DNA of 64,000 nt from Acidobacteriaceae bacterium (GTDB lineage: Bacteria > Acidobacteriota > Terriglobia > Terriglobales > Acidobacteriaceae). The stretch covers positions 1-64,000 of the forward strand of contig PLXE01000094.1 of NCBI GenBank assembly GCA_003151335.1. The letters are read 5' to 3'. The notes beneath the pieces are model-generated. The model did no database searches. It was given only the letters and a program-made list of their open reading frames with translations, and had not been told where the DNA came from. Within the stretch, counting starts at the first letter, position 1, and every line of letters begins with the position of its first letter. The position numbers and the translations under genes were made by a program. Positions 1 to 64,000 of the stretch are shown piece by piece.

Positions 1-84
1 CGCATTTCACTGCGGAGGTGGGCTTATTGCCCTTTTTTGCCCCTGCGGTGAAAACATCCGATGCTCGTAAACCCATTAAAAGTT

Positions 85-161
<77 letters not shown>

Positions 162-283
162 TTTCGATCATAGCGTCTGCCGCATCTGCGGTCAAACAGC
201 GAGCGGACTGAGTTCAGCAGGTTGTCCAATTTCGAGGCCGCTGAATGCTTCCCGCGCTTGACCGCAGATGGTAGCCTCTGTTC

Positions 284-517
284 ATGACTGACGAGCACCG
301 GGACGACAAGATACAGAACGCAGCGGTCCTGTGGGCGCGCTATTCGGAGATCGCTTTCATCATTCCCGCCGCGGTGGTGGTTGGATTACTGATCGGCAAA
401 CTGCTCGATCACTGGCTGCACACTCATTGGCTGTTTATCGCCGGAGTCATCGTGGGGTCCGTCTTAGGGTTCGTGCAGATGATTCGAATGGTGAGTGCAC
501 GGAATAGCGACGGCTGA
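284..517 (+). CDS. AtpZ/AtpI-like small ATP synthase membrane protein
   Basis: A 77-residue protein with a short charged N-terminus and two hydrophobic segments (about residues 23-44 and 48-68) joined by a short loop containing DHWLHTHW. Size, the GLLIGKLLDHW-type first hairpin and the position at the head of the atpI-atpB-atpE run match the F0F1-ATPase gene-1 (AtpZ) family. These proteins are thought to help c-ring assembly or Mg2+ supply, and their exact role is unsettled. The start ATG directly follows the tRNA region, with no strong Shine-Dalgarno. Family assignment is from pattern and context only. Confidence 0.75.
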   Translation: MTDEHRDDKIQNAAVLWARYSEIAFIIPAAVVVGLLIGKLLDHWLHTHWLFIAGVIVGSVLGFVQMIRMVSARNSDG

Positions 518-593
518 CTCCACGGCAGCTTGAATTGCGGGTCAGTTACAGCCCTGACTTGGGCCTGCGGCGGATGCACAGGGATGAAAATCA

Positions 594-670
594 ACCACGG
601 AGCGACGGAGATCACGGAGAACCTCGATGAAAAACGAAAACTCTGTGCGCTCCGTGTCTCGCTGGTGAAT
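594..670. repeat. CACGGAG-type inverted-repeat element
   Basis: The left arm starts ACCACGGAGCGACGGAG and the right arm, read in reverse complement, starts ACCAGCGAGACACGGAG. The pair forms an imperfect hairpin of about 28 bp per arm around an A-rich loop. It fills the gap between the atpZ-like gene and atpI. From memory, very similar CACGGAG/CTCCGTG hairpins are scattered through acidobacterial and other environmental genomes. An open frame across it is accidental. Confidence 0.65.
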
Positions 671-719
671 GATTTTCGTGCGAGCGGTCTGCGCGGTACA
701 TTGATGTGTGCCCACCACG

Positions 720-1142
720 ATGCTTGAACCCACCTCCTCGGGAGCGGATGAATTCTTTGCCGGAGCGCTGAAGCGTATCCGCAGATACATGGTCGCAGCG
801 GCGGCCGTCGGATTGGTGGTGTGCCTGGTTTTCTTCCGCTGGCCGGTGGCGACGGGATTCTTGGCGGGAGCGATCGTCTCCTACGTCAATCATCGCTGGC
901 TGGAGCGCGCAGTGGACGCCTTGGGAGAGCGCATTACCACCGGCGAAAGCAAGGAGCGGGGAGGTGGAATCGTCTTGCGCGCTGCCTTGCGTTATGCCTT
1001 CATCGCCATCGGGGCCTATGTTATATTTAATGTTTCTCGCGCGGGTCTTTATGGCTTTCTTGGGGGCGTGTGCCTTCCGATTGTGGCTGTGGCCTGCGAA
1101 GTCGCAGTGGAAGTATTCGTTACCTTGCGGCGCGGATTCTGA
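720..1142 (+). CDS. atpI: ATP synthase protein I (AtpI)
   Basis: A 140-residue membrane protein with four hydrophobic segments, for example the stretches around VAAAAVGLVVCLVFF, GFLAGAIVSYV, FIAIGAYVIF and CLPIVAVACEVAV. It lies directly upstream of atpB, the usual place of atpI. AtpI helps assemble the c-ring and is not part of the finished enzyme. ATG at 720 is taken as start; an in-frame GTG at 708 adds four residues and neither has a clear ribosome site. Divergence from E. coli AtpI is large, so the call rests on topology and context. Confidence 0.75.
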   Translation: MLEPTSSGADEFFAGALKRIRRYMVAAAAVGLVVCLVFFRWPVATGFLAGAIVSYVNHRWLERAVDALGERITTGESKERGGGIVLRAALRYAFIAIGAYVIFNVSRAGLYGFLGGVCLPIVAVACEVAVEVFVTLRRGF

Positions 1143-1241
1143 TTTCCTAATAACTTCGGCACGCGTACCGGCTGACGCTGGGTGTGTGTCAAGCAGCAAT
1201 CATCGCAGTATGAAACCCGGCCCTTCTATGAGTACGCCTTC

Positions 1242-1973
1242 ATGCCTGAGCAACTTTGGATAACTGCCCTGCTGAATAAATACTTCGCCGGCGTGGCGAA
1301 TGCGATCCTGGGTATCTTTCACTTGCACGCGACCTATCCGCGAGCGCCCATCCCCAATTATGTGGCCATGCAGTTAGTGGTATTTGTGCTGATCATTCTG
1401 TTTTTTGTGGTCGTGCGGGCGCGCCTGTCGGTGGACGACCCTGGGAAGATGCAGCACCTGATGGAGGAGCTCGATTCCTTCGTCGGCAAGCAGAGCCACG
1501 AGGTGATTGGCCACGGCTACGAGCGCTACGTAGGCTACTTGACAGTCCTGGGTATGTTCATTCTGTTGAGTTGTCTGCTGGGTGTCATACCCGGATTTGA
1601 ATCGCCGACCGCGACTCCCTCGGTGCCGCTGGGTTGCGCGCTGGTCACCTGGTTCTATTATCATTCCCAGGGCGTGCGCTCGAACGGCTTCCGCTATGTA
1701 AAGAATTTTATGGGCCCAGAACCGTGGCTGGCGATCCTGTTGTTTCCCATTGAGATCTTCAGTCATCTGGCGCGAATTCTTTCGCTCACCATACGTCTTT
1801 ACGCCAATATGTTCGCCAGCGATCTGGTCACTCTGGTGTTCTTCTCGTTGGTTCCCCTGGCTCTCCCAGTGGTGTTCATCCTGCTGCACATTGGCGTGTC
1901 GGTGATTCAGACCTATATTTTCGTGCTACTGGCGACGGTGTACATCGGAGAAGCGGTGGCGCACGAGCATTGA
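1242..1973 (+). CDS. atpB: F1Fo ATP synthase subunit a
   Basis: Subunit a forms the two proton half-channels beside the c-ring. The decisive motif is SLTIRLYANMFASD near the C-terminus, which carries the invariant arginine that faces the ring carboxylate. It is followed by the last helix ending in YIGEAVAHEH. Several long hydrophobic helices and about 243 residues fit the family. ATG 1242 (MPEQLWITALL) is preferred over an upstream GTG at 1182 that would add a hydrophilic, low-complexity tail. Neither start has a strong ribosome site. Next genes: atpI upstream, atpE downstream after a repeat-filled gap. Confidence 0.93.
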   Translation: MPEQLWITALLNKYFAGVANAILGIFHLHATYPRAPIPNYVAMQLVVFVLIILFFVVVRARLSVDDPGKMQHLMEELDSFVGKQSHEVIGHGYERYVGYLTVLGMFILLSCLLGVIPGFESPTATPSVPLGCALVTWFYYHSQGVRSNGFRYVKNFMGPEPWLAILLFPIEIFSHLARILSLTIRLYANMFASDLVTLVFFSLVPLALPVVFILLHIGVSVIQTYIFVLLATVYIGEAVAHEH

Positions 1974-1983
1974 GGAAGCAGCC

Positions 1984-2061
1984 ATTAGCTTTTAGCGATT
2001 AGCCTTTAGTAATCGGAATTCAGCTAATGCTTGCGTGCTAAGAGCTAATTGCTAACTGCTA
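1984..2061. repeat. Heptamer-period hairpin element, TTAGC type
   Basis: Two arms with 7-base periodicity lie between atpB and atpE. The left arm (1984-2010) repeats units such as ATTAGCT and TTTAGCG. The right arm (2023-2061) repeats GCTAATT and GCTAACT, which are the reverse complement of the left-arm type. The pair can fold into a hairpin. Same class as the elements inside the nuo operon. Confidence 0.7.
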
Positions 2062-2143
2062 TTTTCAAGTTTGCTGTCAGCGTGAGGGCGTCAGCACGGT
2101 GAACGTCAACCACCCACTGGCAGCGATTCATAAGGAGAACGAA

Positions 2144-2455
2144 ATGAAGAAACTAATGACGGTATTCTTTTCGCTGGGAGCCATGATGCTGATGGCCATG
2201 CCAGCGTACGCGCAGGGCGGAAGCGCCGCTGCTCCGGCGACCAATTGGGTCCCCATAGCCTCCGGGTTTGGCATGGCCATTGCCGCCGGACTGGCCGCTC
2301 TTGGCCAGGGCCGAGTGGGCGGGGCGGCGTGCGAAGCCATGGCGCGCAATCCTGCTGCCCGCCCGGCGGTCCAACTCGCACTGATTCTGGGCCTCGCCTT
2401 CATCGAGTCGCTGGTGCTGTTCACCCTGGTGATTATCTTCGTCAAGGTTGTCTAG
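2144..2455 (+). CDS. atpE: F1Fo ATP synthase subunit c
   Basis: A 103-residue c-ring subunit with an N-terminal leader (MKKLMTVFFSLGAMM to about AYA), then two transmembrane helices joined by the polar loop ARNPAARP. The ion-binding glutamate is in LAFIESLVLF on helix 2, and helix 1 carries GQG. ATG 2144 is chosen because AAGGAG lies 8 bases upstream; an earlier in-frame start at 2099 lacks this. The leader makes it longer than the usual 70-85 residues, as seen in other bacteria with cleaved c subunits. Genes for b, delta, alpha, gamma, beta and epsilon are not in the window. Confidence 0.93.
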   Translation: MKKLMTVFFSLGAMMLMAMPAYAQGGSAAAPATNWVPIASGFGMAIAAGLAALGQGRVGGAACEAMARNPAARPAVQLALILGLAFIESLVLFTLVIIFVKVV

Positions 2456-2479
2456 CTGTCGCTGGCAACCGCATCGCCG

Positions 2480-2501
2480 CGCCCCGTCTTCAGATGGGGC
2501 G
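2480..2501 (+). terminator. Candidate Rho-independent terminator after atpE
   Basis: A GC-rich dyad, CGCCCCGTCT followed by AGATGGGGCG with one mismatch and a very small loop, is followed by the T-rich stretch GTTGTGTTTG. It lies 25 bases past the atpE stop. The short T tract makes it moderate rather than strong. Confidence 0.5.
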
Positions 2502-2536
2502 TTGTGTTTGTGGCAATGAAGGTTTGCCGCTTGAAT

Positions 2537-2575
2537 TGTCATTACGAGCGTAGCGAGGAATCTGCTGTTGTTTGC
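2537..2575. repeat. Dispersed GTCATTACGAGCG repeat, copy 1
   Basis: The stretch beginning TTGTCATTACGAGCGTAGCG and ending with TCTGCTGTTGTTTGC recurs almost exactly in reverse complement at 29031-29068 and in diverged form at 28966-29008. It sits in the convergent gap between atpE and nuoN. Confidence 0.65.
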
Positions 2576-2602
2576 GTGTGTCGGTAGCCCGCACTACCCC
2601 GC

Positions 2603-4039
2603 CTACTTCAACAAGTCCTGTGCGCCCTGAATTGCATATTCGAGTACGCGTCCGGGCAGCACGCCGAGATAGATGGTCATGATCAGGCTGATCGCCAATC
2701 CAATCCCCAGCCCCACCGGAATGCGGGCCACCGGAGCTTCACTGCGCTCGTCCCGCATGTACATAACGATGATGATGCGCAGGTAATAATACGCGGCAAT
2801 CGCGCTGTTGATGAAGCCGATGATGGTGAGCCAAACCAGGCCGGATTGCAGCGCGGCGGAGAAGACATAGAACTTGGCGAAGAAGCCGCCAGTGACGGGA
2901 ATGCCGATCAGCGAAAGCAGAAAGATGGTGAGGATGCCGGCCAGCAAGGGCGAGCGGCGTCCCAGTCCGGCGTAGTCGTCGAGAGTAACGTACTTCTCGC
3001 CGGCGGAAGCGAAATGGCTGACCACGGCAAACGCGCCGACGTTCATCGCCGCATAGGACGCGGCGTAGAACATGGCGGCGGAGATGCCGACCTGCTGCCC
3101 GGCCGCGAAAGCCACCAGCAGATATCCGGCGTGGGCGATCGACGAGTAAGCCAGCAGGCGCTTGACGTTCTGTTGCACCAGCGCGCCGATGTTGCCCAGG
3201 GTCATGGAGAGCGCCGCCGACACCCAGACCATCCAGAACCAGCCGGGCGCGCCGGTGGCGAAGAGCACGCGCAGCAGCACCGCAAACGCCGCCGCTTTCG
3301 GGCCGGTGGACATCAGCGCAACCACCGGCGCTGGCGAGCCTTCATAAACGTCGGGAGTCCACACGTGAAATGGCGCCGAGGCCACTTTGAAGCCCAGCCC
3401 GACGAACATCAGGCCCACCGCCAGATAGGCCAACGTGGATTGCTGGATATGCAGGAACTTGGCGATGTTGTAGATGTTGGTGGTGCCGGTGGCGCCGTAG
3501 ATCATGGCCACGCCGTACAGAAAGAACGCGGTGGCAAAGGAGCCGAGCAGGAAATACTTCAATGACGCCTCGGCGCTCTCCGCGGCGCGGCGGCGCATGC
3601 CAGCCAGAATGTAAGTCGAGATCGAAGAAATTTCCAGGGCGATGAAGATCAGCACCAGCTCAATGGCGGACGACATCAGCATCATGCCGACGGTGCCGAA
3701 AAGAATGAGAGCGTAATACTCGCCGCTGGCGCGGATGCTCTGCACATCGAGATAGTCATACGAGGCGAGGATAACGACCAGCGCGATCATCAGCACGACC
3801 ACATGGAAGAACACGCTGAAGGTGTCAACTCTGACCATGTGGTAAAAAGCTTCGCCGTAGAAGCCCGTCTGATAGGCGGTTGCGGCGAGGGCCGCGAGAG
3901 TGCCTACCACCGCCACAATGCCCAGCCGCTTTCTCGATCCCTGCTCGGGAAGGACCGGGTCCACCATCATGACAATGATGCCGAAGATGCTGAGCACCAG
4001 CTCAGGAAGGACCCGAATGTAGTCAACGGCCGGAATCAT
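2603..4039 (-). CDS. nuoN: NADH-quinone oxidoreductase subunit N
   Basis: NuoN is one of three antiporter-like proton-pumping subunits of complex I. The 478 residues are nearly all membrane helix and carry the family signature FKVASAPFHVWTPDVYEGSP (lysine plus WTPDVYEG) and LALEISSISTYILAG with the helix-5 glutamate. Its ATG (4039) overlaps the nuoM stop by the ATGA pattern, so the two are translationally coupled. It is the last gene of the operon. Length is normal and no frame damage is seen. Confidence 0.96.
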   Translation of the reverse strand: MIPAVDYIRVLPELVLSIFGIIVMMVDPVLPEQGSRKRLGIVAVVGTLAALAATAYQTGFYGEAFYHMVRVDTFSVFFHVVVLMIALVVILASYDYLDVQSIRASGEYYALILFGTVGMMLMSSAIELVLIFIALEISSISTYILAGMRRRAAESAEASLKYFLLGSFATAFFLYGVAMIYGATGTTNIYNIAKFLHIQQSTLAYLAVGLMFVGLGFKVASAPFHVWTPDVYEGSPAPVVALMSTGPKAAAFAVLLRVLFATGAPGWFWMVWVSAALSMTLGNIGALVQQNVKRLLAYSSIAHAGYLLVAFAAGQQVGISAAMFYAASYAAMNVGAFAVVSHFASAGEKYVTLDDYAGLGRRSPLLAGILTIFLLSLIGIPVTGGFFAKFYVFSAALQSGLVWLTIIGFINSAIAAYYYLRIIIVMYMRDERSEAPVARIPVGLGIGLAISLIMTIYLGVLPGRVLEYAIQGAQDLLK

Positions 4040-5619
4040 CGTCCGATCACCTGCAGTACAGCTTGCACTCCATTACGCGCTACATCGGCGCCCGACAAAT
4101 ACCCTGGGGCGTGAGCTGCGTGCGCCTGGACAACGCTGGAGAACTGCCTCAACGTCGCGGCGACCGCCGGATCAATCGAGTGCAGCCACAGCATCGGCGC
4201 AACTCCCATGACTAGCGCCGCAATCGCCAGCGGCCACAACGAGACGCGCTCACGAGCGCTCAAATCACGCAACGAGTTGTTGACCGGATTGGTGACGTTT
4301 CCGTAGAACACGCGCTGATACATCCACAACAGATAGCACGCGCTCCAGATGACGCCGGTGGCCGCCAGAATGCCGTAGAGCTGCTTCGCCTGGAAGGCGC
4401 CGCTCAGCACCATGAACTCGCCGATAAAGCCATTCAGCAGCGGCAAGCCCACCGACGACAGCATGATGAACGCGAAGAAGGTTGCGTACACCGGCATAGG
4501 CGTGGCGAGCCCGCCGTATTCGCCGATGTCGTAAGTGTGACGGCGATCGTAGATCATGCCCAGCAGCATGAACAGCGCGCCCGTGGAGATACCGTGGCTC
4601 AGCATCTGGTACACCGCGCCATCCATTCCAATCTGCGTGAAGCTGAAGATGCCGAGCACCACAAAGCCAAGATGGCTGACCGAGGTGTAGGCGACCAGCC
4701 GCTTGATGTTGGGCTGAATCATCGCCACCAGTGCGCCATAGATGATGCCGATGATAGCGAGGGCGATGATCCACGGAGCGTTACGCCGCGATTGGTCGGG
4801 AAAGAGCCCCAGGTTGAAGCGCAGCAAACCGTAGGTGCCCATCTTCAATAGCACGGCCGCCAGCAGCACCGAACCCGCAGTGGGAGCCTCCACGTGCGCG
4901 TCGGGCAGCCAGGTGTGCAACGGGAATAGCGGCACCTTCACGGCGAAGGCCACGAAGAAGCCGAGGAACAGCCAAAACGCTGCGTGCTCGAATCCTGCCA
5001 CCTGGCCTGATTGAATCTTGCCTTGGATGTCGACGAAATCAAACGTTCCGGTCTTGGCGTACAGCCAGATCACCGCCGCCAGCATGAACACCGACGCGAT
5101 CATGGTGTACAGGAAAAACTTCACGGAGGCGTAGATTTTCCGCCCGTGCCCGTACATGCCGATGATCAGCGCCATGGGAATCAGCGTGGCTTCCCAGAAG
5201 AAGTAGAAGAGGAACAGGTCGAGCGCGACAAAGACGCCGATCATCGCGGTCTCGAGCACCAGCATGAGGATGAAAAATTCCTTCACCCGGTCGCCGATGG
5301 AATTCCACGAGATGAGCACGCACATCGGCATCAGGAAGGTGGTCAGGATGACCAGCCACATGGAAATGCCGTCGATGCCGAGGTGGTAGTGAATGTTGGG
5401 ATGGGCAATCCAGGGGATGTTCTCCTCGAACTGGAAGCCGCTTTGCCCGCGAACCAGGTACCACGGCAGGTGCAGCGAAGCGAGCAGAGTGATCAGCGAG
5501 ACCGCCAGCGCGAAATAGCGGATATCGCGATGGCGCCGCGGAAAGAACAACAGCAGAATGGCCCCCGCCAGCGGCAGAAAAATAACGATGGTGAGGATGT
5601 TGTTGTTGATGAGATTCAT
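4036..5619 (-). CDS. nuoM: NADH-quinone oxidoreductase subunit M
   Basis: An antiporter-like proton-pumping subunit of about 527 residues. The essential helix-5 glutamate is in LFYFFWEATLIPM, and the helix-7/8 region reads AVKVPLFPLHTWLPDAHVE with the conserved lysine. ATG at 5619 is chosen over the upstream 5634 because it makes an ATGA overlap with the nuoL stop and is preceded by GGAGGGG at a good distance. Co-transcribed with nuoL and nuoN. Confidence 0.96.
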   Translation of the reverse strand: MNLINNNILTIVIFLPLAGAILLLFFPRRHRDIRYFALAVSLITLLASLHLPWYLVRGQSGFQFEENIPWIAHPNIHYHLGIDGISMWLVILTTFLMPMCVLISWNSIGDRVKEFFILMLVLETAMIGVFVALDLFLFYFFWEATLIPMALIIGMYGHGRKIYASVKFFLYTMIASVFMLAAVIWLYAKTGTFDFVDIQGKIQSGQVAGFEHAAFWLFLGFFVAFAVKVPLFPLHTWLPDAHVEAPTAGSVLLAAVLLKMGTYGLLRFNLGLFPDQSRRNAPWIIALAIIGIIYGALVAMIQPNIKRLVAYTSVSHLGFVVLGIFSFTQIGMDGAVYQMLSHGISTGALFMLLGMIYDRRHTYDIGEYGGLATPMPVYATFFAFIMLSSVGLPLLNGFIGEFMVLSGAFQAKQLYGILAATGVIWSACYLLWMYQRVFYGNVTNPVNNSLRDLSARERVSLWPLAIAALVMGVAPMLWLHSIDPAVAATLRQFSSVVQAHAAHAPGYLSGADVARNGVQAVLQVIGR

Positions 5620-7580
5620 CGCACACCCCTCCACACCATGAAGGCGATCACGGCCGCCGCGCCGATGGCGACCCAGCCCGCGTAGGAACGAATGTTGCCG
5701 GATTGCATGTGGCGCATCTCGTCGGAAACTTCGCGCGCGCCGGCGGCGCCGCCGTCCACCGCGCCGTCAATCAGCCCGCGATCGATGCCTTTCCAGAACA
5801 CGGTCGAAGACAGCGCAATCAGCGGCTGTATGAATACCGCCCCGTAGAGTTCGTCCACCTTGTACTTTTCGAGCACGAAGATATACAGCCCGCCGGCAGC
5901 CTTCGCCATTTTCGCGGGCAACTCAGGCCGCTTGTAATACAGCCACCAGGCGGCCAGTAATCCAAGCAAGCCAACCGCTACAGAGATAAAGGTGAAGGCC
6001 AACTCTGTGGTAGATTCGCCTTGCTCCGCGGCTCCTTCGGCGGTGGCGGCGGTCGCGTTGAACACTGGCGAAAGAAAGCTGCCAAAATGGTCGGAGCCCT
6101 GGAGCACGTGGGGAACGCCAATCCATCCGCCAACCAACGAGAGCAGCGCAAGGATCATCAGTGGCACCACCATCACCCATGGACTCTCATGGGGAGCGCC
6201 GTGTCCGTGGCTGCCGCCAGCATGTCCCGCCGCCTCCGGATTGGGCCCGCGGTAGTCGCCAAAGAAGGTGAGGAACCATAGCCGGAACATGTAGAACGAG
6301 GTCATGCCGGCGGTGATGATGCCGATCACCCAAAGGACGTGATAGCCGCCGCTCCAGGCCGACCACAGAATCTGGTCTTTGGAGAAGAAGCCGGCAAAGG
6401 GCGGTATTCCGGCGATGGCGAAGGTCGCGAACGTCATGCACCAGAAGGTGTAGGGCAGGTACTTTCGCAAGCCGCCCATGTTGCGCATGTCCTGCTCGCC
6501 GCCCAGGCCATGAATCACCGAGCCCGCTGCCAGGAACAGCAGTCCCTTGAAGAAGGCGTGGGTTACGAGGTGAAAGATTCCGCCTACGTAGTCCGCCACG
6601 CCGCAGGCCATGAACATATAGCCGAGCTGCGAAATGGTGGAGTAGGCCAGTACCTTCTTGATGTCGGTCTGCACGATGCCGATCGACGCCGCGAAGATCG
6701 CAGTCAGCGTGCCAATGATCGCCACCGCCAACGCCGCATCGGGCGCGCGATTAAATACTAGATGCGAGCGGGCCACCATATAGACGCCGGCGGTCACCAT
6801 GGTTGCCGCGTGAATCAGTGCGGATACCGGAGTGGGGCCCTCCATCGCGTCGGGCAGCCAGACATACAGTGGAATCTGCGCAGACTTGCCGGTTGCGCCC
6901 ACCAGCATCAGCAGGCCAATCGCCGTCAGCAAGCCAGCAGCGCCAGTTTCGACGGGGTACTTGCTGATAAGCGGCCACAGACTGTCGTACTGCAGCGTGC
7001 CGAAATGCTTGATCAGCAGAAACAGCGCGATCAGGAACCCGAAATCGCCGACGCGGTTGGTGAGGAAGGCTTTCTTGCCCGCATCGGCCGCCGACTTCTT
7101 CAGGAACCAGAATCCGATCAGCAAGTATGACGCCAGGCCCACGCCCTCCCAACCGACGAACATCAGCAGATAGTTGTTCGCCAGCACCAGCGTGAGCATG
7201 AAGAACATGAAGATGTTGAGATAGGCAAAATAGCGGTAGTAGCCGCCTTCATGCTCCATGTAGCCGACGGAATAAACGTGGATGAGAAAGCCGACGCCGG
7301 TGACCACCAGCATCATCACCAGTGAGAGCTGGTCGAGATAAATGCCGAACTCCGCCGAGAACGGGCCCGCACTCAGCCAGGTGCCATAGCGCTCGATGTG
7401 CGGAACCTGGTCCGGCGGCAAACCGAGGAACTGCGCAGCCACCCACAAAGCCATGGCAAACGCAGCCGCGGTGGATCCCAGGGCGATGGCGCTCACCAGT
7501 GCCCTGGAAAAGCGCTTGCCCAACAGCCCATTGATGGCAGCTCCGGCCAGCGGCAGTAACGGAATGATCCACAAGTGCAT
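5616..7580 (-). CDS. nuoL: NADH-quinone oxidoreductase subunit L
   Basis: The 654-residue distal proton-pumping subunit. It shows VGWEGVGLASYLLIGFW (helix-5 glutamate), KSAQIPLYVWLPDAMEGPTP (pump helix 7/8) and a long C-terminal extension, expected to hold the amphipathic lateral helix that runs along NuoM and NuoN. A His/Gly-rich loop (HAGGSHGHGAPHESP, about residue 455) lies between late helices. The start ATG at 7580 follows nuoK by about 48 bases. Confidence 0.96.
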   Translation of the reverse strand: MHLWIIPLLPLAGAAINGLLGKRFSRALVSAIALGSTAAAFAMALWVAAQFLGLPPDQVPHIERYGTWLSAGPFSAEFGIYLDQLSLVMMLVVTGVGFLIHVYSVGYMEHEGGYYRYFAYLNIFMFFMLTLVLANNYLLMFVGWEGVGLASYLLIGFWFLKKSAADAGKKAFLTNRVGDFGFLIALFLLIKHFGTLQYDSLWPLISKYPVETGAAGLLTAIGLLMLVGATGKSAQIPLYVWLPDAMEGPTPVSALIHAATMVTAGVYMVARSHLVFNRAPDAALAVAIIGTLTAIFAASIGIVQTDIKKVLAYSTISQLGYMFMACGVADYVGGIFHLVTHAFFKGLLFLAAGSVIHGLGGEQDMRNMGGLRKYLPYTFWCMTFATFAIAGIPPFAGFFSKDQILWSAWSGGYHVLWVIGIITAGMTSFYMFRLWFLTFFGDYRGPNPEAAGHAGGSHGHGAPHESPWVMVVPLMILALLSLVGGWIGVPHVLQGSDHFGSFLSPVFNATAATAEGAAEQGESTTELAFTFISVAVGLLGLLAAWWLYYKRPELPAKMAKAAGGLYIFVLEKYKVDELYGAVFIQPLIALSSTVFWKGIDRGLIDGAVDGGAAGAREVSDEMRHMQSGNIRSYAGWVAIGAAAVIAFMVWRGVR

Positions 7581-7628
7581 AGCTTGTCTCGCGGGTACTC
7601 AGCGCGCCCGTTAGCGCGCGGAGCGCCC

Positions 7629-7931
7629 TTACAGCTTCAGCAGGTTCACGCGATCCACATTCAGGGTTTCGCGGGTACGGAATACGGAAATGATGATGGC
7701 CAGTCCCACGGCCGCTTCCGCAGCCGCCACCACCATCACGAAGAACACGAAAATGTGACCGTCAAGCGACTTGAGCTGCGCGGCGAAAGCAACGAAAGAA
7801 AGATTGACGCCGTTCAGCATCAGCTCAATCGAGAGAAAAATGGTGATGATGTTGCGCTTGATCAAAAAGCCCGCAACCCCACAGGCAAACAGGATTGCGC
7901 TCAACACTAGGTAGTAGGAAAGAGGGACCAT
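7629..7931 (-). CDS. nuoK: NADH-quinone oxidoreductase subunit K
   Basis: The 100-residue three-helix subunit that sits between the antiporter-like subunits and the Q-module of complex I. Both buried glutamates needed for proton transfer are visible, in [14 protein letters not shown] and in [11 protein letters not shown]. Its start abuts the nuoJ stop, which implies tight coupling. Confidence 0.95.
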
Positions 7932-8453
7932 TTATTCCTCCCTCCGCGCCAGCACCACGGCGCCCATGATGGCGATCAGGATCAGCACCGACGTCACCTC
8001 AAAAGGCAACAGAAAATTGCGAAACAACAGATGGCCGATAGCTTGCGGATTGCCGAACACGTCGCTGCCATTCATCACCATGGGCCCGCCGATGGCGATG
8101 CGGTCCAACCCGGCGAGATGACTGACCACCCATACTGCAAGGCTCAATCCAATAATGAGGCCCGGGACACCCAGCACCATGGCAACACGGCTGGCATGTT
8201 CGGTGCGCTCTTCCACTCCCGCGTTGAGCAGCATGATGACAAAGACGAACAGCACCATCACCGCGCCGGCATAGACAATGACTTGCACGGCAGCCACGAA
8301 CTCGGCACCCAGCAGCAGGTAAATCAAGGCCAGCGAACCCATCACCACGATCAACGACAGGGCGCTGTTGATGGGGTGCTTCTGCACCAGCAGGTTTATC
8401 GCCCCACCCACACACAGCGCCGCGAAGATGAAGAACAGAATCAGGGACAGCAT
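7932..8453 (-). CDS. nuoJ: NADH-quinone oxidoreductase subunit J
   Basis: A 173-residue membrane subunit with five hydrophobic helices. The stretch FVAAVQVIVYAGAVMVLFVF is the conserved helix 3 (with the pi-bulge in homologues) that links quinone chemistry to pumping. Only 17 bases separate it from the nuoH stop, so there is no room for nuoI, which normally lies between nuoH and nuoJ. Confidence 0.95.
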   Translation of the reverse strand: MLSLILFFIFAALCVGGAINLLVQKHPINSALSLIVVMGSLALIYLLLGAEFVAAVQVIVYAGAVMVLFVFVIMLLNAGVEERTEHASRVAMVLGVPGLIIGLSLAVWVVSHLAGLDRIAIGGPMVMNGSDVFGNPQAIGHLLFRNFLLPFEVTSVLILIAIMGAVVLARREE

Positions 8454-8470
8454 GGTGATCCGTTGCTGCT

Positions 8471-9505
8471 TTACTTCAGCGCTACGACCAGACTGGTAAC
8501 GACGATATTGGCGATGGCCAGCGGCAGAAGAAACTTCCAGCCAAAGGCCATGAGTTGGTCATAGCGGAAACGCGGCAACGTGCCGCGGACCCAGATGTAA
8601 ATAAACATGAAGGCGAACACACGCAAAGCAAACCAGAATACCGGTAGCAGCGACTGCACAATCGGCGGCCCGAAGACCGGCCCCGACCATCCGCCCAGAA
8701 ACAAAATGGAGGCCAGGCAGGCCACGGTCACCATGTTGGCGTACTCGGCCATGAAGAACATGGCGAACTTCATCGAACTGTACTCGGTATGGTATCCGGC
8801 GACCAGTTCGGTCTCCGCCTCCGGCAAATCGAAGGGGATACGGTTGGTCTCCGCGTAGGCCGCCATGATGTAAATAAAGAAGGCTACAAACTGTCCCCTG
8901 AACAGATTCCATTTAGGAATGAAGCCCAGCCATGTTCCCGCTTGCGAGTCGACGATGTCTCGCAAGCTGAAGCTGCCGGTATAGATGAGCACGCCGATCA
9001 GCGACAGGCCGAGAGCAATTTCGTAGCTCACCATCTGGGCCGAGGCGCGCAGGCCGCCGAGCATGGAGTACTTGCTGTTCGAGGACCACCCCGCCAGCGC
9101 CACTCCGTAGACGCCCACCGAGGTGACGCCCAAAATGATCAGCAGTCCAATGTTGACGTCGGCGATCTGCAGCGGCGTGTTAATGCTGCCCAGCCTGATC
9201 CACGGACCAATCGGAATGACCGCGATCGAGGTCAGCGCCGTGGTCAAGGCGATGATCGGAGCCAGCATGTACAAAGGCTTATTGGCAAAAGGAGGTGTGA
9301 TGTCTTCCTTAAAGATAAACTTTAAGCCGTCGGCAAGCGGCTGCCAGATGCCGAACGGCCCTACACGCGACGGCCCCCAGCGGTTCTGGATGCGACCAAC
9401 CACTTTGCGTTCCAGCAACGTGGTATAGGCCACGGCCGTCAGCAGGATAGCGAGCGCGATCGCGATCTTGACCAGCGAAACCAGGATGTACGTTCCAATG
9501 CCCAT
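8471..9505 (-). CDS. nuoH: NADH-quinone oxidoreductase subunit H
   Basis: The 344-residue membrane subunit that forms most of the quinone-access chamber. Conserved signatures are GPSRVGPFGIWQPLADGLKF near the N-terminus and AYAETNRIPFDLPEAETELV with the acidic loop facing the quinone site. Eight or so membrane helices and normal length. A 190-base repeat-filled gap separates it from nuoG upstream. Confidence 0.96.
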   Translation of the reverse strand: MGIGTYILVSLVKIAIALAILLTAVAYTTLLERKVVGRIQNRWGPSRVGPFGIWQPLADGLKFIFKEDITPPFANKPLYMLAPIIALTTALTSIAVIPIGPWIRLGSINTPLQIADVNIGLLIILGVTSVGVYGVALAGWSSNSKYSMLGGLRASAQMVSYEIALGLSLIGVLIYTGSFSLRDIVDSQAGTWLGFIPKWNLFRGQFVAFFIYIMAAYAETNRIPFDLPEAETELVAGYHTEYSSMKFAMFFMAEYANMVTVACLASILFLGGWSGPVFGPPIVQSLLPVFWFALRVFAFMFIYIWVRGTLPRFRYDQLMAFGWKFLLPLAIANIVVTSLVVALK

Positions 9506-9514
9506 GTCGCTAAT

Positions 9515-9690
9515 AGTTCTCAGCTTTCAGCCGTCAGTGAATCAAATAGCAGCATTCGTCGCGCGATTCTCAGCCCTTAGCATTTAGCCTTTAGTAAAAC
9601 CGTACTGTCATCCCGAGCGAGGTCGCCGCGGCGGGCGAGTCGAGGGACCTGCTTCTCAAACTCGAAACTTGAAACTCGAAACTTTGAAAC
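9515..9690. repeat. Heptamer-period repeats between nuoG and nuoH
   Basis: Three 7-base-period tracts: AGTTCTC/AGCTTTC/AGCCGTC (9515-9538), CCCTTAG/CATTTAG/CCTTTAG (9574-9600) and CTCGAAA/CTTGAAA (9659-9690). Between the last two sits a diverged copy of the GTCATCCCGAGCGAGG family (9605-9653). No reading frame or RNA gene is seen in this gap. Confidence 0.65.
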
Positions 9691-9696
9691 TAACCA

Positions 9697-12060
9697 CTAA
9701 TCACCAGCCACTTGTGCCGCCGTCGTACTATAGCGCTCCATCACGCTGTTCAAGGTGGGCGAATAGCGGCCCAGCGTGCCCGAAGTGAACAGCGTGTCGT
9801 TAGACGGCAGCACGAGTTCGGGATGTCCCGAACCGGTGGCGCCGGTAATCTGCACCAGTTGGGTGTGCTCGTCGTGACCGCTGAGCAGGCCGAGCCGCGA
9901 GATGTCATATCCCGGAACCAGCCGCTGAATTTCGTCCAGCATTGCGGTCGGATCGTAGGGGCTCATCTTGGGCTCGAGGTTATGCTCGGCGAGCCACACC
10001 GCATGCCGGTCGGCTTCGCCCGATTGCGCGCCCCGGCTCTGGCCCATGTCGGCGCGCGTGCCTCCGCCGCCAAACGGCACCAGCTTGTGCACGTCGTATC
10101 CCATGCGATCGGCAATGCGGACAATGCACTCGAAATCGTTACGCACGCCCGCAAATTCACCGGCCTTCTTCAGCATCTGCACGTCGCCGCACGTGTTGGT
10201 GAAGGTCCCGCCCTTTTCGTAGGCATTCGCGATGGGCAGCACCACATCAGCGATGCTGGCGGTTTCGGTGAGGAACATGTCCTGCACCACGACGAAGGCC
10301 TTCGACAGGGCAAAAGGATCGACGTTGTAGCGTGCGATGGGATTGGAGCCGACAACATACAGCGCCTTCAGCTTGCCTTCCTTGGCTGCGTCCACCATTT
10401 GCAGCAGGTCCAAGCCGGGCGACTTGGGAATTTCGTCAACCCAATCTTCGTGAAAGCTGGTCGCGCTGGCGACGGGAGCGTAGCCCGGCAGCATGTCGGG
10501 ATAAAGACCCATATCGGCTGCGCCTCGTGAATTGGCGTAATCGCCCAGGCAGATGAACTTTGCGCCCTGCGCCAGGCCGAAGTTGACCAGCGCCGTCACG
10601 TCGTTGCCGCGCAACTCCGAGCCGAAGATAACAACCAGGTCTTTCTCGTTCTTCAGCTCGTCTCGCAACTGCGACAAAGCTTCACGCGAGAACTGGGGAG
10701 TGACCGCGGCGTCGCCAGCTGCGTCGTTTCCGCCGAGGAACTGCGCCACGCTGCCTTCGGATCCGGACGCGATCTGCGCGAACGCAGCGGCTTGGCGGCG
10801 CAGCTTGATGGGATACGAATTCACCACATAAAGCTTGGCGCGATGCAAGCGGACGTTGGTGCGGATCTGCCACGCCAGCAGCGGATGCTGGTCGGTCGGA
10901 TTGTTGCCGATCAGCAGGATGGCGGGAGCGTCGAAAACGTCGCGCATCGAGGCCGTGGCATTAGCGTTGCCCGCCAGCGCCGAAGCGAAAGCCGGAAAGT
11001 CGGCGGTGCGATGGTGGTCAATGTTATTGGTGCCGAGCACGAGGCGCGCAAACTTTTGCAGCAGGTAATTCTCTTCATTGCTGGTGCGGTTGGAGCCGAT
11101 GACTCCGACGGCGGTTGGCCCGTCGCTGGCCAACACTTGCTTGAACTTCGAAGCGATCCGGTCGAGCGCTTGCTCCCAGGTCGCAGCAACGAACTTGCCT
11201 TCGTGCTTGATGAGCGGCTGCTGGATGCGGTCGCTGCTGTTGGCGAAGTCGAACGCGTACCGCCCCTTGATGCAGAGGAAGTCGCCGTTGATGCCGCTCT
11301 TGTCGCGGTTGTCGCCGCGCACGATCTCCATGCCGGTGTCGGCGCGGCGAACACCCAGCGTGGTTTTGCAGCCGTCGCCGCAATGAGTGCATACGGTGCC
11401 CACGTGCTTCATCTCCCAGGGACGCGTCTTGTAGCGATAAGCGCCCGAAGTGAGCGCGCCGACCGGGCAGATGTCGATGCACATGCCGCACTCTTCGCAC
11501 TCCAGATGGTCTTCTTTGTTGGGAGCGATGACGGAGCCAACATTGCGGTTCTGGATCCCCAGCGCCCAGACGTCCATGCCTTCGCCGCAGACCCGAATGC
11601 AGCGATAGCACAGGATGCAACGCGGACGGTCGAAGTACACCACCGGCGACCATTGCTGCTCGTCGCGGTGGTTCTTCAGGTCCATGAACTTCGACTCGGC
11701 CGCGCCGTACTTGAAGGTCATGTCCTGCAGTTCGCATTCACCGCCAGCATCGCATACTGGGCAGTCGAGCGGATGGTTGGCGAGCACCAGTTCGAGCATG
11801 GCCTTGCGCGCCTGTTTGATCTTGTCGCTCTCGGTGGTGACCACCATGCCTTCAGCGACCGGCGTGGTGCACGCGGTCTGGAGTTTGGGCATCTTTTCGA
11901 CTTCCACCAGGCACATACGGCACGCGCCTTGCAGCGACAGGCCGGGGTAATAGCAGAAAGACGGGATCTCTATGCCCGTGCTCTTGCAGGCCTCAATGAG
12001 GAGCGTCCCCGCGGGAACGGTGAGTTTCTTGCCGTCAACAGTAAGGGTTACATCAGCCAT
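9697..12060 (-). CDS. nuoG: NADH-quinone oxidoreductase subunit G, extra-cluster type
   Basis: The 787-residue iron-sulfur subunit of the NADH-oxidising arm. In order: a [2Fe-2S] ferredoxin domain (C36, C47, C50, C64), the N5 site (H96, C100, C103, C109), a cysteine set at C148, C151, C154, C158, a second complete set C188, C191, C194, C198 ending in CPVGAL, then an N7-type set (C224, C227, C231, C263) and a molybdopterin-oxidoreductase-like domain. Standard NuoG keeps only one cluster in the middle region; here both CxxCxxCxxxC motifs are complete, as in HydA-type hydrogenases and formate dehydrogenases. ATG 12060 is followed by a canonical N-terminus. Confidence 0.95.
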   Translation of the reverse strand: MADVTLTVDGKKLTVPAGTLLIEACKSTGIEIPSFCYYPGLSLQGACRMCLVEVEKMPKLQTACTTPVAEGMVVTTESDKIKQARKAMLELVLANHPLDCPVCDAGGECELQDMTFKYGAAESKFMDLKNHRDEQQWSPVVYFDRPRCILCYRCIRVCGEGMDVWALGIQNRNVGSVIAPNKEDHLECEECGMCIDICPVGALTSGAYRYKTRPWEMKHVGTVCTHCGDGCKTTLGVRRADTGMEIVRGDNRDKSGINGDFLCIKGRYAFDFANSSDRIQQPLIKHEGKFVAATWEQALDRIASKFKQVLASDGPTAVGVIGSNRTSNEENYLLQKFARLVLGTNNIDHHRTADFPAFASALAGNANATASMRDVFDAPAILLIGNNPTDQHPLLAWQIRTNVRLHRAKLYVVNSYPIKLRRQAAAFAQIASGSEGSVAQFLGGNDAAGDAAVTPQFSREALSQLRDELKNEKDLVVIFGSELRGNDVTALVNFGLAQGAKFICLGDYANSRGAADMGLYPDMLPGYAPVASATSFHEDWVDEIPKSPGLDLLQMVDAAKEGKLKALYVVGSNPIARYNVDPFALSKAFVVVQDMFLTETASIADVVLPIANAYEKGGTFTNTCGDVQMLKKAGEFAGVRNDFECIVRIADRMGYDVHKLVPFGGGGTRADMGQSRGAQSGEADRHAVWLAEHNLEPKMSPYDPTAMLDEIQRLVPGYDISRLGLLSGHDEHTQLVQITGATGSGHPELVLPSNDTLFTSGTLGRYSPTLNSVMERYSTTAAQVAGD

Positions 12061-12068
12061 GGAAAAAC

Positions 12069-12216
12069 CGCTATTCGCTATTCGCTAGAGGCTCTTAGCC
12101 TTTAGCTCTTAGCCATCAAATTCTCGTCATCCCGAGCAAGGACTTCAGTCTTGAGCCTGCAAAGTTCGTAGCGACCGTTAAAACTGACAACTGACAACCG
12201 ACAACTGGTAACTGCT
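12069..12216. repeat. Heptamer-period repeats between nuoF and nuoG
   Basis: Units CGCTATT, CGCTATT, CGCTAGA, then AGCCTTT, AGCTCTT (12069-12117), a diverged GTCATCCCGAGC repeat (12123-12156), then AACTGAC, AACTGAC, AACCGAC, AACTGGT (12182-12216). The second tract ends exactly at the nuoF stop codon. No coding content. Confidence 0.65.
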
Positions 12217-13527
12217 TCAGCTCACTAATGCCGCCTCCGCCGCCTTCTCGTACGGGCACGGCTTGCCGTCGAGGTGGTCCTCGAATTCCTTACGAAACTT
12301 CTGAATGTACGAAATGACGGGCATCGCCGCCGCATCACCCAGCGGACAGAACGTGCGCCCCAGCATGTTCTCCGCCAGGTACTTCAAGTTGTCGATGTCC
12401 TTGGCCACGCCGCCACCCGCGTGGAAGCGCGTCAGCGTCTTCTTCATCCAGTCGGTACCTTCGCGGCAAGGGATGCACCAGCCGCAGCTCTCGTGCTGAT
12501 AAAACTTGGTGACGCGCAGCGCAAACCTCACGATGCACATCTGGTCGTCGAGCACGATCACGCCGCCGGAGCCGAGCATCGAGCCCGCCTTCATCATCGA
12601 ATCGAAATCCATGGCGACGTCGATTTCGTCAGGCGTGAGAATCTGCACCGACGATCCACCGGGCACCACGCCCTTCAAATTCTTTCCCTTGGTCATGCCG
12701 CCCGAGACGTCGTAGATCATCTTCTTCAGGTTGTAGCCCATGGGCAACTCGTACACGCCCGGCCGTTCCAGTTCCCCGCTCATGCAGAACAGGCGTGTCC
12801 CACCATTTCTGGGTGTGCCCAGGTTGGCGAACCATTCGCCGCCGCCCAGAATGATGTGCGGCACGCTGGCCAGCGTTTCGGCATTGTTGATGACGGTGGG
12901 CCCGCCCCACAATCCGACGACCGCCGGAAAGGGAGGGCGGATGCGCGGTATGCCGCGCTTGCCTTCAAGCGATTCCATCAGCGCCGACTCTTCGCCGACT
13001 TCGTAAGCGCCCGCGCCGGAATGAGTGAAGATGTCGAGGTCAACGCCCGAACCGAAGATGTTCTTGCCGATGAAGCCGCGCGCGTAGGCATCGGCCACGG
13101 CCTTCTCCATGATCTCCAGCAGGTAGCGATATTCGCCGCGCAGGTAGATGTAGCCCGACTTGGCGCCCACAGCGAGCGCGGCGATCATCACGCCTTCGAT
13201 GACGGCGTGCGGATCGTGCTCAAAGATCAGGCGGTCCTTGCAAGTGCCGGGCTCGCTCTCGTCGCCGTTGCACAGCACGTACTTCGGCTTGGCCGACTGC
13301 TTGGGCACGAACGACCACTTCAATCCGGTGGGAAAGCCAGCGCCGCCGCGGCCACGCAGGTTCGACGTCTTCACTTCGTTGATGATGGCGTCCGCCCCCA
13401 TCGAGATGGCCTTCTGCACGGCCTTGTAGCCGTCGAGCTCTAGATAGCGATCGAGATGGGTCGCGCCCATGCCGAAGCGCTTGGAGACGACCTTGACCTC
13501 ATCGGGATGGGAAACTAAATAGGCCAT
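12217..13527 (-). CDS. nuoF: NADH-quinone oxidoreductase subunit F
   Basis: The 436-residue subunit that binds NADH and FMN and receives the hydride. The glycine-rich FMN/NADH loop is LRGRGGAGFPTGLKW near residue 60, and the N3 [4Fe-4S] ligands are in ESCGWCIPCREGT plus a later cysteine in GRTFCPLGDAA. The start codon lies inside the edge of a heptamer repeat, and the ribosome site AAAGG is part of the repeat. Confidence 0.96.
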   Translation of the reverse strand: MAYLVSHPDEVKVVSKRFGMGATHLDRYLELDGYKAVQKAISMGADAIINEVKTSNLRGRGGAGFPTGLKWSFVPKQSAKPKYVLCNGDESEPGTCKDRLIFEHDPHAVIEGVMIAALAVGAKSGYIYLRGEYRYLLEIMEKAVADAYARGFIGKNIFGSGVDLDIFTHSGAGAYEVGEESALMESLEGKRGIPRIRPPFPAVVGLWGGPTVINNAETLASVPHIILGGGEWFANLGTPRNGGTRLFCMSGELERPGVYELPMGYNLKKMIYDVSGGMTKGKNLKGVVPGGSSVQILTPDEIDVAMDFDSMMKAGSMLGSGGVIVLDDQMCIVRFALRVTKFYQHESCGWCIPCREGTDWMKKTLTRFHAGGGVAKDIDNLKYLAENMLGRTFCPLGDAAAMPVISYIQKFRKEFEDHLDGKPCPYEKAAEAALVS

Positions 13528-13597
13528 TCGCTATTCGCCTTTCGCTCTTGCACTCACTCGCGCCCTCTGGCGAAAAGCGAATAGCGAAAAGCGAACC
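13526..13597. repeat. Heptamer-period hairpin between nuoE and nuoF
   Basis: The left arm TTCGCTATTCGCCTTTCGC (13527-13545) and right arm GCGAAAAGCGAATAGCGAA (13570-13588) are reverse complements at 18 of 19 positions, and each is made of 7-base units. The left arm overlaps the nuoF start codon by one base, so a folded transcript would hide the nuoF ribosome site. Confidence 0.75.
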
Positions 13598-13601
13598 TCG
13601 G

Positions 13602-14084
13602 CTACTGCTCTTCCTTCTTCTTCAGCCCGTCAATCAGCTCGTCGATTTTCGCGGGCGTCAGGTTCTCGTGAAACTCGTAATTCATCATCAGCGCCGGCGC
13701 CCAGGAGCATGCGCCGATGCACTCGACCTCCTCCAGATGGAACAGCCCGTCGGGAGTCGATTCCTTGTTGCCGATACCCAGCTTCTTTTTGCAATGTTCG
13801 AAAATGTCGTCGGCCCCGCGCAAAAGGCAGCTCACATTGGTGCAGACCTGAAGGTTGTACTTGCCGACCGGACGGGTGCGCAGCATCGAGTAATAGCTGA
13901 TGACGTTGCGCACTTCCAGGTCGGTCAGCTCCGTGCGCTGCGCGATCTCGTGAATGGCTTCGTCGGTCACCGCTCCGAGCTCGTCCTGGATGTAGAGCAG
14001 CATGGGCACGAGGACCGAGCGCTTGGTCGGATAGTGCGTGACCATGGTGGCGAAGCGCTGCTCGAGTTGGTCGGAGAATTTCAT
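13602..14084 (-). CDS. nuoE: NADH-quinone oxidoreductase subunit E
   Basis: The 160-residue thioredoxin-like subunit carrying the N1a [2Fe-2S] cluster, bound to NuoF. Ligands are the pair in VCTNVSCLL and the pair in VECIGACSWAP. A helical N-terminal domain (RSVLVPMLLYIQDELGAVTD) is typical. ATG 14084 gives MKFSDQLEQRF. Gaps on both sides hold heptamer hairpins. Confidence 0.95.
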   Translation of the reverse strand: MKFSDQLEQRFATMVTHYPTKRSVLVPMLLYIQDELGAVTDEAIHEIAQRTELTDLEVRNVISYYSMLRTRPVGKYNLQVCTNVSCLLRGADDIFEHCKKKLGIGNKESTPDGLFHLEEVECIGACSWAPALMMNYEFHENLTPAKIDELIDGLKKKEEQ

Positions 14085-14089
14085 GAGTC

Positions 14090-14177
14090 AGCAATTAGCA
14101 TTTAGCAATTAGCACTTAGCAAAAGCATGCGGCGCCGGGAGCCTTGGCTAAATGCCAAATGCTAATTGCTAAGTGCC
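14090..14177. repeat. Heptamer-period hairpin between nuoD and nuoE
   Basis: The left arm (14090-14124) is AGCAATT, AGCATTT, AGCAATT, AGCACTT. The right arm (14147-14177) is GCTAAAT, GCCAAAT, GCTAATT, GCTAAGT. The arms are inverted complements of one another with about 22 bases between them. Confidence 0.75.
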
Positions 14178-14181
14178 AGTT

Positions 14182-15387
14182 CTATCGGTCACAATCGCCC
14201 AGCACGATGTCGATGCTGCCGATGGCGGCGACCACGTCGGCGATCAGGCGGCCTTCGCACATTTTGCGCAGGGTTTGCAAATTGGCAAACGATGGCGAAC
14301 GCATGTGCACCCGGTACGGCTTGGCGGTGCCGTCGCTTACCACGTAGTAGCCCATTTCGCCGCGCGGCGACTCGATCGGCATATAAACTTCACCTTCGGG
14401 TACGGTGAATCCCTCAGTCACAATCTTGAAGTGATAGATGAGCGCTTCCATCTGCGTCTTCATCTTCTCGCGGTCGGGCAGCACCACATGGGGAGCGTCA
14501 GCTTTGACTGGGCCTTCTGGAATTCCTTCCAATGCCTGCTTTACGATCTTCTGCGACTCGCGCAACTCCTGCACCCGCACCACGTACCGCGCAAAGACAT
14601 CGCCATCGTTCGATACCGGAACGTTGAACTGAAATTTTTCATAGCCGCTATACGGCTTGTCGCGGCGCAGATCGACATCAACGCCGCTGGCCCGCAGCGT
14701 CGGCCCGGTTGCGCACAGGGCGATGGCATCCTCCGCCGACAACTGCGCGATGCCCTTGGTGCGACCCGTCCAGATGGGATTGGTGGTCAGCAGGCTCTCG
14801 TATTCGTCGATGTTCGGGGGAAAACGATCGTTAAAATCTTTGACCCGGTCGAAGAAGCCGAGCGGCGGTTCCAGCGCCAGTCCGCCAATGCGGAAGTACG
14901 ACGTCATCATGCGCTGCCCGGAAACCGCCTCGAACAGGCGCAGCACGTCTTCGCGTTCGCGAAAGCAATACAGAAAGACCGTCATGGCGCCGATGTCCAT
15001 GGCGTGCGTGCCCAGCCACACCAGGTGCGAGTTAATGCGGGTCAGCTCGTTCAGCATGACGCGAATCCACTGCGCCTTGGGCGGAATCTCCAGCCCCAGC
15101 AACTTCTCCACCGCCAGGCAGTACGCCAGATTGTTGGTCATGGGGCAGAGATAGTCGATGCGGTCGGTCAGGGGCACGACCTGCTGGTAAAACTTGGCTT
15201 CGCAGGTCTTCTCGATGCCGGTGTGCAGATACCCGATGTCGGGCATGATGCGCACGATGGTCTCGCCGTCAATTTCGAGCACCAACCGGAGCACGCCATG
15301 GGTCGAGGGGTGTTGCGGACCCATGTTAAGGACCATCGTCTTGTCGTCAGACGGATCTAGCACCGGGGTTGGAGTCATGTGGGCCAT
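14182..15387 (-). CDS. nuoD: NADH-quinone oxidoreductase subunit D
   Basis: The 401-residue quinone-site subunit, related to NiFe hydrogenase large subunits. MGPQHPSTHGVLRL near residue 21 is the family signature and contains the histidine that contacts quinone; the C-terminus ends SIDIVLGDCDR. ATG 15387 is two bases after the nuoC stop and is preferred over an upstream start that would overlap nuoC by about 50 bases. NuoC and NuoD are separate here, unlike the NuoCD fusion of E. coli. Confidence 0.95.
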   Translation of the reverse strand: MAHMTPTPVLDPSDDKTMVLNMGPQHPSTHGVLRLVLEIDGETIVRIMPDIGYLHTGIEKTCEAKFYQQVVPLTDRIDYLCPMTNNLAYCLAVEKLLGLEIPPKAQWIRVMLNELTRINSHLVWLGTHAMDIGAMTVFLYCFREREDVLRLFEAVSGQRMMTSYFRIGGLALEPPLGFFDRVKDFNDRFPPNIDEYESLLTTNPIWTGRTKGIAQLSAEDAIALCATGPTLRASGVDVDLRRDKPYSGYEKFQFNVPVSNDGDVFARYVVRVQELRESQKIVKQALEGIPEGPVKADAPHVVLPDREKMKTQMEALIYHFKIVTEGFTVPEGEVYMPIESPRGEMGYYVVSDGTAKPYRVHMRSPSFANLQTLRKMCEGRLIADVVAAIGSIDIVLGDCDR

Positions 15388-15389
15388 GG

Positions 15390-15887
15390 TTAGCGGTAGC
15401 CCTCGACGGGATAATCCTTGCGCAGCGGATGGCCTTCCCAATCCTCGGGCATCATGATGCGCTTCAGGTTGGGATGCTCGTCGAAGCGGACGCCGAACAG
15501 GTCGAAGACTTCGCGTTCGAAGAAATTTGCGCCCGGCCAGATGGGCACCAGCGAGTCCAAGCTGGCATCTTCGCCGGATATCCTCACCTTCAGGCGCAGG
15601 TAAGTCTTGTTGGGAATGGAAAACAGCTGGTAAACGACCTCAAAGCGGGGATCCTTGGGATACCAGTCCACGCAGGTGATGTCGGCCAAAGCGTTGTATT
15701 GCAACTGCGGATCGTTCTTCAGCGTCAGACAGGCTTCGCGCAGCGAAGTGCGGTCCACCCAGATGGTCAGCTCGTTGCGGTCGAACTTCGCACCTGTGAT
15801 CGCGCCGGCATTCCACGCCAGCAGGCGCGCCAGTTCAGGACGGTCTTTCAGTTGCTCGATGTCGGTAATCGCCGGCTGCAGTGCCAT
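15390..15887 (-). CDS. nuoC: NADH-quinone oxidoreductase subunit C
   Basis: A 165-residue hydrophilic subunit of the Q-module (30 kDa subunit family). The C-terminal block FFEREVFDLFGVRFDEHP followed by the PEDWEGHPLRKDYP stretch is diagnostic. It begins three bases after nuoA ends. nuoB normally sits between nuoA and nuoC and is absent. Confidence 0.95.
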   Translation of the reverse strand: MALQPAITDIEQLKDRPELARLLAWNAGAITGAKFDRNELTIWVDRTSLREACLTLKNDPQLQYNALADITCVDWYPKDPRFEVVYQLFSIPNKTYLRLKVRISGEDASLDSLVPIWPGANFFEREVFDLFGVRFDEHPNLKRIMMPEDWEGHPLRKDYPVEGYR

Positions 15888-15890
15888 TCC

Positions 15891-16298
15891 TCAAATCCTC
15901 TCGGCCTTGGCTTGTTTGTTCCAGTCGAGCACGCCCTTCTTCCAGCAATACCAGTACCCGGCTAGCACGATGCCGATGTACACCAGCATCTCCCAGAACC
16001 AGAACATGCCCATGCCGGTGGATTTCAGGTCGCGCTGCACCACCGCCCAGGGATAGAGAAATACCGCTTCGACATCAAACAGGATAAACAACATCGCCAC
16101 CAGGTAGAACTTCACGGTGAAGCGCTGGCGGGCGTTGCCGACCGGCTCCATGCCGCACTCGTAGGGCGACATCTTGGATTTGTTGTACTTGTGCTGGCCG
16201 ATGAAATAGGAGAGCAGCACAATCGCCGAGGCCAAACCTCCGGCGATCAGGACGTGGATCAACAACGGCAGATAGCGTGCGAAATAGAAGTCCGGCAT
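15891..16298 (-). CDS. nuoA: NADH-quinone oxidoreductase subunit A
   Basis: The 135-residue three-helix subunit at the interface of the Q-module and membrane arm, and first gene of the operon. The conserved loop reads MSPYECGMEPVGNARQRF, followed by FILFDVEAVFLYPWAV with the acidic residues that line the proton path. The upstream region contains a perfect -35 box. Confidence 0.95.
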   Translation of the reverse strand: MPDFYFARYLPLLIHVLIAGGLASAIVLLSYFIGQHKYNKSKMSPYECGMEPVGNARQRFTVKFYLVAMLFILFDVEAVFLYPWAVVQRDLKSTGMGMFWFWEMLVYIGIVLAGYWYCWKKGVLDWNKQAKAERI

Positions 16299-16347
16299 GA
16301 TTGCGCAAGCACTCAGGAACTTTCCAGCAAGTGCAGGTAAACATTTG

Positions 16348-16377
16348 AGTTTAGTGATCGTTAACGCTGATTGTCAA
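16348..16377 (-). promoter_or_regulatory. Candidate sigma-70 promoter of the nuo operon
   Basis: On the minus strand TTGACA (16377-16372) is followed after 18 bases by TAAACT (16353-16348), about 50 bases upstream of the nuoA start. The -35 matches consensus fully and the -10 matches four of six. No other good candidate lies upstream of nuoA. Confidence 0.4.
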
Positions 16378-16417
16378 CCGCGCGAAAGGGGTGTTCATCG
16401 GCAATTCACAAAGAGAA

Positions 16418-16660
16418 GTTTCCAGTTTCGAGTTTCAAGTGGGGAAGCAGCATTTAGCAGTTGGCATTTAGCAGTTGGGGTTTAGTACTTGGCATTTAGC
16501 AAGCGGCATTTAGCATTTGGCAGTGACGCGGCAGTTGCCAAAGCGATGCGGCAGCCTCGCGATGCTTCGGGCCTGTACATCGGAAAATCCCAGCCGGTTT
16601 GCCGGCTTGAAATTTGAAACTCGAAACTTGAAACTTGAAACTTGAAACTTGAAACTGCTT
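16418..16660. repeat. Composite heptamer-period repeat upstream of nuoA
   Basis: Three tracts of 7-base units: AGTTTCC/AGTTTCG/AGTTTCA (16418-16440), alternating GCATTTA/GCAGTTG (16450-16523) and CTTGAAA repeated about seven times (16606-16655). The first and third are inverted complements and could pair around the middle tract. With the candidate promoter this accounts for the 360 bases between nuoA and thiS. No gene is seen. Confidence 0.7.
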
Positions 16661-16861
16661 CTAGCCCCCGCCGACAAAGTGCACAATCTCCAGACGATCG
16701 CCGTCCTTGAGAGTTGTCTCTGGCCATTGCGAGCGGGAGACGATCTCGCGGTTGAGTTCGACGGCGACGCGGTCGCCCTTCATTCCGAGTTGCTCGATCA
16801 GTTCTGCCAGCGACAGGGAGTCGGCAAAGCTTTTTTCGTCACCATTGATGAATAAGTGCAT
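16661..16861 (-). CDS. thiS: Sulfur carrier protein ThiS
   Basis: A 66-residue beta-grasp protein ending in HFVGGG. The terminal diglycine is adenylated and thiocarboxylated to donate sulfur for the thiazole of thiamine. [12 protein letters not shown] and the [20 protein letters not shown] pattern match ThiS. No other thi gene lies nearby and no TPP riboswitch is apparent upstream, where only a heptamer repeat is present. MoaD is excluded by the short length and the ELNREIVSR block typical of ThiS. Confidence 0.9.
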
Positions 16862-16867
16862 AGAGAC

Positions 16868-16902
16868 AGTTTCAAGTTTCGGGTTACAAGTTTCAAGTCA
16901 AG
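16868..16902. repeat. Short heptamer-period tract upstream of thiS
   Basis: Units AGTTTCA, AGTTTCG, GGTTACA, AGTTTCA in a row, between thiS and lpxC. Same unit type as the tracts at 16418 and 59212. Confidence 0.6.
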
Positions 16903-16928
16903 AGTGGGGATGGATTATTGCAGTCCAG

Positions 16929-17831
16929 CTAGTCGGCGGCGGAGACGACGGCTTCGGCCGGCCAATCGGCCACCGCCGCTTCGTCGAGGGTAACTTCTTC
17001 CGCGTAGGTGGGATCGCGCAGAATGCGGGAGACGATGGCGGTGTGCATGGCGTGTCCGGCGCGATCGGCCTTGACATAGCCGAGAATGTGCTTGCCGAAC
17101 AAGGCGAGATCGCCGATCAGGTCCAGCACCTTGTGTCGCACGAACTCGTCGCCGTAGCGCAGCGGTGGGTTGTCAATTCCTTCGGGGGTGAGCACGATGC
17201 AGTTGTCGCGCGAGGCGCCGCGAATGAGGCCCATGTTCAGCATCGCGCCCTGCTGCTCGAGGAAACCGAACGTCCGCGCCGACGCGATCTGCTTCACATA
17301 GCTGCCATTGGAAAGCTCGACTTGGAATCTTTCGCTGCCAATCAGCGGGTGCGGGAAGTTAATGGCGTAGCTGACGGAGTACCGTTCCGCCGGATATACG
17401 CCGATGAACTTGTCACCTTCGCGCATTTCGTAGGGACGCAGAATCTTGAGATACACGCGTTTGCGCCGTTGCTGGCGTAAGCCCGCTTGGGCGATCATCT
17501 CCACGAACGGTAGCGCGCTGCCATCCAGGATGGGCAGCTCGAGGTTGTCGAGCTCCACGATCGCATTGTCCACCCCCATCCCGATGAATGCCGACAGCAG
17601 GTGCTCGGTGGTGGAGATGAGCACGCCTTTCTTCATCAAGCTGGTGGCGTAACTGACTTTAGCAACATTGCGACTGATGGCTTCCACTTCAAAGTTGTCG
17701 AGGTCGGTGCGACGAAAGACGATCCCGGCGCCGGTGGGAGCAGGCAGGATACGCAGATGGACCGGCGCTCCGCTATGGAGACCGACGCCACTGCATTCGG
17801 CAGGATTTCGAGTTGTTCGTTCGTAGAGCAA
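16929..17831 (-). CDS. lpxC: UDP-3-O-acyl-N-acetylglucosamine deacetylase
   Basis: LpxC catalyses the committed step of lipid A synthesis, so the cell has LPS. About 300 residues carry SGVGLHSG at the N-terminus, the zinc site ISTTEHLLSAF (histidine near residue 77) and HKVLDLIGDLALFG (second histidine and aspartate), plus GHAMHTAIV near the end. No FabZ fusion. No ATG is available; TTG at 17831 gives LLYERTTRNPAECSGVGLH, which aligns well with other LpxC starts, whereas TTG at 17870 would begin inside a repeat. No clear ribosome site in either case. Confidence 0.92.
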   Translation of the reverse strand: MLYERTTRNPAECSGVGLHSGAPVHLRILPAPTGAGIVFRRTDLDNFEVEAISRNVAKVSYATSLMKKGVLISTTEHLLSAFIGMGVDNAIVELDNLELPILDGSALPFVEMIAQAGLRQQRRKRVYLKILRPYEMREGDKFIGVYPAERYSVSYAINFPHPLIGSERFQVELSNGSYVKQIASARTFGFLEQQGAMLNMGLIRGASRDNCIVLTPEGIDNPPLRYGDEFVRHKVLDLIGDLALFGKHILGYVKADRAGHAMHTAIVSRILRDPTYAEEVTLDEAAVADWPAEAVVSAAD

Positions 17832-17878
17832 AGAGTAAAGAACGTAGTTCTTTCGTAGAGCAAAGAGCAAAGACTAAA
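17822..17878. repeat. Heptamer-type repeat with small palindrome at the lpxC start
   Basis: CGTAGAGCAAAGAG occurs twice, with 7-base units AGAGCAA repeated in the second copy. Between them AAAGAACGTAGTTCTTT (17837-17853) is a perfect 7-bp stem with a 3-base loop. The element overlaps the possible translation start of lpxC. Confidence 0.55.
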
Positions 17879-18371
17879 AAGAGTGACGGTAGCGCAGAAG
17901 ATTAAGATTACAAGCTCTGGGAGACTGCGGTTGTTGTATTTCTACCACAGAAGGTGTCGGGATAAGCACGTCACTGCAAAAGCGGAACTTGCCCACCGCT
18001 ACAATAACTATCGTGTATTAAATGGCTTAGACAACATTTCACAAGAATCGACGCTCCGGTATAGCCAGAGCCAGATCGAGGTTTACTGAAAGAATTCTGC
18101 TGGCGCTAGATTGCGGGATCCGGATTGGGGCCGCTGATTCTTGCAGGGGGGAACCCCCATATTGGTTTAGCTGGCAGAAAGATCTCCGCGAGATCGCGGC
18201 TTGTGGATGCCGGAATGATGACGATAGGCCGTCCTGGAATTCGGTTTCGATCCGGTTGGGGTGAACTTTCGCGAGACTCTAGATAGAATGCTTCCTTCCA
18301 GTCGATTTCAAGAACCTGGCACATCGACTGGCCTTGACGCCAGAACGGCGCAGAAAGAGGGAGGAGACTCC
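17879..18371. other. Gene-free divergent gap between lpxC and pntA
   Basis: About 490 bases without a credible gene. It must hold the promoters of lpxC and the transhydrogenase operon. A TACAAT hexamer at 18000 and a TAGAAT hexamer at 18284 are possible -10 boxes, but neither has a convincing -35. A G5/C5 hairpin lies near 18147-18160. Confidence 0.5.
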
Positions 18372-19553
18372 ATGATTGTTGGTGTTCCCCGAGAGAGTTT
18401 TCCGGGGGAGCGGCGCGTAGCACTTATACCTGCAGTGGTCCCAAGTTATGCCAAGGTTGGGGTGGAAGTTTGGGTCGAAGCCGGAGCTGGCCTCGAAGCC
18501 GGCTACCCCGACGCGCAGTACATTGATAAGGGCGCAAAGATTGTCGCCACGCGAGCGGAAGTATTCCGCGCCGATGTGGTGGTACAAGTCCTGTGCTACG
18601 GATCGAATGACAAAACTGGCGCTGCCGATCTGCCTCTTCTCCACCGCGGTCAAGCTTTGATTGGATTTCTCCGGCCACTCGGCGACATCCATAGCGTTCA
18701 GGCAATTGCCCAGACCGGCGTCTCAGCTTTTTCGATTGAACTGATGCCCCGGATCACGCGTGCACAAAGTATGGACGCGCTCTCCTCCATGTCAACCATC
18801 GCCGGCTACAAGGCGGTGGTGATTGCCGCCGACACATTGCCCCGAATCTTTCCCATGCTGACCACCGCGGCCGGCACTATTACGCCATCGCGAGTGCTGG
18901 TGATTGGCGCCGGCGTTGCCGGTTTACAGGCCATAGCAACCGCCCGCCGATTGGGCGCGGTGGTGTCGGCTTACGATTTGCGTCCGGCCGTCAAGGAGCA
19001 GGTCCACAGTTTGGGTGGGCGCTTTGTGGAACTTCCCATCGAGGCTGCCGACGCTCAGGATGCCGGTGGTTATGCGAAGGCGCAGGACGAATCGTTTTAT
19101 CAGCGCCAGCGCGAATTACTGGGAAAGGTGGTCGCCGAGAGCGACGTGGTAATCACAACAGCAGTAGTTCCTGGGAAGAAGTCGCCCGTGCTGGTGACCA
19201 AGGAGATGGTGGCCGGCATGGCGCCGGGCTCCGTCATCGTAGATTTGGCGGCGGAACGGGGAGGCAACTGCGAGCTGACTCGGACGGGCGAGCATGTCGT
19301 CGAGCACGGTGTCACCATCATGGGAACCATCAACCTGGCCAGCACAGTCCCCTATCATGCCAGCCAGATGTACAGCAAAAACCTTACAAATTTTCTATTG
19401 CACATGGTGAAGGATGGAAAACTTGCGCTGGATTTGGAAGATGAAATCACTCGCAGCACCCTGGTCACCCAGGGAGGTGAAGTGGTGAACCCACGCGTGC
19501 GGGAGTTCTACTCGCTGCCCGCCCTGGTCCCGCAAACGAAGGAGGCAAGCTAA
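18372..19553 (+). CDS. pntA: NAD(P) transhydrogenase subunit alpha, part 1
   Basis: A 393-residue NAD(H)-binding domain I of the proton-translocating transhydrogenase, which makes NADPH at the expense of the proton gradient. MIVGVPRESFPGERRVALIP is the alanine-dehydrogenase-like N-terminus, and VLVIGAGVAGLQAIATARRLG is split here only by the usual GxGxxG loop. ATG 18372 has GGGAGGAGA just upstream; longer frames starting at 18261 lack this. Its stop overlaps the next start (TAATG). Confidence 0.95.
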   Translation: MIVGVPRESFPGERRVALIPAVVPSYAKVGVEVWVEAGAGLEAGYPDAQYIDKGAKIVATRAEVFRADVVVQVLCYGSNDKTGAADLPLLHRGQALIGFLRPLGDIHSVQAIAQTGVSAFSIELMPRITRAQSMDALSSMSTIAGYKAVVIAADTLPRIFPMLTTAAGTITPSRVLVIGAGVAGLQAIATARRLGAVVSAYDLRPAVKEQVHSLGGRFVELPIEAADAQDAGGYAKAQDESFYQRQRELLGKVVAESDVVITTAVVPGKKSPVLVTKEMVAGMAPGSVIVDLAAERGGNCELTRTGEHVVEHGVTIMGTINLASTVPYHASQMYSKNLTNFLLHMVKDGKLALDLEDEITRSTLVTQGGEVVNPRVREFYSLPALVPQTKEAS

Positions 19554-19852
19554 TGGTCAAGGCTGACCTGATCAACAGCCTGTACGTTTTTATACTGGCG
19601 GCATTTATCGGATTTGAAGTGATCCGCCGAGTATCGCCGCTGTTGCACACACCGTTGATGTCGCTGACTAACGCCCTGGACGCGATCGCGGTGGTCGGCG
19701 CCATCATTCTTGCGGGTGAGCACAAGAGCACGCTCGCGACCGTGCTGGGTACGGTTGCAATCGTCGCTGCCACCAGCAACGCGGTGGGCGGCTTCATCAT
19801 CACCGACCGCATGCTCAAGATGTTCAAATCCAGCCGGACACAAAAGCCATGA
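19553..19852 (+). CDS. NAD(P) transhydrogenase subunit alpha, part 2
   Basis: A 99-residue membrane subunit with three hydrophobic helices, corresponding to the C-terminal membrane part of E. coli PntA. Many bacteria encode it separately as PntAB. It contributes to the proton channel together with PntB. It overlaps pntA by one base and pntB by four (ATGA), so the three are made together. Confidence 0.93.
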   Translation: MVKADLINSLYVFILAAFIGFEVIRRVSPLLHTPLMSLTNALDAIAVVGAIILAGEHKSTLATVLGTVAIVAATSNAVGGFIITDRMLKMFKSSRTQKP

Positions 19853-21243
19853 TCCCAGGGAGCGAATACGTCATAGAGATCACCTACATCGTCGCTGCCG
19901 TCCTCTTCATCCTCGCGTTGAAGTGGTTGAGTTCGCCAGTCACCGCGCGGCGCGGCGTTTGGGCGGGCGAAGCGGGAATGGTGTTGGCGGTTGCCGGTAC
20001 GCTTCTGTATCACGGCATCGTGGACTACAAGTGGCTCGCGGTTGGGCTGGTCCTGGGCGCGATCATTGGCGTCCCGCTTGGCAACGTCGGGATGACTGCC
20101 GTCCCGCAGCGAACTGCATTGAGCCATGCCTTCGGCGCGCTTTGCGTAACCCTGGTGGGAACCGCGGAGTTCTACCTGCGGGCCCCTAATGTTCCGCCGT
20201 TCATGATGTCGGTGCTTTCGCTGGAAGTCATCCTCGGCGGTCTCACCGTTACCGGCAGCTTGATGGCGGCAGGCAAGTTGCAGGAAATCTTGCCGCAGCG
20301 GCCAATCACCTATAAGGGGCAGAACTTCGTCAACCTGGCGATGCTGGCGATAGCCGTCGCCATCGCCGTTCGTCTCGTGCTGCATCCCGAGGCCATGGTC
20401 TTGTACCCGTTCATGGTGGGAATCGCGCTAGTCTTCGGCGTGATGATGATCGTCCCCATTGGCGGCGCCGACATGCCGACCGTGATCTCGCTGTTGAATT
20501 CCTACGCCGGCCTTTCCGCGGCGGCTATGGGCTTCGTTCTCAATAGCAAGCTTCTGATCGTGGCGGGCTCGCTCGATGGAGCGTCGGGCTTCATTCTCTC
20601 CGTCAACATGTCGAAGGCGATGAACCGCTCGTTCACCAATGTGCTGTTCGGAGCGTTCGGACAGGTGCAGACTTCAAGCGCTGCCGCAGTCGAGGCCCGG
20701 CCCGTACACAGTGCAACTCCGGAAGAAGCTGCCGCAATCCTCTCGGCCGCGAACAAAGTCGTAATCGTTCCAGGTTACGGCATGGCGGTGGCGCAGGCGC
20801 AGCACAAGGTCCGCGAACTGTATGACTTGTTGACCAAGAAGGGCGTGGACGTGAAATTTGGCATTCACCCGGTCGCCGGCCGCATGCCGGGGCACATGAA
20901 CGTTTTGCTGGCGGAAGCCGACATCCCCTACGACAAGTTGATGGACATGGATGAGGCCAATCCGGATTTCCCGCAGACGGATGTCGCGCTCGTGATCGGA
21001 GCCAACGACGTCACCAATCCTGCCGCGCGCAGCGACGCGGGCAGTCCAATCTACGGCATGCCGATTCTGGACGTCGACAAGGCCCGTACGGTCATGGTGA
21101 TCAAGCGCAGCATGAATCCGGGATTTGCCGGAATCGACAATCCGCTCTACTACCTCGACAACACACTTATGCTATTCGGCGATGCAAAAGCGTTTGTCGG
21201 CTCTATCGTGCGCGAGCTTAGCGGCGGAGGCGGGCATGGGTAG
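19849..21243 (+). CDS. pntB: NAD(P) transhydrogenase subunit beta
   Basis: The 464-residue beta subunit: eight or nine membrane helices (including GGADMPTVISLLNSYAGLSA) then the soluble NADP(H)-binding domain III. That domain contains VVIVPGYGMAVAQAQHKV, the FGIHPVAGRMPGHMNVLLAE block and DVALVIGANDVTNPAA. All are standard for PntB and length is normal. Confidence 0.96.
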   Translation: MIPGSEYVIEITYIVAAVLFILALKWLSSPVTARRGVWAGEAGMVLAVAGTLLYHGIVDYKWLAVGLVLGAIIGVPLGNVGMTAVPQRTALSHAFGALCVTLVGTAEFYLRAPNVPPFMMSVLSLEVILGGLTVTGSLMAAGKLQEILPQRPITYKGQNFVNLAMLAIAVAIAVRLVLHPEAMVLYPFMVGIALVFGVMMIVPIGGADMPTVISLLNSYAGLSAAAMGFVLNSKLLIVAGSLDGASGFILSVNMSKAMNRSFTNVLFGAFGQVQTSSAAAVEARPVHSATPEEAAAILSAANKVVIVPGYGMAVAQAQHKVRELYDLLTKKGVDVKFGIHPVAGRMPGHMNVLLAEADIPYDKLMDMDEANPDFPQTDVALVIGANDVTNPAARSDAGSPIYGMPILDVDKARTVMVIKRSMNPGFAGIDNPLYYLDNTLMLFGDAKAFVGSIVRELSGGGGHG

Positions 21244-21294
21244 CGGCGCGGAACTTCGCGGCCAGGTGTAACGTATTTAGAGAGAGGAGGAGTT

Positions 21295-21498
21295 ATGTTG
21301 ACCTTCCTTCTGTGGTGCATCTTATTGTTCTTTTGCTGGCCCTTGGCGCTGCTCGTCCTGATCCTTTACCCGTTGGTATGGTTGTTACTGTTGCCGTTCC
21401 GGCTCCTGGGATTTGCCGTCGAGGGAGTGCTGGAATTGTTGAAGGCCATCATCCTGCTTCCAGCGCGCGTATTGCGCGGACCGCGCCGCGCCTGGTAA
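21295..21498 (+). CDS. Small hydrophobic membrane protein
   Basis: 67 residues, almost entirely Leu/Ile/Val/Trp/Phe, with two likely membrane segments (residues 3-24 and 26-40) and a basic C-terminus (LRGPRRAW). AGAGAGGAGGAG precedes the ATG at a good distance and a strong terminator follows, so it is a real gene and the last of the pnt transcription unit, 50 bases after pntB. I do not recognise the family. A role next to the transhydrogenase is possible but only inferred from position. Confidence 0.75.
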   Translation: MLTFLLWCILLFFCWPLALLVLILYPLVWLLLLPFRLLGFAVEGVLELLKAIILLPARVLRGPRRAW

Positions 21499-21534
21499 CA
21501 ATCGATCTTCCCTCGCACATACCTCAAATGGAAT

Positions 21535-21563
21535 AAACCCGGAGCTCCCCCAACTCCGGGTTT
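21535..21563 (+). terminator. Rho-independent terminator of the pnt operon
   Basis: A perfect 10-bp stem AAACCCGGAG/CTCCGGGTTT with a 9-base loop, running into TTTCTTCATT. It lies 37 bases after the small membrane protein stop. Confidence 0.88.
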
Positions 21564-22022
21564 CTTCATTGCTGCTCCTACTTCCTTGCAACGAAATGGC
21601 GCTTTGGGCGCGTCGGGAAGACCGTTGCCCGCATCTTCACTTCTTGCTTCAGCTTCGACTCGGCAAGCGCGATGCCGTAGGAGCTGTCACCGCACCAGAT
21701 TTGGCTCAGGAAGTACCGGGTCGGCAAATTGAACTGGTTTACAGCGGCGCCGTAGCCCGATCTTGCGGCCCGAAGCTTGCTGCGATGCATTGAGATATTG
21801 CAAGCTTGATGCCAACCAGGGCGGGCCTCGGACGGTTCTCCTTCCCTCTTGTTTCCAGCGGCTTGCATTTGCGGAGAATCACGCACGCATTGCCGGTCGT
21901 CGCATTTGGCAGCTTGGCAATATCCGAATGGATAGGTGCGGCTATCCATTGCGTTAGTCGGCGTGATTTTCGTTCCGTGGATTCGCCAAGACTGGGCTAA
22001 ACTAACAGCCCGGAGGCAGTCC
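21564..22022. other. Gene-poor gap upstream of the FHA regulator
   Basis: About 460 bases with no recognisable gene. A minus-strand frame ending near 21578 has a faintly protein-like last 45 residues, but its remainder is arginine/serine-rich noise and overlaps the regulator, so I read it as possible remnant sequence at most. The ribosome site CCCGGAGGCAG at the right edge belongs to the next gene. Confidence 0.4.
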
Positions 22023-23882
<1,860 letters not shown>

Positions 23883-24018
23883 ACGCGGCTGGCAGTCGGC
23901 TCATTGAACGAAAGCGTGCACCCCTGAACAAGACCATTCCGCTGGCGCGTAGGTGGGAAGGTTGGCCGTCCCAAAAGTGGCACCGGCGCCGCTGACAGAA
24001 TGCTTGCCACAGTTTTAC

Positions 24019-24046
24019 TTGACAGCAAATCCCAGCGTGGTAGTGT
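24019..24046 (+). promoter_or_regulatory. Candidate promoter of the small lipoprotein gene
   Basis: A perfect TTGACA (24019-24024) followed after 16 bases by TAGTGT (24041-24046), about 28 bases before the ATG. The -10 is weak. Confidence 0.3.
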
Positions 24047-24073
24047 TGCTCACGCGGTAGAAAGGAACCTGCC

Positions 24074-24508
24074 ATGACTTCGCGCTACATGCAGTTTGGA
24101 ATAGCTTTGACTGTTTGCTCTTGCCTATTTCTTCCGGCTTGCCAAAAGGAAAACGGAGGTGGGGGAAAAGGTCAGGCCGGTACGCTGAATATATACCTGA
24201 GTATCGCCACCCTTCCCGACAACACCTGCCAACAGAAGGACTCCGCGGGTAACACGGGGAACATTTACGTATCGGGAGGCCAGAACGTCACCTATCAGGG
24301 CAGCGGGGCTGTGGCGGTCAACCAATTTAAGGTCGTATTCCCGTCCGCAATTCCGTTCTCCTCTGCGGTTATTGATAGCCCCAACGGGGCAGCTACCAGC
24401 GCAGGTGCAGCCAACGGCACGTCCGGCATGACTTACAGCTACAGCAGTCTCACCATCAATAATCGGACGTGCTCAAATCCGGGTAGCCTGGGGCTCATCA
24501 TGAGGTAG
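24074..24508 (+). CDS. Small lipoprotein, paralogue of its neighbour
   Basis: 144 residues with a signal peptide and lipobox (LFLPACQKE), so probably an anchored envelope lipoprotein. The mature part is Gly/Ser/Thr/Asn-rich and beta-like, with a Cys pair and a C-terminus of YSYSSLTINNRTC then GLIMR. The next gene ends in the matching WTYTSITIGGSSC and GLIMK, so the two are tandem paralogues. AAAGGAACC lies before the ATG. No known domain is recognised; function unknown. Confidence 0.8.
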   Translation: MTSRYMQFGIALTVCSCLFLPACQKENGGGGKGQAGTLNIYLSIATLPDNTCQQKDSAGNTGNIYVSGGQNVTYQGSGAVAVNQFKVVFPSAIPFSSAVIDSPNGAATSAGAANGTSGMTYSYSSLTINNRTCSNPGSLGLIMR

Positions 24509-24581
24509 TAGGCGTATTAACTAATTAAGCATAGTCCGGGTGTGGTCCGGCTGACGATTTCACTCTGTGGAGGAGGATTGA

Positions 24582-24974
24582 ATGTCTCTGCACCGAGGTC
24601 GTTTCGTAGCGGTTCTTGCTCTGTCTCTTGTGGTCACTTTTTCGGGTTACGGCAAGGTCGGGATAACCGGGGTAACGTCTATCCAGCTTACCGCCCCTAA
24701 TACCAACTGTCTTCAGAATGGTGCCACTGGTAACGTTCAGTTCGGTCAGGAAGGCGTCTGCTGGACGGGTCCGAACGCGACCACGCCCGTTACGGTACAA
24801 CTCCCTGCCAATTGCCCATTTAAAAACTGCACCTTTCCTACCAGTTCAGGGTCGATGTGTTCAGGGCCCACGAAGGCGGGTATCCCGTCTGGTGGCGCCA
24901 GTTGGACCTACACCTCGATCACCATTGGCGGCAGCTCGTGCGCAGTGGGAAATGACGGCTTGATCATGAAGTAA
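24582..24974 (+). CDS. Small exported protein, paralogue of its neighbour
   Basis: 130 residues with an N-terminal signal (VAVLALSLVVTFSGYG) and no clear lipobox. Six cysteines in the mature part (for example NCPFKNC and SMCSG) suggest disulfides. The C-terminal WTYTSITIGGSSC to GLIMK mirrors the upstream gene. A strong ribosome site GGAGGAGG precedes the ATG. It converges on the kinase gene with a 12-base gap. Function unknown. Confidence 0.8.
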   Translation: MSLHRGRFVAVLALSLVVTFSGYGKVGITGVTSIQLTAPNTNCLQNGATGNVQFGQEGVCWTGPNATTPVTVQLPANCPFKNCTFPTSSGSMCSGPTKAGIPSGGASWTYTSITIGGSSCAVGNDGLIMK

Positions 24975-24986
24975 TGAGCGGATGGT

Positions 24987-27584
24987 TCAGGGATTTCGGA
25001 CCAGCGCCTGGAACTGCTGGTTCTGTTGCAGAGCCTGAAAGTCGGGCGTATCCCTGACAATGGCGCGCGAGTAACCGCCGTCGACGGCTTTCTTCAGGTA
25101 GGCGAGGGCCTGCTCGGTCTGGTTGAAGTGGTTGTAAACAATGGCCGCCCGAAACAACACCTCGCCCTTGGAGGGAGTAATTTGCAGCGCCTTCTGCAGA
25201 TAGCCAAACGCAGCCGGGCGGTCATCCAGCATGGCGGAATAGTTTGCCGCGTAAGCCAGAATTTCGGCATCCCGCGGATTCACCTGGAGCTTGGAAAGCG
25301 CGATGGAGATGGCCTGATGATACTTCGCCGGCGCTTGTGCACGCTGCTCCGGACTCCAGTAAAGCGCATCCCCTAGATTTCCCCAAACCTGCCAATAGGT
25401 GTTGTCCAGTTTCACGGCTTGTTCCAGGACGGCGATGGCCTCGGGGAAGCGGTGCATCAAGATATATGCATAGCCAAGATTGTTGCAGGCGTCCGGACTG
25501 GGGCGCAGATCAATCGAGCGTTTGAAAGCGTCGATTGCGTCCTGATAACGGCCTTCCGTGACGTAAATGCCCCCGAGGGTAAAGTATCCCTGATAGTTGT
25601 CTGGCGCCAGCTCGGTCGCCTTGAGGAACATTGCGGCGGCATCGGCATAGCGCGCCTGGTTATAGTAGAACAGTCCCATCCAGCTATACACACCCCAGTA
25701 ATTGGGACGTAGCTCGATGGCTTTCTTGTAGGTTGATTCCGCCGACGCCAGGTTACCGACATTGGTATAGGCGAGCGCCAGCCCGTGCAGGGCTTCTTCG
25801 CTGCCGGAATTCGAAGCTACTGCGCGCTGGAACTCCTGCACAGCTTGGTCATACTTTCCCGTCCCATTGAGCACATTGCCCAGGCAAACATGCCCCTCCA
25901 GCAGGTCCGAATTAAGGGACAAAGACTTCTCACAATTCCGTGAGGCGTTGTCAATCCAGTCCTTGCTCTTATTGAATTGCTGGTAACCGGTCCAATAGGC
26001 GTTCCCCAGCGCGGCGTACGCCAGCGCATAGTTCGGGTCTATCTTCAGCGCCTGCTTGAATGCCGCGATGGCGCTATCGACGTTCTCCGGCTTCTCATAT
26101 TCCTGCAGATATCCGCGGCCCTGTATGTACGCCTCGTAGGCCGCTGGCTGGGTATCTTGGCGGACGTTCAATTTGCGGCGTTGCTCTGGATCGATTCGCA
26201 CCGGCAGCATGTCCAGCGTCTCACTCACCACACGGTCTTGAAGCCCGAAGGTGTCGCCGGCATCCACGGTCATGCTGCGGGCCGCGATCTGCCGGTGGGT
26301 CTTGGAGTCAACTAGATAGCAGTTGACACGTATAGTCTGGCCTGAGCGTTGCAGGCTGCTCTCCAGAACCAAATCGGTGCCGAACTCGCGGCGAGCGTCT
26401 TCGGCGGTCTTGACTCCCTGGTCGCGCAGATCGCGCGGCGACACCACCTGGATGGCATCCGTGTCGCTGGCCTGGACAAGCTTGGCGGTGAGGGTTTCGG
26501 TCAGGCCCAGACCGAGAGCGCTGGTCGCCGGGTCCTGACCTACGGTGTCGAAGGGCAGCACGGCCATAATCCGCTGCTTGGCCGAGGCTTGTTGCGGCCA
26601 CCAGCGCTTGACGCCATATCCAGCCGCGATTCCTGCCAGCAATACCGCCGCCAAGATCAATGCAGCCTTTCGATTGCGGGCCTTGCGCTGGACCTCGAAA
26701 ACCTTGGTGCGACGAACTGTTTCTGTCGCCAACTCATCGCCTGAGAGGATCCGGGTAAGGTCGGCGCGCAACTCCCGCGCCGTCTGATAACGCAGAGCTG
26801 GGTCCCGATCCAACGCTTTCAGGATCACCATTTCTAAAGCGGCCGAAACCTCAGGATTAATCAGGCAAGGGCGCACTGGATCGTAATGCAGGATGGCATC
26901 GATCAGCAGCGACGGCTGACGGTCCGGAAAGGCACGCTTGCCCGTCGCCATTTCATAAAGCACCGTGCCCGCTGCCCAAATGTCGCAGCGGGCATCGGCA
27001 GGTTCAGCCCGCAACAGCTCGGGCGCCATGTAGGGCAGGGTTCCGGTGACCGAGAGACTGGTATTAAGGTTGGCCGTCTCAGCTAGTTCTATGGGTTCAA
27101 CCAGCTTGGCCAGGCCAAAGTCGAGAATTTTCAACTGGCCGTCGGGGTTGACCCGCAGATTTCCCGGCTTCAGATCGCGATGGATGACATTCTCGCGGTG
27201 CGCGGCTTCCAATCCGCGCGCCAGCTGTATGCCCAATTCCAGCACTTCCTTCTGCGGAAGCGGCTGCTGGCCGAGCATCTCGTCCAGATTGACCCCGGGG
27301 ATGTATTCCGTGACCAGATAATCAACGCCACGTTCCTCCCCGAAGTCGAAGGCCATGGCGATGTTGGGATGACTCAGCTTGCCAACCGCCAGCGCCTCCG
27401 TGCGGAACTGCTTGCGGGTAGCATCGTCGGCGAACAATCCAGTGGGCAGTATTTTGACCGCGACATCGCGCTGCAGTTGCTCATCATGGGCGCGAAAGAC
27501 CACACCCATGCCCCCGGCCCCAATCTGCTCGATCAGCCGATAGTGGCCCAATACCTGGCCGCTGCTGGGGGCTTGAATTCCCAT
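24987..27584 (-). CDS. Membrane Ser/Thr protein kinase with TolB-like and TPR domains
   Basis: An 865-residue receptor-type kinase. Kinase domain residues 15-280: glycine loop IGAGGMGVVF, ATP lysine VAVK (K44), catalytic HRDLKPGN (D137) and DFG (D155), all intact. One membrane helix at about 307-327. The outside part starts with a domain like those beside adenylate cyclases and TolB (IMAVLPFDTVGQD to about 470), then eight or more TPR units to the C-terminus (for example ALAYAALGNAYW, QGYFTLGGIYVTEGRY). The layout is common in Acidobacteria. The FHA regulator upstream is a plausible, unproven target. Confidence 0.93.
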   Translation of the reverse strand: MGIQAPSSGQVLGHYRLIEQIGAGGMGVVFRAHDEQLQRDVAVKILPTGLFADDATRKQFRTEALAVGKLSHPNIAMAFDFGEERGVDYLVTEYIPGVNLDEMLGQQPLPQKEVLELGIQLARGLEAAHRENVIHRDLKPGNLRVNPDGQLKILDFGLAKLVEPIELAETANLNTSLSVTGTLPYMAPELLRAEPADARCDIWAAGTVLYEMATGKRAFPDRQPSLLIDAILHYDPVRPCLINPEVSAALEMVILKALDRDPALRYQTARELRADLTRILSGDELATETVRRTKVFEVQRKARNRKAALILAAVLLAGIAAGYGVKRWWPQQASAKQRIMAVLPFDTVGQDPATSALGLGLTETLTAKLVQASDTDAIQVVSPRDLRDQGVKTAEDARREFGTDLVLESSLQRSGQTIRVNCYLVDSKTHRQIAARSMTVDAGDTFGLQDRVVSETLDMLPVRIDPEQRRKLNVRQDTQPAAYEAYIQGRGYLQEYEKPENVDSAIAAFKQALKIDPNYALAYAALGNAYWTGYQQFNKSKDWIDNASRNCEKSLSLNSDLLEGHVCLGNVLNGTGKYDQAVQEFQRAVASNSGSEEALHGLALAYTNVGNLASAESTYKKAIELRPNYWGVYSWMGLFYYNQARYADAAAMFLKATELAPDNYQGYFTLGGIYVTEGRYQDAIDAFKRSIDLRPSPDACNNLGYAYILMHRFPEAIAVLEQAVKLDNTYWQVWGNLGDALYWSPEQRAQAPAKYHQAISIALSKLQVNPRDAEILAYAANYSAMLDDRPAAFGYLQKALQITPSKGEVLFRAAIVYNHFNQTEQALAYLKKAVDGGYSRAIVRDTPDFQALQQNQQFQALVRNP

Positions 27585-27698
27585 TGCTCCGGATATTAGG
27601 GCAGCGCGCCAAGGCCGTCAATGGCGCGCACCTGTGGCGAAGCGAGGTCTTGTTGGCTCTTAGCGGCAGGCGCGGGAATCGCGGAAGGATTGCAGCCG

Positions 27699-28829
27699 TC
27701 AGACTTTGAGGAAAATTCTTCTGCGATACATCCACCAGACAGGCAGAAAACATAGCCCGACTATGGTGAGCGAATACAGCAGCGATGCCATGGCCGGAGA
27801 AAACCCACGCGCAAAGCCATGCTGAAAAATGTAGTCCTGCCAATGGAACGGCACTCCCACCAACTCCCCTAATACGTATGCCGCAATGGCGTTCGTGCCG
27901 AGGATGACGAGAGGTATGGTCCACCAGCCTCGATGCTGCTGTATGTCCGTGATCCAATAACAGATCGCCAGGCACAGCAGCGCGCATCCCGCCGTAAACA
28001 ACACGTACGAACTGGTCCACAGGTTCTTGTTGAAGGGAAACCAGATGCTCCAAACCTCACCGGCAACCAGCGCAGTCGCACCCGCGGCAAACATTCTCGC
28101 CATCTTTTGTGTTGGATTGTGCTTCGAGCCCAGCCACTCCCCTGTCAGAACGCCGCACAGCGTGGTAGCAATCGCCGGCAAAGTGCTGAGCAGGCCCTCG
28201 GGATCGCGCGTTCCTTCGTACAGGTGGCCCATCATCAGCTTCCGGTCGAGGTATGCCGCGAGGTTGGCGTTGGGGTCAAGAAAGGCCATATCGCGGCCGG
28301 GCACTCCGTATCCGGGCACTGGCACATATCGCATCAGCAGCCAGTAGCCCACCAGCAGGGCAGCAATCCAAAGCGCGCGGGCATAGGTCTTGCAGTAGAG
28401 CGTAATCATCGCGGCGGCGAAGTAGGCGAGCGCTATGCGTTGCAAAACGCCGGGGATTCTCCATGTCGCGAGATGGAAGGAGGGGAAGCCATTCAACAGC
28501 AGTCCGAGAGTGAAGATCGTCACGCTACGCTTGAACGCGTGCCAGACCAGCGATCGAGTGGAATCCCCGCGTCTCAGTCCCGATCGAAAGGAAAGCACGA
28601 GCGAAACGCCGACAATAAAGAGGAAGAAGGGGAAAATCAGGTCGGTTGGGGTCCACCCGTTCCATTTCGCGTGCCGCAGCGGCCAATAGGAAGCACTGTT
28701 TCCCGGGTTGTTGACCAGGATCATGGCCGCGATGGTGGCGCCACGAAATACGTCCAGCGAGAACAGCCGCGCAGACGTTTCTGGTGCCTTCGCCACCTCA
28801 GTTGAAATCGCAATACTGGTTGCAGTCAT
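27699..28829 (-). CDS. HGSNAT-like membrane acyltransferase (COG4299)
   Basis: 376 residues with about ten membrane helices. N-terminal RLFSLDVFRGATIAAMILVN and the histidine-containing HAKWNGWTPTDLIFPFFLF are the signature of the heparan-alpha-glucosaminide N-acetyltransferase catalytic family, which moves acetyl groups from acetyl-CoA across the membrane onto sugars. The bacterial substrate is unknown, perhaps a cell-wall or surface sugar. ATG 28829 is chosen because it gives the canonical short N-terminus; an open frame extending to 29093 runs through repeat sequence. Confidence 0.85.
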   Translation of the reverse strand: MTATSIAISTEVAKAPETSARLFSLDVFRGATIAAMILVNNPGNSASYWPLRHAKWNGWTPTDLIFPFFLFIVGVSLVLSFRSGLRRGDSTRSLVWHAFKRSVTIFTLGLLLNGFPSFHLATWRIPGVLQRIALAYFAAAMITLYCKTYARALWIAALLVGYWLLMRYVPVPGYGVPGRDMAFLDPNANLAAYLDRKLMMGHLYEGTRDPEGLLSTLPAIATTLCGVLTGEWLGSKHNPTQKMARMFAAGATALVAGEVWSIWFPFNKNLWTSSYVLFTAGCALLCLAICYWITDIQQHRGWWTIPLVILGTNAIAAYVLGELVGVPFHWQDYIFQHGFARGFSPAMASLLYSLTIVGLCFLPVWWMYRRRIFLKV

Positions 28830-28965
28830 AAGCAGACGCGACTGTACCTTAGAAACTCGAAACTGAGAGTATGACAGTGGACTGGCTTGCGTCGAGATGA
28901 ATTGATCTTCTTGTAGTGGACTATTGAGTACTTCAAGAGTAATGTCCGACTGCGCGATTTCTGAG

Positions 28966-29068
28966 TTGTCATCACGAACGGCCTTGGCCGTGAGGGATCT
29001 GCTGTTTTCCCCTGCGTCGTTACAGGCAGCAAACAACAGCAGATTCCTCGCTTCGCTCGTAATGACAA
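28966..29068. repeat. Inverted pair of GTCATTACGAGCG repeats
   Basis: The left arm TTGTCATCACGAACGGCC continuing to GATCTGCTGTT and the right arm, in reverse complement, TTGTCATTACGAGCGAAGCG continuing to AATCTGCTGTTGTTTGC form a hairpin-capable element of about 103 bases. The right arm nearly equals the single copy at 2537-2575. It looks like a non-autonomous mobile or REP-type element; no transposase is nearby. Confidence 0.65.
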
Positions 29069-29162
29069 TCCCAGGACGAAGCGTCAATTCCAACCCACCC
29101 GCCGATTCGTTCCAGCTTGACTAGTCGCCCCTTTCGGCGGCGAAGATGGGTTTCTGTTGTAC

Positions 29163-29178
29163 TGTCCGAAACTGGACA
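29163..29178 (+). promoter_or_regulatory. Dyad TGTCC-N6-GGACA, candidate enhancer site
   Basis: A perfect 5-bp inverted repeat lies about 105 bases upstream of a sigma-54-like promoter. That is the usual position of an upstream activating sequence for an NtrC-type protein, and such a protein is encoded at 34249 in the same cluster. Confidence 0.4.
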
Positions 29179-29270
29179 TTACAATCCGTGTGGGGACACA
29201 GCCTCTCACCCCAGAGAACGCACCACTCACTTAACTGTCTGAGAACGCGAGAACTAATGCCGACTGAAAG

Positions 29271-29286
29271 TGGTTCTCCAGTTGCA
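29271..29286 (+). promoter_or_regulatory. Candidate sigma-54 (-24/-12) promoter
   Basis: TGGTTCTCCAGTTGCA has GG and GC dinucleotides ten bases apart and a TTGCA -12 element. The predicted transcription start would be only about four bases before the adaptor ATG, leaving no leader for a ribosome site, so this remains doubtful. Confidence 0.35.
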
Positions 29287-29300
29287 CTTACGAAGGCGTA

Positions 29301-30560
29301 ATGGATATTGCCCGTCCTGAATTGAAGCGTCAAAAGCGCCGCCGGCAAATTCTGTGGGCCAGTGTTGCGGTTGCGGTTTTGATCGGCGTCACTGTCGGCA
29401 TCTCGCGGCTGAAGCCTGCCTCCCCGACCGTTGATCGCAGCACCATTTGGACCGACACCGTGAAGCGGGGTTCCATGCTCCGGCAAGTGCGCGGTCTGGG
29501 CACTCTGATCCCCAGTCATGAGGATGTCCGACAAATTCCCGCCGAGACCGAAGCGACGGTCATCCGAATCGTCAAACTTCCCGGCTCGCTAGTGGAGCCC
29601 GACACCGTCCTGGTGGAGATGAGCAATCCTCAACTCGAGCAGGAGGCGCTGGACGCACAGCTGCAGGTGAAGGCGGCCGAAGCCGAGTACCAGAGCCTGA
29701 AGGTAAAGCTCGACAGCGACCTGATGACGCAAAAAGCCGGAGCTGCAACGGTCAACGCCGACTATGCCGAGGCGCAGCGTCAGGCGCAAACCGATAAAGC
29801 GCTCTATGATCTTGGCGTAATTTCCGGTTTGGCCGCCAAGGCTTCCGCGGGCAAGGCCCAGGAACTGGTCACACGCAATGACATCGAAGATCAGCGCTTA
29901 CAGATTAATCAGAAGGCCATCGCTTCCCAGTTGGCCGTGCAACAAGCCAAGGTGGAACAAATGCGCGCCCTGGCCGACCTCAAGCAGAAACAGATGCAGC
30001 GCCTGAAAGTTCAAGCCGGGGTTGCGGGCGTCCTGGTGGATTTGCCGTTGCAGGTCGGTCAGCACGTGCTACCGGGAGCCGAGCTGGCAAGGATTGTGCA
30101 ACCGAACCACCTTATGGCTGAGCTGAAGATTCCGGAGACGCAGGCGCGTGATGTCCAGATCGGCGAGCCCGCATCGGTGGATACCCACAACGGGGTGATA
30201 CCCGGTGAAGTAAGCCGCGTCGATCCCGGCGTGCAGAATGGCACAGTAACGGTCGATGTGAAGTTGACTGGCGAATTACCCAAAGGTGCGCGGCCCGATC
30301 TGAGCGTGGATGGCACCATCGACCTGGAGCGACTGGAGAACGTGCTCTACGTCGGGCGTCCGGCTTTCGGTCAGGAAACCAGTACGGTTTCCATGTTCAA
30401 GCTTGATCCCGACGGCAAGGCAGCGACGCGGGTGCAGGTGAAGACCGGGCGCGCCTCGGTGAACCTGATTCAAATCAATTCCGGACTCCGCCAGGGCGAT
30501 ACCGTCATTCTTTCCGATATGTCGCGGTGGGACAACACCGACCGCGTGCGGCTGGAGTAG
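29301..30560 (+). CDS. HlyD/MacA-type periplasmic adaptor of an ABC exporter
   Basis: 419 residues: a membrane anchor near residues 14-35 (ILWASVAVAVLIGVTVG), a biotinyl-lipoyl-like half (ETEATVIRIVKLPGSLVEP), a long coiled coil (about 110-240, rich in Ala/Gln/Lys), the second lipoyl half (VLVDLPLQVGQHVLPGAELA) and beta-barrel domains (ELKIPETQARDVQIGEPA). Such proteins bridge an inner-membrane transporter and a TolC channel. Genes for two ABC ATPases and a TolC-like protein follow in the same direction, so they probably act together. Confidence 0.9.
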   Translation: MDIARPELKRQKRRRQILWASVAVAVLIGVTVGISRLKPASPTVDRSTIWTDTVKRGSMLRQVRGLGTLIPSHEDVRQIPAETEATVIRIVKLPGSLVEPDTVLVEMSNPQLEQEALDAQLQVKAAEAEYQSLKVKLDSDLMTQKAGAATVNADYAEAQRQAQTDKALYDLGVISGLAAKASAGKAQELVTRNDIEDQRLQINQKAIASQLAVQQAKVEQMRALADLKQKQMQRLKVQAGVAGVLVDLPLQVGQHVLPGAELARIVQPNHLMAELKIPETQARDVQIGEPASVDTHNGVIPGEVSRVDPGVQNGTVTVDVKLTGELPKGARPDLSVDGTIDLERLENVLYVGRPAFGQETSTVSMFKLDPDGKAATRVQVKTGRASVNLIQINSGLRQGDTVILSDMSRWDNTDRVRLE

Positions 30561-30567
30561 GGAATGC

Positions 30568-30707
30568 CGCTATTCGCCATTCGCTTTTCGCCTTTTGCTT
30601 TTCGGATTGAAGTGAGGGGTTCGCGTGACGGCGGACGGGTGTTAAAGAAAACAAGCAGGGACGATGCGAGACTCCAGTAGCGAAAAGCGAACTGCGACTA
30701 GCGATCA
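30568..30707. repeat. Heptamer-period hairpin, TTCGC type
   Basis: Left arm CGCTATT, CGCCATT, CGCTTTT, CGCCTTT (30568-30603) and right arm AGCGAAA, AGCGAAC, TGCGACT, AGCGATC (30679-30707) are inverted complements matching at about 20 of 25 positions. It lies between the adaptor and the first ATPase gene. Confidence 0.7.
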
Positions 30708-30719
30708 AAGGATCACAAC

Positions 30720-31442
30720 ATGAGCGATGCAGCAACTCCGCTAATTGAGATTGAAAATCTCACCAAGGTTTTTTACACCGATGAAGTCGAGACCCACGCC
30801 CTGGCTGGGGTTCATCTCATGGTGCGCAAAGGCGAGTATGTCGCCATGTCCGGGCCCTCGGGCTGCGGCAAGTCAACCTTGCTCTCCATTATCGGGCTGC
30901 TCGACACCCCGACTGCCGGCGACTACAAACTGAACGGGCAGCCGGTCGCGAACCTGGATTTCGCCGATCGCTCGCGTATTCGCAATCGCGAAATCGGATT
31001 CATCTTCCAGAGCTTTAACCTCATCGGCGATCTCACGGTGTATGAGAACGTCGAGCTGCCGTTGACCTATCGCGACGGCATGCCCGCGGCCGAGCGCAAA
31101 CGCCGGGTGGTGGAATCGCTGGAACGCGTCGGCATGGCCCACCGGCTGCGGCATTATCCCTCGCAATTGTCTGGCGGTCAGCAGCAGCGTGTCGCGGTGG
31201 CAAGAGCGCTGGCCGGTTCACCTTCCATCCTGCTGGCCGACGAGCCTACCGGGAACCTCGACTCGCGTAATGGCGAAGCGGTGATGGAGTTGCTGCAAAA
31301 GCTCCATCGCGAAGGCGCCACCATTTGCATGGTGACCCACGATCCGCGTTTCGCCGCGCATGCGGAGCGCGAAATCCACTTGTTTGACGGCAAGGTTGTC
31401 GCCGAGGAAGAGTTACGCAGACTAATGCAGGAGACGCAGTAA
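30720..31442 (+). CDS. ABC transporter ATP-binding protein, MacB/LolD type (canonical)
   Basis: 240 residues with all ATPase motifs intact: Walker A GPSGCGKSTLL, Q-loop FIFQSFNLIGDLT, signature LSGGQQQRVAVARAL, Walker B/D-loop ILLADEPTGNLDS and switch histidine MVTHDP. It resembles the ATPase of LolCDE and of split MacB-like exporters. It lies downstream of the adaptor and upstream of a second, partly degenerate ATPase. No permease gene is adjacent. Confidence 0.93.
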   Translation: MSDAATPLIEIENLTKVFYTDEVETHALAGVHLMVRKGEYVAMSGPSGCGKSTLLSIIGLLDTPTAGDYKLNGQPVANLDFADRSRIRNREIGFIFQSFNLIGDLTVYENVELPLTYRDGMPAAERKRRVVESLERVGMAHRLRHYPSQLSGGQQQRVAVARALAGSPSILLADEPTGNLDSRNGEAVMELLQKLHREGATICMVTHDPRFAAHAEREIHLFDGKVVAEEELRRLMQETQ

Positions 31443-31558
31443 GCAACTAGCAGTGAGCAATGAGCAATTAGCAGCTAGCAATTAGTGTTTGGGAAATGCC
31501 GAATCGAGAACCTGCGCTCGGATCGCTAGTTGCTAATTGCTAGTTGCTAGTTGCTAAC
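31442..31558. repeat. Heptamer-period hairpin between the two ATPase genes
   Basis: Left arm AGCAACT, AGCAGTG, AGCAATG, AGCAATT, AGCAGCT, AGCAATT (31442-31488). Right arm CGCTAGT, TGCTAAT, TGCTAGT, TGCTAGT, TGCTAAC (31524-31558). The arms are inverted complements. Confidence 0.72.
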
Positions 31559-31562
31559 CATC

Positions 31563-32273
31563 ATGATCCAACTCAACAATGTCGAACGCAGCTACAAAAC
31601 CGGCGCAGGCCAGACCTGGGTATTGCGTCGTATTGACCTCACGATCCGCGAAGGCGAATTTGTCACGGTCATGGGGCCGTCGGGCGCAGGCAAGTCATCG
31701 CTGCTGAATGTGCTGGCTCTGCTCGACGATCAATGGGCGGGGGAGTACTGGTTTCGTGAGGAAGCCGTACATGCGATGAAGCGCAAAGAGCGCAGCGAAC
31801 TGGCCAAGCGCAATGTCGGAATGGTCTTTCAGAGTTACCACCTGCTCGACGACCTGACAGTGCAGGAGAACATCGATCTTCCTCTGTCATACAAGGACAT
31901 CCCACGCAGTCAGAGACAAGGCATGGTGGCCGAAACCCTCGATCATTTCCAGATCGTCGCCAAGAAGGACCTATATCCCAACCAGCTTTCCGGCGGACAG
32001 CAGCAGTTGGTAGGCGTCGCCCGGGCGGTCATTCACAAGCCGGCCCTGTTGCTGGCGGACGAACCAACCGGCAATCTGCATTCCAGCCAGGCCAAGGAAA
32101 TCATGGAGCTGTTCACACAACTGAATCGCGAAGGAACGACCATCGTGCAAGTCACGCACTCCGAGGTTAACGCGTCGTATGGAACCCGTACCATCCAAAT
32201 GCGCGACGGATGGCTGGTGGGCGACACCGCGAATCCAGCGCTCGCGCCGAGCGGGGAGGCGGTCCGTTCATGA
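31563..32273 (+). CDS. ABC transporter ATP-binding protein, partly degenerate
   Basis: 236 residues, MacB/LolD-like, with a good Walker A (GPSGAGKSSLL) and Walker B (LLLADEPTGN). Two motifs deviate: the signature reads LSGGQQQLV (L149 in place of the usual Arg) and the D-loop reads NLHS (H173 in place of Asp); the switch region is QVTHSE. ATG 31563 is the start; the earlier TTG lies in a repeat. Its stop overlaps the TolC start (ATGA). It may pair with the canonical ATPase as an asymmetric heterodimer, which is inference. Confidence 0.9.
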   Translation: MIQLNNVERSYKTGAGQTWVLRRIDLTIREGEFVTVMGPSGAGKSSLLNVLALLDDQWAGEYWFREEAVHAMKRKERSELAKRNVGMVFQSYHLLDDLTVQENIDLPLSYKDIPRSQRQGMVAETLDHFQIVAKKDLYPNQLSGGQQQLVGVARAVIHKPALLLADEPTGNLHSSQAKEIMELFTQLNREGTTIVQVTHSEVNASYGTRTIQMRDGWLVGDTANPALAPSGEAVRS

Positions 32274-34237
32274 TGCAGCGTCTTTTCAAGTCGCCGATGC
32301 TGGCGCTTTTTCTCTGTGGTTTGCTGGTGGGCGCTCAAGCGCAGACCCAAGCGCCCGCTGGTGCGGCCCCCGGGCCGATGCCGAATGCGCCGACTCCGCA
32401 GCCATCCAATTCGACGGCGCCGGCACAGCTTTCCATACACACCCCCACTCGCCTGGCGATTCCCCATTCGCATAACCCGTTCGACGCCTATGCGCCGAGC
32501 CAGGTACCCGAGCCGAATTTGCGAAACTCGTCGCGCATTGACCGTCTCATCCGCGACGGCAAGCTGTATATCTCGTTGCAGGACGCCATCGCCCTGGCGC
32601 TGGAAAACAACCTCGATCTGGCCATCGCCCGCTATAACCTGCCCATCGCCGACACCGATATTCAGAGAACCAAGGCTGGCGCTTCCTTCCGCGGCGTCAA
32701 CACCGGTGTCGTGGGAGGCACTCCGGGCGGTGGTGTGGGTGGCTTCGGAACGGGCGCACCGGGCGCAGGAGCCGGCGGCACGACCGGAGGCGCGGGAGGA
32801 GCGGGAGCAGGCGCTGCCGGTCTGGTGCAGTCCACCCTGGGCGCAGGAACTCCAGTGCAGTCGTATGACCCAACCGTGGGCGTCATTAGCGGCTTGGAAC
32901 ATCAAACGACGCCGCTTGCCAACCTGCAGATCTATGGCGTTCCACAGCTGCAATTAAACACCGCGCAGGTGAACGTCAATTACATACAATCGTTTCCCAC
33001 CGGTACGACCTTCTTGTTCGAGGTGGACAACAACCGGCAAGCCACGAACAGTATTTTCAGCAGCCTGAGCCCGCAACTGGGAACCTATTACCGCGCACAA
33101 TTCACGCAACAACTCCTGGCGGGATTTGGGACCGGCCCTAATCTGCGCTTCTTGCGCATCGCGCGCAACAACAAGAAGATCTCCGACATCGCGTTCAAGA
33201 ACCAGGTGATCGCAACGGTCACGCAGATTGCCAACATCTATTGGGACCTGGTGAGCGCCTACGAAGAGGAGCGGGTGAACCAACAGTCGTTCGCGTTTGC
33301 CCAGCAGAGTTTGGGAAACGCCCAGAAGCAGCTACAACTAGAGGCAATTCCCGCCATGGACGTCATGCGCGCCGAGGCCGAGGTATCCAAGCGCGATCAG
33401 GGCCTGACCGTCGCCAAGACAAACTTGCAGTTGCAGGAATCGTTGATCAAGAATGCGCTCACCAAGAACCTGGACGATCCAGCGCTGGAATCGATGCCGG
33501 TAATTCCTACTGACCGGCTGGAACCAACGGATACGGTCCCCGACAAATCAACCCAGGACCTGATCACGATGGCATTGCAAGACCGCCCGGAGCTCTCGGA
33601 AACGCAGATTGATCTGCAGAACCGCCAGATCAGCCGCCAGGCGGCCAAGAACGCACTGCTGCCAACGCTTGCCCTGGTGGGCTTCTACGGCGGCACGGGC
33701 CTGGCGGGAGAATTGAATCCGTTTTACTATCTGACTCCCAATACCACGACTGCGCCTTGTTGTTTTGGGGGAGCTTTCGGCAACGCGTTCAACAATTCGG
33801 CGCCGGATTATTTTGTGGGCCTTAACCTGACCCTCCCCATCCGTAATCGAGTTGCCAAGGCCGACCAATATCGTTCGGAGTTGGAGTACCGTCAGTCCGA
33901 GTTGCGCCTGCAGCAGTTGAAGAAACAAATTCGCATCGAAGTGCGCAACGCGCAATACGCTCTTGAGCAGGGCCGAGCTCGGGTGCAAGCGGCGAAAAAA
34001 GCGCGCGATCTGGCGGACAAGACGTTTACCATCATGCAGAAAGAGCAGACGCTGGGCGCAGGATCGAGCTTCCAGACCTTGACCGCGCAGCGCGATCTCG
34101 CGGTTGCCGAACTCGATCTGGTGAATGCCACCACGGCTTACCAAAAGTCCAAGCTCGAACTGGAACGGGCCACCGGAACCACTCTGGAAGATAATGGCAT
34201 TCAGATCCAGGACGCGGTGAACGGCACTGCGCCCTGA
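32270..34237 (+). CDS. TolC-family outer membrane efflux protein with Gly-rich insertion
   Basis: 655 residues with a signal peptide (MLALFLCGLLVGAQAQ), a Pro/Ala-rich linker, then the repeated TolC fold (SLQDAIALALENNLDLAIARYN; TKNLDDPALESM region; long helices ending YQKSKLELERATGTTLEDNG). It exceeds the usual 450-500 residues. A Gly/Ala/Thr-rich insertion covers about residues 143-190. ATG 32270 makes a four-base overlap with the ATPase and is preceded by GGGGAGG; an earlier in-frame GTG at 32210 is disfavoured. It should provide the outer-membrane exit duct for this exporter. Confidence 0.9.
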   Translation: MMQRLFKSPMLALFLCGLLVGAQAQTQAPAGAAPGPMPNAPTPQPSNSTAPAQLSIHTPTRLAIPHSHNPFDAYAPSQVPEPNLRNSSRIDRLIRDGKLYISLQDAIALALENNLDLAIARYNLPIADTDIQRTKAGASFRGVNTGVVGGTPGGGVGGFGTGAPGAGAGGTTGGAGGAGAGAAGLVQSTLGAGTPVQSYDPTVGVISGLEHQTTPLANLQIYGVPQLQLNTAQVNVNYIQSFPTGTTFLFEVDNNRQATNSIFSSLSPQLGTYYRAQFTQQLLAGFGTGPNLRFLRIARNNKKISDIAFKNQVIATVTQIANIYWDLVSAYEEERVNQQSFAFAQQSLGNAQKQLQLEAIPAMDVMRAEAEVSKRDQGLTVAKTNLQLQESLIKNALTKNLDDPALESMPVIPTDRLEPTDTVPDKSTQDLITMALQDRPELSETQIDLQNRQISRQAAKNALLPTLALVGFYGGTGLAGELNPFYYLTPNTTTAPCCFGGAFGNAFNNSAPDYFVGLNLTLPIRNRVAKADQYRSELEYRQSELRLQQLKKQIRIEVRNAQYALEQGRARVQAAKKARDLADKTFTIMQKEQTLGAGSSFQTLTAQRDLAVAELDLVNATTAYQKSKLELERATGTTLEDNGIQIQDAVNGTAP

Positions 34238-34248
34238 CGGAGAGCACG

Positions 34249-35670
34249 TTGCCCAAGACGCAAAGCCAGGGAACTGCGGGAATGTTAGATTCTGCCGCCG
34301 CGACACGCGAGCGGCAGAAAGCAGGCCGCATTCTTGCGGCTGATGACCAACCGCACATTCTCGAAGCGATCGAACTGCTGCTCCGTCCCGAGGGCTTTGC
34401 AGTTGATACCGCGAAGTCACCGGCAGCGGTGCGGGAATCTCTCGCCAGCGACTTCTACGATGCCGTGCTGATCGACTTGAATTACACTCGCGATACCACC
34501 TCGGGTCAGGAAGGGCTGGACCTGCTCTCCGAGATCGTGGCCTTCGACAGCAGCCTCCCGGTGATCGTGATGACGGCCTGGGGCAACGTTGGGCTGGCTG
34601 TCGAGGCCATGCGCCGCGGCGCGCGCGATTTCATTCAGAAACCATGGGAAAATGAACGCCTGTTGGCCATCCTGCGCACTCAGGTCGAACTGCATCGCGC
34701 TCTGCAACGCACTCAGCACCTGGAAGCCGAAGCGAAACTACTGCGCGCCGAAGGGCGTCCCCAGTTCATTGCCGCAGCGCCTTCCATGCAGCCGGTCCTG
34801 CAGACGATTGCGCGCATCGGCCCGTCCGACGCCAATGTGCTGGTCACCGGCGAACATGGCACCGGCAAAGAGGTGGTGGCCCAGACTCTACATGTTATGT
34901 CGACGAGAGCTTCGATGCCTCTGGTCGCTGTCAACACTGGCGCGCTGCCCGAGGGCACCTTCGAAAGCGAGTTGTTCGGCCACGTGAAAGGTGCGTTCAC
35001 CGACGCGCGTGCCGACCGTATCGGACGTTTTGAATTGGCCGACAATAGCACCATCTTTCTCGATGAGATTGGAAACGTTCCCATGCGGCAGCAGGCCAAA
35101 CTGCTGCGCGTGCTGGAGACGGGCGAGATCGAGCGCGTCGGCTCATCCCGGACCAAGCGGATCAACGTGCGCGTCATCTCGGCGACGAATATCGATCTGC
35201 AAACCGCTATTGCCGCAGGCCAGTTTAGAGAAGACCTGCTCTTCAGGCTGAATACGGTTGAGATTCACATCCCCGCCCTGCGCGAGCGCCGCGAAGATAT
35301 TGCAGCGCTGGCGGCACATTTCCTGTCGCGTTATGCGACACGCTATCGCGCGCCGGTGACCGGTTTTGCGGCGCCCGCCCTTCAGACCATGATGCAATAT
35401 GCGTGGCCAGGCAACGTGCGCGAACTGGAACACACACTGGAACGCGCGGTGCTGATGTGCCACAGCGGTGAGATTCAAGTCTCCGACCTGGGGCTGAATG
35501 TGCAGCACCCACAGGGACAGAACCTGGAAGAACTCAGCATCGAAGAAGTCGAGGGCATCCTGGTTCGCAAAGCGCTGCAGCGGTTCCACGGCAACGTCAG
35601 TCAGGCGGCTGAGGCCCTGGGCTTGAGCCGTGGCGCTCTCTACCGCCGGATGGAGCGGTATGGGCTCTAG
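34249..35670 (+). CDS. NtrC-family sigma-54 response regulator (GAFTDA variant)
   Basis: 473 residues: a receiver domain (LAADDQPHILEAIELLL; phospho-acceptor Asp in VLIDLNYTRD near 75), an AAA+ domain with Walker A GEHGTGKEVVAQTLH (near 200) and FLDEIGNVP, and a Fis-type helix-turn-helix (NVSQAAEALGLSRGALYRRM). The sigma-54 contact loop reads GAFTDA (D252) instead of GAFTGA. TTG 34249 has GGAGAG upstream; ATG 34282 is an alternative. It overlaps the kinase gene by 11 bases, forming a two-component pair that probably controls the exporter genes just upstream. Confidence 0.92.
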   Translation: MPKTQSQGTAGMLDSAAATRERQKAGRILAADDQPHILEAIELLLRPEGFAVDTAKSPAAVRESLASDFYDAVLIDLNYTRDTTSGQEGLDLLSEIVAFDSSLPVIVMTAWGNVGLAVEAMRRGARDFIQKPWENERLLAILRTQVELHRALQRTQHLEAEAKLLRAEGRPQFIAAAPSMQPVLQTIARIGPSDANVLVTGEHGTGKEVVAQTLHVMSTRASMPLVAVNTGALPEGTFESELFGHVKGAFTDARADRIGRFELADNSTIFLDEIGNVPMRQQAKLLRVLETGEIERVGSSRTKRINVRVISATNIDLQTAIAAGQFREDLLFRLNTVEIHIPALRERREDIAALAAHFLSRYATRYRAPVTGFAAPALQTMMQYAWPGNVRELEHTLERAVLMCHSGEIQVSDLGLNVQHPQGQNLEELSIEEVEGILVRKALQRFHGNVSQAAEALGLSRGALYRRMERYGL

Positions 35671-37084
35671 TTCAGGCGGCGACTCCAAGTCCGCAGCCCG
35701 AACTCCTCGCCCTCGCTCTCGAAGATCGAGGCTGCTCTTCGAAAAACGTATCGCTTTGTTCGCCGTATTGGCGGCCCTTCCCGGTATTGCCTTCGGCACC
35801 ATCCTCATCTGGACCCAGCCGTGGACGCGCGACGTGAAAATAGCGCTGACGGCGCTTGAGTTTTTCCTATGGCTGGTGCTGACGTTGGCGCTGCTCGACC
35901 AGATCGTGCGACCGCTGCAAACTTTGACCAACGTGGTGGGCGCGCTGCGGGAAGAGGACTATTCTTTTCGTGCGCGCGGGGCGGTGGCCAACGATGCGCT
36001 CGGCGAGTTGGCGCTGGAGATCAACGCGCTTGCCGACATTCTGACTGAGCAGCGTATTCAGACGATCGAAGCGACCGCATTGCTGCGACGGGTGGTCGAC
36101 GAGATCGACGCTCCGCTGTTTACCTTCGATCCCGATCACATCCTGCGCCTGGTGAACGCAGCCGGCGAACGGCTGTTGCAGCAGCCATCGGCCCGGCTGC
36201 TGGGGAAGACTGCCGCGGAACTCGAACTGAATGCTTGCTTCGAAGCCAGAAACGAAACCCTGGTCGCACTTCCCTACTCGACTCCCAACGCGCGCTGGAT
36301 GGTGCGCCAGAGTTCCTTTCGCCAAAACGGCGTGCCCCACAAACTGATTGTGCTCTCCGACGTGAGCCGCGCCCTGCGCGAGGAAGAGCGCAGCGCATGG
36401 CAGCGCTTGATCCGCGTCTTGGGGCACGAGCTTAACAACTCGCTGGCGCCCATCATTTCGATTGCCGGGAGCCTGGCTTCGCGTTTGCCGCTGCCGCAAT
36501 TGCCGGAAGAGCAGAACGCAGATTTTCAGCGCGGACTCAACATCATTGAATCCCGCACCGCTTCCCTGCACCGCTTCCTGCAGTCTTATCGACGGCTGGC
36601 ACAGATGCCTTCGCCCACCCTGCAACCGGTGGAGTTGCGGCCACTCCTGGAACGGGTTGCTGTCCTGGAAACCCGTCTCAACGTCGAGATCGTGCCGGGC
36701 CCCGAGCGTGTCCTGATGATCGATCCCGACCTCATTGAACAGATGCTGATCAACCTGGTGCGCAATGCTGTCGATGCCGCTCTGGAGCAAGCACAGTCCG
36801 CTCATGCGGATTTGGAAACCGCAGCCCCGAAGGTTTCCATGCGATGGGAACAGTACGATCGCAAGCTGGCGCTGATCGTGGAAGACAACGGCATTGGCCT
36901 GCTTAATCCCAGCAACGCTTTTGTTCCGTTCTATACTACCAAGCCGGGCGGTTCTGGGATCGGCTTGGTCTTGTCGCAGCAGATCGCCGAGGCCCACGGA
37001 GGTTCTATCGAGCTAGCCAATCGCCGGGACACTCGGGGTTGTGTCGTGAAGGTTTTGCTGCCGTACCGTCCATCGCCAAGGTAG
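35660..37084 (+). CDS. Membrane histidine kinase, NtrB/NtrY-like
   Basis: About 474 residues: two membrane helices near the N-terminus (IALFAVLAALPGIAFGTILI and FFLWLVLTLALLDQIV), a HAMP-like segment, a PAS-like segment (RRVVDEIDAPLFTFDPDHIL) and the kinase core. The phospho-accepting His is in VLGHELNNSLAPI (near 256); the ATP lid has NLVRNAVDAAL, VEDNGIGL and GGSGIGLVLSQQIAEAHGG. ATG 35660 is preferred to a GTG at 35630. It overlaps the response regulator, so they are cognate partners. Confidence 0.93.
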   Translation: MGSSSGGDSKSAARTPRPRSRRSRLLFEKRIALFAVLAALPGIAFGTILIWTQPWTRDVKIALTALEFFLWLVLTLALLDQIVRPLQTLTNVVGALREEDYSFRARGAVANDALGELALEINALADILTEQRIQTIEATALLRRVVDEIDAPLFTFDPDHILRLVNAAGERLLQQPSARLLGKTAAELELNACFEARNETLVALPYSTPNARWMVRQSSFRQNGVPHKLIVLSDVSRALREEERSAWQRLIRVLGHELNNSLAPIISIAGSLASRLPLPQLPEEQNADFQRGLNIIESRTASLHRFLQSYRRLAQMPSPTLQPVELRPLLERVAVLETRLNVEIVPGPERVLMIDPDLIEQMLINLVRNAVDAALEQAQSAHADLETAAPKVSMRWEQYDRKLALIVEDNGIGLLNPSNAFVPFYTTKPGGSGIGLVLSQQIAEAHGGSIELANRRDTRGCVVKVLLPYRPSPR

Positions 37085-37124
37085 CTGCTTTGTTTAGCGC
37101 GGACGCTGGCCGACAGCGCAGTGC

Positions 37125-37568
37125 TTATTCGCCAGCTATCGCCCGATCGATGGAAACAGCACCCGAACCTTTGATCAACACGACGATCGCCAGCGCTATC
37201 GCCAGGAGATGGAATTCAAATCCCTCACCCTTTTGCTGGCCGGTCCAGTTCATGAAGAAGCCATTCACGTGATGGACGGTTGCGATGGCGACCAGCATGT
37301 TGACCATGATGCCCAGCGCGGCGATGCGGCTGAGCAGACCAACCAGCAGACCGAGGCCACCGAAGAACTCGGCGCAGATTGCCAGGAAGGCCAGCGGCGC
37401 CGGAATTCCCAAGTAATGGGTAAACGTCCCCATCGTGGCGTGGAAACCATACCCTCCAAACCAGCCCAGCATCTTCTGCGCGCCATGCATAAAGAACGTG
37501 ACGCCGAGCACCAGGCGCACGACGGTGAGTGCGAAGTCATTCGAAGTGACAAAGAGCTTGTGGAACAT
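37125..37568 (-). CDS. DoxX family membrane protein
   Basis: 147 residues, four membrane helices, with RLVLGVTFFMHGAQKMLGWFGGYG and AEFFGGLGLLVGLLSRIAALGIM typical of DoxX/DoxD proteins, associated in some bacteria with redox or thiosulfate metabolism but mostly uncharacterised. ATG 37568 is chosen because GGGGAGG lies just before it; the nominal earlier start falls inside that site. It is convergent with the histidine kinase gene. Confidence 0.88.
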   Translation of the reverse strand: MFHKLFVTSNDFALTVVRLVLGVTFFMHGAQKMLGWFGGYGFHATMGTFTHYLGIPAPLAFLAICAEFFGGLGLLVGLLSRIAALGIMVNMLVAIATVHHVNGFFMNWTGQQKGEGFEFHLLAIALAIVVLIKGSGAVSIDRAIAGE

Positions 37569-37720
37569 GCGCATCCTCCCCAAGAGAGGGCGGTCAGCGA
37601 ACCTCCCAGCTCGATTAACTAGATGCTTGTTGCAACACGTAAGTTGCAGAATTGTGCGACGTCCATTGACCTCAAGCCGATGTCTTGCGCTAGGGAATCA
37701 ATTAGCCCGAAGGAAACGGC

Positions 37721-39163
37721 TCATTGTTTGTCGGCGGCCTTGAACTCAGCCCAGGGATTGCCCTTCATGTCCTGCAAGACGGGGCGCTGCCACTCAAACT
37801 CGGGGTGCTCCTTCAGGAATTTGTCGGCGATGAAATCCTCTCCGCAGGGATACCCGGCGCGCGCTTGCAGGCTCATGTTCTTGGCCATGGTGCTGTCAGC
37901 GGCCTGGGCCGTCACCGCGCCCTCGGGAGCATACGGCGGCCGCTCCCACTCGGGCACGCCCCGCGGCGAGTTGGCGACATGGCCACAGAGGGAGCGCTCA
38001 TCGCGATCTTCCTTGGCTTCGTAGCTGTCCCAGTGGTCGGCAAGAAATTTCTTCGCCATCTCGACATCGATCTGCCCCTTATTCTGCGCCATCAGTTCTT
38101 CCCAGCGCTGGTGACGGGCATTCATTGAGCTGCCCATGTTGCGGGGATCGAAATCGGTTTCTTTCTTGATGAAGTCAGGGTCGCTGGGAAAGTTTGAACC
38201 GACAAAGTAGCCGTCCTTGGTCCGCCATACGCGATGCATTTTCAGGCCTATCTCAAAGCGCGCAATCTCACCGGTCTTATTGTCGGCCAGCAGCCAGTCG
38301 TTTGCGTATCCGCCATTGTTGTGGTCGAGCATAATCCGCACATACTCGTCGATCGAGCTGGCATACTGCATCGCCCGGCGCGCCCGCACAAACTCAGGCA
38401 CGCCGTTGGGATCGAACAGCGCGTAGCCGGTGATGGTGGTCTCGGTGACCATGAGTCCGGCGGAGTTGATGCCGAAATCATCGTCGCTGACGATCACCCC
38501 GGGGAAACCGTCGGTCAACATGTGATAGCCGTGGGTGGGAACAATGTCGAAGATGATGGTCCAGCGGCTACCGGTGGCGATGTCGGTCCAGTTGCTGTGG
38601 GCAATGACCGGCTTGTGGTCCCGGGTCATCGATCCAGTCGCAACCAACGCACTGCAGTTGCCCGGCGCCTTGAGGACGGGCGCGTCCGCCCGCTTTTCCT
38701 GTTTGTTAAGCCAGGGAACGTAGTAGTCAGGAAGTTCTTCCATCGCGTTCAAAGCCACCACGTCCCACAGATCCAGGTTGACGCCGTGGGCGTGCAGGCC
38801 ATCCACGATGCCTTGCAATTCCTGCTGATACTCCGCGTCAATATGCTTCCACAGAATGTTCTGTGCGGTGGCGCGATAGAAATTCCAATCGCGCTTGGTG
38901 TTGTGCGTGGTCACCGCGCGAACGGTGTTAACACCACCTGCAATCTCGGGCGCCAACAGGTAACCGTGCTGATATCCGATGTCGGCGGGAGAGCCTTCGA
39001 GGTGAACGTACACCCAATGATTGCGCTGGAAGCGATAGGCCGGTTTCAGGCGCGCTTCGTCAGGCTTAGTTGGATCCTGCTTTGCGAGCGCGAAAGTAGC
39101 AGAGCCGAACAGGACACAGGCTGCGAACAATGACACAGCAACCCGGCGAAATCCAGATGGCAT
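37721..39163 (-). CDS. Exported Ntn-hydrolase-like protein (C45/phospholipase B-like)
   Basis: 480 residues with a signal peptide (VAVSLFAACVLFGSATFALA). The mature protein has HLEGSPADIGYQHGYLLAPE, VVALNAMEELPDY and then NCSALVATGSMT, with a Cys in the place where C45-type acyltransferases expose an N-terminal nucleophile after self-cleavage. IAHSNWTD, DGFPGVIVSDDDFGINSAGL and VRARRAMQYASSIDEYV continue the match. Likely an amide or ester hydrolase in the periplasm; substrate unknown. ATG 39163 has GGAG six bases upstream. Confidence 0.75.
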   Translation of the reverse strand: MPSGFRRVAVSLFAACVLFGSATFALAKQDPTKPDEARLKPAYRFQRNHWVYVHLEGSPADIGYQHGYLLAPEIAGGVNTVRAVTTHNTKRDWNFYRATAQNILWKHIDAEYQQELQGIVDGLHAHGVNLDLWDVVALNAMEELPDYYVPWLNKQEKRADAPVLKAPGNCSALVATGSMTRDHKPVIAHSNWTDIATGSRWTIIFDIVPTHGYHMLTDGFPGVIVSDDDFGINSAGLMVTETTITGYALFDPNGVPEFVRARRAMQYASSIDEYVRIMLDHNNGGYANDWLLADNKTGEIARFEIGLKMHRVWRTKDGYFVGSNFPSDPDFIKKETDFDPRNMGSSMNARHQRWEELMAQNKGQIDVEMAKKFLADHWDSYEAKEDRDERSLCGHVANSPRGVPEWERPPYAPEGAVTAQAADSTMAKNMSLQARAGYPCGEDFIADKFLKEHPEFEWQRPVLQDMKGNPWAEFKAADKQ

Positions 39164-39330
39164 AGATTCTCCAATAGACGCAGCACAGAAATGAGATGGC
39201 ACAGCTTATCTCTTTAGTCCCTGAATATCAATGCAAGGCCGCGAGATGAAATTCTCCACAGGGAATATGCAATCAGTTAATGTATAGAAGCGCTAACATG
39301 CCGCTGCAGGGCGCACGCTGTGAGGGAAAC

Positions 39331-40500
39331 ATGCTCGATTGCCGGAAAAGCCTGCCATTCGTGAAATCGGGGGCCAGACAAGAATTCTCAATTCGAATCG
39401 GGATTCTGGCTCTGCTTCTGCTAGTGTGCGCGACTGCATCGCTGGTAGCGCAACAGCAGCCCAACTCCGCGGCGAGCTGGAAATTCGCGGTATCGGGCGA
39501 CTCGCGCAACTGTGGTGACATCGTGATGCCCGCGATCGCCCAGGGCGTCCACCGCGATGAGGCGGCCTTCTATTGGCATCTCGGCGACTATCGGGCCATT
39601 TACACCTTCGACGAGGACTACCTTCACACTCATCCGGATTCCACCATTAGCGACTACCTCGCCGCTGCCTGGCCTGACTTCATCCAGCACCAACTGAAAC
39701 CGTTTGGAGAGCTGCCGGTCTTCCTGGTGATTGGCAATCACGAGATGATTTCTCCCCTGACCAGGGAGAAGTACGTCGCGCAGTTCGCCGACTGGCTTGA
39801 TCAGCCTGTGCTTCAGCGGCGGCGGCTGGCAGACGATCCCAACGACCACGTTCTGAAGACGTACTATCACTGGATCGAGCGCGGCGTCGATTTCATCGGC
39901 CTGGACAATGCCACGACAGACGAGTTCGATGCCACCCAGATGACTTGGCTGAAGGGCGTCCTGGCCAACGACGCGAAGGACAGCTCAATCCGCACCGTCG
40001 TTCTTGGGATGCACGAAGCGCTGCCCGACAGTTTGTCCGCCGGGCACAGCATGAATGAGTCGGCGCAGGAACGAAGCAGCGGGCGAACTGCTTATGATGA
40101 GTTGATAGCCTTTCGTCATACCACCAAGAAGAACGTGTATGTGCTGGCGAGCCATTCGCACTTTGTTATGAACAACATCTACGCCACCGCCTGTCATGCC
40201 GGCGACGTTTTGCCTGGATGGATCGTGGGCTCTGCCGGCGCTGTACGCTATCGCCTGCCAGAGGACCACGCCGCGGCCACATTCGCCACAACTGATGTTT
40301 ATGGATATCTGCTGGCGACGGTTGCGCCGGACGGAAGCATCACCTTCGAGTTCAGGGAGGTCAAAGAAACAGATGTGCCGGCCAACGTGGTCAACGAGTT
40401 CTCGCCCGGGCAGGTGGATTGGTGCTTTACGCAGAACAAATCAACCTCTGCGCTGGCGGGCGCGGTCTGCCCTGCGGGCCACACCCCGACAACCCACTGA
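39331..40500 (+). CDS. Exported metallophosphoesterase
   Basis: 389 residues with a signal or anchor segment (IGILALLLLVCATASLVAQ). Calcineurin-type metal ligands appear in order: GDSRNCGD, WHLGDYR, GNHEM, VLGMHEAL and ASHSHF, so the two-metal site looks complete. Substrate unknown; a phosphomonoester or diester in the periplasm is likely. ATG 39331 has GAGGG upstream; ATG 39280 would add an odd hydrophilic leader. It runs divergently from the C45-like gene. Confidence 0.85.
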   Translation: MLDCRKSLPFVKSGARQEFSIRIGILALLLLVCATASLVAQQQPNSAASWKFAVSGDSRNCGDIVMPAIAQGVHRDEAAFYWHLGDYRAIYTFDEDYLHTHPDSTISDYLAAAWPDFIQHQLKPFGELPVFLVIGNHEMISPLTREKYVAQFADWLDQPVLQRRRLADDPNDHVLKTYYHWIERGVDFIGLDNATTDEFDATQMTWLKGVLANDAKDSSIRTVVLGMHEALPDSLSAGHSMNESAQERSSGRTAYDELIAFRHTTKKNVYVLASHSHFVMNNIYATACHAGDVLPGWIVGSAGAVRYRLPEDHAAATFATTDVYGYLLATVAPDGSITFEFREVKETDVPANVVNEFSPGQVDWCFTQNKSTSALAGAVCPAGHTPTTH

Positions 40501-40909
40501 TCTGCTTCGCGCAGCTTCTCCATCGCAGCGTCACCGGCCCGCTCATGGGATGTCGCATGGGAGTGCCCGTAGCTTGTGACTCCAATCGCGCCTGTTTCAG
40601 CTCGAAATACCATTTGGCGGGCCGGTCCGCGTCGTCAATCAGCATAAGGCTGGGATTATGTTTCTGCCTTCAGCCTGCTGGATCATGGTTAGCTGGTCCT
40701 AGCGAACGAAGCGTCGTGAACTCACGGCAAGCATGGGCCGCACTTCCCTGAAGCAGATGGGGGCGGTCCGTGATCAACACTGGCTCGAGCGCCATCCGAT
40801 TGACTATGCCTAGGAATTGGCGATGGCCGAGTCGCCCTGGCGCGCAGGCAAACACCTCAGAAGACAAACCGCCTAAAGCAGATTGCGAGATGGGGTGTCC
40901 GGGCTTGAG
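40501..40909. other. Gap with no recognised gene
   Basis: About 400 bases between convergent genes. Minus-strand frames near 40427-40645 contain short protein-like pieces (for example PAKWYFELKQARLESQ) that shift frame and do not continue, so at most a decayed small gene. No repeat or RNA is recognised. Confidence 0.35.
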
Positions 40910-41239
40910 CTAAGCCGTCTTGGCCTTCCTCTCCAACCATCTTTTCTTCATCATTTCGGAGAGACGCTTTCGGGAGGCGGCGCTCATCGGCTTGCGCTTT
41001 GGGGCGGCCTTCTTCTTGCGTTCGGCCCAGCGCTTCTTCATCATCTCGGAGAGCCGCCGGCGTCCGGCAGCAGTAATGCCGCCAGTCTTGCGGGTGACTG
41101 CTAATTTGGCTTGCTTCGCTCCGGGAGGACGGCCACGACGGCTGGCAAACTTGGAACTGAGACCTTCCAGCGCAGCAATGGCTTGATCGAGGCGATTACG
41201 TTCGCGGCTGAGGTCAGTGAGGATTTGTCGAATGTCCAT
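40910..41239 (-). CDS. Basic repeat protein with AT-hook-like motif
   Basis: 109 residues. A coiled N-terminus (MDIRQILTDLSRERNRLDQAIAALEGL) is followed by RRGRPPG, which matches the AT-hook core, then two copies of a basic repeat: RRRLSEMMKKRWAERKKKA (near 60-78) and RKRLSEMMKKRWLERKAKTA at the end. ATG 41239 is preferred because AAAGG lies upstream at the right distance. The Lys/Arg content and AT-hook suggest a nucleoid-associated or regulatory DNA-binding protein. Similar short proteins seem frequent in Acidobacteria (from memory). No known enzyme domain. Confidence 0.8.
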   Translation of the reverse strand: MDIRQILTDLSRERNRLDQAIAALEGLSSKFASRRGRPPGAKQAKLAVTRKTGGITAAGRRRLSEMMKKRWAERKKKAAPKRKPMSAASRKRLSEMMKKRWLERKAKTA

Positions 41240-41630
41240 GCGCATCCTTTCAACGGGAAATGGGATTATACGCTTCGAAGCCAACTCTGCCGATCGATTT
41301 GACGGGAAGTGCACTTGTAATTCCAGGCCGAGTACTACCCTCCCCCGACTTAGTGTGACGAGTGACGGCTTTGTTGAACTCAGTCCTGCTGTCTGATGCC
41401 ACCGCGCAGTTGCAGGTCCTGCAATTGGTCTGCCTGCAACTTCCCGATTTACAATGTGTTTACTGCCCAAGTGGTTTACATTCTCAGGGAAGACTGTCGG
41501 CGCCATTTCGCGGCGCGAAGGTAGCTTTTGATTCCCAGGGGGATGGTACGGATACGAACGCCTGGGGGCGTACTCAATCGCCTGATCGTTCTAGCTCGCC
41601 CCAAGGCTGTTGCACTTTGGCTTAACCTCT
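41240..41630. other. Divergent gap upstream of the metal-efflux operon
   Basis: About 390 bases with no gene. The one clear structure is a dyad near 41409-41440, described separately. The rest shows no repeat or RNA fold that I can support. Confidence 0.5.
41409..41440 (+). promoter_or_regulatory. Operator-like dyad before the RND operon
   Basis: TTGCAGGTCCTGCAA (41410-41424) is a perfect palindrome with a one-base centre, and a further CCTGCAAC half-site lies at 41433-41440. A TACAAT hexamer (41450-41455) follows TTGGTC (41425-41430) at 19 bases, a spacing seen in MerR-family promoters. Function is inferred from position ahead of a heavy-metal pump. Confidence 0.4.
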
Positions 41631-42905
41631 ATGCGCCCACGGCACTTCCGGATCAGCATTCTGGCCGCGACGACGCTGTTGCTGCTGCTCGCACCCGCCG
41701 TTGAGGCGCAAACCCCAGCGCTGATCACGCTTGATCAGGCGATTGACTTGGCGCTTGTGCACAGTCACTCGCTCAAGGCCACGCGTACCTTGATTCTTCA
41801 GAACCAGGCACAGGAAATTACCGCCAACCTTCGTCCCAATCCAACTCTCAGTTTTGATTCGCAGTTCGTCCCGATTTTTAATCCCAGCGATTTCAGCGCC
41901 ACCGCTCTGAACGAGATCCAACAGTTCGACATTGGACTCGGATATCTGTTTGAGCGTGGGCACAAACGGCAGCGCCGCTTGCAAGGGGCCCAGGACCAGA
42001 CAGCCGTTACGCGCGCTCAGACTACGGATGCTGAGCGGACTCTGACATTTAACGTGGCGCAGCAGTTCATCGCGGTCCTATTAGCGGAATCGACGCTACA
42101 GTTTGCCCTGCAAGACCTGAAGAGCTTTCAGCAGACGGTTGACATTGGGCAGGCGCAGTATAAGTCGGGCTATATCAGCGAAGGCGATTATCTCAAGATC
42201 AAGCTGCAACTGTTGCAGTTTCAGACCGACGTCTCATCCGCCCGCCTGGCCAGAGTGCAGGCACTGGTTGCCTTGCGGGCATTACTTGGCTATGACGCAG
42301 TTCCTGCCAATTACGATGTGGTTGGTGATTTGTCGTACGTGTCGGTCACGGCGACGCTGGAGGACTTACAGACCAGGGCGTTGCAGGAACGCCCTGATTT
42401 TCTTGCCAACAAGCTGGGAGTAACCGCTGCACAAAGCCAGATTCTGCTGGCAAAGGCCAATGGCAAACAGGATGTGAATGGTTCCCTGAACTACACCCAC
42501 GTTGCGGGCATAAACAGTGCTTCGTTCTTCGTGAATTTTGCCTTGCCCATCTTCAACCGGAATCAGGGTGAGATCGCGCGCACTCGCTACGCTCTTACCC
42601 AATCCCAGGAACTGGAGGCGGCGGGTAGCGACACGGTTCTCTCCGATGTTAGCGATGCCTATGAAGCGCTGCGCAGCAATCAGGAGGTGGTACAACTTTA
42701 TGCGTCGGGATATTTGAAGGAGGCACAGGACTCGCGTGACATCAGTGAGTATGCTTACAAGCGAGGTGCGGCGAGTCTGTTGGACTTTCTCGATGCGGAA
42801 CGCAGTTACCGCGCCACGCAGTTGGCTTATCGCCAGGCACTGTCTTCCTACATGACCGCGCTCGAGCAGTTGAAGGAAGCTGTGGGAACGAGGAACCTTC
42901 CGTGA
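41631..42905 (+). CDS. Outer membrane channel of a heavy-metal RND pump (CusC/CzcC-like)
   Basis: 424 residues with a signal peptide (ISILAATTLLLLLAPAVEA) and the duplicated TolC fold: LDQAIDLALVHSHSLKATR, SGYISEGDYLKIKLQLLQ, NFALPIFNRNQGEIARTRYAL and YKRGAASLLDFLDAERSYR. The last segments are typical of the CzcC/CusC branch. ATG 41631 is chosen over a TTG at 41610. The stop overlaps the next gene (GTGA). Confidence 0.9.
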   Translation: MRPRHFRISILAATTLLLLLAPAVEAQTPALITLDQAIDLALVHSHSLKATRTLILQNQAQEITANLRPNPTLSFDSQFVPIFNPSDFSATALNEIQQFDIGLGYLFERGHKRQRRLQGAQDQTAVTRAQTTDAERTLTFNVAQQFIAVLLAESTLQFALQDLKSFQQTVDIGQAQYKSGYISEGDYLKIKLQLLQFQTDVSSARLARVQALVALRALLGYDAVPANYDVVGDLSYVSVTATLEDLQTRALQERPDFLANKLGVTAAQSQILLAKANGKQDVNGSLNYTHVAGINSASFFVNFALPIFNRNQGEIARTRYALTQSQELEAAGSDTVLSDVSDAYEALRSNQEVVQLYASGYLKEAQDSRDISEYAYKRGAASLLDFLDAERSYRATQLAYRQALSSYMTALEQLKEAVGTRNLP

Positions 42906-44071
42906 AGATTTCCAAAGATCGCTGGCGCGGCGTAGCGGCGTTGACTATTGCTTCGGCGATCATGCTGGGGTGTATCGGGTGTCATGGCGCCGGATCTGAT
43001 GCAGGCGGACAGAATCACTCCGCGAACCATTCCAACACTGCCGCATTGTTCAGCATTCCGCAGGACCAGATGTCGCATGTGCAGGTGATCACTGTTGAGC
43101 CCACCACCTTGAAGCGGACCTTGCGCCTGACCGGCTCCGTTGCTTACAACAGCTTCCATACGACCCCAGTAATTACGCAGGTCAGCGGGCCAGTCAGCCG
43201 GATCGTTGTTGTTCCCGGGCAGAGGGTGATCCCGGCTGAGCCCATGCTATACGTGGCCAGTCCCGACTTTTCCCAACTCCGGACTAATTACTTAAAGGCA
43301 AAAGCTGCATACGTTCTGGCACAGCAGGCCTCCGCGCGTGCGAAAGACTTGTACCAGCACCATGCCATCGCAGAGCAGAATCTGGAGCAGGCGGAATCGG
43401 CCGAGGTCCAGGCTGGCGGAGATTTGGCTGCCACCGAGGCTGCACTGAAGGTGCTCGGAATTACCAATCCGGATGCCCTAGTGAAATCGCCGCCCTCGTT
43501 CGAGGTCCCGGTCAGGGCGCCCATTGCCGGCCAGGTGGTCGAACAGAACGTGGCTGTGGGTCAGTTGATACAGACCGGCGCCACACAATGCTTTATGGTT
43601 TCCGATACCAGCAATGTGTGGGTGCTGGTGAATGTTTATCAAAAGGATTTGCCTAATGTGCGCGTGGGAGACCCGGTCACGATTCAAACCGAATCGTATC
43701 CTGACATCTTTCACGGGCGCATTTCCTATGTGGCGGCTTCGCTCGATCCGAACACCCGCACGTTGCAGGCGCGCATCGAGACCGGCAACCCGGGACTGAA
43801 GTTAAAGAAGGACATGTACGTGGTGGCGTCGGTGGATGCAGGTGCCATCCAAAATGCAATTGCGCTCCCGGATTCTGCCGTTCTGCGGGACAGCGAGAAC
43901 ATGCCCTTCGTTTATGTCGAGACTTCTCCGCAGCAGTTCGGGCGGCGCACGGTAACTCTTGGCGACAGTCTGAATGGACAAACTCAAGTCACTAGCGGGC
44001 TAAAACCTGGTGATCGCGTCGTCGGCAATGGCAGCCTGTTCCTGCAGTTTGCGAATTCGCTGCAGCGCTAG
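42902..44071 (+). CDS. Periplasmic adaptor of a heavy-metal RND pump (CusB/CzcB-like)
   Basis: 389 residues, GTG start overlapping the upstream stop. N-terminal lipobox-like IMLGCIGC suggests a lipid anchor. Domains: beta-barrel and lipoyl halves (SGPVSRIVVVPGQRVIPAEP; VRAPIAGQVVEQNVAVGQLI), a helical hairpin (NYLKAKAAYVLAQQASARAK) and a membrane-proximal domain. A His/Asn-rich stretch (QNHSANHSN) near residue 37 might touch metal. It links the inner-membrane pump to the channel. Confidence 0.9.
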   Translation: MKISKDRWRGVAALTIASAIMLGCIGCHGAGSDAGGQNHSANHSNTAALFSIPQDQMSHVQVITVEPTTLKRTLRLTGSVAYNSFHTTPVITQVSGPVSRIVVVPGQRVIPAEPMLYVASPDFSQLRTNYLKAKAAYVLAQQASARAKDLYQHHAIAEQNLEQAESAEVQAGGDLAATEAALKVLGITNPDALVKSPPSFEVPVRAPIAGQVVEQNVAVGQLIQTGATQCFMVSDTSNVWVLVNVYQKDLPNVRVGDPVTIQTESYPDIFHGRISYVAASLDPNTRTLQARIETGNPGLKLKKDMYVVASVDAGAIQNAIALPDSAVLRDSENMPFVYVETSPQQFGRRTVTLGDSLNGQTQVTSGLKPGDRVVGNGSLFLQFANSLQR

Positions 44072-44132
44072 GGGAACGCAGTCACGCTCTGGGAAAAGGA
44101 ACTGTGAGACGGACAGTGGCGTCCACATCTGA

Positions 44133-47100
44133 ATGATTCACCGAATCGTACAAGCATCGCTGCGTCAGCGCTTCCTGGTGTTGATGCTGACCGGCTTCAT
44201 CATGGTCGCGGGCATCATCTCGTTCCAGCGCATGCCGGTGGATGCCTATCCTGACCTTTCCCCTCCGCAAGTCGAACTCATCACGCAATGGCCCGGCCAC
44301 GCCGCGGAAGAAGTGGAACGCCTGGTCACCCTGCCGCTGGAACTGCAGATGAACGGCGTGCCGCACATGGTGGTGATGCGGTCCATCTCGCTGTATGGGC
44401 TTTCGGATGTGAAACTGACCTTCGAGGACAATACGGACGATTACTTCGCGCGGCAAATCGTCTTTCAGCGAATTGCCGATGCCAGCCTGCCTTCCGGAGT
44501 AACCCCGTCGATGGCCCCGCTGTTCAGCCCCAGCGGCCTGGTGTATCGCTATGTGCTCGAAAGTCCCGACCGCAGTCCGCAGGAACTGAAGGTCATCGAA
44601 GATTGGGTGGTCGAGCGGGCCTATCGTTCTGTCCGCGGCGTCGCCGACGACTCTGGATTTGGCGGCACAACGATGCAGTACCAGGTGCTGCTCGATCCCG
44701 CCCGGCTCTACGGATACCACTTGACCGTGCCGCAAGTCATCACCGCCCTCACCGCAAATAACTCCAACGCAGGCGGCGGATTTTACTCGCAGGGTGGCCA
44801 GTTCTATTACGTGCGCGGCATTGGATTGGTCCGCAACACGGACGACATTGGCAACATCGTCCTCGGCAGCAACAACGGCGCGCCTATTCGCGTAAAGGAT
44901 GTTGGCGACGTCGTGATCGGACATGCGCCGCGGTTGGGCGAATTCGGTTACCAGAAAGATGACGATGCGGTGGAAGGCGTCATTCTCATGTTGCGCGGAG
45001 AGCAGACGCAAAACGTTCTTAAGCGCGTAGAAGCCCAAACTGAGAAACTCAACCACCAAATCCTCCCGCCCGACGTTAAGGTTCACCCCTTTTACGATCG
45101 CAGCGACCTGGTGAAGCTGACCACCGATACCGTGGAAGACAACCTGCTCCGCGGCATGGTCCTGGTGCTGATTGTCCTGATTTTCTTCCTGATCAATCTA
45201 CGTGCGGCCATCATCGTATCGCTCACAATCCCGCTGGCCCTGCTGTTTGCCTTCATCGTGCTGCATGCCCACGATGGCGCCGCCAACCTGCTGTCGATTG
45301 GCGCCATCGATTTCGGCATCATCATCGATGGCACGGTGGTGATGGTGGAAAACATCTACCGTGAACTCGCGCTGAGACAAGGGCAGAGCTACAAGCTCAA
45401 CGAAGTCATTCTCGCGGCAGCAAAAGATGTAGATCGGCCAATTTTTTATTCCGTAGCCGTCATCCTCGCGGGCTATCTTCCCATCTACGCGCTCAGCGGG
45501 CCCTCCGGAAAATTGTTTCATCCCATGGCCGAGACCATGTCGTTCGCGTTGGTGGGCGCGCTGATCCTGACGCTCACTTTGGTTCCCGTTCTGTCCTCTT
45601 ACTGGTTCAAGAGCGGGGTTCGTGAACATCGTAACCGCGCGTACGAGTGGATGAAGGACCAGTACGCAAAGCAATTGGACTGGGCGCTGGCGCGTCCCAA
45701 ACTGATCATGGCGCTGGCGACTTTGATTTTCGGCCTGACGCTTATTCTGATTCCCTTTATCGGCGGAGAATTTATGCCCCACCTGGACGAGGGCGCGCTT
45801 TGGGTGCGGGCCACCATGCCCTACACCATCTCGTTCGAAGAGGCCAGCAACATTGCTCCCCAGATACGTAAGATCCTGATGTCATATCCGCAAGTCACGG
45901 TGGTAGGCTCCGAGTTGGGGCGGCCCGACGATGGTACCGACCCTACCGGCTTCTTTAATTGCGAATTCTACGTTGGCCTAAAACCCTACAAGGACAAAGC
46001 CTGGAGCGGCGACCTCAATACCAAGGACAAGCTGATTGAATCCATCAACAAGAAACTGACCGCGTTTCCCGGAATCATCTTCAACTACACTCAACCGGCG
46101 GAAGACGCCGTCGATGAGGCTTTGACCGGGCTGAAAAGCTCCCTGGCCGTCAAAATCTACGGAGACGACTTGACCGTCCTCCAAGACAAAGCAGTCCAGA
46201 TCAAGAACACGCTATCCAAGACCCCAGGGTTTACGGACTTGACCGTGGTCCGCGAACTTGGACAACCCAGCCTGTTGATCGATGTGGACCGCGACAAAAT
46301 TGCGCGCTATGGAATCAACGTCGCCGATGTCGAGGCCGTGATTTCGGCTGCCGTAGGCGGACAAGCCGTAACCCAGGTGATCCAGGGCGAAAAAGTGTTC
46401 GACATGGTGGTGCGCATGCAGCCCCAATTCCGCAGCAGCGCGCATGAGATCGGCGGGTTGCTCGTCGGTACTCCCGATGGCAAGCAGATCCCGGTCAGCC
46501 AGCTCGCCGACATCCGCCAGGGAAACGGCGCGTCCTTCATTTACCGCGAGAACAATTCCCGCTACATCGGAGTGCAGTACAGCATTGAAGGACGCGACCT
46601 GGAGAGTGCAGTGAGAGATGGCCAAAAGGCCGTCAGTCAAGCAGTCTCTCTGCCTCAAGGCTACTGGCTGTCCTGGGGCGGCGAGTATAGCCAATTTCTG
46701 GACGCCAAAGCGCAGATGTATTTGATCGGCCCGCTCGCGGTGGTCCTCATTTTCATGATCTTGTTCGCGCTGTATGGGAACTTCAAATTCCCTGTCACCA
46801 TCGCGTTGGGCGTGATTATGACCGAACCGGTGGGCGCCCTGGTGGCGCTGAAGCTCACTCACACACCTTTCAGCGTTTCGTCAGTCCTGGGACTGGTGGC
46901 GTTACTGGGCGTGTCTGTCGAGACCGCGGTCATTCTGGTGTCTTACATCAACAAGCTTCGCCAGGAAGGCATGGACATCCCCACCGCAACCCGGGAGGCC
47001 TCGCTGCTGCGACTTCGTCCCATCATGATGACGGCCCTGGTTGCATGTCTCGGACTGCTTCCAGCGGCCCTCTCCACCGGCATTGGCTCGGACACCCAAA

Positions 47101-47216
47101 AGCCCTTCGCCATCGTCATCGTGGCCGGTCTTATCTCCCGGCTGTTCATCGGATTCTTCGTCAATCCCGTGCTGTACCAGATGGTTGCGCGCGAAGGCGA
47201 CGTACTTCAGGTGTAG
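44133..47216 (+). CDS. Heavy-metal efflux RND permease (CusA/CzcA-like)
   Basis: 1027 residues, twelve membrane helices in two repeats with large periplasmic loops. Helix 4 carries DFGIIIDGTVVMVEN (D393, D399, E406), the acidic proton-relay pattern of the HME-RND branch, and the N-terminus MIHRIVQASLRQRFLVLML matches CzcA/CusA. The proton gradient drives export of a cation such as Cu+, Ag+, Zn2+ or Co2+; which one cannot be told from the motif. It is last in a three-gene operon starting at 41631. Confidence 0.95.
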   Translation: MIHRIVQASLRQRFLVLMLTGFIMVAGIISFQRMPVDAYPDLSPPQVELITQWPGHAAEEVERLVTLPLELQMNGVPHMVVMRSISLYGLSDVKLTFEDNTDDYFARQIVFQRIADASLPSGVTPSMAPLFSPSGLVYRYVLESPDRSPQELKVIEDWVVERAYRSVRGVADDSGFGGTTMQYQVLLDPARLYGYHLTVPQVITALTANNSNAGGGFYSQGGQFYYVRGIGLVRNTDDIGNIVLGSNNGAPIRVKDVGDVVIGHAPRLGEFGYQKDDDAVEGVILMLRGEQTQNVLKRVEAQTEKLNHQILPPDVKVHPFYDRSDLVKLTTDTVEDNLLRGMVLVLIVLIFFLINLRAAIIVSLTIPLALLFAFIVLHAHDGAANLLSIGAIDFGIIIDGTVVMVENIYRELALRQGQSYKLNEVILAAAKDVDRPIFYSVAVILAGYLPIYALSGPSGKLFHPMAETMSFALVGALILTLTLVPVLSSYWFKSGVREHRNRAYEWMKDQYAKQLDWALARPKLIMALATLIFGLTLILIPFIGGEFMPHLDEGALWVRATMPYTISFEEASNIAPQIRKILMSYPQVTVVGSELGRPDDGTDPTGFFNCEFYVGLKPYKDKAWSGDLNTKDKLIESINKKLTAFPGIIFNYTQPAEDAVDEALTGLKSSLAVKIYGDDLTVLQDKAVQIKNTLSKTPGFTDLTVVRELGQPSLLIDVDRDKIARYGINVADVEAVISAAVGGQAVTQVIQGEKVFDMVVRMQPQFRSSAHEIGGLLVGTPDGKQIPVSQLADIRQGNGASFIYRENNSRYIGVQYSIEGRDLESAVRDGQKAVSQAVSLPQGYWLSWGGEYSQFLDAKAQMYLIGPLAVVLIFMILFALYGNFKFPVTIALGVIMTEPVGALVALKLTHTPFSVSSVLGLVALLGVSVETAVILVSYINKLRQEGMDIPTATREASLLRLRPIMMTALVACLGLLPAALSTGIGSDTQKPFAIVIVAGLISRLFIGFFVNPVLYQMVAREGDVLQV

Positions 47217-47279
47217 GCTTCAGCGCTTTGTCCCTGCCTCAACTCGGCGATATTGCTTGGCGCCTCGTTTCTGGAGGAC

Positions 47280-48257
47280 TCAGCGGCCAGCTTTCCAGGT
47301 GCGGTGTAAGGCGTCTTTCAGCCCGACTTTCGGCGCCCATCCGGTTTCTTCGCGGATTCGACGCGTGTCATACCAGCGGTCCTGCAAGGCCCGGTTTAAC
47401 TGATGCTTTGAAAATCGCACACTGCCTCCGACCGGCAGCATCCGGATTGCAATCTCGGCGAAAGGCCCCGCCAGCCGGACCGGCCAGCCGGGGAAAAAAT
47501 GCGTCACTGTTTTGTCTACCGCCGTTTTCGCCTGGTGGTAATTTGCCAGGGTGAGTTCATCGTCATCAACAAGATTGAATTGCTGAAACTGCCCTCCGGC
47601 GGATTGCACAGCCACTTGCATAGCATCCACCAAATTTTCAACGTAGTTTAGCGGAATGCGATAGTTGGGATTACCGAAGACGAAGTTGGTCTTGCCCAGC
47701 GTGAATCCCAGCAGGCCCACCGGAAGTTGCTTGCCGGAACCATAGACGATCCCGGGCCTGAGAATCGTGATCGGCAATGTCGTTTCGCGTGCGAACGTGA
47801 CGGCCAGCTCATCTGCCAGGATCTTCGACTGAGCGTAGAAGTCGCGTAGCTGCGGTGACTGATCGCAGGGAGTGTTCTCGTCGATCCGCTGCCCGTTTGG
47901 AACAGGGCCGTAGACCGCCAGTGAACTGGCATACACGACGCGGCCGACACCCTGCCGGAGACATACGGTCAGGACTCTCTCTGTTCCGGCCACATTGGTT
48001 TCGAGGAAATCGGCCCTGCCGCCCGGAGCATCGACCTTGGCTGCGAGATGATAGACAATGTCCGCTCCCTCGACAGCGCGGGCTATACAGTCTGGGTCTC
48101 CCAATCCTCCACGCACGACCTCCGCGCCTTGGGTTTCCAGCTGATCGGCACGGCGGGAAGGCCTCGCCAGCACCCGGACGGGAATTCCCCGGGCCAGCAA
48201 GTCTCGCACCAGGACCGTTCCCAGGAAACCAGTACCGCCAGTTACGCAAACGCGCAT
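47280..48257 (-). CDS. NAD-dependent sugar epimerase/dehydratase (SDR)
   Basis: 325 residues of the extended SDR fold: MRVCVTGGTGFLGTVLVRDL (GxxGxxG), catalytic YAQSK (YxxxK) after the SSLAVYGP serine, and the HLAAKVD strand. The reaction is probably on a nucleotide sugar or sterol-like substrate. Hopanoid-locus HpnA proteins look similar, and the divergent neighbour resembles HpnI, so a role in hopanoid or glycolipid head-group synthesis is possible but not shown. Confidence 0.87.
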   Translation of the reverse strand: MRVCVTGGTGFLGTVLVRDLLARGIPVRVLARPSRRADQLETQGAEVVRGGLGDPDCIARAVEGADIVYHLAAKVDAPGGRADFLETNVAGTERVLTVCLRQGVGRVVYASSLAVYGPVPNGQRIDENTPCDQSPQLRDFYAQSKILADELAVTFARETTLPITILRPGIVYGSGKQLPVGLLGFTLGKTNFVFGNPNYRIPLNYVENLVDAMQVAVQSAGGQFQQFNLVDDDELTLANYHQAKTAVDKTVTHFFPGWPVRLAGPFAEIAIRMLPVGGSVRFSKHQLNRALQDRWYDTRRIREETGWAPKVGLKDALHRTWKAGR

Positions 48258-48538
48258 GCCATCGCACCCCTGTTACAACCGTCATGTCCTTCGGCATCGA
48301 ACAAGCCCACCGCTGGAGCCGACCTCGTTCTGGCCGACACTGCGGTGCAATGCGTCCGTTCGACGGGAGATTTCCTCACATGTTACACTCCACATTTCAA
48401 GCGAAGTCTGAGGGTCTCGGAACAGAGTCGATTCGGTTCCTAGTTTTTTCCGCCGGGAAGAGTTGGTCCCCACGACATTGTTTTCCTCGGTCAGGTTCCC
48501 GTGAAACAAGTTAAGCCCATGGTTGGAGAGCAGACGGG

Positions 48539-49693
48539 TTGACGGTCCTCAGCTACATAGTCCTCGCTGTTGCTGCGATTCCCGGCATTTATTATCTGCT
48601 GGCCCTTTACAGTTCTGCGCGATTCTGGAGCCAAGAGCGGACTCCTCCCGATTCTGACTACACGCCCCCGATAAGCTGTCTGAAGCCCATCCGCGGACTC
48701 GACGTTGAGGCCTACGAGAATTACGCCAGCTTCTGCCGTCAGGACTATCCGGAGTACGAAATTCTTTTTTGCGTGGATGCGGATGATCCCGCCCTGCCGG
48801 TTCTGGAAAAACTGATTCGAGATTTTCCCGAACGTCGTATTCGTCTGCTTTTCGGTTCCGGCCGTAGCGCAATCAATGACAAAATTGCCCGGCTGGTACG
48901 CCTGGTGAACGAAGCTGAATATGATTTGCTGGTCATCACCGACGGCGACGTCCGAGTCCGGCCTGATTACCTCCGAGCCGTGGCCGCGCCTTTTCGCGAT
49001 CCTAAAGTTGGAGGGGCCACTTGTGTGTATGTCTCTACCAAAGAGACCACCCTCGTCCAGGAATTGCAATCGATCGGGATGATCTCCGACTTCTGGGCCG
49101 GAATCTTTGTGGCCTGGCAATTGGACGGGGTGAAGTTCACCTTTGGACAAAGCATCATTACCACGCGCAAGAACATCGCGGCCTTCGGCGGCTACGAGGC
49201 AATTGAAAATCGTCCGGCCGATGACCTTCGCGTGGGCCGTCTGATCGCCGAGCTGGGGTATGAGGTCAAGCTACTTCCGTACGTGATACAAACGGTTGCC
49301 GACTTCGCATCGCTCAGCGAGCTGTTTTACAAACGCGTTCGCTGGATGACCGTAATGCGGCTCATGCGGCCGTGGGGTCATTTCGGGTTGATCTTCACCT
49401 TGGGCTTGCCGTGGGCGCTGGTCGCGATTGCAACTCATCCCTCAATGGAGGTTGCCCTCGGATACCTCGGCGGCTATGCCTTACTTCGAGTTGCGGTGAC
49501 CTGGTTGATTGGCACCTGGGGAATGAAACAGACCGGACTCTGGAAAACAATGCCCTTGATACCAGTGTGGGACGCCATGGCCTTCATCATGTGGCTAATC
49601 AGCTTTGGCCGCAAGAGCATCCGCTGGCGCGGCGTTGAATATTTCATCCGGGAAGGAATTCTGGTGCCGGTTGCGCCCAAGGCTGGATCCTAA
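48539..49693 (+). CDS. Family-21-like glycosyltransferase (HpnI / ceramide glucosyltransferase type)
   Basis: 384 residues with an N-terminal membrane helix and two or three C-terminal ones. GT21 signatures in order: ISCLKPIRGLD, ILFCVDADDPA (first Asp), VITDGDVRVRPDYL (DxD-like), FGQSIITTRKN, and KRVRWMTVMR (the (Q/R)xxRW product-site motif). Such enzymes move a sugar from a nucleotide to a membrane lipid, for example GlcNAc to bacteriohopanetetrol in the case of HpnI. TTG start with GGAGAG upstream. Followed after 22 bases by an oxidoreductase gene. Confidence 0.85.
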   Translation: MTVLSYIVLAVAAIPGIYYLLALYSSARFWSQERTPPDSDYTPPISCLKPIRGLDVEAYENYASFCRQDYPEYEILFCVDADDPALPVLEKLIRDFPERRIRLLFGSGRSAINDKIARLVRLVNEAEYDLLVITDGDVRVRPDYLRAVAAPFRDPKVGGATCVYVSTKETTLVQELQSIGMISDFWAGIFVAWQLDGVKFTFGQSIITTRKNIAAFGGYEAIENRPADDLRVGRLIAELGYEVKLLPYVIQTVADFASLSELFYKRVRWMTVMRLMRPWGHFGLIFTLGLPWALVAIATHPSMEVALGYLGGYALLRVAVTWLIGTWGMKQTGLWKTMPLIPVWDAMAFIMWLISFGRKSIRWRGVEYFIREGILVPVAPKAGS

Positions 49694-49714
49694 GGAACGA
49701 GGTCTAAGGTCAGA

Positions 49715-50758
49715 ATGAGAGCTAAAGTTGCGGTCGCGGGCGCAGGAGTTTACGGCGCTACCATTGCGATCAGTCTGGCGGAGGCCGGCCACGATGTTCG
49801 GCTTTTCGATCCGCTCGGTATCCTGCGGGCAGCATCCGCCATCAATCAATACCGCATTCATTCGGGATATCACTATCCGCGCAGCCCGGAGACCATCCGC
49901 GAAACCCTGGAGGCGCGGGCGGAATTCCTGAACACGTTTGCACCCGCAATCGTGCGCAATAGCCGGCATTATTACGCGATTCCGCACGAGGGCTCGCAGA
50001 CAGCGCCCGCACTGTTCGAAAAGGTGATGGCCGAGTTCCATCTCAGCGTAAAGCCCTGCCGCCCCGAGTGGATGGATTTCGGCTTCATCGACAAATGCTA
50101 CGAAGTGGACGAACAGATCTATGACCCGGAGATTTTGCGGGAGCTGTTATCGGCGCGGATTCAGGCGCTCAACATTCCGTTCGATCAGCGTGCATTCACG
50201 CCGGACATGCGCCGGGAATATGACTACGTTGTGTGGGCGACTTACGGATTAGGACCGGGACGCGGCCTCTTCAAAGGCGTGAAATACCAAGTCGCCGAGA
50301 AGATCCTGATTCAACTTCCGCGAGAGTTGCAGGGGATATCGCTGGTCGTGGTGGACGGCCCATTCACCGCCTTCGATCCCTACGGCAGCTCTCCCCGGTC
50401 GCTCTTTGGTTCAGCCAAAAACACGAACCACTGGACCACAACAAATCCCGAGGAGCCGATTCCCGAGATGTACCAGCCCTTGCTGAACCGGCCTGATTTC
50501 GAGCCCTTCGCGTCCACCAGGTTTGAGGCCATGCGAACAGACTCCGCTCTCGCCGTGCCGGCATCGAAAGACGCGGTCTACCTTGGTTCGCGCTTCACCA
50601 TTCGCGTCGTGGAAGACAACCCAGCCCAAGACCGAAGGACACTGTATATCCTGGAGCGGGAAAAGGGAGAAATTTTCGTCTTTTCCGGCAAGGTGGTCAG
50701 CGCAGTGAAGGCTGCCCGGCTGGTCACGGCGCGAATCACAGACGGCGCCAAGTCATAG
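49715..50758 (+). CDS. FAD-dependent oxidoreductase (DAO-like)
   Basis: 347 residues starting with a Rossmann FAD loop (VAVAGAGVYGATIAISLAEAG) and an acidic end of strand two (VRLFD). The middle has QYRIHSGYHYPRSPETIRE, DYVVWATYGLG, and near the C-terminus VYLGSRFTIRVVE. It resembles D-amino-acid-oxidase-type dehydrogenases, substrate unknown. It probably forms an operon with the glycosyltransferase, so a sugar or lipid intermediate is plausible. Confidence 0.8.
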   Translation: MRAKVAVAGAGVYGATIAISLAEAGHDVRLFDPLGILRAASAINQYRIHSGYHYPRSPETIRETLEARAEFLNTFAPAIVRNSRHYYAIPHEGSQTAPALFEKVMAEFHLSVKPCRPEWMDFGFIDKCYEVDEQIYDPEILRELLSARIQALNIPFDQRAFTPDMRREYDYVVWATYGLGPGRGLFKGVKYQVAEKILIQLPRELQGISLVVVDGPFTAFDPYGSSPRSLFGSAKNTNHWTTTNPEEPIPEMYQPLLNRPDFEPFASTRFEAMRTDSALAVPASKDAVYLGSRFTIRVVEDNPAQDRRTLYILEREKGEIFVFSGKVVSAVKAARLVTARITDGAKS

Positions 50759-50781
50759 GAAATCCGAACCCGCTAGGCAGA

Positions 50782-52023
50782 CTATTCGTAGCGCAGGCTT
50801 TCCACCGGATCCAAGTTCGCGGCCCGGGCGGCGGGCGCAGTGCCGAAAATCACGCCTACCAGGCTTGAAACCACCACCGCGATGATGACTGACCAGCCGG
50901 AGATCGGCACACGGTAGTTAGTGATGAACCGTATCGAGAAGGGCAGCGCCAGGCCGAGGAAAGTCCCGAGGAATCCCCCCGCCAGCGATATCAGTATGGC
51001 CTCAGTCAAAAATTGCGCGCGAATCTCCGAGTTGGTGGCCCCGACGGCTTTGCGCACGCCAATTTCGCGGATGCGGGAATTCACCGTCGCCAGCATGATG
51101 TTCATAATGCCCACGCCGCTGACCAGCAGGGTAAGTACGGAAATGAGCAACAGCACGGTGGTCAAGGTGTTCGCGGTTTTGGCGGCGACCGAGAGAAGCT
51201 GAGTCAGGTTGTACACCTTGTACACCGATTCGGGGCGGTGCCGCGATTGCAGCACATCATGAATTTCTTCGGTCGCCCGCGGGACTTCGGCCGAGTCCGA
51301 CACGGAAAAGAACAACTGTTTCACGGTGTCGCCGGCGGTAAAGAAGCGCGCCACCGTATAGGGAATCAACATGGTGTTATCGGAAATTTCCGACTCGCCA
51401 AAGGTGTCAACCCGTTCCTTGAAGGTGCCAATTACGGTGAAGGGCAGGCCGCTGAGTTTGATCTGCTGCCCGATGGCTGCATCTTGTGACCCGTACAGGG
51501 TGTTGGCCAGAATCTGGGTGATAAGCGCGACTTTATTGCGTGCCCGGGTGTCGCCATCGTCGAAAAAGCGCCCAGCCAAAATGTTGAGGTTGCGAACATA
51601 GCGGTACTGCCACGAGACACCCAGCGCCACAATCTCGCGTTGCTGGCCGCCAGGGATCGGGACCTGGTCGTGAAACTCGATCATCGGCGAGGATGCACTG
51701 ATGCCTGGCACTCGCTCACGCGCCGCATCCCAGTCCGCGAGGGTCAGCAGATCGCTCGAGTTCTGGCTGCCATACTTACTGCCCCCCTCATACTCCGCTA
51801 CCATCATGTTCGAGCCGATATTCTGGATCTGCTGGATGATGTACTGCTTGCCCGTGAGCCCGACGGTGACCACCAGGATCAGCGACGCCGTCCCAATGAC
51901 CATGCCCAGAGCAGTCAAGATAAACCGCATCTTGTTGGTGCGAAAAGTCTGAACCGCGACGCTCAGCGTTTCGCCGAAAACCAGTTTCGGATACGGACGG
52001 CCGTTCTTGCGGCTGTTTGCCAT
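50782..52023 (-). CDS. MacB/FtsX-type ABC transporter permease
   Basis: 413 residues with the MacB layout: N-terminal helix (TNKMRFILTALGMVIGTASLILVV), a large periplasmic core (about 70-270) and three C-terminal helices (TVLLLISVLTLLVSGVGIMNIM; ILISLAGGFLGTFLGLALPF; VVSSLVGVIFGTAPAARAA) ending DPVESLRYE. It lacks its own ATPase domain. No ATPase or adaptor gene is next to it; the nearest are the two ATPases 18-20 kb away, which lack a permease. Confidence 0.9.
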   Translation of the reverse strand: MANSRKNGRPYPKLVFGETLSVAVQTFRTNKMRFILTALGMVIGTASLILVVTVGLTGKQYIIQQIQNIGSNMMVAEYEGGSKYGSQNSSDLLTLADWDAARERVPGISASSPMIEFHDQVPIPGGQQREIVALGVSWQYRYVRNLNILAGRFFDDGDTRARNKVALITQILANTLYGSQDAAIGQQIKLSGLPFTVIGTFKERVDTFGESEISDNTMLIPYTVARFFTAGDTVKQLFFSVSDSAEVPRATEEIHDVLQSRHRPESVYKVYNLTQLLSVAAKTANTLTTVLLLISVLTLLVSGVGIMNIMLATVNSRIREIGVRKAVGATNSEIRAQFLTEAILISLAGGFLGTFLGLALPFSIRFITNYRVPISGWSVIIAVVVSSLVGVIFGTAPAARAANLDPVESLRYE

Positions 52024-52178
52024 GCAGATGCTTTAAGAGTAATCGTTCACGAGCGGGGCTTCAAACGTGCACACGTTTTCGTGCGCATCTTTGGAAGAAG
52101 CGTCCGGGCTCGGATTGTTGAACATCCCTCAAGGTGCTATCGTCAGGATTACCCCATTTACTGAAACTCAGTGACTCA

Positions 52179-53117
52179 ATGCTGTCGCCTCTCCATCGCT
52201 TTCTGCTCCCGCTAGCTGTGCTCGCCCTCGGAGTGTGCTGCACGGTTGAGGCGCAGCAAACCTTGGGCGAGTTGTACGCAACCGACGCGCGGGTGAAAGG
52301 ATCGGTCATTCTGGCCGGTTCCGGTACCAGCGTCTTAAGTGGCTCCTCGATTGCCGCAGGGGCGCAAAACGCCACCCTGAAGCTGGAGCGTGGTGGCAGC
52401 CTACTGGTTTGTTCGGGGACGAATCTTTCCGTTAACGCATCGCAGAACGGACGCGAGCTGATGTTCAGCTTGAACAGCGGCAATCTGGAGATGAATTATC
52501 CGCTGGGCGCCGCGGCGGACACGCTGCTCACCCCGGATTTGCGGCTGCTGCTGCCCGGTCCGGGCACCGTACACATTGCGCTGAAGGTGAGCCCGCAAGG
52601 GGACACATGCGTCCAATCCTTGCAGTGGAACGTGGCCGCTATCGTGGTTTCCGAGACCATGGGCGATGCCACCTATCAGGTGAAACCGGACGAAGCGGTC
52701 TTATTCAAGGGCGGACACCTCAGCGAAGCCGCGGCGACGAAGCAAAATTGTGGATGCCCGTTATCTCAGCCGATTCCGCCGACGCAAGTAGCGAAGGCGG
52801 CACCGCCACCTCCTGCGGCGGAATCCAATCCAACACCGCCCGCTCCCAAGCCGCCTCCAGCGGACCAAGACGTTCACATCGCGGTTAGCGCGCCGCTGGT
52901 CTTCCGCGCCGACGATCCGGCGCCGGACCTCGCCGATACGGTGGCGACCCTAAAGCTGGAACGCAATCAGGCATTGCAGCTTGACCCGGTTGTGCTGCCT
53001 CCTCCGCAGCCCCAGAAAGCGCGTGCAGAGCGTCAGACGCCGGTGGTTACCCAGAAGGAACAGAAGCACGGATTTTTCAGCAAGGTGGGCGCATTCTTCG
53101 CGACGATCTTCCACTGA
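52179..53117 (+). CDS. Exported proline-rich protein with FecR-like region
   Basis: 312 residues with a signal peptide (FLLPLAVLALGVCCTVEAQ). Residues 25-180 are beta-like and recall FecR domains (VLSGSSIAAGAQNATLKLE then GGSLLVCSG). A Pro/Ala linker follows (PPPPAAESNPTPPAPKPPPA) and a basic, aromatic C-terminus (KHGFFSKVGAFFATIFH). It precedes folD by about 37 bases, which may put them in one unit. Function unknown. The FecR resemblance is weak. Confidence 0.7.
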   Translation: MLSPLHRFLLPLAVLALGVCCTVEAQQTLGELYATDARVKGSVILAGSGTSVLSGSSIAAGAQNATLKLERGGSLLVCSGTNLSVNASQNGRELMFSLNSGNLEMNYPLGAAADTLLTPDLRLLLPGPGTVHIALKVSPQGDTCVQSLQWNVAAIVVSETMGDATYQVKPDEAVLFKGGHLSEAAATKQNCGCPLSQPIPPTQVAKAAPPPPAAESNPTPPAPKPPPADQDVHIAVSAPLVFRADDPAPDLADTVATLKLERNQALQLDPVVLPPPQPQKARAERQTPVVTQKEQKHGFFSKVGAFFATIFH

Positions 53118-53154
53118 CGAAGCGATAAGATAAATTTTACGAGAGGGAGGATCG

Positions 53155-54096
53155 ATGTCGGCCATTGTTCTCGACGGCACCCGGATCGCGGCGCAAATCA
53201 AAAGCGAAGTCGGCGAAGAGGTAAAGAAGCTGACAGCGGCCGGCCTTCGTCCCGGTTTGGCGGTCGTGCTGGCGGGCCACCACCCGGCGTCGGAAATTTA
53301 CGTTCGCAACAAGGTGAAAAGCTGCGAACAGCTTGGTATCTACAGTGAGAAGCACACGCCTCCCGACAACGTCACGACCGAGGAACTCTTGGCGCTGGTC
53401 GAGGACCTGAACCGGCGCGATGAGATCGACGGCATCCTGGTGCAATTGCCACTGCCTTCCCAGGTTGATGCCAAGAAGGTGCTGCTCGCAGTATCGCCGG
53501 AGAAAGACGTGGACGGATTTCATCCCATGAACGTTGGCTATCTCTCGACCCAGCGTCCGGGACTGGTGCCGTGTACGCCCGCAGGCATCCGCGAAATTCT
53601 GAAACGCAGCGGGATTGCCATTGCCGGCGCCGAAGCCGTGGTGGTGGGCCGTAGCGACATCGTCGGCAAACCCGTCGCGATGCTGCTGCTCAACGGCAAT
53701 GCCACGGTCACGGTCTGCCATTCCAAGACGCGAGACCTGCCGGCGGTCTGCCGCCGCGCCGACATTCTGGTAGCCGCCATTGGCAAGGCGGGGATGATTA
53801 CGCCTGACTTCGTGAAGCCGGGCGCAACCGTGATCGATGTCGGCATGAATACGGTTACCGATCCCGCCGAGTTCAAGCAGTTCTTCGCCGGAAACGAGAA
53901 GCGTGAAAAGGACTTCGCGGCGAAAGGCTCAACCCTGATGGGCGATGTTCACCCCAAAGTCGTCCAGATTGCGGGAGCGATCACTCCTGTCCCCGGTGGC
54001 GTCGGCCCACTCACCATCGCAATGCTGATGAGCAACACGGTGAAAGCGGCCAAGCTGCGGCGGGGGCAAACGGCGGGCGTGTTGGCGACGCGGTAG
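53155..54096 (+). CDS. folD: Methylenetetrahydrofolate dehydrogenase/cyclohydrolase
   Basis: 313 residues of the bifunctional FolD family that interconverts 5,10-methylene-, methenyl- and formyl-THF. Signatures: YVRNKVKSCEQLGI (catalytic Lys), DGILVQLPLP, DVDGFHPMNVG, the NADP loop VVVGRSDIVGKPVAMLLLNG and PVPGGVGPLTIAML at the end. AGAGGGAGG precedes the ATG. Slightly longer than the usual 285-300 because of the KRGQTAGVL-like tail and the FAGNEKREKDFA insertion. Confidence 0.96.
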   Translation: MSAIVLDGTRIAAQIKSEVGEEVKKLTAAGLRPGLAVVLAGHHPASEIYVRNKVKSCEQLGIYSEKHTPPDNVTTEELLALVEDLNRRDEIDGILVQLPLPSQVDAKKVLLAVSPEKDVDGFHPMNVGYLSTQRPGLVPCTPAGIREILKRSGIAIAGAEAVVVGRSDIVGKPVAMLLLNGNATVTVCHSKTRDLPAVCRRADILVAAIGKAGMITPDFVKPGATVIDVGMNTVTDPAEFKQFFAGNEKREKDFAAKGSTLMGDVHPKVVQIAGAITPVPGGVGPLTIAMLMSNTVKAAKLRRGQTAGVLATR

Positions 54097-54113
54097 AGAA
54101 TGGTGCGCGCGAA

Positions 54114-54199
54114 CAACATGTATATACTGCATCAGGGCTAACTGGCTCGTACCGGCGCCCGCTTTCCAACTTCTCGATGATGCGTATATACCCATGTTG
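54114..54199 (+). promoter_or_regulatory. Long hairpin covering the coaE start codon
   Basis: The left arm CAACATGTATATACTGCATC (to 54134, plus A) and right arm 54178-54199 (TGATGCGTATATAC, CC, ATGTTG) pair over 20 bp with one single-base and one two-base bulge and a 43-base loop. The ATG of coaE (54194-54196) is inside the right arm. In the transcript this would occlude initiation, so it may be a translational switch or a thermosensor-like element. Confidence 0.55.
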
Positions 54200-54820
54200 C
54201 GCGTAGGACTGACGGGCGGCATCGCCTGTGGCAAGTCTTCCATTGCGGCCACGCTGGTCAAGCGTGGCGCGCATTTCCTTCAGGCTGACGGACTCGCCCA
54301 TCAGCTTTACGCACCCCGGACCGACACCTATGACAAAGTGGTTCGCAGCTTCGGCCGCGAAATCCTGAATGAAGACGGCGCCATCAATCGCAGCAAGCTG
54401 GCGAACCTGGTCTTCCCCGGACGCATTGATGAGCTGAACGCCATCGTGCATCCTGAGGTCGTGAAGCGCCAGAATGGCTGGATGTCGGAGGTCGAGCAGA
54501 GCGATCCACATGGCATCGCGGTTGTCGAAGCCGCGCTGCTCATCGAGGCCGGAGCTAACAAGGACTTCGACAAAGTCATTGTCGTGACCTGCGACTTCGA
54601 GCAGAAAGTTGAACGCTTTGCCCGGCGAACCAATGTCCCGCTGCAGGTTGCGCGCGCCGAAGTCGAGCGCCGCAGTGCCGCACAATTTTCCGACGAAGAG
54701 AAGGCGCAGCGTGCGGACTACATCGTGGACAACTCCGGTTCGGCCGAAGATACGGAGCGGCAAGTCGATCTCATCTGGCGCGAATTGCAACGGCTTGCGT
54801 CCACTGCAACTGACAACTGA
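54194..54820 (+). CDS. coaE: Dephospho-CoA kinase
   Basis: 208 residues. CoaE adds the last phosphate in coenzyme A synthesis. P-loop LTGGIACGKSSIAATL at the N-terminus, QADGLAHQLYAP (DxDxxA-like), FPGRIDELNAIVHPEV and VVEAALLIEAG are all typical. The start codon sits inside a long hairpin and no Shine-Dalgarno is seen. The last codons (ACTGCAACTGACAACTGA) are made of the heptamer repeat that continues past the stop. Confidence 0.95.
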   Translation: MLRVGLTGGIACGKSSIAATLVKRGAHFLQADGLAHQLYAPRTDTYDKVVRSFGREILNEDGAINRSKLANLVFPGRIDELNAIVHPEVVKRQNGWMSEVEQSDPHGIAVVEAALLIEAGANKDFDKVIVVTCDFEQKVERFARRTNVPLQVARAEVERRSAAQFSDEEKAQRADYIVDNSGSAEDTERQVDLIWRELQRLASTATDN

Positions 54821-54833
54821 CTACTGACAACTG
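54806..54833. repeat. Heptamer-period tract over the coaE stop
   Basis: Units GCAACTG, ACAACTG, ACTACTG, ACAACTG. The first half encodes the last residues and stop of coaE, so the repeat has entered or formed at the end of the gene. Same unit type as 12182-12216. Confidence 0.6.
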
Positions 54834-54909
54834 CCTTGCGGTACACTTCTATGAGGTTGGCCGTCTAATTCTGCGGCAACTGCGAAGCGCTGATTGCCTT
54901 CAAAAAACT

Positions 54910-56049
54910 ATGAGATTCGCACGGCCTTTTCTTCTTGCAATCATTCTGGTAGGGGCCTTCTACTGGTACACGACCCATCACAGCGGGGTCACGCCGGCAA
55001 CCCTGATCTCCCGGCCCACGCACGTCGAACTCAGTGAGGCGGCAGGCCCTGAGACCCTCGATGCCGACGAGCACAATAATATTGATGTCTATCACAAGGC
55101 CATTCCATCGGTCGTTAACATTACCTCCAAAACCGTGGCTTACGACTTCTTCTATGGACCGGTGCCGCAGGAAGGCCAGGGCTCCGGCTTCATCATCGAC
55201 AAGGAAGGACACATCCTCACCAACTTTCACGTGGTTGGCAACGCCACCCAAGTGGAAGTGACGCTGCACAACAAGAAGACCTACAAAGCACAGGTGATCG
55301 GACGCGACCGCGAACATGACCTGGCGGTCGTCAAAATTGACGCGCCCGGCGTAGTTCCCGCCGTACTTGGTGACTCCAAGAACCTTCAGGTCGGCCAGAA
55401 AACCTTCGCCATTGGAAATCCGTTTGGACTTGCGGGAACGATGACGCGCGGCATCATCAGTTCACTGCGCCCCATCCGCAGCCCGGAAGGTTCGTACATC
55501 GAAGAAGCCATTCAGACCGATGCGGCGATCAATCCCGGGAACTCCGGCGGCCCGCTGTTGAACTCGCACGGCGAAGTCATCGGCATCAACAGTTTGATCG
55601 CCACCGGGGGTTCCAACCAGAGCGCGGGCATCGGCTTTGCCATTCCCATCAATGTGGCCAAGGCTGTACTCAATGACCTGATCACTTTGGGCACGGTGCG
55701 GCGGCCTACGTTGGGTATAACCACTTTGCCGATCGGACCAGAGTTGGCTCAGGAGATGGGCTTGCCTGCCGATTATGGTGTTCTGATCGTCCGCACGATT
55801 CCCGGTGGCGCCGCTGAGCAGGCTGGTTTGCGCGGTGGTAATGAGCGCGCGTACCTGGGCAACGCACCCATCACGATAGGTGGCGACTTGATCGTTGCCA
55901 TCAACGGCGAGCCCATTGGCGAGCAGCAGGACCTTGCGAATGTGATGAACAAACATCGCGCCGGCGATACCGTTACCGTAACCATCTACCGAGCCAAGCG
56001 CAAGATGGATGTGAAAGTCGTTCTCGGCGAGGCGAGAGAACGCACCTGA
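54910..56049 (+). CDS. HtrA/Deg-type periplasmic serine protease with PDZ
   Basis: 379 residues: an N-terminal membrane anchor or uncleaved signal (FLLAIILVGAFYWYTT), an S1C trypsin-like domain with the full triad H107 (LTNFHVVG), D137 (REHDLAVV) and S212 (NPGNSGGPLL), and one PDZ domain (about 270-375, PTLGITTLPIGPELAQEMG). A DegS-like layout with one PDZ. It should degrade or sense misfolded envelope proteins. Confidence 0.93.
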   Translation: MRFARPFLLAIILVGAFYWYTTHHSGVTPATLISRPTHVELSEAAGPETLDADEHNNIDVYHKAIPSVVNITSKTVAYDFFYGPVPQEGQGSGFIIDKEGHILTNFHVVGNATQVEVTLHNKKTYKAQVIGRDREHDLAVVKIDAPGVVPAVLGDSKNLQVGQKTFAIGNPFGLAGTMTRGIISSLRPIRSPEGSYIEEAIQTDAAINPGNSGGPLLNSHGEVIGINSLIATGGSNQSAGIGFAIPINVAKAVLNDLITLGTVRRPTLGITTLPIGPELAQEMGLPADYGVLIVRTIPGGAAEQAGLRGGNERAYLGNAPITIGGDLIVAINGEPIGEQQDLANVMNKHRAGDTVTVTIYRAKRKMDVKVVLGEARERT

Positions 56050-56171
56050 TCATCGCGGCAAAGCCGAATCCCGCAAGCACCCGTACCAAACGCCAACAAT
56101 TCCGCAGGCAGGCAATTCTAACGCTCGGATGATTGCCCCAGCCGCTACGGGTCGGCTATAGTTCTAAGGAT

Positions 56172-56528
56172 ATGTACGACGACTTCCAGGCTATCGATCG
56201 CTGGACCGGCAAGCCCGTGCGCTGTAGATATCAGGCGCTGATCGTGGCCATTGCCACACGGCACGCGGACGCGGTCGACATCAAGTTTCTGGTGGACGAA
56301 CGCCCGGTCTGGATTGCACTTCCCCATCCTGCGTGGGTGGAGTATCACCGGCAGACCGGGGACGTCATCACCGACCCGATGGCAGTCCAGATCGCGGGCC
56401 ATTATTTGAAGTGGGCAATCGAATCGGGCGAAGATAACGGTCGCGAGATGTACAGCTTGACCGTGCAGGAAACGCTCGATCACCTGCAGGCGATTGTGGA
56501 CCAAGTCCACCAGCTTGTCACCCGCTGA
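56172..56528 (+). CDS. Conserved hypothetical protein
   Basis: 118 residues, soluble, no signal. ATG 56172 (MYDDFQAIDRWTGKPVRC) is chosen for the AAGGAT upstream. The sequence has an alpha/beta look: RYQALIVAIATRHADAVDIKFLVDERPVWIALPH, then a helical C-terminus (TVQETLDHLQAIVDQVHQLV). I do not recognise a family. It lies between htrA and pckA on the same strand. Confidence 0.65.
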   Translation: MYDDFQAIDRWTGKPVRCRYQALIVAIATRHADAVDIKFLVDERPVWIALPHPAWVEYHRQTGDVITDPMAVQIAGHYLKWAIESGEDNGREMYSLTVQETLDHLQAIVDQVHQLVTR

Positions 56529-56644
56529 CATACGCATCGGGGGCCGGTCGTATTTCGGGGAACTCCGCAGAGCGACTCACTGGTTGAGCGTCGTTTGTTT
56601 TCGTGGCTAATTTCTATTTTCGCTTCCGTCTTAGGAGCTCTTTC

Positions 56645-58231
56645 ATGTCCTCCGTTCTGCAAACTCCCGAAGTAGCGCAGTTGCTGGGACGAGACAAGGT
56701 CCACCGCAACTTGTTTCCCGCTCCGCTGGTGGAAGCGGCGCTTCGCCGTGGCGAGGCGGAACTGGCGGCGGGAGGCTCACTGGTGGCCGAGACCGGCAAA
56801 CGCACGGGCCGTTCTCCCAAAGACAAGTTCACCGTCAAAGATGCGCTCACCGAAAACAAAGTGGCTTGGGGCTCCGCCAACCAGCCGTTCCCGCCCGATA
56901 AGTTCGACGCGCTCTACGAGCGCGTGCTCGACTATCTGAAAGGCAAGGAGCTTTTCGTCCAGGACCTGTTTTCCGGCGCCGATCCGAAATACCGCCTGCC
57001 CATTCAGGTGATCAACGAATACGCCTGGCACAACCTTTTTGTGCGGCAGTTATTTATTCGCCCTACCACAGAAGAGATGGAGACGCACCAGCCCGCATTC
57101 ACCATCCTCAGCGCGCCCAGCTTCAAGGCCGATCCTAAGCGCGACGGTACCAACTCCGAAGTGTTCGTGCTGATCAACTTCAGCAAGAAATTGGTGCTCA
57201 TCGGCGGCACCGAATATGCCGGCGAAATGAAGAAGTCCATCTTCGGAGTGATGAACTTCATCCTGCCGGAACGCAATGTCTTCCCCATGCATTGTTCGGC
57301 CAACATCGGCGCCGACGGCGTGAGCGCGCTGTTCTTTGGATTGTCGGGCACCGGCAAGACGACACTGTCGGCTGATCCGGGCCGCAGGCTGATTGGCGAT
57401 GACGAACATGGTTGGAGCGCGACCGGTGTCTTCAACTTCGAAGGCGGCTGCTACGCCAAGTGCATTCGACTTTCCGCGGAGAATGAGCCGCAAATCTACA
57501 ATGCGCTCCACTTCGGTTCGGTGCTGGAAAACGTGGTACTCGACCCGGTCACGCGCATCCCCGATTACGACGACGAAAGCAAGACCGAGAACACGCGCGC
57601 TGCGTATCCCGTGGAATTCATCGACAACGCCATGATTCCTGGCGTGGGTGGACATCCGAAGAACTTGGTCTTCCTCACCGCCGATGCATTCGGAGTGCTG
57701 CCTCCGGTGTCGAAGCTCACTCCCGAGCAGGCCATGTACCACTTCATGTCCGGCTATACGGCGAAAGTCGCGGGCACCGAAGCCGGCATCACCGAGCCGC
57801 AGGCGACCTTCTCCACCTGCTTCGGCGCGCCGTTCATGCCGCGGGCCCCCAAGGTCTATGCGGAGATGCTGGGCCAGCGGCTGCGTGAGCACAAAGCGCA
57901 ATGCTGGCTGGTCAATACCGGTTGGCAGGGCGGGCCCTACGGCGTGGGCAAGCGCATGAGCCTGCCTTACACGCGCGCCATGGTCAACGCGCTGGTCGAA
58001 GGCAAGCTGGCCGGTGTGGAGTTCGAGGTTGAGCCGTCTTTCGGATTGAGCATTCCCAAGTCATGTCCCGGAGTTCCCCCGGAACTGCTGAATCCGCGGA
58101 ATTCGTGGAAGGACAAAGCGGCCTACGACAAGCTGGCGGCTGAACTTTCCGCCCGCTTTGCCAAGAACTTCGAGCAGTTCGACGCGCCGCCCGAGGTCAA
58201 AGCGGCAGCGCCGAAGCCGGTAGGCAGGTAA
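56645..58231 (+). CDS. pckA: Phosphoenolpyruvate carboxykinase (ATP)
   Basis: 528 residues. PckA converts oxaloacetate and ATP to PEP for gluconeogenesis. Motifs: TGRSPKDKF near the N-terminus, the P-loop [17 protein letters not shown], metal-site [20 protein letters not shown] and the [15 protein letters not shown] block. ATG 56645 has AGGAG seven bases upstream; a start at 56603 would precede it with unrelated residues. Length is normal for the ATP-dependent class. Confidence 0.96.
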
Positions 58232-58588
58232 GTATCACAGAGTGGGATGTATCACAATGTGGCACGACACCCGAACTGTGCCATTCTTGAGTTGTCATCC
58301 TACGCGAGGTCTAGCGCGCCCAGGTGAGAACTCGTTTGGCGTTGACACAGTCGAACGATTGCAGCAAAATCGAGCCCCGCAGGGGCGGAATTGGTTCTAG
58401 CCCAGGGCGTAAGCCCTGGGTAAGTCCGAGAAAATAAACCGAGTCCCTTCAGGGACGACACAGTTCTCGCCCCCTTCAGCCCCGGTTTTTCGTTGCAGCG
58501 CTAAAGCGCGTGATTGAAGCCAAACTTTTGCCGGAGGGCTGAAGCGCTCCTCCCCCGCATGAATGCGGGGGCTTCCACCGAGAAGCCT
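58232..58588. repeat. Gene-free gap with a series of short hairpins
   Basis: Four clear perfect stems in a row: GCCCC-GCA-GGGGC (58374-58386), CCCAGGGC-GTAA-GCCCTGGG (58401-58420), GTCCCT-TC-AGGGAC (58443-58456) and CCCCCGCAT-GA-ATGCGGGGG (58552-58571), plus a small GCGC stem at 58498. Before them is a diverged GTTGTCATCC repeat (58292) and two GTATCACA direct repeats. Such hairpin strings look like dispersed intergenic elements. The last stem could also end transcription from either side. No gene. Confidence 0.6.
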
Positions 58589-58903
58589 TCACGGCGTCTT
58601 TACGTGCTGCACTCCCAGTACCTTTCCTGAACTGTCGAACCACACCACCTCATACTGCGGATTGAAGGTCGAATAGTAGTACTTGTAAACGTACTCGTCC
58701 GCACAGCCCTTGGGGACGGCGGTGAGAGAGCCGCATGGTCCCTCGCTGCTGGGATCGCCGAGCAGCTGCCGCACCACTTCGTTGGGATCGCCCAGATTGA
58801 GCTGCATCGAGTTCTTGCGCAGTTCCTGGTCGTGGTGATAGGCCCAGACGCCAGCCCCGACTAAGCCAAGGGCAATCACGAAAAAGAATATGCGAGTTCC
58901 CAT
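58589..58903 (-). CDS. Membrane-anchored small protein, BamE/SmpA-like
   Basis: 104 residues with one N-terminal membrane segment (FFFVIALGLVGAGVWAY). The rest, with DPNEVVRQLLGDPSSEG and then YVYKYYYSTFNPQYEVVWFD and GKVLGVQHV, has the helix-then-three-strands pattern of SmpA/OmlA (BamE)-like domains. There is no lipobox, so it is not a standard BamE. ATG 58903 is chosen because the membrane segment follows at once. Function unknown. Confidence 0.65.
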   Translation of the reverse strand: MGTRIFFFVIALGLVGAGVWAYHHDQELRKNSMQLNLGDPNEVVRQLLGDPSSEGPCGSLTAVPKGCADEYVYKYYYSTFNPQYEVVWFDSSGKVLGVQHVKTP

Positions 58904-58907
58904 GTGT

Positions 58908-58947
58908 GCAGTTGCCAGTTGCCCGTTGCTAAACAACTGACTACTGC
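58908..58947. repeat. Heptamer-period hairpin, CAGTTGC type
   Basis: GCAGTTGCCAGTTG (58908-58921) and CAACTGACTACTGC (58934-58947) are inverted complements at 12 of 14 positions around a 12-base loop. It lies between two minus-strand genes, just upstream of the start at 58903. Confidence 0.6.
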
Positions 58948-58948
58948 T

Positions 58949-59206
58949 TCACTCCTCTTCCACCCGCAGCTTTGCGCCCTTGGGCAAATAGCTCTTGCGC
59001 CGAAACCAGTCTTCCATCGCGCTTCGCAGGCGCTCCAAAGGGACGCGCGCACCGATCTCCATTTCGCCGTCGCCGGTGGGGACCGTATCGTCGAACACCT
59101 GGTCGTTAGTGAAGTTGCGCATGCTGAAGCTGTCCAGCCACTTCAGCGGACACGGATGCCGCTGGCCAGCCTCTTCGTACTCGACTCGGACCTTGCGTGC
59201 GAACAT
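58949..59206 (-). CDS. Small conserved-looking hypothetical protein
   Basis: 85 residues, soluble, mixed charge (MFARKVRVEYEEAGQRH to LRVEEE). Contains FTNDQVFDDTVPTGDGEMEIG and PLERLRSAMEDWFRRKSYLP. It is flanked by heptamer hairpins on both sides. No family recognised. Codon use looks like that of its neighbours, so I think it is expressed. Confidence 0.6.
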   Translation of the reverse strand: MFARKVRVEYEEAGQRHPCPLKWLDSFSMRNFTNDQVFDDTVPTGDGEMEIGARVPLERLRSAMEDWFRRKSYLPKGAKLRVEEE

Positions 59207-59211
59207 AGTGA

Positions 59212-59314
59212 CAGTTTCAAGTTTCTAGTCCCAAGTTTCAAGTCTGAAAGACAGTTTCAAGTTTCTAGTTTCAAGTTTCAGCTCTCGAAACTCGAAACTT
59301 GAAACTGGAAACTC
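59212..59314. repeat. Heptamer-period hairpin upstream of tyrS
   Basis: Units AGTTTCA, AGTTTCT and AGTCCCA (59212-59247), AGTTTCA, AGTTTCT, AGTTTCA, AGTTTCA (59252-59279), then the inverted type CGAAACT, CGAAACT, TGAAACT, GGAAACT (59286-59313). The arms can pair. A TATAAT hexamer (59316-59321) follows at once. Confidence 0.72.
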
Positions 59315-59328
59315 CTATAATCAAGTCC

Positions 59329-60588
59329 ATGCCATCGTTTCCTCCTGTTGACGAGCAACTCGCCTACTTGCGCAAGGGCGCAGCGGAGATCATCCGCGAC
59401 AGCGACCTGCGTGAGCGCATCGAGAAATCCCTCGCCACCGGCAAGCCCCTGCGTGTGAAGGCGGGCTTCGATCCGACCGCGCCCGACTTGCACTTGGGCC
59501 ACACCGTGCTCATGCGCAAGCTGAAACACTTTCAGGACATGGGCCACACCATCATCTTCCTCATCGGCGACTTCACCGGCCTCATCGGCGACCCCACGGG
59601 GCGCTCGGCCACGCGTCCGCCGCTCTCACGCGAGCAGATCGACCAAAACGCCGAGACCTACAAGGCGCAGGTCTTTAAGATCCTCGACCGCGACAAGACT
59701 GAGGTGTGCTTCAACAGCGAGTGGCTGAGCAGGCTCGGCTTCGAAGGCTTCATCCGGCTGGCGGCCAAATTCACCGTTTCGCAGATGCTGGAGCGCGAAG
59801 ACTTCCACAAGCGCTTCGACGAGGAGAAGCCCATCGCCATGCACGAGCTGCTGTATCCCATCGCGCAGGGCTACGACTCGGTGGCGCTCGAGGCCGACGT
59901 CGAACTCGGCGGCACCGACCAGAAGTTCAACCTGCTGATGGGCCGCGAGCTGCAACGCCATTACGGACAGCCGCCGCAGATCGTGCTGACCACGCCGCTG
60001 CTGGAAGGCACCGACGGCGTCCAGAAAATGTCGAAGTCGTACGGCAATTACATCGGTATCACCGAAGCGCCGCAGGAAATGTTCGGCAAGGTGATGTCCA
60101 TTTCCGATGAGCTGATGTGGCGCTATTACGAGCTGGTCACCGACGTGAGCCTGGCCGAGATCGAGCGCATGAAGCAGCAGGTTGCCAGCGGCGAGGCGCA
60201 CCCCATGAAGCTGAAGCAGGAGCTGGGCAAGCGCATCGTCGCCGACTTCCACTCGCGCGCGGCAGCCGAGCAGGCGGCGCAAGACTGGTCCCGCATGTTT
60301 CAGAAGGACGAAGTGCCCGAGGATTTGCCGGTGATCTCGGTGCGCTTCGAAGAGGTCGCCGCGCCTAATGCGTCAACTGCCGACGGCCACGCGCAGGTGA
60401 AGCTCGACAAACTGCTGGCGCGCGCCGGTCTGGCGACTTCTGTCAGCGACGGCCTGCGTAAAGTCAAACAGAACGCCGTCAGAGTGGACGGCGAACTCAA
60501 GACCGAGTTGGTGGTCGCCGTAAAGCTGGGGGCGGAGTTTACGTTGCGGGCGGGAAAGAAAATGGTGAAGGTGAGCGTGCAGGGGTAA
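59329..60588 (+). CDS. tyrS: Tyrosyl-tRNA synthetase
   Basis: 419 residues, class I synthetase. HIGH motif HLGH (55-58), KMSKS exactly at 233-237, tyrosine site [20 protein letters not shown] and a C-terminal S4 RNA-binding domain ([21 protein letters not shown]). It belongs to the longer KMSKS-type TyrRS group. ATG 59329 is the natural start; the frame extends upstream into a heptamer repeat. Confidence 0.96.
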
Positions 60589-60621
60589 GTCGGGAAAACA
60601 GCTCATACAAACGAAAACTAT

Positions 60622-60915
60622 TTAAGGTTTATACGGCGGGTTGTGCGGTTCCTGACCACATGTGCAGACCTCCAGATCGGATGCTAAAACCTCAACAAAA
60701 GCGCCGCAGCGTGGGCAAATTAGGTGCAGTTTCGCAGGCCCTCGGGCGTCTCGATCCACCAGCAGCTCATTGAAATACTTCACTTCGTGTTCGCTGCCCG
60801 GCATGACGTGAAAAGGTTTTAAACAGCCGAGGTTGTCACAGTAAGTCAGTAACATGCCTTCCGGGTTTTTCCAGTCGTTTGATGAGGCGCCCATTTTCTT
60901 ACCCCGAGCTAGCAT
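60622..60915 (-). CDS. Small zinc-ribbon-like hypothetical protein
   Basis: 97 residues with cysteines in CDNLGC, CPRCG and CTCG, a pattern fitting one or two zinc ribbons. The start may be at 60894 (MGASSNDWKNPEG), preceded by GGGGTAAG. The flanking DNA is more A+T-rich than the window average. Family not recognised. Confidence 0.55.
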   Translation of the reverse strand: MLARGKKMGASSNDWKNPEGMLLTYCDNLGCLKPFHVMPGSEHEVKYFNELLVDRDARGPAKLHLICPRCGAFVEVLASDLEVCTCGQEPHNPPYKP

Positions 60916-61065
60916 GTTCTCATGTGCGACGATCTGGCGGTAGACAAATCGAAGTTCGGCTGACCTGTCTGTACTACCACAATAGTGGTATAAGTATCTG
61001 TCCCCTAAGTTTACATAAAGCTGATGATGTATAGCACTTAAAGTCTTATTGAACCCAATTCGGGC

Positions 61066-61449
61066 TCATGCAAGTCGCTGCAGCCAGCCGTTGCTAAAAT
61101 AGGTGACGCTGGCGCTTAACGTACCGCGATCGCCCAGCCCACCCGAGGGACGCAGGATGAACTCCGGGTGCGAAGCCAGAAAATCGCTTACGGCCTGCGC
61201 CGGGTTATCGGTCAACCATGAAGCTTGGCCGCCAGGCACATCCGCGAGCTCGCGCATGATGCCATCCGCGACAACCAAATAAGAGCCGGGTGTCACCAAG
61301 GGAGCATACACTTCCAACTCTCGGGACACATGCTGGCGGGTGTGCGCCGAGTCCAGAACCACCATAACTCTGTCCCCAGACTTTCGCAGCCGTGTGACAG
61401 CGTCCATCGACTCCGATGCTATGGAAGATCCCTCCACCAAATCAATTAA
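61066..61449 (-). pseudogene. C-terminal half of a cephalosporin-hydroxylase (CmcI) family protein
   Basis: About 128 residues beginning LIDLVEGSSIASES and continuing DRVMVVLDSAHTRQHV, LEVYAPLVTPGSYLVVADG and DFLASHPEFIL, which is the second half of CmcI/rhamnosyl-O-methyltransferase-like proteins. The first half, with the SAM-binding loop, is missing; upstream in frame the sequence has no similarity. It matches, without overlap, the N-terminal half at 63678-64000. No proper ATG. Confidence 0.75.
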
Positions 61450-61734
61450 CGTTCCTAGCCAGAGCCAAGAGGGGCGAAGGGGCGTCTGACAAAAGCTGAT
61501 GGGGGAAGGCCGTGGCCAGCAGTTTGGGGACTCGCGTTGGGGCAGACGGGACCCTGGTACCGAGCCCTGGGCCCCGCCAAAGAAAAAAGAGTGCTCTCGA
61601 CTCCCTCGACGGGTATATAGTGTGGGGCTGCTGGGAGCTAAAATGGAAATTCTGGGCTTAACGTCGCTGGCGGATGACGTTCACCACCCGTGAAGAACAA
61701 GGCGCACCTGGATTCCGGCGTTGGGGGGTAGGCC
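61450..61734. other. Gap at the left edge of the inserted block
   Basis: About 285 bases with no gene. G-rich purine tracts and a TATATAG stretch (61614-61620) are present, but no -35 partner fits. It probably contains the promoter of the exported-protein gene at 61735 and the left junction of the insertion. Confidence 0.4.
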
Positions 61735-62553
61735 ATGAAGGCAGCGAAGCGAACCTGCACAATCCTGATCAGCCTCGTTGTTTTCGTTCTCCCGATGCTG
61801 GGCCAGGTTGATCGCGGCGTGATCGTCTCCCACGCAGGAAATGAGATCAGCGTTTCGATCGCTCGAACCGCACCGCTGGGCACGGTGCTCGATGAAGTTT
61901 GTCGCGAGGCGAGTGCCCAGTGTTTGGGAACACCACACGCAATGGCCGCCATGGTTCCAGCGCAGGAAGTCCATGGCGACTGGCGCCATGTGATCTCGAT
62001 TCTGCTGGAGGGCGCCGGATTTAACTACATTGCCAGTGCACCATCGGGGTCTTCTCCTGGAATGCTGCAGATTGTCGGTGCGGCATCACAGGGAAGGCCC
62101 GAGCAGCCAGCAGCCCGGTCAACGGTCGCTGCCACGGCGCCGAGTGCAGCAGTGGGGCCGTCAACGGAAAGTAGCTCCGTGGATGCTGCAACTTCCGCAG
62201 ATGCTGTATCGGCAAGCAGCTCAACTCCCCTCACTTCTGGCGCCGGAGAAGCAGGTTACTCGCAGCCATCCGGTGCCGCCGAACCGGCGACTATGGGCGG
62301 GCAACCTGGCAGGCTTCTGTTTTCGGATGGCTATGGAAACCCAATTCCGGTTTCTCAGCAGAACCTTGAGTTTCTGCTGTTTCCTGATGCTGGCGGAACC
62401 CTGATCCCGGTTGCGAGTCAAGGGTCAGCGTCATATTCGTTATTTCCAGATTCGAAGGGCAATCCTATACCGGCTTCAAACCAAGCACTGCCGTACCTGC
62501 TTTTCCCGGACGGGAATGGTCGCTTAGTCCCTGCGCAGAGGGGTGGCCACTGA
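61735..62553 (+). CDS. Exported protein with four LFPD-type C-terminal repeats
   Basis: 272 residues. A signal peptide (ILISLVVFVLPMLGQ) is followed by a short domain like the STN domain of secretins (ISVSIARTAPLGTVLDEVC, then WRHVISILLEGAGFNYIA), a Ser/Ala/Thr-rich spacer (about 105-180) and four units of 20-21 residues from 195 to the end, each starting LF(P/S)D and containing a G-x-(P/L)-(I/V)-P turn, for example LFPDSKGNPIPASNQALPYL. Cell-surface or periplasmic role likely. Not a known family to me. Confidence 0.75.
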   Translation: MKAAKRTCTILISLVVFVLPMLGQVDRGVIVSHAGNEISVSIARTAPLGTVLDEVCREASAQCLGTPHAMAAMVPAQEVHGDWRHVISILLEGAGFNYIASAPSGSSPGMLQIVGAASQGRPEQPAARSTVAATAPSAAVGPSTESSSVDAATSADAVSASSSTPLTSGAGEAGYSQPSGAAEPATMGGQPGRLLFSDGYGNPIPVSQQNLEFLLFPDAGGTLIPVASQGSASYSLFPDSKGNPIPASNQALPYLLFPDGNGRLVPAQRGGH

Positions 62554-62614
62554 AGGCTGGGACCATCCACTGTAAGAGTTCAACGGTATCAATTTCGGCG
62601 AAGGAGAAAGGGAA

Positions 62615-63433
62615 ATGAAAAAGTTAGGATTGCTCACGATCTGCTTACTGCTTATCAACTCGATGGTTTTTGCGCAAGCCAGGCCGGCCAAACAAGGCAA
62701 GGCGGGCATTAAACCCCTAAATTACGGCAGCTGTGATTCCACCGCTCCCCTGGTGAACATCATCGGCGCAGGTTTCGAGGATTTCATGCCCGTCTTTGGT
62801 GACAACTTCGTCCAGGTTAACCTGAAAGCAGGTCATTCCTACAGTGCCGAGGTGTGGGATCCACGGGGCCAGTACGCGTCCGGCGGACTCTTCTTGTATC
62901 TCATCACAGCGGGCTGTGCCGGTCTCGATAATTTTACCGACGTGGCGGGGATGGATCCGGACTTGACCAATGGATTCTCCGACCGGATATCGTGGGTTCA
63001 AGCGTCTGACTCCCTTGAATTCATCCACATATCGAGCTTCGATACCGTTGCCAGCCACAACTACAACATGCGGGTAGTGGACACGACTCTGAATAACTCC
63101 CGTTGGAGCACCGTGGTGGGCTTTAGTACGCATTACGGATTCCTGAACACAACCGAATGGGACATTGGGGGCACCCTGACCCTCACGGAGTCGGGTGGAA
63201 CCCAGCACGTCGTCACCTTCACAATTCCAGCCGGCGGGGAGGTTTTCGAAGTGGTTGCGGGAGATGGGAGTGGCAGCCCCGGGCTGAACTTGCCTCCGAA
63301 CTTGGCCGGATCCGCCAGCTTTGTGTTTGTGGGCGCGGCCGGGGCGATCAAAGCCGACGGTTATTTCCAGGCTGTCCAGAATGGGGTGTTCGTAATCGTG
63401 CCTACTGCGTGGGGCCCGAAGAACAATCAATAG
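62615..63433 (+). CDS. Exported beta-rich protein of unknown function
   Basis: 272 residues with a signal peptide (MKKLGLLTICLLLINSMVFA). The mature part is rich in Gly, Ser, Thr and aromatics with few charged clusters, consistent with beta-sandwich folds. AAGGAGAAAGG precedes the ATG, and a strong terminator follows. It lies 61 bases after the LFPD-repeat gene, so the two probably form an operon. No domain recognised. Confidence 0.78.
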   Translation: MKKLGLLTICLLLINSMVFAQARPAKQGKAGIKPLNYGSCDSTAPLVNIIGAGFEDFMPVFGDNFVQVNLKAGHSYSAEVWDPRGQYASGGLFLYLITAGCAGLDNFTDVAGMDPDLTNGFSDRISWVQASDSLEFIHISSFDTVASHNYNMRVVDTTLNNSRWSTVVGFSTHYGFLNTTEWDIGGTLTLTESGGTQHVVTFTIPAGGEVFEVVAGDGSGSPGLNLPPNLAGSASFVFVGAAGAIKADGYFQAVQNGVFVIVPTAWGPKNNQ

Positions 63434-63455
63434 TGATGAAAGTTTTACGGCGCGA

Positions 63456-63483
63456 GGGAGCACACGCGTGACCGTGTGCTCCC
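63456..63483 (+). terminator. Rho-independent terminator
   Basis: A perfect 11-bp stem GGGAGCACACG/CGTGTGCTCCC with a 6-base loop, then TTCCGCTTTT. It ends the two-gene exported-protein unit, 22 bases past the stop. Confidence 0.85.
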
Positions 63484-63491
63484 TTCCGCTT

Positions 63492-64000
63492 TTATGACTT
63501 GCACGCTAGAGCAAAGCCGACGGCCATCTGGTTGCATCGCCAAGACCTGCCTCTTGTCACCGGTTCACCCGAGGCGAAGCGTTCAATACCCTTCAAACGG
63601 ACCGCATTCAGCATCTGCACTATAGATGGCCACACACCCTTTCTCACTAGCAATAAATAGATGGTAGTGAAATATAAGAAATGCAGGTTTAGAGGATGTT
63701 TCCGAAGTACCTCACGCACGTCCGGCGGGATGGAAATGTCGATTCCAATAACACGGCCTTTGCCCAGAGTTCGACACAGGCTGGCGTAATAAAGTAAGGA
63801 ACCACCCTTGTAGACGCCGGTCTCAATGATCAGGTCAGGGCGTACCTGATGGATTATCTCTTGCAGTCGGACCAGGTCCTCCGGCAGTTGGAGAATAGGC
63901 TGTCCCATCCATGTAAAAGCCAGGAAATAGCCCAAGCTCCAACCTGTGCGCACCCATTGCCGGGAAAGCAGACCAAAAGCAGCCTCGGTGTACAAAGGTT
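63492..64000 (-). pseudogene. N-terminal half of a cephalosporin-hydroxylase (CmcI) family protein
   Basis: The frame is open to the window edge. It contains MGQPILQLPEDLVRLQEII, RPDLIIETGVYKGGSLLYYA (SAM-type glycine motif) and GKGRVIGIDISIPPDVREVL, followed by RKHPLNLH at 63681. That is the first half of CmcI-like proteins. After 63681 the similarity ends abruptly and about 62 unrelated residues follow to a stop at 63492. The missing half lies at 61066-61449. The true start is outside the window. Confidence 0.75.

Follow-up and report, generated by a model that had tools for sequence, protein, structure and literature searches.

A cmcI-family pseudogene interrupted by a two-gene transcription unit with an IS1380-family right end in an Acidobacteriaceae genome

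The window analyzed here, a 64,000-nucleotide stretch from a soil bacterium of the Acidobacteriaceae, carries a cmcI-family methyltransferase gene that has been split once, between the equivalents of HPLN and (I)xLVEGSS, and is now a pseudogene. The DNA separating the two pieces is a transcription unit consisting of an IS1380-family insertion sequence (IS) reduced to its right end, two genes for exported proteins that read outward from it, and a terminator. A single cmcI gene was cut by this ∼2.23-kb unit, and we consider a causal link between the break and the relic of the IS reasonably probable.

One cmcI-family gene in two pieces

Both pieces lie on the minus strand and match the rhamnosyl O-methyltransferase/CmcI family of Pfam (RMNT_CmcI, PF04989). 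The right piece (63998 to 63678) covers profile positions 3 to 87 of 206 (E value, 4.5e−27) and the left piece (61449 to 61066) covers positions 87 to 205 (E value, 6.1e−29), with scores of 95.5 and 101.7 bits, respectively, against a curated cutoff of 23.2. The ranges are exactly complementary, well beyond what chance would give, and jointly span positions 3 to 205, although the full domain typical of the family cannot be made from the split gene. Using the profile together with an alignment of 31 homologues, the 5′ (N-terminal) part was placed at 63681 to 64000; the profile placed the 3′ (C-terminal) part, which runs from L/IDLVEGSS to the stop codon, at 61066 to 61449. The reading frame is therefore interrupted at 63681/61449. 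The last clearly homologous residues of the 5′ part are HPLN (63687 to 63698), and the LH that follows at the break (63681 to 63686) may belong to either the gene or the insert. The contig does not stop where the window does; the gene continues past the window to a start at contig base 64073.

A search of 396 genomes from across the phylum identified 31 uninterrupted cmcI homologues. In TBLASTN, the joined protein aligned at near full length with ten of these intact homologues, at 46 to 52% identity. The identities of the two halves to the 31 homologues co-vary (Spearman, 0.45). When each half was placed in a tree of its own, both fell inside or beside the same well-supported subfamily clade. 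No second copy of cmcI was found in the genome itself at an E value of ≤0.001. Given the complementary Pfam ranges, the co-varying identity, the common clade, and the lack of another copy, the two halves represent one gene, in agreement with an earlier sequence-only reading, which had proposed a single CmcI-family gene split by ∼2.2 kb. Two different paralogues, the circumstance which that reading named as contradicting it, were rejected as the source of the halves, since there is no other genomic copy and one clade accounts for both. The uninterrupted form of the gene that it proposed to look for in relatives exists in the 31 homologues, with none among close orthologues.

Among the genome contigs scanned, a related locus was found only in the sister species G007, where the flanking gene order (dnaG, osmC, the cmcI 5′ part, and tyrS) is the same at 93% identity. 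G007 lacks the DNA corresponding to window positions 60970 to 63781, and its remaining piece of cmcI contains a stop codon. In G008 and G002, the stretch from 60963 to ∼64733, comprising the whole of cmcI-osmC, is missing. All three genomes lack the relevant stretch, and no empty site was present in a close relative; an intact close orthologue of cmcI was not found, and the exact empty site and the timing of the insertion were not seen among the relatives examined. Because the region missing from G007 is the very one at issue, this genome does not tell whether the insert predates the split. With the gene broken in two species and absent from the same place in others, cmcI is dispensable here and its loss is tolerated.

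The left breakpoints of the two indels nearly coincide (60963 in G008 and G002; 60970 in G007), which suggests that window positions 60963 to 60970 form a fragile site. Just past the window, beside cmcI, contig bases ∼64114 to 64620 (minus strand) hold a gene of the OsmC family (PF02566) that is crossed by a TGA codon in frame. This codon (ALGG-TGA-MLGTF) occupies the usual place of a cysteine, is kept in G007, and is followed by a hairpin; the gene probably encodes a selenocysteine-containing OsmC protein.

The IS1380 right end and the inserted genes

From left to right, the insert comprises the IS1380 right end, ∼80 bases, gene 1, gene 2, the terminator, and a unique stretch of ∼190 bases. 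The right-end remnant (61459 to 61655, plus strand), delimited using matches within the genome and a copy on contig C70, represents the last ∼197 bp of the element, that is, just the part past the transposase stop codon, and its outer terminus, GGAAATTCTGG, points toward the inserted genes. It includes the conserved sequence TATATAGTGTGG, common to the right-end fragments of this genome, and the 90-bp end of the element includes the motif TATATAGT. The right terminal inverted repeat, GGAGCTAAAATGGAAATTCTGG (61634 to 61655), obtained the top score in the window with a terminal-repeat profile that was built partly from this copy. The right-end fragment occurs at 16 places in the genome, 15 of them besides 61459 to 61655, and several contigs terminate in copies of the element. 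The copy on C70 is ∼91% identical to the remnant and continues into an intact transposase (DDE_Tnp_1_4, PF13701; E value, 7.5e−119); a right end joined to a full-length transposase frame is found on both C70 and C54. While the remnant resembles the right end of this transposase-bearing copy from the same genome, it differs from a full IS1380-family element in consisting of the right end alone, with the DDE_Tnp_1_4 transposase and the left end both absent. The sequence-only reading had reported no transposase or integrase in the insert, which is correct for its genes, but the IS1380 remnant was overlooked.

Elsewhere, the left end of the element begins with CCCACATTTCC, as defined by loci with a common first base. 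At the left junction of the window copy, the left terminal inverted repeat (CCCACATTTCCTTTTTGA...) had no match (score, −9.8). The remnant is separated from cmcI by the 9 bases CGTTCCTAG, and a left end concealed within these bases was rejected, with a score far below background. IS-end-like sequences at 29815, 11537, and 36241 of the window were attributed to chance, as the profile does not find them. A 7-bp direct repeat, TTAACGT, visible in the sequence at 61446 to 61452 and 61658 to 61664, flanks the IS1380 remnant itself; 1% of random window pairs share 7 bp, and no left IS end adjoins the repeat. The sequences adjoining other left and right ends of the element are often YTAR or TTAA-like.

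The two plus-strand genes and the terminator that the sequence-only reading placed between the halves were recovered. Genes 1 (61735 to 62553) and 2 (62615 to 63433) each encode 272 amino acids with an N terminus that by eye is signal-peptide-like, and gene 2 is followed on the same strand by an intrinsic terminator (63454 to 63485), a strong hairpin with a 13-pair stem. The spacer from there to the right junction (63486 to 63680) is unique DNA in which no IS end or target duplication was found. Neither gene could be assigned to a family in Pfam, NCBIfam, or PHROGs, and no convincing relative with a known structure was found for either; judged purely by eye, the N-terminal part of gene 1 is possibly secretin/STN-like. 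Both genes are single copy in the genome, which holds no second copy as a possible donor. Relatives of gene 1 were limited to weak matches in other families of the class. Those of gene 2 were confined to the same genus: G006 has one at 38% identity, and the match in G005 is weak and partial, with a stop codon in its frame; no IS end was present near either relative in the surrounding stretches examined. Phage or plasmid cargo was rejected, as neither gene had a match in plasmids, viral contigs, or PHROGs.

Junctions and origin of the insert

The halves do not join as neatly as the sequence-only reading held. The spacing from HPLN to VEG is 5 residues in 31 of 31 homologues and 6 in the join at 63681/61449. 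The join is one codon too long, so the insert includes some of the bases at one edge or at both, and if the gene had its usual length, the true breakpoints would differ from 63681/61449 by one codon in sum. On our own inspection, no frame of three bases gave equal copies at both insert edges. A target duplication, for which the reading had proposed to search the junctions, is lacking across the whole ∼2.2-kb insert, the longest word common to the outer flanks being 4 bp, which is at chance level. A complete pair of IS ends bounding the 2.2 kb was likewise not found. In the absence of both a full pair of ends and a matching target duplication, the edges do not demonstrate the IS-plus-cargo insert to be a defined transposable unit. 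The same reading had offered two origins, recombination that brought in cargo and a non-autonomous element bearing passenger genes; insertion of passenger genes is upheld, whereas the IS end had escaped it and no defined element emerges.

The IS1380 right end starts ≤10 bp from the left cmcI break. By our own arithmetic, based on 16 copies in 4.65 Mb, the chance of a relic lying so near the break is ∼1e−4, and from this proximity we infer a causal link between the two. An IS-linked event is the favored source of the insert, since one end of a known mobile element is part of it. A segment edged by an IS1380 end would have entered cmcI, whether as an IS1380-linked unit whose IS body was lost afterwards or through illegitimate recombination of a fragment already ending in the relic. 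Judging from the other copies, the IS1380 end probably supplies the promoter of the two inserted genes. Counting against this explanation are the missing left inverted repeat beside cmcI and the lack of a shared outer duplication, of a donor copy, and of an intact close orthologue.

The position of the TTAACGT repeat, which brackets the IS remnant and not the whole insert, would also be expected if two independent steps had occurred, whereby the genes entered cmcI by illegitimate recombination and IS1380 later hit the TTAA at the left junction and lost its body. The TTAA-like sequences next to other IS ends are consistent with such a course, but the IS would have had to hit a site at most a few bases away from an existing junction, and with the left IS end missing the repeat may be due to chance; we regard this order of events as rather unlikely. 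Somewhat less likely again is one-ended transposition resembling that of ISEcp1/ISEc9, in which an IS1380 copy paired its left end with a substitute right end past the genes, brought the genes into cmcI while duplicating 4 to 5 bp, and afterwards had its left end and transposase deleted. ISEc9, a member of the IS1380 family, promotes one-ended transposition, and duplications in the family are 4 to 5 bp (PMC12116815). The topology of the insert fits, with the IS at one edge, its right end facing the genes, the genes pointing away, and TTAA at the left edge; genes beyond the right end and plausible outward expression are features shared with ISEcp1/ISEc9 units. Unlike those units, the insert has no left end, demonstrated target duplication, convincing substitute right end, or donor copy. 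Its right edge offers neither a matching duplication nor a convincing IS-end-like sequence (0.9 bits for the best candidate for a substitute right end, a score expected 0.07 times across 41 positions, although this candidate ends inside cmcI at 63687), and the later deletion would have had to end precisely at the border of cmcI.

A dispersed repeat forms the left edge, and several contigs ending in IS1380 copies could raise the suspicion that unrelated DNA was joined through a repeated IS end during assembly. However, both outer flanks are syntenic with G007, the right cmcI junction sits in unique DNA, and the window copy shares only 91% identity with its nearest counterpart. Misassembly of the locus is thus unlikely given the shared flanking gene order and the unique right junction, and we consider such an artifact very improbable. 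An insertion linked to a relic of IS1380, and not an intact element, made the cmcI pseudogene; the IS may have served as carrier or recombination point or may have come second.

IS1380 right ends upstream of other genes

Counting only right-end fragments without a full transposase and not cut by a contig end (n = 12), a same-strand open reading frame (≥110 codons) starts within 100 bp after the fragment in 10 cases, at distances of 9 to 80 bp. Such a gene start follows 23% of random intergenic positions and strands in the window, and under this crude null the probability of 10 of 12 is ∼2e−5. Solitary left ends are fewer, with two identified. Pfam confirmed 4 of the 10 genes, in a check that took in only part of the other six: a dicarboxylate symporter (on contig C49), a pro-kumamolisin, a major facilitator superfamily transporter (on C13), and a protein with a metallo-β-lactamase fold. 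A riboswitch or RNA leader within the repeat was rejected, with no Rfam family above threshold and no compensatory changes in 13 copies. As the fragments share TATATAGTGTGG, precede genes, and show no covarying RNA fold, the IS1380 right end is probably an outward promoter.

A profile search of 1.53 Mb of G008 identified six copies of the IS1380 end. The symporter copy is fully syntenic (94% identity over 3.2 kb), and for the homologue of the gene on C14, similarity ends before the element. For the copies on C26 and C47, the element and the adjacent gene start are common to both genomes and the upstream flanks differ; in these cases, end-plus-gene blocks may move, or recombination may exchange the upstream DNA. 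Positions 30828 to 31829 of C26 and 9347 to 10098 of contig C20 from G008 contain the same IS end and share one low-complexity protein gene; the DNA around them (39 kb against 22 kb) shows no further homology. Between C47 and positions 19895 to 21716 of the G008 contig C20, the IS end and the start of the metallo-β-lactamase-fold gene are conserved, and a 1.28-kb neighbor lies downstream in the genome studied here and upstream in G008, a permuted order. It is a doubtful extrapolation from these cases that solitary right ends of ∼60 to 200 bp, retained immediately in front of genes, act as dispersed promoters, that blocks of end plus gene relocate between species, and that the cmcI insert is one such cassette.

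In annotation, the two cmcI halves should not be listed as two proteins. The IS1380-linked breakage of cmcI is of an ordinary kind and has left a pseudogene that is clear but likewise ordinary. Antibiotic resistance is the usual setting in which IS1380-type elements are studied; should the wider pattern hold, it would reveal how leftover IS ends become promoters in Acidobacteria, possibly carrying neighboring genes with them.
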